A stretch of 21,565 bases of DNA, from the IMG/VR virus record IMGVR_UViG_3300031963_014750, positions 1 to 21,565 of that record. One strand, written 5' to 3'. Shown here piece after piece: positions 1 to 21,565 of this stretch. The notes below the pieces were generated by a model. It searched no databases and was not told the DNA's origin. It was given only the letters and a program-made list of their open reading frames with translations. The first letter of the stretch is position 1; every line of letters begins with the position of its first letter. Origin of the DNA: a virus. Position numbers and translations under genes: made by a program.

Positions 1-144
1 GGACAGGGTCAAGCACAAGGACAGGGTCAAGCACAAGGACAGGGTCAAGCACAAGGACAGGGTCAAGCACAAGGACAGGGTCAAGCACAAGGACAGGGTC
101 AAGCACAAGGACAGGGTCAAGCACAAGGACAGGGTCAAGCACAA
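1..144 (+). repeat. 8 perfect 18-bp tandem repeats (coding)
   Basis: The unit GGACAGGGTCAAGCACAA occurs eight times without a single mismatch or spacer and runs off the left edge, so the full copy number is unknown. The unit is a multiple of three, so copy-number change would keep the frame. Perfect identity at the DNA level, including third codon positions, points to recent expansion or ongoing homogenisation by slippage or recombination. Confidence 0.97.
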
Positions 145-180
145 GAAGAGGAAGAGGGTGAGGAAGAACTACCGGCTTAA
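1..180 (+). CDS. 3' end of a CDS with a GQGQAQ-repeat tail, product unknown
   Basis: Only the last 59 codons of this gene are in the window. Frame 1 is open from the first base to a TAA at 178-180. The visible protein is eight perfect copies of Gly-Gln-Gly-Gln-Ala-Gln followed by an acidic end rich in Glu that finishes with Leu-Pro-Ala. Nothing here identifies a fold or function. A strong hairpin terminator follows at 201-226, so this is the end of a transcription unit. Low-complexity tails also occur on the portal and gp15 proteins of this window, so a virion protein with a flexible C-terminal tail is plausible, but that is inference. Confidence 0.75.
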   Translation, partial: GQGQAQGQGQAQGQGQAQGQGQAQGQGQAQGQGQAQGQGQAQGQGQAQEEEEGEEELPA

Positions 181-200
181 TCTAATTAAAATATTTAAGT

Positions 201-226
201 AACCCATCAGAAATGATGGGTTTTTT
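201..226 (+). terminator. Intrinsic terminator
   Basis: A 9-bp perfect stem (AACCCATCA / TGATGGGTT) with a GAAA loop is followed by a T run. It closes the repeat-tail gene 20 nt after its stop codon and insulates it from the next gene. Confidence 0.93.
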
Positions 227-227
227 A

Positions 228-238
228 TTTAATATATA
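228..238 (+). promoter_or_regulatory. Putative phage late promoter
   Basis: TTTAATATATA ends 4 nt before the ATG at 243. The same 11-mer or a one-base variant precedes gp25, gp15, the gene at 3957, gp20 and the genes at 18259 and 18658. By analogy with the T4 late -10 element (TATAAATA), transcription would start at or next to the A of the start codon. Confidence 0.6.
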
Positions 239-242
239 GTTT

Positions 243-857
243 ATGAGATTTCTTAAAACCTTTGAGAGTTATAATGAAGATACGCTAATAATAGTTGATG
301 TTCAAAAATCATTCAGAAAGTTTTTTTCTGAAATGTATCTAAATGAACTTAAAAAATATTGTAAAAATTTTAATAATGTTTATCAAATTTGGGATAATCA
401 TCCTGATGGTAAAAACGTAGATAAAGATTATTTATATGAAGATGAACCTGAAATTCCAATACACAAAGATTTGTACCATTTTCCTAATCAAAAAGAATTA
501 ATTGAAAAAAGATATAATTACGATGTTGATGCTGATTTTTACAAGAAAATATTAGATAAAAATGTATATGAAGACATTAGCAAAAGGGAAGAAAATAAGT
601 CTTTAAAAAAAGGTGATATATTTCCAACAAAAGAAGGTACAATAATTACTTTTATCAACAACAATCACGTTTGGTTTCATTGTCCTAAAAAACTTTATGA
701 ATTACTTACCGATCTTAAAGGAAGAGAGGTAGTAATAGTTGGTGGTGCTGATGGTGAGTGTTTGGAGGATGTTGTAACAACCGCTGAAAGTTTAGGAGTT
801 AAAATAAAAAGAGACTATAAATATATCTGGACAGCCACAAGTTGTCCTATCAAATAA
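243..857 (+). CDS. Isochorismatase-like cysteine hydrolase with putative head-targeting leader
   Basis: This 204-residue protein looks like a member of the isochorismatase/nicotinamidase cysteine-hydrolase superfamily. The first core strand carries Asp19 in LIIVDVQ, and near the C-terminus the stretch VVIVGGADGECLEDVVTTA places a candidate nucleophile at Cys173, followed by the helix usual for the family. The third catalytic residue (Lys) could not be placed with confidence, so the exact chemistry and substrate are unknown. The first ten residues, MRFLKTFESY, precede the fold and match the leader found on six other proteins of this window. ATG 243 lies 4 nt after a TTTAATATATA element. The SET-domain gene follows 13 nt downstream and is probably co-transcribed. 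Possible roles are degradation of a small host metabolite or signalling molecule after injection, which is inference. Confidence 0.72.
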   Translation: MRFLKTFESYNEDTLIIVDVQKSFRKFFSEMYLNELKKYCKNFNNVYQIWDNHPDGKNVDKDYLYEDEPEIPIHKDLYHFPNQKELIEKRYNYDVDADFYKKILDKNVYEDISKREENKSLKKGDIFPTKEGTIITFINNNHVWFHCPKKLYELLTDLKGREVVIVGGADGECLEDVVTTAESLGVKIKRDYKYIWTATSCPIK

Positions 858-870
858 AGCCTAAGTGTAT

Positions 871-1323
871 ATGAAATATCTTAAATTTTTTGAAAATTTC
901 GATTACGACTCAATAGATTTACCAGAAGAAGATTTTTTATATGTACAGTCTTCTCAAATTCCAAATTCCGGAAATGGACTCTTTACATCTATAGATATAG
1001 AATGTGGTGAAGTAATATCAAAATTTATGGGTGAAGTAATATCAAATGAAGAGGCCGCAAAAAGAGCAAATGCAAAAGAAGATGATTATTTTATGATGTT
1101 GCCGTCTGGTGAAACATTAGATTGTAAGAAAACTTTTTGTTTTGCGAAATTTGCAAATGATGCGGAGGGTATCTCTTCAAATTTCAAAAATAATTCTATC
1201 ATAACAATGAATGATGATGATGAAGTTGTTTTAGTTGCTGATAGAGATATTCGTTCCGGTGAAGAAATATTTGTCGGTTATGGTAAAAGATATTGGCAAA
1301 GAAATAGTTATAGAGTAGATTAG
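871..1323 (+). CDS. SET-domain protein lysine methyltransferase with putative head-targeting leader
   Basis: This 150-residue protein shows the main landmarks of a minimal SET domain. SGNGLF (Gly34 and Gly36) is the SAM-binding N-terminal motif, NDA (96-98) with NN (107-108) stands where the NH..PN motif usually lies, and GEEIFVGYG contains the expected catalytic Tyr137. SET enzymes transfer methyl groups from SAM to protein lysines, and a chlorella-virus enzyme of about 120 residues shows that such a small domain can be active. The frame is open from a GTG at 865, but ATG 871 is preferred because it starts exactly at the leader MKYLKFFENF shared with other proteins here. No Shine-Dalgarno is seen. 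The gene lies 13 nt behind the cysteine hydrolase and overlaps the convergent gp25 stop by 4 nt. The target could be a host or phage protein and is unknown. Confidence 0.8.
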   Translation: MKYLKFFENFDYDSIDLPEEDFLYVQSSQIPNSGNGLFTSIDIECGEVISKFMGEVISNEEAAKRANAKEDDYFMMLPSGETLDCKKTFCFAKFANDAEGISSNFKNNSIITMNDDDEVVLVADRDIRSGEEIFVGYGKRYWQRNSYRVD

Positions 1324-1694
1324 ATTACTGTTGCGTATACTTCTAAGTCTCTAATCTGAAAAAGAATTTCCATCCACTCTTGGTGTCTTTCTGGATCATC
1401 ATAAATATTGACCTCTAAAGTATAGGGTATATTACTTATTTCAGGTATATATTCAAATATTTGAGCGTTTATATCGCCTTGTATACTATCTTCTGAGAGT
1501 CTTGTCTCATGAAGTAATAGCGGTAAATCAGCACCAAAACTAGGATCACCTAATAACTCACCTTTGTTAGTGAAAATTATCATTTCATATTTTTGAACGA
1601 TTACTCTAATTACATCATCTTCTATAAATTTAGAAGATTCGTATCTTGGATGACCTTTATATCCTATGTAGAAATCTTTAAAGTTTACTGGCAT
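1320..1694 (-). CDS. 25: gp25-like baseplate wedge protein
   Basis: The 124-residue protein matches the T4 gp25/GPW family, a core component of the baseplate wedge in contractile tails. The diagnostic stretch runs from TNKGELLGDPSFGADL through LLLHETRLSEDSIQGDINAQIFEYIPEI, which lines up with T4 gp25 TRKGSRPFDPEFGCDL followed by the same helix and strand order. Its length is close to T4 gp25 (132 residues). The ATG at 1694 lies 4 nt after a minus-strand TTTAATATATA, consistent with late expression. Its stop overlaps the convergent SET gene by 4 nt with no terminator between them. It lies downstream of gp44 on the same strand, but its own late promoter suggests separate timing. Confidence 0.85.
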   Translation of the reverse strand: MPVNFKDFYIGYKGHPRYESSKFIEDDVIRVIVQKYEMIIFTNKGELLGDPSFGADLPLLLHETRLSEDSIQGDINAQIFEYIPEISNIPYTLEVNIYDDPERHQEWMEILFQIRDLEVYATVI

Positions 1695-1698
1695 ATTT

Positions 1699-1709
1699 TA
1701 TATATTAAA
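1699..1709 (-). promoter_or_regulatory. Putative phage late promoter for gp25
   Basis: On the minus strand this reads TTTAATATATA and is followed by AAAT and the ATG of gp25. The spacing of 4 nt is the same as at the genes at 243 and 18658, which argues against chance in AT-rich DNA. Confidence 0.6.
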
Positions 1710-1719
1710 ATATTTTATC

Positions 1720-2685
1720 TTATAATAATATATCCCTGAATTTACCTATTATTGTTAATGCTAATACTATAGGATCAGTGTTAGTCTCTAACTTTGATGT
1801 GTAATCAGCTATTATATAGTTACATTCAAATAGTTTTTCTATATTTTTATTTTCATTTAATGACCAATCTATGAAATATTTGCCTAATAAATTAATTAAA
1901 ACATCTATTTTTTCGGGTCCAAAATTTGAAATCACAAAATTATATATTGAGATATAGTCTATATTTTTATCATAAATTAAATTGTATAGTTCTAATTTAG
2001 TCTTTGTGTTTATTGTATTTGATGAAGAAGTTAGAGAACCTGTGTTGATATAGTTACCTACTTCTACTAATGTGGATCTAAAGTCTGGAAATTTTTTTGT
2101 TATTATTGTAACTAAATCTTCTTTTGGAATTTCAAAATTTTCAGATGGTAATATTGTATTTGATATTCTTTTGTAAATTTCTTGTTTTAAATATTTTTCT
2201 TCTTCAATATTCTGGCAATCAAAATTTATTTGAGGTATTCTACTTTTTATTCCATCTGATATTTTATTAATGTGATTAGTTGTTATAATAAACCTTACGC
2301 CTCTTTTTGAGTATGTTTCGATGAATGCTTTGAATGCATCCTGAAATTCAGGTGATGTTCTTTCAAATTCATCTAAAAATACATATTTTAAGTCTGATTC
2401 TGATTCCATCATAGGTGTAAATTTACAAAAGTCTTCAATTTCACTTCTTAAAATATTTATTGAAGTTGAAAGTGAGCTATTTATCTCTAAATTTGGTTTA
2501 TCTTTTGAATACTTACCTATTAATATTCTAGCCAGACTTGTTTTACCTGTACCATAATTACCATAAAATATATAGTTACCATTTAATCCATCTTCAAAAT
2601 GTTTTTTTATTCTTGGTAGTAATATAATGTCATCAATTTTTTTTGGTCTCCATTTTTCCCAAAGTAATAATTTATTTATGCTCAT
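1720..2685 (-). CDS. 44: gp44-like sliding-clamp loader ATPase subunit
   Basis: This 321-residue AAA+ ATPase corresponds to T4 gp44 (319 residues), which forms the clamp loader with gp62 and loads the gp45 clamp at primer-template junctions. Visible motifs are Walker A GNYGTGKT (42-49), Walker B VFLDE (Asp104-Glu105), sensor 1 ITTNH (Asn136) and the arginine-finger motif SRI (Arg148), where SRC is usual. The N-terminal WEKWRPKKIDDII is the standard opening of RFC-like subunits. No TTTAATATATA lies in front of it, in keeping with an early or middle replication gene. A gp62 homologue, next to gene 44 in T4, is not evident here because gp25 follows instead. It diverges from gp15. Confidence 0.92.
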   Translation of the reverse strand: MSINKLLLWEKWRPKKIDDIILLPRIKKHFEDGLNGNYIFYGNYGTGKTSLARILIGKYSKDKPNLEINSSLSTSINILRSEIEDFCKFTPMMESESDLKYVFLDEFERTSPEFQDAFKAFIETYSKRGVRFIITTNHINKISDGIKSRIPQINFDCQNIEEEKYLKQEIYKRISNTILPSENFEIPKEDLVTIITKKFPDFRSTLVEVGNYINTGSLTSSSNTINTKTKLELYNLIYDKNIDYISIYNFVISNFGPEKIDVLINLLGKYFIDWSLNENKNIEKLFECNYIIADYTSKLETNTDPIVLALTIIGKFRDILL

Positions 2686-2731
2686 AGAAAATATATTTTT
2701 AAATATTGAATAAGTTTAGGGACAAACTCTA

Positions 2732-2742
2732 TTTAATATATA
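2732..2742 (+). promoter_or_regulatory. Putative phage late promoter for gp15
   Basis: TTTAATATATA ends 5 nt before the ATG at 2748. It lies in the short gp44-gp15 divergent region, or inside the reading frame if the upstream TTG at 2706 were used. Confidence 0.55.
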
Positions 2743-2747
2743 TGCTT

Positions 2748-3884
2748 ATGATAGCAGGAAAGTTTAACATGGAAGATGTGTTCTTTCGAGATTTGACAGT
2801 CTGTGTACTTGATACATTAGAGGGTCAAATAAAATGGGTTAACAGATTTTCATCAGGTGATATATATGTTCAGGTTCCCTTTTATTACTCACTTTCTGGA
2901 GATGAAAGATTTTTGCTTGATACTTTTCAGGATGATATAGTTTCTGAAAACAGATTTGTAGAATTAAACACTGATATAATCCCGAGAGGACATATAACAC
3001 TTAAGTCGTTTAATATTATGTCAGATGAATTTGCTAATCCAAATGTTTGGTTAAGAATGGTTGTAGAGAACCAGGTAGAGATACGAAAAATATTAGCAAA
3101 GGTTAGGGCAGTTCCTATCACGGTTGATTATGAACTATCTATACTTCTGTCAAATGAAATTGATACATTTAAATGTAGTCAAGCTATTTTGGATACTCTT
3201 TGGATTTATAAATTCATGTATTTTGAGCATAATTTCATGAACATAGATGCTGTGATAATAATGCCTGATTCAAGTTCAATTGAAATAAACAGAGAAAAAA
3301 ATTTAACAAGTGATAATACGATAAAGTTGACATTATCATTTCAAGTTCAAACATACTATCCTGCATTTAGAAGAGATAGAGTAAATCTAGATGGTTATCC
3401 TACACTTTATGGTACTGGTCAGTCAGATGGTGCTGATTTGAATAATTGGAACACTGGTAGTGATTTAGGTAATGCCTTTGATGTTGGTGGTGATGGTACT
3501 GCGCCTAATCCTACTGTCACTGGTGATCCTAATGGACCTGATTTTATACCTTTAAATCCGGATTCATTACCACCTGGTGGTCCACCAGGTAGACCTTTCC
3601 CTGGTTCGCTTCCTTGGCCTTACAACGAAACTCCGTTTGATATACCTGGTGAACTTCCTCAATATGGACAAACTGGTAGTTTTGGTGGATGGCCCGCTGG
3701 TTCTGCTCCTACTCCTAAGTCTGACTCTGATTATTTTTCATATGCTCCGAAAAGAACTAGGTGGTTTAATAATATATTGAAAGCAAGACAAAATGCGAAT
3801 GCAATAAATTCAAATCCAAATGCTGGTAAAGGTGCAAATGGAAATGATACTCAAAATCCACCTATAAATCCGAATCCAATTTAA
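2748..3884 (+). CDS. 15: gp15-like tail sheath stabiliser/tail completion protein with Gly/Pro-rich tail
   Basis: The first about 210 residues align by eye with T4 gp15, which caps the tail tube and sheath and joins the tail to the head. Matching blocks are QIKWVNRFSSGDIYVQVPFYY (T4 IKRQLESGDKFIRVPITY), DIIPRGHITLKSFN (T4 TILPRINLHLVDFS), a YELSI strand, and TLSFQVQTYYPAF (T4 SLTFEVNGWMYPPV). The remainder, about 150 residues, is Gly-, Pro- and Asn-rich low-complexity sequence, and T4 gp15 also ends Pro-rich but much shorter. The frame opens at TTG 2706 with further ATGs at 2742 and 2769. ATG 2748 is chosen because the N-terminal length then fits T4 gp15 and the start lies 5 nt after the late-promoter element. 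Confidence 0.85.
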   Translation: MIAGKFNMEDVFFRDLTVCVLDTLEGQIKWVNRFSSGDIYVQVPFYYSLSGDERFLLDTFQDDIVSENRFVELNTDIIPRGHITLKSFNIMSDEFANPNVWLRMVVENQVEIRKILAKVRAVPITVDYELSILLSNEIDTFKCSQAILDTLWIYKFMYFEHNFMNIDAVIIMPDSSSIEINREKNLTSDNTIKLTLSFQVQTYYPAFRRDRVNLDGYPTLYGTGQSDGADLNNWNTGSDLGNAFDVGGDGTAPNPTVTGDPNGPDFIPLNPDSLPPGGPPGRPFPGSLPWPYNETPFDIPGELPQYGQTGSFGGWPAGSAPTPKSDSDYFSYAPKRTRWFNNILKARQNANAINSNPNAGKGANGNDTQNPPINPNPI

Positions 3885-3916
3885 AAATAAAAAATAGCAA
3901 AAAATGAGTTTTTTGT

Positions 3917-3927
3917 CTTAATATATA
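3917..3927 (+). promoter_or_regulatory. Putative phage late promoter
   Basis: CTTAATATATA differs from the common element in one base and is followed by GATTATA. The combination AATATATAGATTATA recurs exactly in front of the major capsid gene (16420-16434). The next ATG is 29 nt downstream. A weak A/T-only hairpin (3898-3915) just upstream may end the gp15 transcript. Confidence 0.5.
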
Positions 3928-3956
3928 GATTATATAAAAAAATAATATTTATAAGT

Positions 3957-5237
3957 ATGAAGAATCTTAAACTAGAATTGTTTAACTTCAAAAAGAATCT
4001 TTCACTTGACCAAGAAGAGATTTCAGTTATAATTGAAGGGCATATGAATGCATGCAATGAACATTCAGAAAAGACTATTATTAATTCTCTTAATGAAAAA
4101 TTAAAAGCGTATACATATGATAAAAGTGTAAAATCTCTTTTAGAAAATTTGAATGATGATGTTAAAGCTCATGAATTGTTATATGAACTTAAAAGTCTAT
4201 ATAACATATTGAACTCTAAAAATCAAGGAGAATTGTATAGACAACCTATCAATGTTCTTTTAGAAGCTATTAACGTAGAGTCAGAACAAGATAGGATGTC
4301 TAAAGTTCTTAATGAATTGGCTATTTATGATTGGGTTCCTGAGATTAAATTATTTGTTCATAATTTGACAAAATCACCTGAACAGAGAACAAACTTGTTA
4401 AGTGGTGGTAAGGGTGAATCTGTATTTACTATTGTAGAACAAGTTGAAGATGGTCATATTGCTTTAGTTAAGGATTCTTGGTTCTTACTTACTGAAAATT
4501 CAATTGAGAAAACACTTTTAGAAAATCATGTTAAAGATGAAGCTGAGTTGAAAACTTTAAGAGTTATTGAATCTGCTTTAAAATATGCTCAAATTTCTGA
4601 GGATAGAGTTAATTTTAGAGTATCTGAGTACTTAACAATTGGTTTAGGTGTTAATGGAAAAGGAATTTTTATTAATGAAGATGAATTGAATGACGAAACT
4701 ACGTTAGAGTCTCTTTTCTCATCTCCTATTGTTCCGATAGTAAATAAAAACTTTTATCCTGTGTTATTAGAAGTATCTCAAAATATGGATAAGTTTGTTG
4801 AATTAGATGTTGTTAAAAGAATTAATAATTTAATTAATCCACATTTGGAGTGTTTTGCTTTTAATTATAAAAATAATACATTTCTTTATAGATGTGATGA
4901 AAGATATGGTAATTCATTCTTTAAATATGAATCTGCTATAGAATTAGTTAATGAAGTTAAGAATGAGTTAAATTATGATTTGAGTTATTTTTATGAAAAT
5001 AAATTAGATAAAGAATTAGTTATTAAAAGAAAACTTGAAGATAAAGAAAGAGAAGTTACTCTTAAATTAGAAGATGTTCAATTCAACATTGAAAAGGTTA
5101 AAGGTTCTATGGAGCTTTTAGGTGAGTCTGAAATTCTTTCTACTGCTCTTAAAAATCTTGAAAAAAGAAGAGCTAATTTAGATGCTGAATTGTTAGGTGT
5201 TAAAGAATTACAATATAAAGAAAGAGTTAAAATTTAA
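3957..5237 (+). CDS. Uncharacterised 426-residue protein, probable virion or assembly protein
   Basis: I do not recognise this family. The protein is soluble and mixed alpha/beta with no signal peptide or membrane segment. The first about 120 residues are mostly helical and charged. A central part (about 140-330) has strand-rich stretches such as VFTIVEQVEDGHIALVKDSWFLLT. The last about 80 residues are a Lys/Glu-rich helix with heptad-like spacing, likely a coiled coil. It lies between gp15 and the late sigma factor gp55, under its own late-promoter element, with a strong terminator directly after it. That context suggests a late, structural or assembly role, which is inference. It does not carry the MKYLKxFE leader. 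Confidence 0.8.
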   Translation: MKNLKLELFNFKKNLSLDQEEISVIIEGHMNACNEHSEKTIINSLNEKLKAYTYDKSVKSLLENLNDDVKAHELLYELKSLYNILNSKNQGELYRQPINVLLEAINVESEQDRMSKVLNELAIYDWVPEIKLFVHNLTKSPEQRTNLLSGGKGESVFTIVEQVEDGHIALVKDSWFLLTENSIEKTLLENHVKDEAELKTLRVIESALKYAQISEDRVNFRVSEYLTIGLGVNGKGIFINEDELNDETTLESLFSSPIVPIVNKNFYPVLLEVSQNMDKFVELDVVKRINNLINPHLECFAFNYKNNTFLYRCDERYGNSFFKYESAIELVNEVKNELNYDLSYFYENKLDKELVIKRKLEDKEREVTLKLEDVQFNIEKVKGSMELLGESEILSTALKNLEKRRANLDAELLGVKELQYKERVKI

Positions 5238-5255
5238 TTTATATAAATAAAAATA

Positions 5256-5287
5256 AAAAACCCTCTTTTTGAGGGTTTTTTATTTTT
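5256..5287 (+). terminator. Intrinsic terminator
   Basis: CCCTC (5261-5265) pairs with GAGGG (5271-5275) across a TTTTT loop, flanked by five A before and a long T run after, so the A/T arms extend the stem. It lies 18 nt behind the stop codon of the 426-residue gene. Confidence 0.9.
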
Positions 5288-5368
5288 TAAACTTTTTAGA
5301 CTATAGAGATATAACATGAAGTAAATAGCTTCAAAGAGTTAATCTCTTAAAAAAATAAGCTATAATGG

Positions 5369-5734
5369 ATGTATTTAAATAATAAAGATCTCTATGTTGA
5401 GATAATCGTATCAAAAGCACAAGGTAAACTGACCAGAAATGCTGAAAAAATGTTAGAACTTCTTGGTAAGAAAACAATCAAAAAAATGAGATATTGGTCA
5501 AATGATGATAAACTTGATTGTTATCAATCGGGTTTATTAGATATGTATCAAAATTGGTATAATTTTAATGAAGATAAATCAGTGAATGCTTTTGCTTATT
5601 TTACAGAAGTCTTTAAAAGAGGAATAGCTAAGGGTTTTAATGAGTTGTATAAGAAAAAGGGTGATAATGAGAATCAAATAAAATTAATATCTATAGAAGG
5701 TAGTAATGATGGCCAAGGACTACATTCTATTTAA
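5369..5734 (+). CDS. 55: Short gp55-like late-transcription sigma factor
   Basis: This 121-residue protein resembles T4 gp55, the sigma-70-region-2-like factor that directs host RNA polymerase to late promoters. The opening YLNNKDLYVEIIVSKAQGKL mirrors T4 YVNNKELLQAIIDWKTEL, and the stretch from MRYWSNDDKLDCYQSGLLDMYQNWYNFNEDK through AFAYFTEVFKRGIAKGFNELYKK follows the gp55 order of a helix pair, the NFDE-like motif and the AY(I/F)T helix. It is about 60 residues shorter than T4 gp55 (185). The clamp-binding C-terminal tail of T4 gp55 is not evident, and it ends SIEGSNDGQGLHSI. ATG 5369 is used because a nearby ATG at 5365 is out of frame and stops after five codons. A bidirectional terminator follows. 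Confidence 0.78.
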   Translation: MYLNNKDLYVEIIVSKAQGKLTRNAEKMLELLGKKTIKKMRYWSNDDKLDCYQSGLLDMYQNWYNFNEDKSVNAFAYFTEVFKRGIAKGFNELYKKKGDNENQIKLISIEGSNDGQGLHSI

Positions 5735-5750
5735 ATAGTTTATCAAAATA

Positions 5751-5784
5751 AAAAAAACCCACTCAAATTGAGTGGGTTTTTTTT
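5751..5784. terminator. Bidirectional terminator between gp55 and glutamine synthetase
   Basis: CCCACTCA (5758-5765) pairs with TGAGTGGG (5769-5776) over a 3-nt loop, with an A run on the left and a T run on the right. It can therefore terminate the plus-strand gp55 transcript and the convergent minus-strand glutamine synthetase transcript. Confidence 0.93.
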
Positions 5785-5795
5785 GAGTAGTATGT

Positions 5796-6869
5796 TTATA
5801 CTAATACTTCAGAATAAACTGTTTCTAACATTTTAGCAGATACTAAGTAAGGGTCACAATTTGAGGCTGGTCGTCTGTCTTCAAAATAACCTCTACCTTC
5901 AACCAAAGATTGTGCTGGAATTCTAATAGAAGTATCTCTAGTGCTATATCCATAACTAAATTCATGAATTCCTGATGTCTCATGTTCACCAGTAAGTCTT
6001 TGTTCATTATGTAGACCATAAACCTGGATGTGTTCCATATGAGTTGATTCAAGCTTTGTCATTGTTTCTTTAATCAATTCGATACCACCATCTTTTCTCA
6101 TTTCTTTAGAAGAGAAATTGACGTGACAACCGGTTCCATTCCAATCTCCTTTAATTGGTTTCGGATGTAAAGATACGTTGACATTATGTTTTTCTGCAAC
6201 TCTTTCCAAAATATATCTTGATATCCATAATTGATCAGAACCGTTCAAAGCAGTTACGGGGCCAATTTGATATTCCCATTGACCAAGTAAAACCTCAGCA
6301 TTAATACCAGAAATATCTAAACCAATCTCTAAACACATATCCATGTGCTCTTCAACTATTTGTCTTCCAATTACAGTGTCAGCTCCGATTCCGCAATAAT
6401 AATCACCTTGTGCTCTTGGTGTTTTACCAATTTCAAATCCAAGTGGAAGACCAACACCCTCACCAAATGGCAATCCTGGTTTATGAGTAAGTGTATACTC
6501 TTGCTCCCAACCAAACCATGGAGACTCGTCTTTAGTTAAATTCGTAAGATTTAACTCATCTATAACATTAGATAAATTTCTTCTATTATTTGTTGGATGA
6601 GGAGTTCCATCTGGACTAAGTACCTCACAAAATACCAATTTATTAGGATACTCTCTAAATGGGTCTTTACAGACAAAAACTGGTTTTAGTAAACAATCAG
6701 TGTTTTTCCCTTTTCCTGCCTCTGCTTGAAGAGTTGAACTTCCATCAAAAGACCACATTGCGTAATCCTCTGGATTATTTGTATCTGCTTTGTCAACAAT
6801 TTTTGTTTTACTTCTGAGTTGTTGTGGCTCAGAACCATCTAACCAAATATACTCTAATTTAATTTTCAT
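5796..6869 (-). CDS. Type II (eukaryotic-type) glutamine synthetase
   Basis: The enzyme forms glutamine from glutamate, ammonia and ATP. This 357-residue protein is the GSII type, not the longer GSI or GSIII types common in bacteria. Landmarks are the beta-Grasp SFDGSST (40-46), the metal-binding strand WFGWEQEYTL (Glu122 and Glu124), GADTVIGRQIVEEHMD, the INAEVLLGQWEYQIGP block with active-site acids, the ATP-binding KPIKGDWNGTGCHVNFS, and the C-terminal RPASNCDPYLV with the phosphate-binding Arg. All appear intact and the length is normal, so an active enzyme is expected. It stands alone between a shared terminator and a divergent gene, without the late-promoter element. A phage copy could raise glutamine for nucleotide synthesis or change host nitrogen sensing, which is inference. 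Confidence 0.96.
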   Translation of the reverse strand: MKIKLEYIWLDGSEPQQLRSKTKIVDKADTNNPEDYAMWSFDGSSTLQAEAGKGKNTDCLLKPVFVCKDPFREYPNKLVFCEVLSPDGTPHPTNNRRNLSNVIDELNLTNLTKDESPWFGWEQEYTLTHKPGLPFGEGVGLPLGFEIGKTPRAQGDYYCGIGADTVIGRQIVEEHMDMCLEIGLDISGINAEVLLGQWEYQIGPVTALNGSDQLWISRYILERVAEKHNVNVSLHPKPIKGDWNGTGCHVNFSSKEMRKDGGIELIKETMTKLESTHMEHIQVYGLHNEQRLTGEHETSGIHEFSYGYSTRDTSIRIPAQSLVEGRGYFEDRRPASNCDPYLVSAKMLETVYSEVLV

Positions 6870-6943
6870 AAAGTGTTTTTTTTATTTTATTTCATATTTA
6901 AACTTTGTTTAATTTTTAAATACAAAAATCATAAATTGTTTTT

Positions 6944-7243
6944 ATGAATCAAATATTATTACAGATTTGGGAGGAATCAGAGTTAGGAAATCAATTAAGA
7001 CCGGATGGTTGTTCGTTACATTTGGATTATGCAAGTCATAAAGAATATATTAATTTTATAGTAAATTCTAGAAATAGTGAAATTGTTCCTGCTATATATG
7101 AAAACTTTGTTGGTGATCCTGTTTATGTTTTTGTGAATGATGTAATATATGGAATTCTACAAAGAGATAAAAACGTTAGACTACAGGAACATGAGTTTAA
7201 TAATCTTTTAGGTCTAAGAGAAATCGAAATATCAAATGACTAG
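6944..7243 (+). CDS. Small uncharacterised protein (99 aa)
   Basis: I do not recognise this family. It is a soluble, acidic protein with no cysteine pair, repeat or membrane segment. The centre (SEIVPAIYENFVGDPVYVFVNDVIYGIL) reads like a small alpha/beta domain. The ATG is preceded only by A/T-rich sequence, with no Shine-Dalgarno and no TTTAATATATA, and the gene diverges from glutamine synthetase across about 75 nt. Its last 8 nt (ATGACTAG) overlap the start of the membrane-protein gene, so the two are very likely translationally coupled and may act together. Confidence 0.75.
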   Translation: MNQILLQIWEESELGNQLRPDGCSLHLDYASHKEYINFIVNSRNSEIVPAIYENFVGDPVYVFVNDVIYGILQRDKNVRLQEHEFNNLLGLREIEISND

Positions 7244-7583
7244 TATTTTTTACATATTTATACCATTCTTTATATGGATGAATCTATACTATTTAGCTAA
7301 TTTGACTAAATTAGATGCTAGATTTTACCAGAAAGATTTGTCTAATATGAGTAAGAGTGATTTTTTTTACTATTTTTTAAGAGTAACTTATTGGATTTGG
7401 TTGTTTATTGGTTTTTTTACATCAATCTACTTTTTCTTCTTATCAATGATTTTAATAAATATAGCCAAGTTTCCGATTTATCATTTAGTTAAAAAATTAT
7501 ATAGATTATATAATGTTTTGGTTCCGATATTTTCTATAATAATAATGATAATTATAATGTTTTATTTGTTTTTCAAACATTAA
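7236..7583 (+). CDS. Small membrane protein with about 3 transmembrane segments
   Basis: The 115-residue protein is dominated by Phe, Ile, Leu, Tyr and Trp. Likely membrane segments are residues about 3-21, a long hydrophobic region about 45-77 that may cross once or twice, and about 92-113. A short charged loop (LDARFYQKDLSNMSKSD) separates the first two. There is no cleavable signal peptide and no holin- or spanin-specific motif, so a holin or an inner-membrane host-interaction protein remain only possibilities. It overlaps the upstream 99-residue gene by 8 nt and the convergent gp4 gene by 11 nt. Confidence 0.7.
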   Translation: MTSIFYIFIPFFIWMNLYYLANLTKLDARFYQKDLSNMSKSDFFYYFLRVTYWIWLFIGFFTSIYFFFLSMILINIAKFPIYHLVKKLYRLYNVLVPIFSIIIMIIIMFYLFFKH

Positions 7584-8100
7584 ATTTCTTTAGATGGTCT
7601 TCAGTAATTATTATAAACTCATAACCCTTTTTATTGCACCAGTTTATCATCGTTTCCCACTTGTTTTTATTCTTATATGCCATTTTCAAATCATATTCAA
7701 AGTTTTTTAACTTTTTTGTACCCTTTTCTGGAACTTGGAGTTTACCTTCGTTTAACGCAATGACCATTTTATATTCTTTCATAGGTTTTACTTCTACAAC
7801 TACTTGCCTTAACTGACCGTTTTCGTTTCTCATCTCATAATAAAAATCTGGATAGTAGCAGTGCTCTTTTACTTTCATGTCACCATTATCAAAATGAGTC
7901 ATTTGATAAGGTATTCTCATACATTCTGCTCCCCACTTAGTTATTTTTTCATTATGATCTAACCAAGTCATAATTTTTTTTTCCCAAGAACTTCTGTAGT
8001 AAACACCACCTATTGTATTTAATTTTATTATTTTATCTTTGTTTTTAGGAATATAATTACCTTGAGAATAATTAGTATTATTTGGCTTAGAGTTTAACAT
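7573..8100 (-). CDS. 4: gp4-like head completion protein (TnsA/PD-(D/E)XK nuclease-like)
   Basis: The 175-residue protein matches the T4 gp4 (gp50) family, which finishes filled heads before tail joining and has a TnsA-type restriction-endonuclease fold. Visible landmarks are GNYIPKNKDKI near the N-terminus, YYRSSWEKKIMTWLDHN with the first catalytic Glu, KWGAE followed by IPY, YYPDFYYEM with the catalytic Asp, and VVVEVKP supplying E-x-K. The C-terminal part, with NKWETMINWCNKKGYEFIIITE, also follows the family. The length is slightly above the usual about 150 residues because of an N-terminal Asn-rich stretch. It is transcribed alone on the minus strand and its stop overlaps the convergent membrane-protein gene. 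Confidence 0.88.
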   Translation of the reverse strand: MLNSKPNNTNYSQGNYIPKNKDKIIKLNTIGGVYYRSSWEKKIMTWLDHNEKITKWGAECMRIPYQMTHFDNGDMKVKEHCYYPDFYYEMRNENGQLRQVVVEVKPMKEYKMVIALNEGKLQVPEKGTKKLKNFEYDLKMAYKNKNKWETMINWCNKKGYEFIIITEDHLKKFNV

Positions 8101-8120
8101 ATTTGTCTACTTTCTTTATT

Positions 8121-8130
8121 TTATATATAA
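8121..8130. promoter_or_regulatory. Palindromic TTATATATAA between divergent genes
   Basis: The 10-bp perfect palindrome lies 20 nt from the gp4 start (minus strand) and 15 nt from the start at 8146 (plus strand). It resembles the late-promoter element in both directions and could serve both genes, but A/T-rich DNA makes such palindromes common. Confidence 0.35.
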
Positions 8131-8145
8131 AAACAAAAACTCTTT

Positions 8146-8847
8146 ATGGGTGAATTAATCGAAAGGTCTAAGCTTAGTTTGTTAGTTAATGGTAATGGTT
8201 TGGCTGATAATTTCAAAAAAAATTCTTTATGGTTTTATGAACAATACCAAAAATCTTCTGAAGAGATTAAAAATATTCAAACAAAAGATATATTTCCTGG
8301 TGGATTTTATTTCTTTCATTATTTAGATGATTCTAACTGGATGAAATGGTCTCCTGTTTTTGTTTCGGATTTTAGGAAGTTTTCAAATAAAATTATTATA
8401 TTTGCAGTAAACTTTAATTTAATACCATTGGAAATCAGAGTTTTTTTATTTGATAAGTTTATAAAACCTGAAGATTTTGAAAAAAATAATTTTTTAAAAG
8501 TAGATTTTAATGGTATGTATAATGAATTAAGAAGTATAGGATTTGAATATGCACTTATGGAGTTTGATTCTTCTAGAATACAATTAGTTCATAGAATCGG
8601 ATTAAATGTATTGCCAAGATTTTTATATCATCAACATCCTAAAAATTTATATGATCCTAAAAAGTTAGTGGATATTTGGAAAGTTAAATTAGAAAAAAGA
8701 GATAGCAGACATAAAGAAATGACAACTTCAATATTAAGTGAATTTTATGATGTTGCTTTTGATATAGATGAAAAATATAGTACGTTAAAAAACCATATAA
8801 ATCGAATTAGAACAAATCAAATAAAATACGGAAACAAGTTAAAATAA
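8146..8847 (+). CDS. Uncharacterised T4-type myovirus protein (233 aa)
   Basis: I cannot name this protein with confidence. After a polar helical N-terminus (1-45), the stretch from PGGFYFFHY through WMKWSPVFVSDF to IIFAVNFNLIPLEIRVFLFDKF recalls, from memory, a conserved unnamed T4-type phage protein with the pattern G-x-x-Y-x-F-x-Y, a Phe-Pro-containing strand and a N-x-H/N-x-L/I-P-x-x-x-R block. The C-terminus, about 60 residues, is a Lys/Arg-rich helix, suggesting nucleic-acid or capsid contact. It sits between gp4 and the portal and is followed 5 nt later by a small gene, so a role in head assembly or DNA packaging is plausible but inferred. Confidence 0.72.
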   Translation: MGELIERSKLSLLVNGNGLADNFKKNSLWFYEQYQKSSEEIKNIQTKDIFPGGFYFFHYLDDSNWMKWSPVFVSDFRKFSNKIIIFAVNFNLIPLEIRVFLFDKFIKPEDFEKNNFLKVDFNGMYNELRSIGFEYALMEFDSSRIQLVHRIGLNVLPRFLYHQHPKNLYDPKKLVDIWKVKLEKRDSRHKEMTTSILSEFYDVAFDIDEKYSTLKNHINRIRTNQIKYGNKLK

Positions 8848-8852
8848 ATCAT

Positions 8853-9161
8853 ATGAAAATTTTCAATTTTAAATCAAAAAAAGAGTCAGAGTTAAAACCT
8901 ATGGGTGTAAAGAAAACGGTAGAAAGACCATTTCAACCTGTAAACAGATTAAGTGATGATGAGTTACAAAAATTAATCTCTGATACAAAAAAAGAAAAAG
9001 AGAAGATAAAATCTATGGATCCATATTTCTTACAAGAAATATCTGATAGATTGTTTGGTCCTGAGGCAGAAGATTATATAAAAGCTATAAAAGAATTAAA
9101 TTCAAAATACAAACCAAGAGCTGGTAGAACAGGTCATGATATTTTTAAAATCGAGAAATAG
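8853..9161 (+). CDS. Small charged protein upstream of the portal (102 aa)
   Basis: I do not recognise this family. The protein is Lys/Glu-rich and probably helical in the middle (LSDDELQKLISDTKKEKEKI), with basic ends. T4 has small prohead-core genes (67, 68) directly beside the portal gene, but on the other side of it, so a core or assembly role is only a contextual guess. It starts 5 nt after the preceding gene. Its stop codon lies inside the loop of an intrinsic terminator, so the transcript ends right at the gene end. Confidence 0.68.
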   Translation: MKIFNFKSKKESELKPMGVKKTVERPFQPVNRLSDDELQKLISDTKKEKEKIKSMDPYFLQEISDRLFGPEAEDYIKAIKELNSKYKPRAGRTGHDIFKIEK

Positions 9162-9176
9162 TCTCGATTTTTTTTT
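9147..9176 (+). terminator. Intrinsic terminator containing the stop codon in its loop
   Basis: TCGAGA (9151-9156) pairs with TCTCGA (9162-9167), extended by A and T arms, and is followed by nine T. The loop contains the TAG stop of the upstream gene, so ribosomes reaching the stop would sit on the hairpin and could influence termination. Confidence 0.88.
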
Positions 9177-9197
9177 GTTTTGGAGGAATAACCATAA

Positions 9198-9208
9198 TTT
9201 AATATATA
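9198..9208 (+). promoter_or_regulatory. Putative phage late promoter for the portal gene
   Basis: TTTAATATATA lies directly downstream of the terminator at 9147-9176 and ends 25 nt before the portal ATG. Unlike at several other genes, a short leader would be made here. Confidence 0.6.
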
Positions 9209-9233
9209 TGGTAAATTTTTATATAAATAATAG

Positions 9234-10955
9234 ATGGCAACTTATAACAATTTTGGTTCCACTCAACAAAATAATTCAAACTTTGCATTTGCTTCTAATT
9301 CTGCAGTAGAAAACAAAGGATTATTTTCTAGGATTCTCAGAACACTTTCTAACTATGGAATGAATTACGATGATATGATAATTCGTAATCAAGTTGGTAT
9401 TGGTATAAATGAAGATCCATATGCGGCTAAAGGTAACTCGATGTATGATTTCTTTTCTCAAAGAGCAGTTGCGTCTGTTTTGAACAGAAAATCTATACCT
9501 TATTTAGATAAAGCATATGCTGATAAAAGAAGAATATTAAGAGAATATTCAATCAAAGATGAAATAAGAGATTTTGTTTCTACAATTTGTGATGAATCTA
9601 TTGTTTTCAATGATGATAGTGACTTTTGTGCTCCTAAATCTATTTCAAATGAATATTCTCAAGAGGTAAGAGACAAATATCAAGAATATTTTGAGAAAAT
9701 TTATAACAAATTTGGATTTTCTGATAATATAACTGCTTGGAGTATGATGAAAGATTTTCTAATTGATGGTCATATTGCAATAGAAATAATTTTTGATGAT
9801 AAAAAGAAAAACATTATTGGTTTTAATAGATTGAGACCTGACACTTTAGTTCCGGCATATGAACCAACTATAGGACATCTATGGATTCAGTTTCCTGAAG
9901 ATCCTCAATTAAGAAGAATATTTTTAGATTCTCAGATTATTTATGTCTCCTACTCTACACAAAATGATTATTCAGAGACATCTTATGTTGAGGGTTTAAT
10001 AAAGCCTTATAATCAATTAAAAATACTTGAACAAACAAGAATTATGTTCAATATAGTAAATGCGACTGTATATCAAAAATTCACGATTCCAATCAAAGGT
10101 TTATCAAGACAAAGAGCTGAGGAACAAATAGGTCAACTTATTCATGATTATTCAGAAGAAGTTGAATGGGATGATTCTTTAGGAACTTTGACTATTAATG
10201 GCGCCAAGCATTTACCTTATAATAAACAAATATGGTTTCCTGAAGGTGATGCTGGAACTCCGAATATGGAATTAGTTTCTCCACAGGGTCATGATTTGAA
10301 TGATGAAACTATGCTATCTTGGTTTTATAAAGCTCTTAAAAGAGCCTCTAAGATACCTATGCAACGATTTGAGGCTGAGAATGGTGGTGGAAATTTATTT
10401 GGAGACTCATCAGAAATGACTAGAGATGAAATTAAATTTCACAATTTCATTTCAAGATTACGTGCTAACTTTAAAGAATTGATAGTGAAACCTCTGAAAC
10501 TACAGATGTTGATAGAGTTTCCTGAACTGAAAGATGATGAAGTTTTCACAAATCAGGTAGATATTCAATTCTATTCTAATCAACTATTTGAAGATTGGAA
10601 GAAAATCAATAATCTGTCTAAAAGATCTGAGATTGTTGGAACTTTATTAGGAGTTATGAATGGTGAAAAACCTTATTTCCATATTGAATGGATTATGGAT
10701 AATGTATTCAAACTAACACCTGAACAGAAGGCTGAAAATGAAAGATATTGGGCTAGAGATGTGGCGAATGTCGCGGCTGGTGCAGCTGGTGCTGCTCCTG
10801 CAGAGGGTGGTGAGGCAGCTCCGGCTGAAGGCGGTGAGGCAGCTCCTGCGGAAGGTGGTGAAGCGGCTCCTGCTGAAGGTGAAGCTCCTGCTGAAGGTGG
10901 TGGAGAAGCTCCTGCTGAAGGTGGTGGAGAAGGTGGTGGAGAGTTTGAATTCTAA
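9234..10955 (+). CDS. 20: gp20-like portal vertex protein with Ala-Pro-Glu-Gly repeat tail
   Basis: This 573-residue protein is the T4 gp20 type portal, the dodecameric ring through which DNA enters and leaves the head and on which the prohead starts to assemble. Typical stretches are AVASVLNRKSIPYLDKAYADKRRILREYS, DFVSTICDESIV, WSMMKDFLIDGHIAIEIIFDD, the FNRLRPDTLVP strand, a YVEGLIKPYNQLKILEQTRIMFNIVNA helix and LFGDSSEMTRDEIKFHNFISRLRANF. Residues up to about 515 form the portal body. The last about 55 residues are imperfect AAPAEGGE-type repeats that T4 gp20 does not have. The gene is preceded by the late-promoter element. Its stop overlaps the convergent minus-strand cluster by 4 nt. Confidence 0.95.
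   Translation: MATYNNFGSTQQNNSNFAFASNSAVENKGLFSRILRTLSNYGMNYDDMIIRNQVGIGINEDPYAAKGNSMYDFFSQRAVASVLNRKSIPYLDKAYADKRRILREYSIKDEIRDFVSTICDESIVFNDDSDFCAPKSISNEYSQEVRDKYQEYFEKIYNKFGFSDNITAWSMMKDFLIDGHIAIEIIFDDKKKNIIGFNRLRPDTLVPAYEPTIGHLWIQFPEDPQLRRIFLDSQIIYVSYSTQNDYSETSYVEGLIKPYNQLKILEQTRIMFNIVNATVYQKFTIPIKGLSRQRAEEQIGQLIHDYSEEVEWDDSLGTLTINGAKHLPYNKQIWFPEGDAGTPNMELVSPQGHDLNDETMLSWFYKALKRASKIPMQRFEAENGGGNLFGDSSEMTRDEIKFHNFISRLRANFKELIVKPLKLQMLIEFPELKDDEVFTNQVDIQFYSNQLFEDWKKINNLSKRSEIVGTLLGVMNGEKPYFHIEWIMDNVFKLTPEQKAENERYWARDVANVAAGAAGAAPAEGGEAAPAEGGEAAPAEGGEAAPAEGEAPAEGGGEAPAEGGGEGGGEFEF
10777..10952 (+). repeat. Imperfect AAPAEGGE-coding repeats at the portal C-terminus
   Basis: About six to seven imperfect units of 15-24 nt encode Ala-Ala-Pro-Ala-Glu-Gly-Gly-Glu and shortened Ala-Pro-Ala-Glu-Gly-Gly-Gly forms. 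The unit differs in third positions, so the array is older or less homogenised than the perfect array at 1-144. The region is markedly more GC-rich than its surroundings. Confidence 0.9.
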
Positions 10956-11386
10956 GAGTTCAGAATTTCTAAATCAAAATCTGATAATGAATTGATTCCT
11001 TTTTCTAGTATTTTATCCAAAACATCATCTTTTGTAGTCCAGTCTTTTTTGAACAATTTAATAAGTTTTAGAACTTCATTCTTAACTGGTTGATTTCTAT
11101 AGTTTTTATATGATAATTTTAAATTATTATCAAAAATAATATCCTTTGTCAAATCAAATATTTTATGATCGATAGAGTATTTTAGATATAGTTCAGATAT
11201 CTTATTTAATAGATATTTGTCTAGAATGGCAAACATACATTCGTATTCTTTTTCATCGGTAAACTCAACCATTGATATCTTGTTGTATAATGTTGATACA
11301 TAATCTACCTCTGTTGATGACATAGACATAATTATTTCATCAATCTCTCTTTGGTGTTTAGTGGTTGTTATCTTATAAAACCTCAT
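10952..11386 (-). CDS. Uncharacterised protein (144 aa), last gene of the RNase R cluster
   Basis: I do not recognise the whole protein. It is mostly helical and Lys/Asp/Glu-rich. The C-terminal stretch DKILEKGINSLSDFDLEIL resembles a short helical hairpin seen at the C-termini of some Bacteroidota proteins (I-L-x-K-G-I-x-S-L-x-x-x-E-x-x-x-L), a weak similarity from memory. Its ATG overlaps the stop of the preceding gene (ATGA), so it is translationally coupled to the 145-residue protein and through it to RNase R. Its own stop overlaps the convergent portal stop by 4 nt. Confidence 0.72.
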   Translation of the reverse strand: MRFYKITTTKHQREIDEIIMSMSSTEVDYVSTLYNKISMVEFTDEKEYECMFAILDKYLLNKISELYLKYSIDHKIFDLTKDIIFDNNLKLSYKNYRNQPVKNEVLKLIKLFKKDWTTKDDVLDKILEKGINSLSDFDLEILNS

Positions 11387-11820
11387 GCTGCTTGTTTTGG
11401 TAATTCAAAATAAAAGTTATCTATTTGTCCTTCTATATTTATATGTTGATTAAGTTTTAATTCTAAGCCGGACTCTACTAAGTTTTTAATTACTTTACCC
11501 CATCGTGTGTTTAATAAAATTAATTCAGCTTCTAGTTTCAAAATTTCATTTTCTAAAATTATAAAAGTTAATTTTTTCAAAGATGAACATGCATTTGTTA
11601 GTGATGTTGTGTATGTATATTCTTGGTCACTTACTGAGATATAAAAGACCATTGGATTATTTTTGATTTCTATATCAAATTGAATTTTTTTTCCTTTCTC
11701 TAATAATTGGTTGAGATTTATTTCTCTTTTGTATTTTTTCCAATTTGAAAATCTCGATAATAAATGTTCATAATCAGTTATTTTATTATTATCTAACTCA
11801 ACACTAAACTCTTTTGTCAT
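11383..11820 (-). CDS. Uncharacterised protein (145 aa) coupled to RNase R
   Basis: I do not recognise this family. The sequence suggests an N-terminal helical part (YEHLLSRFSNWKKYKREINLNQLLEKG), a strand pair (KIQFDIEIKNNPMVFYISV), a long helix (LKKLTFIILENEILKLEAELILLNTRW) and a final strand region. No catalytic motif, metal site or membrane segment is visible. Its start codon shares one base with the RNase R stop (TGATG) and its stop overlaps the next gene (ATGA), so these three genes form a tight operon, and it may be an accessory factor of the nuclease. That role is inference from coupling alone. Confidence 0.72.
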   Translation of the reverse strand: MTKEFSVELDNNKITDYEHLLSRFSNWKKYKREINLNQLLEKGKKIQFDIEIKNNPMVFYISVSDQEYTYTTSLTNACSSLKKLTFIILENEILKLEAELILLNTRWGKVIKNLVESGLELKLNQHINIEGQIDNFYFELPKQAA

Positions 11821-13697
11821 CAGAATAATTTAAAATCAATTTGTTTCTTTTCTAAATCAACTGATGAAACAATAACTTTTAAAGGATCTCCTAGTCTGAT
11901 TTTATTTCCCATTTCATCAGTGATGGTATAGTGGTCTAAATCTACTTTTACTTTACCAATACTATTATATCGAATCATTCCTTCGCATTTAGAATCTATA
12001 AGCTCTACATAGATACCCCAATCAGTGACTCCTGATACTATTCCATCAAAAACTTGACCAATTTTATCTTGTAAGAATTCTGCTTGTTTATACTTAATTG
12101 AATCTCGTTGAGCTTTTGCCGCAATTAGCTCTCTACTTGAACACCAACTGGCTTGTTCTTCAATTTTATTAGGATTTCCTTGTTTTCCTTTATTTAAAAA
12201 ATCAAAAAGAATTCTATGTGTTATTAAGTCTGGATATCTCCTAATTGGTGAGGTAAAGTGTGAGTAATGTGTGAAACCTAATCCGTAGTGTCCAATGTTT
12301 TTTATTGTGTATTTTGCTTTAGACATACATCTTGTTACTAAAGTTTCAATCATGTTTTCTTCAGGAGTTCCTTTTATTTCTTTTAGTAATTTGTTTATGG
12401 ATTTTTTTAACTCATCACCCTCGCCTTCTATTGCAACATCGTGTCCAAAATTTTGACAAACTCCTACAAGTTGTTGAAGTTTTTCCATATTTGGTGTATC
12501 GTGTATTCTATAGACATTAAACCATTGATTATTAGAAAGTATCTTAGCTACTGACTTGTTTGCAAGTAGCATAAATTCTTCAATAAGTTTGTTAGCTTCT
12601 TTTTGTTCTTTGAAATAGACACCAATCGGTTTTTTATTATCATCTGCTAACTTAAACCTGACTTCAATTCCACCCATTTCAATGGAGCCATCACTTATTC
12701 TTTTCTTTCTAATTTTTTGAGCTAGTCCGTTAAGAACTCTTATTTCATTTTGGAAATCACCTTCTTGTCCTTCAATTATTTCTTGAGCTTCTTCATAAGT
12801 AAATCTTCTATCGGAGTGAATGACAGTTTTTCCATGCCACTCATTGATAATCTTTCCATCTTTGTCAATATTAAAAACAACTGAAAATGCTAATCTGTCC
12901 TCATTTGGTTTTAATGAGCATATTCCATTACTTAGTCTTTCGGGAATCATTGGTACACATCTATCTACAAGATAGACAGAAGTTGCTCTCTTAAATGCCT
13001 CATCGTCTAATTTAGTTCCTGGTTTTACATAATGACCTACATCTGCAATATGAACCCCAACTTCAATATTATTTTCATTTATTATATTAATTGAAAGAGC
13101 GTCATCAAAGTCTCTAGCATCTACTGGATCAATTGTTAATGTAGTTATGTTTCTCATATCTCTTCTTAGAGATATTTCTTTATCAAATATAACTTCTGGA
13201 ACTAATTCCGACTCGTTAAGTACTTCTTGTGGAAAATCTACTGGTAGATTATATTCATACATTATTGAATTCATCTCTGCGTTGTTATCACCAGCATCTC
13301 CTAATATTTTTGTTATTTTTCCCTGTGGTGATTTGCTATCTTCCCATTTTGTAAGTTCTACAATTACTTTTTGACCATCCTTTGCTACTAAACCTCCTTT
13401 TATATAAAAATCGACTGATAATTTATCACTATCTGGAATTACAAATGTTGATTTTTTTCCTATTTGAACTCTGCCTACAAATTCTGTTCTGAATCTTGAA
13501 ATAACTTCTATAACTTTTCCTTCAAGTTTTTTTTCACCTTTGAATATTTCTATTCGTACATTATCTAAGTGTAAAGAATTTTTTGTGTTTTTTCTATGTA
13601 TGAATATTAATTTTTCACCTATTGTTGTTGTTGCATTTCCGTTATTCGAAAACTCTATTTGACCTTCATATCGGTCACCTTCTATTATATTTATCAT
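11820..13697 (-). CDS. RNase R/RNase II family 3'-5' exoribonuclease
   Basis: This 625-residue protein has the full RNB-family layout: N-terminal OB/cold-shock-like domains (about 1-140), the RNB catalytic domain and a C-terminal S1 domain (about 555-625). The catalytic motif TIDPVDARDFDDAL gives Asp190, Asp196, Asp198 and Asp199, with the same spacing as the four magnesium-binding Asp of E. coli RNase II. Other family blocks are HIADVGHYV, the stretch from SVYLVDRCVPMIPERL to GICSLKPNEDRLAFS, and HYSHFTSPIRRYPDLITHR. The enzyme degrades RNA processively from the 3' end. The N-terminal helix-turn-helix of long RNase R proteins is absent. Phages rarely carry this gene. It heads a coupled pair of unknown genes and lies 10 nt after a zinc-ribbon gene, without the late element. 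Confidence 0.95.
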   Translation of the reverse strand: MINIIEGDRYEGQIEFSNNGNATTTIGEKLIFIHRKNTKNSLHLDNVRIEIFKGEKKLEGKVIEVISRFRTEFVGRVQIGKKSTFVIPDSDKLSVDFYIKGGLVAKDGQKVIVELTKWEDSKSPQGKITKILGDAGDNNAEMNSIMYEYNLPVDFPQEVLNESELVPEVIFDKEISLRRDMRNITTLTIDPVDARDFDDALSINIINENNIEVGVHIADVGHYVKPGTKLDDEAFKRATSVYLVDRCVPMIPERLSNGICSLKPNEDRLAFSVVFNIDKDGKIINEWHGKTVIHSDRRFTYEEAQEIIEGQEGDFQNEIRVLNGLAQKIRKKRISDGSIEMGGIEVRFKLADDNKKPIGVYFKEQKEANKLIEEFMLLANKSVAKILSNNQWFNVYRIHDTPNMEKLQQLVGVCQNFGHDVAIEGEGDELKKSINKLLKEIKGTPEENMIETLVTRCMSKAKYTIKNIGHYGLGFTHYSHFTSPIRRYPDLITHRILFDFLNKGKQGNPNKIEEQASWCSSRELIAAKAQRDSIKYKQAEFLQDKIGQVFDGIVSGVTDWGIYVELIDSKCEGMIRYNSIGKVKVDLDHYTITDEMGNKIRLGDPLKVIVSSVDLEKKQIDFKLF

Positions 13698-13707
13698 AGA
13701 AGTTTTA

Positions 13708-14109
13708 TTATTTAGAACTCTTTTGTTTAGTTTCTCTTTTCGAAATATTGTCTACACCATATTTTTTTACAAGTGTTTTCTTCATTTTACTCATAACTTT
13801 TTTATTTTGAATAGGATAATCCACACCGTAGTTTTTTTGTAATGTTTCTTTTCTTTTCTTTTCGGAGCATTTTCTACAACTATATTCTCCAAATTTATTA
13901 TCGTACTTTACATAATTTTTAAATATCACATCTTTTTCAATACCACATGAATCACATTTGCACTTTATTTTGTGATGAGAACCTTTTGATAATAATTCTA
14001 CGGGTATCATGAGTTCTTCGCCTATTATTATATCCTCATAGCCTAAATTCTCATAGTATGAGAAATTGGCCTCATTTATTTTTACTACTATCTCTCTGGT
14101 CAAAATCAT
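13708..14109 (-). CDS. Zinc-ribbon protein with YGVxN repeats, possible truncated homing endonuclease
   Basis: This 133-residue protein has an N-terminal part of unknown fold, then two Cys pairs (CDSC and CRKC) that probably bind zinc, then two copies of a KK-x-L-x-K-x-YGV-x-(Y/N) repeat. Such repeats accompany homing-endonuclease-like and Vsr-like nucleases in phages and large viruses (DUF723-like, from memory). No nuclease domain follows: the protein ends KQKSSK and RNase R begins 10 nt later. It may thus be a truncated mobile endonuclease or a stand-alone DNA-binding remnant. The frame extends to a TTG at 14121, but ATG 14109 is the more likely start. Confidence 0.62.
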   Translation of the reverse strand: MILTREIVVKINEANFSYYENLGYEDIIIGEELMIPVELLSKGSHHKIKCKCDSCGIEKDVIFKNYVKYDNKFGEYSCRKCSEKKRKETLQKNYGVDYPIQNKKVMSKMKKTLVKKYGVDNISKRETKQKSSK

Positions 14110-14205
14110 AAAAAACCGCAAAAAATTTAATTATTTATTAAAAAGTTAATTCTTCCTTTTTAGTCCTTTGAAACGTAGTGTTTGTCAAAAGAATTAGAAG
14201 TTCTG

Positions 14206-14220
14206 TAAAAAATCCACCTT
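14206..14220 (+). promoter_or_regulatory. 15-nt head-gene box, copy 1 (upstream of protease-scaffold)
   Basis: TAAAAAATCCACCTT is found here and at 16382-16396 with no mismatch, in each case about 77 nt before the start of a head gene and about 25 nt before an ATATATA stretch (here 14245-14251). It is followed by a short inverted repeat (CTTTT/AAAAG). It may be a promoter with an upstream activator site or a leader RNA element. The intergenic region 14110-14283 holds no gene. Confidence 0.5.
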
Positions 14221-14283
14221 TTAAAAAGTATGGTTTTATAAAGCATATATATACTTTGAACTGAAAAAAATAATTATTCGCGA

Positions 14284-16374
14284 ATGAAACCAGTTTTAAT
14301 AGTAGAAAACTCAACTAATTCTCTTATTAGAGAAAATTCTTCTAGTAAGAAGGATTATATCTTAGGAGGTACATTCACGGAATTTGGTGTTAAGAATAGA
14401 AACGAAAGAATCTATACTGCAGATAAATTCCTTCCTGCCTTAGATGAATTAAACGAAAGAATGAATAGTTTAGGTGCTGTTTATGGTGAATTTGACCACC
14501 CAGATGTTTTTGATACATCTTTGGCAAGAGCATCTCACACAATCACTAAAGCGCAATACATTAAAGAACAAAACTTAGTATCTGGTGAAATTAAACTTTT
14601 ATCAACTTATTGGGGTAAAGAGGCAAAGGCTTTGGTTGATGATGGTTGTCCAGTATTTGTATCATCAAGAGCAGCTGGTATCACTGAATCTGATGGTTCT
14701 GTTTCTTTGAAAAAACTTTTCACATATGATATAGTAGCTGACCCAGGTTTTGCTTCTGCAAAAATGAGTGTTAAAGTTTTGAATGAGTCCTTAGGATACA
14801 ATCCACAATCTAACTTTAGGATATATGAAATGTCCGACGAGTCTAAAATAAATGAATTATTCAACATGAACAAAAACGAATTCGTAACAAAAAAACAGTT
14901 GACTGATTATTCACAATACTTAGTAAATGAGATTGCCTCTACTAAGAAAGAAGTCAAAAATGCAATTTCTAAAGGAAATATGAGTCCTAAAAAATTAGAA
15001 CAACTACTTGAGTATTATGAGGAGTTAAACGAGACAAATTCTAAAGTGGTAAAATACTTAGATTATTTAGCTGAGAAAATTCAAGTTGTTGTAAATGAGA
15101 ACAAATCTCTTAAATCTACGACTGAAAAATTAGTTAAACACAATGATTATTTAGCTGAAAACTTAGAAAAGGCTATTAATTACACAGAGTATGTTGCTGA
15201 AAATTTAGATAAAAATATTGAGTACTCAGAGTATTTAGCTGAGAATCTTGATAAGAATATTTCTTATTCTGAATATATCGCTGAAAACTTAGACAAAAAC
15301 ATTTCTTATTCTGAATATTTGGCTGAAAACTTAGACAAAAATATTGCTTACTCTGAATATTTGGCTGAAAACTTAGACAAAAATATTGCTTACTCTGAAT
15401 ACATCGCTGAAAACTTAGATAAAAACATTGCTTATGCTGAGTATATAGCTGAACATGTTGATAATTCTATTGCTTATTCTGAGTATTTAGCAGAGCATGT
15501 TGAAGGTAATATTGCTTACTCTGAATACATCGCTGAACATTTAGATGATAATATTGCTTACTCTGAATACATCGCTGAAAGCTTAGATAAATCAATTTCT
15601 TATCAAGGATTAATCGTTGAAAAATTAAATGGTGGTAAATTATTCGAATCAGAAGGTGCATTTCCTTCTTTAAACGCTGCTGGTTTTGAAATGGTTGAAG
15701 ATGATGAAAAAGAAAATTCTTGGAATAAAGAAGATGATGAAGAAGCAGAATATAACATGAATGGTGTTCCAGCTGCTGAAGCGACTCACGTTCATAATAA
15801 AGAGGAAGAAGAGGAAGAATGTGGTCCATCTTCTTACGAAGTAACAGGAAAAGACGATACTGAATTATCAGAATCTATTAATAAACTTATTGAAGAAGCT
15901 AAAAAACGTAAAGTTTCTGAAACTACTGACTTGAATTTCTTAAAGTTCTTAAACAAGTCACAAGTAGATAGCTTTTATGCATTATCAGACGAAGAACAGG
16001 AAACTGTAAAACTTCACATAAACGAAAGAAGTTATTTCACACAGAAAGATGTGTTAGGTCTGATCGCAGAAGCATTATCAACTAAGAACGAGACTCTTGA
16101 AGAAAGAGTTATCAGATTGATGCCTGAAAACGTTAAGCCAGTCTGGAATCAGTTAAATGAGTCTTCTAAAAAATCATTGCTTTCTCAAGCAAGACTTTAT
16201 CCAGAAGATGTATTAAAAACTGAAGCACAAGTTGAGCATTTCTGGTTGACTAGAAATCTCAAAAAGAATGAATCAGTTACTAAGAAATTAGTTTCACATG
16301 AGGCACTTATCCAAGAAGATAAAATCTCAGACAATGAAGCTCAAGCAATCTTAGAAAGATTCAAAAATTTATAA
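14284..16374 (+). CDS. 21: Prohead protease (gp21-like) fused to a gp22-like scaffold
   Basis: This 696-residue protein begins with a gp21-type serine protease (about 25-165): GGTFTEFGVKNRNERIY, then GEFDHPD with the expected catalytic His72, then VFVSSRAAG with the catalytic Ser at 127 or 128, and YDIVADPGFASA. The rest is far longer than any gp21. It contains a helical region, eleven contiguous 14-residue repeats (about 288-442) each with [L/I/V]-A-E, a strongly acidic linker (about 475-520), and a helical C-terminal domain containing SLLSQARLYPEDVL. Repetitive, acidic and helical sequence is what a T4 gp22-type core scaffold looks like, and no separate gene 22 lies between this gene and gp23. 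Protease and scaffold would then be made 1:1 unless processed. Candidate self-cleavage sites near the N-terminus are LIVE (8) and LIRE (17). Confidence 0.85.
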   Translation: MKPVLIVENSTNSLIRENSSSKKDYILGGTFTEFGVKNRNERIYTADKFLPALDELNERMNSLGAVYGEFDHPDVFDTSLARASHTITKAQYIKEQNLVSGEIKLLSTYWGKEAKALVDDGCPVFVSSRAAGITESDGSVSLKKLFTYDIVADPGFASAKMSVKVLNESLGYNPQSNFRIYEMSDESKINELFNMNKNEFVTKKQLTDYSQYLVNEIASTKKEVKNAISKGNMSPKKLEQLLEYYEELNETNSKVVKYLDYLAEKIQVVVNENKSLKSTTEKLVKHNDYLAENLEKAINYTEYVAENLDKNIEYSEYLAENLDKNISYSEYIAENLDKNISYSEYLAENLDKNIAYSEYLAENLDKNIAYSEYIAENLDKNIAYAEYIAEHVDNSIAYSEYLAEHVEGNIAYSEYIAEHLDDNIAYSEYIAESLDKSISYQGLIVEKLNGGKLFESEGAFPSLNAAGFEMVEDDEKENSWNKEDDEEAEYNMNGVPAAEATHVHNKEEEEEECGPSSYEVTGKDDTELSESINKLIEEAKKRKVSETTDLNFLKFLNKSQVDSFYALSDEEQETVKLHINERSYFTQKDVLGLIAEALSTKNETLEERVIRLMPENVKPVWNQLNESSKKSLLSQARLYPEDVLKTEAQVEHFWLTRNLKKNESVTKKLVSHEALIQEDKISDNEAQAILERFKNL
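15145..15606 (+). repeat. Eleven 42-bp repeats coding for YSEYLAENLDKNIA-type units
   Basis: The array codes for eleven contiguous 14-residue units of the form S-E-Y-[L/I]-A-E-[N/H]-[L/V]-D-K-N-I-[A/S]-Y, flanked by degenerate copies. DNA identity is highest in the middle (about 15285-15420) and falls toward both ends, the pattern of unequal exchange. The [L/I/V]-A-E core is kept in all units, while the second half varies. Confidence 0.93.
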
Positions 16375-16381
16375 TAATCTA

Positions 16382-16396
16382 TAAAAAATCCACCTT
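16382..16396 (+). promoter_or_regulatory. 15-nt head-gene box, copy 2 (upstream of major capsid)
   Basis: This is the exact second copy of TAAAAAATCCACCTT. It starts 77 nt before the capsid ATG (78 nt at copy 1). It overlaps a short inverted repeat (TTCGA/TCGAA) and is followed 25 nt later by AATATATAGATTATA, which also occurs before the gene at 3957. Confidence 0.5.
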
Positions 16397-16458
16397 CGAA
16401 AAAATCGAAAAATAAAGGAAATATATAGATTATAAAACAAAAAAAAATAAATAAAATT

Positions 16459-18183
16459 ATGTCACACATTAGAATAGACAAATCTAAAGCTATCAAGAAA
16501 TGGTCTCCAGTTCTTGAGAACATGGGTGTTACTGGTGAGAGAATTGATTGGATGTCAGAATATGCTGAGTTCCACTCAATCAACGAGAACGCTTATGTGA
16601 ATGCTTCTAACGTTGCTGGTATGGGTGGTGTTGTTGCTCCACAACCTTCAACTTTAGCTGGTTCAACAATTGGTAACAATTGGGCTGGTTTTGGTGGTTC
16701 AAATGGTTCAGGAGATGTAGGTCAAAACTTACTTCCTGTAGCTATGAAAATTGCTGCTCAAACAATCGGTCTTGACCTTGTTGCTGTTAAACCATCTCCA
16801 GGTCCGAAAATCGACCTTCTTTACATCGACTTCCAATACGATGATACTCGTTTAGGAAATGAAGATGAAAGACCACAAGTTTTCAAAATTGCTCCTAAAA
16901 CAGCAGGATTGACTTCTACTAAATTAACAGCAGTTATCGCTGGTCTTAGAGCTCAGTTAGCAGCTTCTTCTCCAGTTATTAGCGAAACTACAGGTGGTTT
17001 AAATGGTAGAATTTGGAATAACATCGATACAGGTGCTGCAATTACTTCAGAGCCATCTGATAAAGAAAATAAAGTTGAATTTTTAGGATTCTCAAGAATT
17101 GATGGTTATCCAATGTTCAGAGCTTACAGACAATTCAACACGTCTCATACAGCGGTTGGTTCTGCAGCTACAACTTGGGCTTTTGATACAACAAGAAATA
17201 CATTTGATTCTACAACGTCTATGGCTTCTCAAATCATTGCTTTAGGTGGTACTGCTTTAGGTGGTGAGCCTGCAATCGAATTGGTTTCTGCGTTAGAAGA
17301 TCATATCCCTGGTTTTTCTGCAAACTGGAACTCTGGTTCAACTTCTCAATTCTCTGGACAATATCCAATGGATAGAGATCAAGATGACTCAAGATATTCT
17401 GGAGTTATCGGACCAAAAATCTCTTCTAAAACTATCGCAGTTGGTACTATTGAAGTATCTTCAGCTCTTAGAAGAACTGAAATTGAAGATATCAAAGCTA
17501 ACACAGGTATGGATATCGTTCAAAAAATGGAATCTATTCTTGTTAATGAATTATCTCAAACAATTTCTAAGCAAATCGTTGCTAAGATTTTTGAAATGGG
17601 TGATCTTAACAGAACTAGCGCGCCTTTAGCTGGATTAACTTTCTCAACTAATATTGCTAGCCAAACAATCTTTGACTTAGATACTACTTATGTAACTAGT
17701 ACAGTTGGTGGTGAAACTACTCACGCCGTACAAAGAAAACTTATCACTAAAATTGCTCACGCTTCTAACTACATTGCAACTGAAGGTCGTGTAGGTCCAG
17801 CTCAATACCTTATCACAAACGGGGGTCTTGCTGCTGCTTTAGCTGATATTTCTGGTTACACTATTAACCCAGTTAAGTCTAAGTTAAACGGACAAGGTCA
17901 ATTATATCCTGTTGGTTCAATCGGTGATATTTCTATCTACGTTGATCCATATATGAGATATAATGATAACAGAATCGTTCTTGGTAGAAAGAACAATCCT
18001 GATCAACCAGGTATCATTTTCGTACCTTATTTAATGGCACAATCAATCTCTTTGATTTCTGAGGCTACTTTTGCTCCAAGAATGTTGTTGAGATCTAGAT
18101 ATGCTGTTGCTGAAGTTGGTTGGTTCCCACAAAAACAGTTTATGACTATTAAAGTTTCTGATTCTTATGGATTATTAAACTAA
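16459..18183 (+). CDS. 23: gp23-like major capsid protein
   Basis: This 574-residue protein is the T4 gp23-type major capsid protein with the HK97-like fold that builds the head hexamers. Family stretches include NLLPVAMKIAAQTIGLDLVAVKPSPGPKIDLLYIDFQY, SSALRRTEIEDIKANTGMDIVQKMESILVNELSQTISKQIV, and the C-terminal IIFVPYLMAQSISLISEATFAPRMLLRSRYAVAEVGWFP. T4 gp23 is trimmed at its N-terminus by gp21 after a short motif ending in Glu. Here the best candidate is S-I-N-E at residue 43 before Asn44, which would remove a 43-residue propeptide. Many codons end in C (ATC, TTC, AAC), unlike neighbouring genes, as expected for the most abundant virion protein. A strong terminator follows. Confidence 0.96.
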   Translation: MSHIRIDKSKAIKKWSPVLENMGVTGERIDWMSEYAEFHSINENAYVNASNVAGMGGVVAPQPSTLAGSTIGNNWAGFGGSNGSGDVGQNLLPVAMKIAAQTIGLDLVAVKPSPGPKIDLLYIDFQYDDTRLGNEDERPQVFKIAPKTAGLTSTKLTAVIAGLRAQLAASSPVISETTGGLNGRIWNNIDTGAAITSEPSDKENKVEFLGFSRIDGYPMFRAYRQFNTSHTAVGSAATTWAFDTTRNTFDSTTSMASQIIALGGTALGGEPAIELVSALEDHIPGFSANWNSGSTSQFSGQYPMDRDQDDSRYSGVIGPKISSKTIAVGTIEVSSALRRTEIEDIKANTGMDIVQKMESILVNELSQTISKQIVAKIFEMGDLNRTSAPLAGLTFSTNIASQTIFDLDTTYVTSTVGGETTHAVQRKLITKIAHASNYIATEGRVGPAQYLITNGGLAAALADISGYTINPVKSKLNGQGQLYPVGSIGDISIYVDPYMRYNDNRIVLGRKNNPDQPGIIFVPYLMAQSISLISEATFAPRMLLRSRYAVAEVGWFPQKQFMTIKVSDSYGLLN

Positions 18184-18202
18184 AAATAGTTTAAATATTA
18201 AC

Positions 18203-18231
18203 AAAAAAAGACCCTTAATGGGTCTTTTTTT
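18203..18231 (+). terminator. Intrinsic terminator behind the major capsid gene
   Basis: AAAAAAAGACCC pairs with GGGTCTTTTTTT over a 5-nt loop, a 12-bp stem ending in a T run, 19 nt after the capsid stop codon. Confidence 0.95.
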
Positions 18232-18242
18232 GTTTTATATAA

Positions 18243-18253
18243 ATTAATATATA
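18243..18253 (+). promoter_or_regulatory. Putative phage late promoter
   Basis: ATTAATATATA, one base different from the common element, ends 5 nt before the ATG at 18259 and lies directly after the capsid terminator. It would start transcription of the leader-bearing gene group separately from gp23. Confidence 0.55.
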
Positions 18254-18258
18254 AGTAT

Positions 18259-18641
18259 ATGAAATATTTAAAATATTTTGAATCAAAAAAAGTTAAATTT
18301 CCTGACATCAAAAAAATAGAAGTTGATGGTTATTTAATAATGGTTGGTCGAGACGCTAAATCTAATGACTTTTTAACCTTTAATACAGCAGAAGATGAAG
18401 ATATATGGATGCATGTCAAAGGCGTTCCTGGAAGCCATGTTGTAATTAGAGTCAGAGAAAATTTACCAACACCTGAGATATTGAAATATGCTGCGGAATT
18501 AGCTAAAAAAATAGCAAAGCTGCTAAAGAGCCATCTGTAAAAGTTGTATATTGTCAAAGAAAGTTTGTTAAGAAGGAGCCAAATATGAATGATGGTCAAG
18601 TAAAAGTTGATTATCTAAATTCAGAAGAAATAACAATTTGA
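18259..18641 (+). CDS. NFACT-R (DUF814) domain protein with leader, split by a -1 frameshift
   Basis: The first frame codes for a leader (MKYLKYFESK) followed by the NFACT-R fold: ILMVGRDAKSNDFL-like strand, then AEDEDIWMHVKGVPGSHVVIRV, then helix TPEILKYAAELA. It stops at 18540 after 93 codons with an end that does not fit the family. Moving to the -1 frame at the run of seven A (18505-18511) continues with NSKAAKEPSVKVVYCQR and KFVKK, then NMNDGQVKVDYLNSEEITI, which is the expected NFACT-R C-terminus, and stops at 18641, giving 127 residues. NFACT-R is the RNA-binding domain of RqcH/NEMF ribosome-quality-control proteins and also occurs alone. The break may be programmed frameshifting, a true mutation or a homopolymer error in the assembly. 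The late element for the next gene begins 2 nt after the stop. Confidence 0.78.
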
Positions 18642-18642
18642 A

Positions 18643-18653
18643 TTTAATATATA
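18643..18653 (+). promoter_or_regulatory. Putative phage late promoter for the peptidase group
   Basis: TTTAATATATA ends 4 nt before ATG 18658, exactly as at the gene at 243 and at gp25. It begins just after the -1 frame stop of the NFACT-R gene. Confidence 0.6.
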
Positions 18654-18657
18654 CATT

Positions 18658-20193
18658 ATGAATTTATTAAAATATAGTCAAATATTTGAAGCTGGTACAC
18701 AAAGTGTAGTTGACCAGGCTAAAGATTACAAACCAAGTGGTGGTTACAAAAGCAAAGAAGATGTCTTTGATGAATCAAAAAATGTTGATAGATCTGCTAG
18801 AATAAAAATATCTTCTGAATTAGAGAAAGTTCTTAAAAAAATGGAAGACAATGATAGTTATCTTGCTTTTGAGATGCTTTGGTTAGGTGAGTCTGATTCT
18901 AAGTACCAGAATGGTTTAGGTATAACTGATGTGACTATTTCTAATAAACCTTATTGTTTTGAAGTAACTATTGGTGGTAAAAAATTTGATATGAAGATTG
19001 GTAAATTTTTCAGATATTATTGGCCAGGATTATTAACAGAAGATGAAATTAAGTCATTCATATATCAATATAATGATATGACATCTGATAATATTGGCGA
19101 TGAATCAATTACCTCAGCTCAAAGAATAAAGGTTCCTGAGTTTTCGTATAATCCTAAAGATGTTAAAGCAACTTTTCTTTCATTAACTACAAAAACATAT
19201 CCACATTTTGATGATTGTAGACATGAAAAGGAAGTTTTAAAATTTTTACCATCTCTTGAGAGAGACCAAGTTGGAAATTATTATAAAATAATTGGTTCTG
19301 AAAAACCAACAATAATGTTTACTTGTCATTTAGATACGGCTGATAGAGAACAAAAAACGACAAAATTATTTCAAGTCAATGGTCGAGTAGTTGAAGAAGG
19401 TTATTCATTTAGATTGATAAAAAGTGGAACTGGTGATGAACATATCTATACCGACGGCTCTTCAATATTAGGCGCTGATGATAAAGCTGGTACTGCTGTT
19501 ATGTTATATATGATGGCTAATAATGTTCCAGGTATTTATTACTTCTTTATTGGTGAAGAGAGAGGTGGTATTGGTTCTAATGCTCTTTCATCTATTTATG
19601 ATAGATGTGATTATCTAACTGATGTAAAAGCTTGTGTTTCTTTTGATAGAAGAAGGACAACATCTGTTATAACACATCAATTAGGTAGACAATGTTGTTC
19701 TAACGAATTTGGTCAGGCTTTGTGTGATGAATATAATAAAAATGGATTAAATTTATCATTAGATCCAACTGGTGTTTATACAGATTCCGCGTCATTAATG
19801 GAGGACATACCAGAATGTACAAATATATCAGTTGGTTATTATAATGAACATAGAGGAACAGAAATGCAAAATATTTCTTACCTTAAAAGATTAGCTGAAG
19901 CTTCGGTAAAAGTTGATTGGAATAAACTTCCAATTAAAAGAAAAGTTGGTTATAATGAAGAGTTATTTGCTAAGCATAAAAGCATGATTAATGAGATAAA
20001 AAAGAATGTCTTTGGAATTGATGTTAAAGTTGTTGGTAAAGATGATAGAATCTTTGTTAGTTTAGACTTAGAAGAAACCGATATGGGTGAAATTTATGAT
20101 GCTCTAATTAGAGTACAAACAATATTAAACAAATATAAAATAGAGGATTTAGGATTCTTTGATGAGACATATTTTAAAATAGAATTGAAATAA
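18658..20193 (+). CDS. M28/M20-like zinc aminopeptidase with leader and extra N-terminal domain
   Basis: The C-terminal two thirds (about 175-430) is a co-catalytic zinc peptidase of the M28/M20/M42 type. All five metal ligands expected for the clan can be placed: His224 in CHLD (with Asp226), Asp274 or Asp275 in GADDKAG, Glu300-Glu301 in GEERGG, Asp330 in SFDRR, and His398 in NEHRG. Such enzymes remove N-terminal residues or cleave dipeptides or acyl groups, and the substrate is unknown. The start MNLLKYSQIFEAG is a slightly longer version of the shared leader. Residues about 15-170 form an extra domain I do not recognise, and about 60 residues follow the catalytic domain (DVKVVGKDDRIFVSLDLEE). 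It heads a plus-strand run of four genes with gaps of 1, 12 and 3 nt, all with the leader. Confidence 0.85.
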   Translation: MNLLKYSQIFEAGTQSVVDQAKDYKPSGGYKSKEDVFDESKNVDRSARIKISSELEKVLKKMEDNDSYLAFEMLWLGESDSKYQNGLGITDVTISNKPYCFEVTIGGKKFDMKIGKFFRYYWPGLLTEDEIKSFIYQYNDMTSDNIGDESITSAQRIKVPEFSYNPKDVKATFLSLTTKTYPHFDDCRHEKEVLKFLPSLERDQVGNYYKIIGSEKPTIMFTCHLDTADREQKTTKLFQVNGRVVEEGYSFRLIKSGTGDEHIYTDGSSILGADDKAGTAVMLYMMANNVPGIYYFFIGEERGGIGSNALSSIYDRCDYLTDVKACVSFDRRRTTSVITHQLGRQCCSNEFGQALCDEYNKNGLNLSLDPTGVYTDSASLMEDIPECTNISVGYYNEHRGTEMQNISYLKRLAEASVKVDWNKLPIKRKVGYNEELFAKHKSMINEIKKNVFGIDVKVVGKDDRIFVSLDLEETDMGEIYDALIRVQTILNKYKIEDLGFFDETYFKIELK

Positions 20194-20194
20194 T

Positions 20195-20764
20195 ATGAAA
20201 ATAAAAACATTTATAAAATATTTAGAAAATATCAGAGAAGATGAATTTAGTCATCTAAACAATGGTCTTTCTGCTAATAAAAAAAATGAAGCACGTTGGC
20301 CAGAAGATGATTATGAGTATGATGATGATTCTACTAAAGATTATGGTGAGTATGATGATTGGTATGATGATGAAGACGATAAATACTATTCTGGAAAAAA
20401 ATCATCAAATCCGAAGTTTGATGATGATGATGATGATGATTATGGATATGATGAAGATGATGAAGATGATGATGTTCAGCATTTAACTTATTTACTTCGT
20501 CAAATGTTTAGAAATTCAGGAGTTGATAATGTGCAAATTACCGCTAAAAGAAATGAAGACATTGTAATAGAGGTTCATATGGCTAAAAAGGAAACATTAA
20601 GAAATGTTATCAAAGTTTTCGAAGTCGCTAACAAACTTAAAAGAGATATTTTAGCTCAATATGATGCTGAATTTGACATTTGGCAATCAAAATCTGGTGG
20701 TGGGATACTTTCATTTGGTTTTACTTTAGATGAAGGCTTAGATGATGATACAATGCCTTTCTAA
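20195..20764 (+). CDS. Asp-rich leader-bearing protein (189 aa)
   Basis: The protein has three parts. The leader variant MKIKTFIKYLENI is closest in length to the T4 capsid-targeting peptide. Residues about 35-90 are extremely acidic (Asp, Glu, Tyr), including seven Asp in a row. Residues about 95-189 look like a compact alpha/beta domain (HLTYLLRQMFRNSGVDNVQITAKRN and a final ILSFGFTLDEGL) that I do not recognise. Acidic stretches of this kind could mimic DNA or bind basic proteins or metal ions, which is inference. It starts 1 nt after the peptidase stop and is therefore probably co-translated with it. Confidence 0.78.
   Translation: MKIKTFIKYLENIREDEFSHLNNGLSANKKNEARWPEDDYEYDDDSTKDYGEYDDWYDDEDDKYYSGKKSSNPKFDDDDDDDYGYDEDDEDDDVQHLTYLLRQMFRNSGVDNVQITAKRNEDIVIEVHMAKKETLRNVIKVFEVANKLKRDILAQYDAEFDIWQSKSGGGILSFGFTLDEGLDDDTMPF
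20311..20476 (+). repeat. GAT-rich low-complexity tract coding for Asp/Glu/Tyr
   Basis: GAT and GAA codons dominate this stretch, with a run of seven GAT at about 20419-20439. Simple codon repeats of this kind are prone to slippage and can change length in frame. Confidence 0.8.
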
Positions 20765-20776
20765 AAAATAAATAAT

Positions 20777-21052
20777 ATGAAATACATTAAATTATTTGAA
20801 AGTTTTAACAACGATAAAGTTAAATATTTTGTAAATAGAGTTGGTAGCCACTTTAGAATATTCGCACTCACTCCAAAAATGATGGCTGATGGTCTAACTT
20901 ATAAAGATGCTGAAGACGCTGAAGAATTGTTTGGCAAAGGTTCTCTTTGGACAAATTATGACTCTTATGAAGAAGTTGAAAACATTATAAAGAGTTTAGA
21001 CTCTGATGAATATGAACCTGAAGAAGGTGATTCTCCTGATGTATTTAATTAA
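20777..21052 (+). CDS. Small leader-bearing protein (91 aa)
   Basis: The protein starts with the clearest form of the shared leader, MKYIKLFESF, which contains L-F-E before Ser9. The remainder is a small alpha/beta protein (KVKYFVNRVGSHFRIFALTPKM, then AEDAEELFGKG) ending in an acidic tail (SDEYEPEEGDSPDVFN). I do not recognise the family. It lies 12 nt after the Asp-rich gene and 3 nt before the last gene, so all are probably one operon. With the leader removed the mature protein would be about 83 residues, a size typical for T4 internal head proteins. Confidence 0.78.
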   Translation: MKYIKLFESFNNDKVKYFVNRVGSHFRIFALTPKMMADGLTYKDAEDAEELFGKGSLWTNYDSYEEVENIIKSLDSDEYEPEEGDSPDVFN

Positions 21053-21055
21053 ATA

Positions 21056-21454
21056 ATGAGATATTTAACAGATTTTAAATTTTTTGAATCAATAGATTCT
21101 GATGTTAGTGAGATTATTAATGATATTACTCCTATTGTTAATGATATTTTATTAGAATTGAATTTTAAAAATATTGAAGGTGAGTCTCGATTTGTAAAAG
21201 TTGGTAATAGAAAAGGTCCTAATGGTTATTATATAATAATTAAACTTAAAAAAGAATCTCGTGAATTAACTTGGAATGAAGTTAGTGATGTTATAGGTGT
21301 CGTTTCTGATTATTTAAAAGATAATAAGTTTCTATATAGTTCAGAGAAGACGAAGTATTGGGGAACTGGTGTTGCCTTTGATAAGCCAAACTCTCAATAT
21401 AATGCTGGTGAGTGTAGAATGGACATATATTTTAAATATGAAGATAATATCTAA
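21056..21454 (+). CDS. Small leader-bearing protein (132 aa)
   Basis: The start MRYLTDFKFFESI is a leader variant three residues longer than the basic form, with F-F-E before Ser. The rest reads as a helix (DVSEIINDITPIVNDILLEL), a strand pair (GYYIIIKLKK), a second helix (SDVIGVVSDYLKD) and a strand ending (CRMDIYFKYEDNI), a two-layer alpha/beta arrangement I cannot assign. It starts 3 nt after the 91-residue gene. The remaining 111 nt of the window after its stop hold no complete gene. Confidence 0.75.
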   Translation: MRYLTDFKFFESIDSDVSEIINDITPIVNDILLELNFKNIEGESRFVKVGNRKGPNGYYIIIKLKKESRELTWNEVSDVIGVVSDYLKDNKFLYSSEKTKYWGTGVAFDKPNSQYNAGECRMDIYFKYEDNI

Positions 21455-21565
21455 ACTTTTTTGTATTTTATAATATTATATATACATTTGTAGAAATAAT
21501 TACAATATAAACTATGGGGATGTTTTTTAGTATAGATTCATAGAGTAGTGGTGATTATGCAGGTG

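Follow-up and report, generated by a model that had tools for sequence, protein, structure and literature searches.

The window, by which we mean the whole 21.6-kb virus record that was analysed, carries T4-type head genes in the order portal, fusion gene and gp23-type capsid gene, with the fusion gene placed directly before the capsid gene (Table 1; arrows mark predicted cuts). At the contig end, positions 1-145 hold a perfect 18-bp tandem repeat with 8 copies of GGACAGGGTCAAGCACAA.

Table 1. Head genes of the window and features of the fusion protein and its predicted substrates
Feature	Position	Strand	Basis or remark
Portal protein, gp20-type	9234..10955	+	Pfam PF07230, E 6e-58
Fusion gene (protease and putative scaffold), 696 aa	14284..16374	+	Single open ORF
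T4 gp21-type prohead protease domain, residues 1-165	14284..14778	+	PHROG 207, hhalign, Foldseek
Candidate self-cut site L-N-E↓S, residues 166-169	14779..14790	+	N167-E168 invariant in alignment
Linker block, AACTTTAGGATATATGAAATGTCCGA..AAAATAAA, with a conserved internal ATG (M195) at its end	14812..14868	+	Synonymous sites conserved
Outlying in-phase repeat unit YLDYLAEKIQVVVN, residues 258-271	15055..15096	+	
12 contiguous 14-residue units, residues 286-453, each with Glu at position 7	15139..15642	+	
Acidic low-complexity linker, variable length	15643..15858	+	pLDDT mostly <50
Conserved C-terminal helical domain, residues 526-696	15859..16371	+	hmmsearch matches
Major capsid protein, gp23-type	16459..18183	+	Pfam PF07068, E 1e-27
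Capsid protein, predicted cut at I-N-E↓N, residues 41-44	16579..16590	+	
Candidate repeat substrate of the fused protease, peptide YSEYLAENLDKNIA			P1 Glu

The N-terminal domain of the fusion protein matches PHROG 207 (E 6e-30), aligns with T4 gp21 in hhalign (E 6.5e-7) and, when its predicted model was searched with Foldseek, gave three significant matches, all of them chains of the T4 gp21 structure 5jbl (E 1e-7 to 4e-7, prob 1.00). A histidine (H72, within GEFDHP) and the S127, S128, R129 stretch are invariant among 25 aligned sequences, and these two motifs align with the NHPP and SSR of T4 gp21. The first-pass annotation, made from the letters alone, was therefore right in placing a protease in the same polypeptide as the repeats. 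Close to the N-terminus lies an IVE↓N with an invariant E8, comparable to LIE-9 of T4 gp21, and the conserved candidate sites suggest that the domain would cut after L/I-x-E. A second protease-like ORF of 181 residues is present in the related genome LR756501 (11437-11805), and is 43% identical to residues 29-152 of the window protease.

Between the protease and the repeats, the DNA of the linker block is near-invariant, including synonymous sites and the less common ATA and AGG codons. It is possible that M195 serves as an internal start for the scaffold alone, or that the block holds an internal promoter; synonymous conservation is as high in other blocks of the fusion gene, including C-terminal ones. 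The conserved C-terminal domain is also found in Lak phages and in the Tenacibaculum phage pT24 (hmmsearch 1e-9 to 1e-8 against an 8-sequence target set).

The repeat region had been described as eleven contiguous 14-residue units at 15145-15606, and this stretch indeed corresponds to residues 288-441, or exactly 11 x 14. Each of the eleven carries [L/I/V]-A-E (five LAE, five IAE and one VAE), followed by N in seven, H in three and S in one, as had been read. The array is in fact longer, with a twelfth contiguous unit that reads IVEK and a further in-phase copy (YLDYLAEK) upstream of it at residue 258. At the DNA level, TRF recovers a 42-nt array (period 42, score 369). The frequency of [LIV]xE is 7.1 per 100 residues within the array versus 4.3 in the remainder of the same proteins, so that it is the regular spacing, beyond density alone, that is the unusual feature. 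A Pfam PSCyt2 match over the repeats falls below the curated cut-off and was taken as compositional. Three to four copies of the 14-residue unit also occur in a 207-residue Gly/Ser-rich protein (L252; LR756501 619600-620900) and in an 83-residue ORF (L110; LR745206 near 460483), both of which are small and look unrelated.

The closest full-length relatives of the fusion protein are those of the Mahaphages (634-735 kb), namely LR745206 (634,780 bases), LR756502 (642,428), LR756501 (735,411) and LR756504 (636,363), the window protein being 80-82% identical to the first two. Mahaphages are the largest-genome group in Al-Shayeb et al., with predicted replication in Bacteroidetes (PMC7162821). A search of IMG/VR for relatives of the fusion gene found 88, of which 80 were kept, and unit statistics were drawn from 440 units in 37 dereplicated homologues. 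These have 11-13 units each, and Glu at position 7 (Glu7) is present in 439 of the 440 units, making it the best-kept column (entropy 0.02 bits), ahead of Tyr1 (0.43), Tyr4 (0.50) and Ala6 (0.56), each of which is at about 91-92% over all units. Both Glu codons are in use (286 GAA and 153 GAG), which indicates that the constraint acts on the residue. Neither Asp nor Gln occurs at position 7 in any of the 440 units, although Glu and Asp do swap at positions 3 and 10. The absence of Asp is informative because in the T4 capsid-targeting sequence Asp at residue 10, the P1 Glu, blocks processing and not targeting (PMC9026906). A salt bridge between Glu7 and Lys11 was considered and rejected as the reason for the conservation, since Glu7 is kept irrespective of whether residue 11 is K, N, D, G or S, and this speaks against a simple i,i+4 pairing.

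Glu3 proved a weaker internal control than the pooled counts imply, because most of its changes lie in end units: in interior units Glu3 is kept in 325 of 333 and Glu7 in 333 of 333, and counted by cluster the contrast is 6/37 versus 0/37 (p 0.025). As Glu3 is near-constant inside the array and the units of one family are non-independent, the Glu7 counts are strong and not decisive. The earlier statement that the LAE/IAE core is kept as the remainder varies accordingly holds for Glu7, and is overstated for the remainder: Mahaphages also show strong conservation of Tyr1, Glu3, Tyr4 and Ala6, pointing to a unit that is constrained beyond the cut site.

With the LR756500 protein as query we found a sister clade of 22 loci, whose proteins are about 33-37% identical to the window protein and keep the 14-residue register over 8 to 11 units. 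Here position 5 is I, V or L in 84/88 units and position 7 is Glu in 63/88, position 8 is mostly N, G, H, S or K, and position 6, Ala in Mahaphages, is the most variable column (H 3.0 bits; V, A, I, G, K, N, S). The sister unit can thus be written [LIV]-x-E-[NGH], matching the L/I-x-E rule of T4 gp21 (PMC9026906) with P2 free and V also allowed. The Glu is lost in most members mainly at two fixed units, the first (VGLK) and the sixth (IVKS, VATS), and about half of the Glu are retained in the LR756500 array. The first-pass annotation had named Glu-less repeats beside a kept protease as an observation that would speak against cutting; this was found in part, as the sister protease is intact and units 1 and 6 are mostly without Glu. 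Strict 14-residue spacing of sites is a Mahaphage trait, not general to relatives, and cutting would not occur at each unit in all of them.

Could the tandem arrangement merely be a product of recent slippage, with the Glu under no special selection? Shifted copies of the DNA array are 62-82% identical, as slippage would leave them, but the Glu is fixed where synonymous positions vary freely and both period and register are the same in sisters at about 35% identity, which makes this explanation highly improbable. A different concern is raised by the predicted structure. AlphaFold, run with 25 sequences, places a single helix of 173 residues at 276-448 (pLDDT about 60-70), in a model (mean pLDDT 59.9) that carries little confidence beyond the protease. 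Fourteen residues equal two heptads, and the array shows weak sequence matches to designed helix bundles. It might be only an uncut structural element, a coiled-coil rod or a length ruler, with Glu7 conserved because it takes part in packing or in surface contacts; the narrow range of unit number in Mahaphages, and the period that sisters keep even where Glu is lost, are in line with this. Set against it are the intolerance of Asp and Gln at Mahaphage Glu7 and its indifference to residue 11, the persistence of sister Glu7 with a hydrophobic P3 and N, G or H at P1' where Ala6 is freed, and the recurrence of the same residues in the predicted cut site of the capsid protein. On balance we regard a purely structural rod as unlikely.

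This capsid site reads INE↓N in 43 of the 44 distinct N-termini listed and IHE↓N in the other (L085); in L084 it is MNE↓N. In sisters the equivalent stretch reads LYE↓N or LNE↓S, and in Lak phages it reads LNE↓D. In T4 gp23 the known propeptide end is FLTE↓A at residue 65 (PMC9026906). The capsid protein is thus predicted to be cut by the same rule that the repeat units obey, with matches at P3, P1 and P1'.

Taken together, these observations suggest that the gene probably encodes a fusion of protease and scaffold, with a helical rod that the protease cleaves at numerous sites set at regular intervals. We infer that the array would form the long rod of a scaffold, each 14-residue unit offering one [LIV]-x-E recognition site after whose Glu the fused gp21-type protease would cut. 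The fusion protein would co-assemble with the capsid protein within the prohead and the protease would release itself at L-N-E↓S; once freed, it would remove the end of the capsid protein up to I-N-E↓N and would cut the rod, perhaps completely, into peptides small enough to exit, whose departure would make room for DNA. Counting against a cleavable rod are the need of a stable helical coil to unfold prior to cutting, the predicted nature of the capsid cut sites themselves, the conservation of Mahaphage unit residues other than those of the cut site, and the loss of Glu in fixed sister units despite a kept protease. The original idea of a self-shredding scaffold hence survives in the protease, the fusion, the constraint on Glu, the free sister P2 and the capsid-site match, and not in strict spacing beyond Mahaphages.

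In T4, gp21 cuts after L/I-x-E and gp22 is cut into fragments (PMC9026906, PMC5694885). Common to T4 and the present system are the gp21 fold and motifs, the position just before gp23 and the many [LI]xE sites, of which the 269-residue T4 gp22 has 16 (NC_000866); the rod region, like gp22, lies between the protease and the major capsid protein. Unlike here, where the protease and presumed scaffold share one chain, gp21 and gp22 are separate proteins, and gp22 lacks the strict 14-residue register of sites. Homology to gp22 is undetectable: PHROG 237 was not matched by any of 6 related large genomes (T4 positive control, E 9e-96), and the rod as a gp22 homologue yielded nothing convincing (rod profile versus gp22, E 0.045 in an 8-sequence set). 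These phages may also possess a separate scaffold unrelated to gp22. In the C/Nu3-type fusion of lambda the scaffold extends the protease, as the presumed scaffold does here, where an internal start is possible. The fold of the lambda C protease is unrelated to that of the gp21-type protease, and we know of no comparable repeat array in Nu3. The distant gp21 relatives phiKZ gp175 and SPN3US gp245 cut after x-x-E at multiple propeptide sites (PMC10052503), and share with the fusion their gp21 relatedness and the multiplicity of sites; these are placed within propeptides, with an A-x-E motif in SPN3US, unlike the rod sites, and no gp22 counterpart has been confirmed in these phages (PMC5694885). 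No earlier description of the fusion or its repeats was found in the searched literature, which excluded most subscription journals. The system is probably a variant of T4-type scaffold maturation, with protease and presumed scaffold in one chain and candidate cut sites on a 14-residue register.

The repeat unit, with its core Y-S-E-Y-[LI]-A-E, further has a likeness, absent from the first-pass annotation, to the capsid-targeting sequence of T4 IPII and IPIII, which begin MKTYQEFIAE (NC_000866) and are cut before an A; residues 4 and 7 of this sequence direct targeting, and residues 8 and 10 processing (PMC9026906). The spacing Y-x-E-[FY]-[IL]-A-E, with the Glu last, is common to both, but the T4 sequence is N-terminal and has A after the Glu, whereas the unit here is internal, in 12 tandem copies, and has N, H or S. 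Three genomes that bear the array show enrichment of the pattern [YF]xx[FY][LIVM]xE at protein N-termini, by 5.3x in LR745206 (23 ORFs), 13.4x in the first 400 kb of LR756501 (34 ORFs) and 11.1x in the first 400 kb of LR756500 (19 ORFs); Lak-B2, a genome without the array, showed none at N-termini over the 400 kb surveyed. LR745206 shows two more leader classes, in which FE falls at residues 7-8 or at 10-11; each class numbers 29 ORFs (58 together), over a baseline of about 3 per position. Window ORFs at 243, 871, 18259, 18658, 20195, 20777 and 21056 begin with leaders such as MKYLKYFES, MKYIKLFES, MRYLTDFKFFES and MNLLKYSQIFEA, which are candidates for leaders that target packaged proteins to the capsid, one SET-domain and one NFACT-R protein among them.

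Tentatively, the rod might consist of tandem capsid-targeting modules, of which the leaders of internal proteins are single copies that pack like-with-like, so that one motif would both free the cargo and destroy the scaffold; we consider this possible, if doubtful. Another reading, in which the array serves above all as a lattice where cargo leaders dock along the rod and cutting is secondary or shared, draws on the same T4-like spacing and the same N-terminal enrichment, but T4 has such leaders though its gp22 is without the pattern, and most LR745206 leaders (MKYLKxFE, MKYLKxYK[LI]FE) are without that spacing. We think such a primary role quite unlikely; a docking role is in any case compatible with cutting of the rod.

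Some further features of the related genomes were noted. In LR745206, the 40 bases preceding start codons are strongly enriched in AATATATA / TAATATAT; of 688 upstream regions, 151 hold AATATATA. The frequency of AAAAATAA has its peak at -17 to -19 before ORFs. These probably serve the phage as promoter and start-region signals. Scattered short ORFs in LR745206, LR756501 and LR756502 are similar to parts of the capsid protein, as though head genes had been broken up and dispersed as genes of their own, an example being a 169-residue ORF that matches capsid residues 7-46 plus 89-121.

The fusion gene provides a concrete candidate scaffold for Mahaphages and, through its sequence, a handle on the proteins possibly carried within Mahaphage heads. 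Its reading as a cleavable rod predicts peptides of 14 residues with LAE or IAE at the C-terminus. If the rod does consist of targeting modules, cargo would enter the head by the packing of leaders along the scaffold rod.

Follow-up and report, generated by a model that had tools for sequence, protein, structure and literature searches.

Short N-terminal leaders in a huge-phage fragment and its relatives as probable T4-type capsid-targeting signals

Introduction

In the capsid-targeting system of phage T4, a short leader at the extreme N-terminus is shared by otherwise unrelated proteins (IPI, IPII, IPIII, and Alt) and is cut by gp21. The T4 leader follows the form aromatic-x-x-aromatic-[ILV]-x-E, and the Glu is followed by a small residue. 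Encapsulin cargo-loading peptides resemble the leaders described here in that they are short and direct unrelated cargo into a shell of the HK97 fold; unlike them, they are usually C-terminal, uncut, and found in cellular compartments. According to the accessible text of PMC9026906, targeting of T4 IPIII is governed by residues 4 and 7 and processing by residues 8 and 10. At least 10 capsid-targeted proteins were reported for T4-related phages in the available part of PMC12373910. In phiKZ-like phages such as SPN3US, a gp21-related protease cleaves head proteins, including inner-body and ejection proteins, behind a Glu, and N-terminal propeptides were proposed to target ejection proteins (excerpts of PMC5694885). 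By the same excerpts, the SPN3US propeptides are mostly longer than 100 residues and eight of ~50 head proteins are processed, whereas the leaders described here comprised 8–15 residues on far more proteins.

The window, the whole stretch of viral DNA analysed (21,565 nt; IMG/VR record IMGVR_UViG_3300031963_014750), covers part of the genome of a huge T4-like phage. It shares with T4 a T4-like gp23, a gp21-type protease, and variable accessory genes. The principle is already known; the scale, the two leader types, and the dialects that differ from phage to phage are new.

Results and discussion

Leaders in the window

An initial annotation had described a common leader on seven proteins, and the ORF translations placed all seven as described: MRFLKTFES (gene 243), MKYLKFFEN (871), MKYLKYFES (18259), MNLLKYSQIFEA (18658), MKIKTFIKYLEN (20195), MKYIKLFES (20777), and MRYLTDFKFFES (21056). 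All were on the plus strand, and the predicted cut is marked here by a slash. MRFLKTFE/S (243..266) preceded a 204-aa protein (gene 243–857) with no match in Pfam, PHROG, NCBIfam, or PDB. Its orthologs in LR745206 and LR756502 kept leaders (MKYIRTYES and MKYIKTYEN, respectively), whereas the ortholog in LR756501 started with MKVIKFSDYLKES. MKYLKFFE/N (871..894) preceded a SET-domain protein (gene 871–1323; PF00856, 1.2e-12), whose LR756502 ortholog started with MRYLKTFES. MKYLKYFE/S (18259..18282) was located on an NFACT-R gene (18259–18540) that has lost 1 nt compared with the sibling locus L281 and is thereby truncated in the window; the L281 protein has 127 aa. MNLLKYSQIFE/A (18658..18690) was carried by a peptidase T-like protein (gene 18658–20193; phrog_4191, 9e-66), which had a leader-type start in 13/65 orthologs and started without a leader in the others. 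MKIKTFIKYLE/N (20195..20227; gene 20195–20764) was followed by an acidic linker and an unassigned C-terminal fold, and Foldseek with this protein model returned nothing at E <=0.001. MKYIKLFE/S (20777..20800; gene 20777–21052) and MRYLTDFKFFE/S (21056..21088; gene 21056–21454) preceded cargo without assigned function. Gain or loss of the leader was seen between orthologs.

The cargo had been described as unrelated and the peptide, rather than the DNA, as conserved, and both descriptions held. No mutual BLAST match among the seven mature parts was better than E 0.18, and codons were used within the leaders broadly as in the rest of the genome, apart from modest shifts (two genomes). The regular expression M[KR]x(2-8)[FL]E[SNADGH] matched the starts of 5/26 window ORFs, compared with 0.30 expected from shuffled N-termini, and 0/12 internal MK/MR sites of the window. 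Leader HMMs trained on relatives called 6/26 window ORFs (decoys 0.4) and missed the peptidase at 18658.

Leaders in related huge phages

The nearest complete relatives of the window were LR745206, LR756502, LR756504, and LR756501 (634–735 kb). The leader HMMs called ~167/954, ~190/983, ~82/940, and ~121/1032 of their predicted proteins, respectively, compared with 6.6, 8.2, 4.0, and 5.8 shuffled decoys; about 5% of the calls are expected at decoy level, and some were visibly wrong, being signal-peptide-like or internal starts. Genes of at least 45 aa were called by a simple greedy ORF caller rather than a trained gene finder. When a plausible Glu site under a lenient rule was also required, 149, 163, 65, and 96 leaders were retained. 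In the 111-kb sibling contig G002, which contained the window at every sampled point, 20/111 ORFs had a leader by HMM (decoys 1.0).

The expectation of a set wider than in T4 was an understatement, with ~80–190 calls per genome compared with the four T4 proteins. Leader genes were present directly after gp23, as the initial annotation had stressed, but were not confined there and were spread genome-wide in runs. The [FL]E[SNA] pattern that it had suggested missed other dialects; in LR756501, where many leaders ended in INE, it gave 6 matches vs 5.2 expected, against ~121 HMM calls. Two leader types were distinguished, with dialects differing from phage to phage. Type B had the aromatic-x-x-aromatic-[ILV]-x-E form shared with T4, and the second type (type A), a difference from T4, ended in [IL]FE or FNE. 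The leader genes were accessory, with an LR756502 ortholog for 42/167 leader genes vs 318/787 other genes.

Proposed function and cargo

The leaders are considered, with a probability of about 0.8, to be T4-type capsid-targeting propeptides. During head assembly, the N-terminal 8–15 residues would dock a protein on the protease–scaffold core and the shell would close around it; the prohead protease would then cleave after the leader Glu, and the trimmed protein would remain in the head and leave with the DNA at ejection. In this clade, accessory proteins of many unrelated kinds would have acquired the leader as an all-purpose export signal, which probably puts cargo into the virus head for delivery to the next host cell. 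Judged from sequence, the leaders are best read as capsid targeting of the T4 type, enlarged roughly 20–45 fold over the four T4 proteins. We infer docking, cleavage, presence in the virion, injection, and a use in host take-over and counter-defence. Head targeting and trimming after Glu appear well supported by the T4-type key residues in a subset of leaders, the matching sites in gp23 and the protease–scaffold protein, the small residues after Glu, the unfolded leader in one model, the head-gene promoter motif, and the absence of leaders from the replication and structural homologs detected.

Leaders were searched for on T4 homologs that phmmer could detect in the four genomes. They were found on 0/20 structural homologs, and only 1/38 replication-type homologs was flagged, through a start codon inside the gp43 homolog, a call that was judged a false positive. 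Among these homologs, most cytoplasmic early proteins did not have the leader; the initial annotation had named the opposite outcome as one that would refute its own proposal.

The leader cargo included SET, NFACT-R, peptidase, and tRNA nucleotidyltransferase proteins, the last being the one convincing family among 10 larger or conserved leader proteins searched. Family scans covered 150/167 leader proteins of LR745206 (the first 150 by score) and 117/121 of LR756501, with leader genes spanning a 20-kb slice edge excluded. Among 150 leader proteins, PADLOC recognized 2 families, and one Acb1-like Pfam match (6.7e-05) gave only a hint of proteins that inhibit host defences. Since most leader proteins had no recognisable function, the injected enzymes of the initial annotation are presumptive. 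The mature leader proteins were acidic on average, with a mean net charge per residue of -0.055, -0.040, -0.027, and -0.033 in the four genomes, and the largest reached 1284 aa. The T4 IPs are small, and they are basic according to the accessible text of PMC9026906; both the average charge and the very large size of some proteins here speak against a close IP analogy. The leaders are accordingly classed here as a leader type and not as an IP family.

The same sequence evidence would also fit leaders that dock cargo on the scaffold or core and are cut, with the cargo acting as assembly factors or being cleared rather than injected. In T4, processing of the core proteins gp22, gp67, and gp68 is followed by removal of most of this material, according to the text available from PMC9026906. 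Such a role is unlikely for the present cargo, as assembly factors would hardly make up as much as 19% of genes, show so little conservation among close relatives, or have enzyme-like functions.

There is a slightly better than even chance that the heads of the largest known phages hold a second proteome. It would comprise 80–190 different proteins (8–19% of genes), each tagged with one of the two leader types. The leader would be modular and transferable to new genes, with a dialect that co-varies with the head protease of the same phage, and the effectors, made in advance, would be injected before any phage gene is read. The injected set would then be large and changeable, including tRNA repair, ribosome-quality-control-like, methyltransferase, peptidase, and anti-defence proteins. 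The majority of genes in huge phages have no known function, and a leader that marks head cargo would allow a sequence rule alone to list, for each such phage, which proteins enter the host together with the DNA; roles in counter-defence and take-over would be sought first among these. Targeting of the kind described for a few T4 proteins would then extend to a fifth of a genome. It would have to be explained how this many proteins are accommodated, sorted, and passed through the tail, and the leaders would provide ready loading tags for Bacteroidetes-type phages.

Predicted cut site and head proteins

The T4-kind gp23, portal, and gp21-type protease were all present (PF07068, PF07230, and phrog_207, respectively). 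In a difference from T4, the prohead protease was fused to scaffold-like repeats (14284..16374, plus strand; phrog_207, 5.9e-30), with a weak PF03420 match below the cut-off of that family. This protein is proposed, from its sequence, as both processing enzyme and docking core. It contained 12 repeat units of the type YSEYIAENLDKNIA (15055..15579, plus strand), followed by the leader-end motif KLFES as a predicted processing site (15637..15651, plus strand). The corresponding site was [LIV][FN]E[SNAG] in 67/67 orthologs containing the anchor (the anchor was absent in 13/80, which were excluded), as LNES 30, LFES 19, LFEN 7, LNEA 3, VFES 2, INES 2, LNEN 2, LNEG 1, and INEG 1; the F/N alternation of the leader ends was found again at this junction. 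A second conserved candidate site, LNESLGY (14779..14799, plus strand), followed the protease domain and was conserved as [LI]NESLG[YF] in 78/80 orthologs. The predicted gp23 propeptide (residues 1–43; 16459..16587, plus strand; PF07068) ended in SINE/N. Residues E43 and N44 were invariant in five aligned gp23 sequences, and INEN was matched by regular expression in 57/74 gp23 ORFs and NENAY in the remaining 17, counted over loci with a gp23 ORF. The leader ends matched these conserved candidate sites, INE/N of gp23 and [LIV][FN]E/[SNAG] of the protease–scaffold protein.

The predicted cut peptides comprised 7–17 residues, with modes at 8–9 and 11 (LR745206 and LR756502) or 9–11 (LR756501). 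They were short and at the extreme N-terminus, as the T4 type requires (10–19 residues in T4 IPs). The key T4 residues are aromatics at 4 and 7, a hydrophobic residue at 8, and Glu at 10 (T4 numbering), and a subset of the leaders had this arrangement. The corresponding strict T4-type rule [FYW]xx[FYW][ILVM]xE, applied to residues 1–18 and to residues 41–58 as a control, gave N-terminal/control counts of 28/3, 28/5, 25/3, and 60/1 in the four huge genomes and 4/2 in T4, with IPII and IPIII among the four. The looser rule A was weakly specific (137 vs 35, 154 vs 29, 60 vs 35, and 111 vs 49). With the Glu site picked without regard to the following residue, S/A/N/G followed Glu in 103/162, 108/169, 40/69, and 51/102 leaders, compared with 69/298, 65/282, 67/300, and 92/386 non-leaders. 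In NFACT-R, Glu was invariant in 34/34 aligned orthologs while the preceding residues varied, and residues 1–8 of the AlphaFold model were unfolded (pLDDT <50), with the remainder mostly >90.

Many type A leaders (MKYLKTFES) failed the strict rule, with no hydrophobic residue at the third position ahead of the predicted cut. The type A leaders were amphipathic, and residues 3–11 of the 20195 protein model formed a lone helix of low confidence, as expected if the leader were a short amphipathic segment that stays on the protein and directs it elsewhere, for example to a membrane or a compartment for replication. Such a role is distinctly unlikely, given the small residues favoured just after Glu, the invariant Glu within a variable NFACT-R leader, the matching sites in head proteins, and the head-gene promoter motif on leader genes.

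Upstream motif

The motif AATATATA preceded the ATG codons of genes 243 (231..238), 18259 (18246..18253), and 18658 (18646..18653) by 4, 5, and 4 nt, respectively, all on the plus strand. Motifs of the same type were found on this strand upstream of gp23 (16420..16427), the portal gene (9201..9208), and the protease–scaffold gene (14246..14253). A homolog of the T4 gp55-like late sigma factor was encoded at 5369..5734 (plus strand; phrog_234, 1.6e-06). Where 25 nt or more were free upstream of a gene in the four genomes, the motif preceded 62/68, 66/76, 50/55, and 37/39 leader genes and 110/348, 119/352, 96/444, and 155/371 comparison genes, respectively. The enrichment was repeated in the IMG/VR gp23 loci (leader 83/87 vs 344/596); non-leader genes <80 aa were excluded from these IMG/VR counts and from a separate enrichment count. 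Among T4-homologous genes, 17/20 structural and 10/38 replication genes had the motif. It was common to leader genes and head genes, as late transcription of the cargo would predict. When the 6 nt nearest the start codon were ignored, which understates the association, the motif preceded 35/167, 49/190, 33/82, and 32/121 leader genes and 109/787, 107/793, 86/858, and 165/911 other genes. The 81 pattern-found IMG/VR loci showed no overall motif enrichment (type A 6/32, type B 14/29, background 179/516); most of their leader genes were close behind another ORF.

The sharp spacing of 4–5 nt between motif and ATG, together with a near-identical 5' region in one divergent LR756502 pair, would fit the spread of a hitch-hiking expression cassette of late promoter and start region with the peptide as by-product. 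This origin is very improbable. Leaders were also present when a gene followed closely on another ORF, a position in which the motif was no commoner for leader genes than for other genes (12/81 vs 50/369), leader codon use was broadly genomic, and both the Glu and its following residue were under selection.

Distribution

Small paralogous groups exist (the largest with 4–5 members) and MK starts are common, but paralogous expansion or a start-codon or compositional artefact is scarcely credible, and paralogy was rejected as the cause of leader recurrence, since 165 leader proteins of LR745206 formed 158 families by BLAST, as unrelated cargo would, shuffled decoys gave few calls, and Tenacibaculum phage PTm1, of similar GC, gave 5/313 calls, none leader-like by eye.

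A general T4-like feature was rejected, as the leader-type DNA pattern was rare in 13 other phage records; the pattern misses T4's own IPs, so this rarity limits the high-copy form only. At least five leader-like protein starts (MKNFFSFINEA, MKTFFNFVNES, MKTFTCFINEA, MKNFFVNEA, and MRDFFINEA) were present in the cultured Chryseobacterium phage MA9V-1, for which the accessible text of the MA9V-1 paper gives virion proteins by SDS-PAGE only. A host feature was likewise rejected, with 1 exact match of the type A pattern among genome contigs vs 42 IMG/VR stretches. The single match was on a MAG contig judged by eye to be phage; the contig carried another leader-like ORF as well as one resembling SbcD, in keeping with the huge-phage loci.

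The window and its relatives

The 21.6-kb window, an IMG/VR fragment of a T4-like phage, carried gp23 (PF07068), portal (PF07230) and head maturation protease (phrog_207), and further profile matches pointed to a baseplate wedge, a clamp loader and a late sigma factor. The window gp23 was 75.1% identical to that of LR745206 (634,780 bp), 74.1% to LR756502 (642,428 bp), 53.1% to LR756501 (735,411 bp) and 52.2% to LR756504 (636,363 bp). These relatives were taken as complete genomes, and their ORFs came from a simple greedy caller. A huge-phage survey (PMC7162821) placed its four largest complete genomes in the Mahaphage clade and predicted Bacteroidetes as their hosts.

The initial annotation had described a candidate capsid-targeting leader, a short N-terminal peptide ending in Glu, on seven unrelated window proteins. 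All seven leaders were found in the sequence as described, and BLAST detected no mutual kinship among the mature parts behind them. A leader regular expression matched 5 of 26 window ORF starts, where shuffling gave 0.30. Two window ORFs that by eye resembled glutamine synthetase (5796–6869) and an RNase R-like enzyme (11820–13697) were without a leader.

Leaders across complete genomes

An unsupervised comparison of N-terminal 20-mers gave more similar-start pairs than shuffling in LR745206 (5439 vs 1090), LR756502 (7356 vs 1077), LR756504 (3081 vs 1268) and LR756501 (3981 vs 1223). The group of like starts was smaller in the part of LR756500 compared (540 vs 249), and Tenacibaculum phage PTm1 had nearly none (119 vs 87). 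One leader HMM per genome, set at a 5% decoy rate and including some false positives, called 167, 190, 82 and 121 leaders in LR745206, LR756502, LR756504 and LR756501, of which 149, 163, 65 and 96, respectively, had a plausible Glu site. At one threshold, the whole LR756500 genome gave 64 calls among 685 proteins, with 9.2 decoys.

The mature parts fell by BLAST into almost as many families as proteins: 158 for 165 in LR745206, 179 for 187 in LR756502, 77 for 82 in LR756504 and 109 for 118 in LR756501. Adjoining leader-gene pairs exceeded chance in the same genomes (71 vs 29.3, 88 vs 36.7, 18 vs 7.2 and 44 vs 14.0, respectively).

Each genome had a distinct leader dialect. LR745206 and LR756502 used type A (MKYLKxYKIFES and MKYLKKFNES) alongside type B (MIKKWNQFINES); the dialects of LR756504, LR756501 and LR756500 were MKHLKRFKTFINES, MIKKYNTYINEG and MKYIKEYEDFINEA, respectively. 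The cultured Chryseobacterium phage MA9V-1 (OR050627) had at least five leader-like starts ending in NE[AS], at 95824, 106131, 122538, 126193 and 176174.

Leader as a detachable element

The NFACT-R gene lay directly behind gp23 in many relatives, and its ortholog had an HMM leader in 53 of 58 loci. In an alignment of 34 orthologs the Glu was invariant, the preceding residues varied in length and dialect, and KK-FP-I followed. The AlphaFold model of the NFACT-R protein had pLDDT values below 50 for residues 1–8 (MKYLKYFE) and mostly above 90 beyond them, and its folded part matched RqcH (TM 0.80 on the query). The window copy (18259–18540) was shortened by a 1-nt deletion relative to its sibling locus L281 (127 residues there), which is either a sequencing error or a real loss.

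The next gene encodes a peptidase; by regular expression, 13 of its 65 orthologs had a leader and the rest lacked one. For the third gene behind gp23, HMM leaders were called in 48 of 55. Among reciprocal best hits between LR745206 and LR756502, the leader was present in both members of 32 pairs, in one only of 10 and 10, and in neither of 308.

Likeness to the T4 signal and candidate cut site

In T4 IPIII, an internal head protein, 10 residues suffice for head entry; residues 4 and 7 serve mainly targeting, and residues 8 and 10 processing (review, PMC9026906). T4 encodes three such proteins, and at least 10 are reported across related phages; the N-terminal signal is the sole feature they share (PMC12373910). 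The strict T4-type rule, [FYW]xx[FYW][ILVM]xE, matched residues 1–18 more often than residues 41–58 in LR745206 (28 vs 3), LR756502 (28 vs 5), LR756504 (25 vs 3) and LR756501 (60 vs 1). Type A leaders fitted it more poorly, and a looser type A rule had lower specificity. Applied to T4, the strict rule picked up IPII, IPIII and gene 61.1. The leader-like start of gene 61.1 (NC_000866, 18966–19130), MKTFKEFIKED, makes its product a candidate further T4 head protein. Titles and abstracts on capsid targeting and on huge or jumbo phages, with subscription journals mostly outside this coverage, described no such leader set in huge phages. The kind of signal is already known, and its scale and forms appear new.

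The residue following the Glu was scored after being left out of site choice. Ser, Ala, Asn or Gly stood there in 103/162 leaders vs 69/298 other proteins of LR745206, 108/169 vs 65/282 of LR756502, 40/69 vs 67/300 of LR756504 and 51/102 vs 92/386 of LR756501. The leader-end motif also occurred in the phage's own head proteins, gp23 and the protease-scaffold protein. Among 80 protease-scaffold orthologs, 78 had [LI]NESLG[YF] after the protease domain and 67 a VEKLN-type anchor after the repeats; all 67 anchored sequences had [LIV][FN]E[SNAG] there, with the same F/N swap before Glu as between leader subtypes. The gp23 ORFs had INE|N in 57 of 74 and NENAY in the remaining 17, and more distant genomes had SINE|N, QINE|N, QMNE|N, QIHE|N or ELYE|N. 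Judged by position and by analogy with T4, these conserved motifs would be cut sites.

The window protease-scaffold protein contained 12 units like YSEYIAENLDKNIA, at 15055–15579. Their YSEYIAE resembled TYQEFIAE of the T4 leader, a hint that one interface may serve both leader and scaffold. Small stand-alone proteins resembling the gp23 N-terminal propeptide region were encoded in LR745206 (291407–291880), LR756502 (315773–316270) and LR756501 (276342–276932).

Upstream promoter-like motif

In the window, the motif [AT]ATATATA lay upstream of the gp23, portal and protease genes, as it did in several relatives. Leader genes in the window were preceded by this late-type motif at 231–238, 18246–18253 and 18646–18653. 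Where 25 nt or more upstream of a gene were free, the motif preceded leader genes more often than others in LR745206 (62/68 vs 110/348), LR756502 (66/76 vs 119/352), LR756504 (50/55 vs 96/444) and LR756501 (37/39 vs 155/371), and in IMG/VR gp23 loci the counts were 83/87 vs 344/596. By T4-homologous class, it preceded 17 of 20 structural genes and 10 of 38 replication genes. A separate pattern-found sample showed no overall enrichment (6/32 and 14/29 vs 179/516); its genes mostly lay close behind another ORF (type A 26/28, type B 12/28). In the main class, 4 or 5 nt separated the end of the motif from the ATG, a spacing which suggests that late messages start at the ATG as leaderless mRNAs. 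At locus L041 of LR756502 (24005–25572), a divergent leader gene pair shared a near-palindromic region holding the motif and first leader codons on both strands.

Tagged proteins

A scan of 150 leader proteins of LR745206 matched 18 Pfam families, including poly A polymerase head, guanylate cyclase, histone H1-like Hc1, NFACT-R, M15 peptidase, methyltransferase, NUDIX and Acb1. A random set of 150 non-leader proteins matched 69, with ribonucleotide reductase, tRNA synthetases and DNA polymerase among the first 25 families listed. PHROGs numbered 19 for leader vs 105 for non-leader proteins. In LR756501, 117 leader proteins matched 28 Pfam families; PPK2, methyltransferases, radical SAM and HD were among the 25 listed.

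A second motif, DPYGEE-x-W, occurred 105 times in 90 predicted LR756501 proteins, genome-wide (loci L108–L144), and not once in five other phage genomes checked. It is possibly a second head-core tag. Leader proteins made up 44 of the 90 carriers vs 77 of the 942 remaining proteins. The motif lay within 15 residues of the C-terminus in 39 of the 105 occurrences, and two small protease- or scaffold-like LR756501 proteins also bore it.
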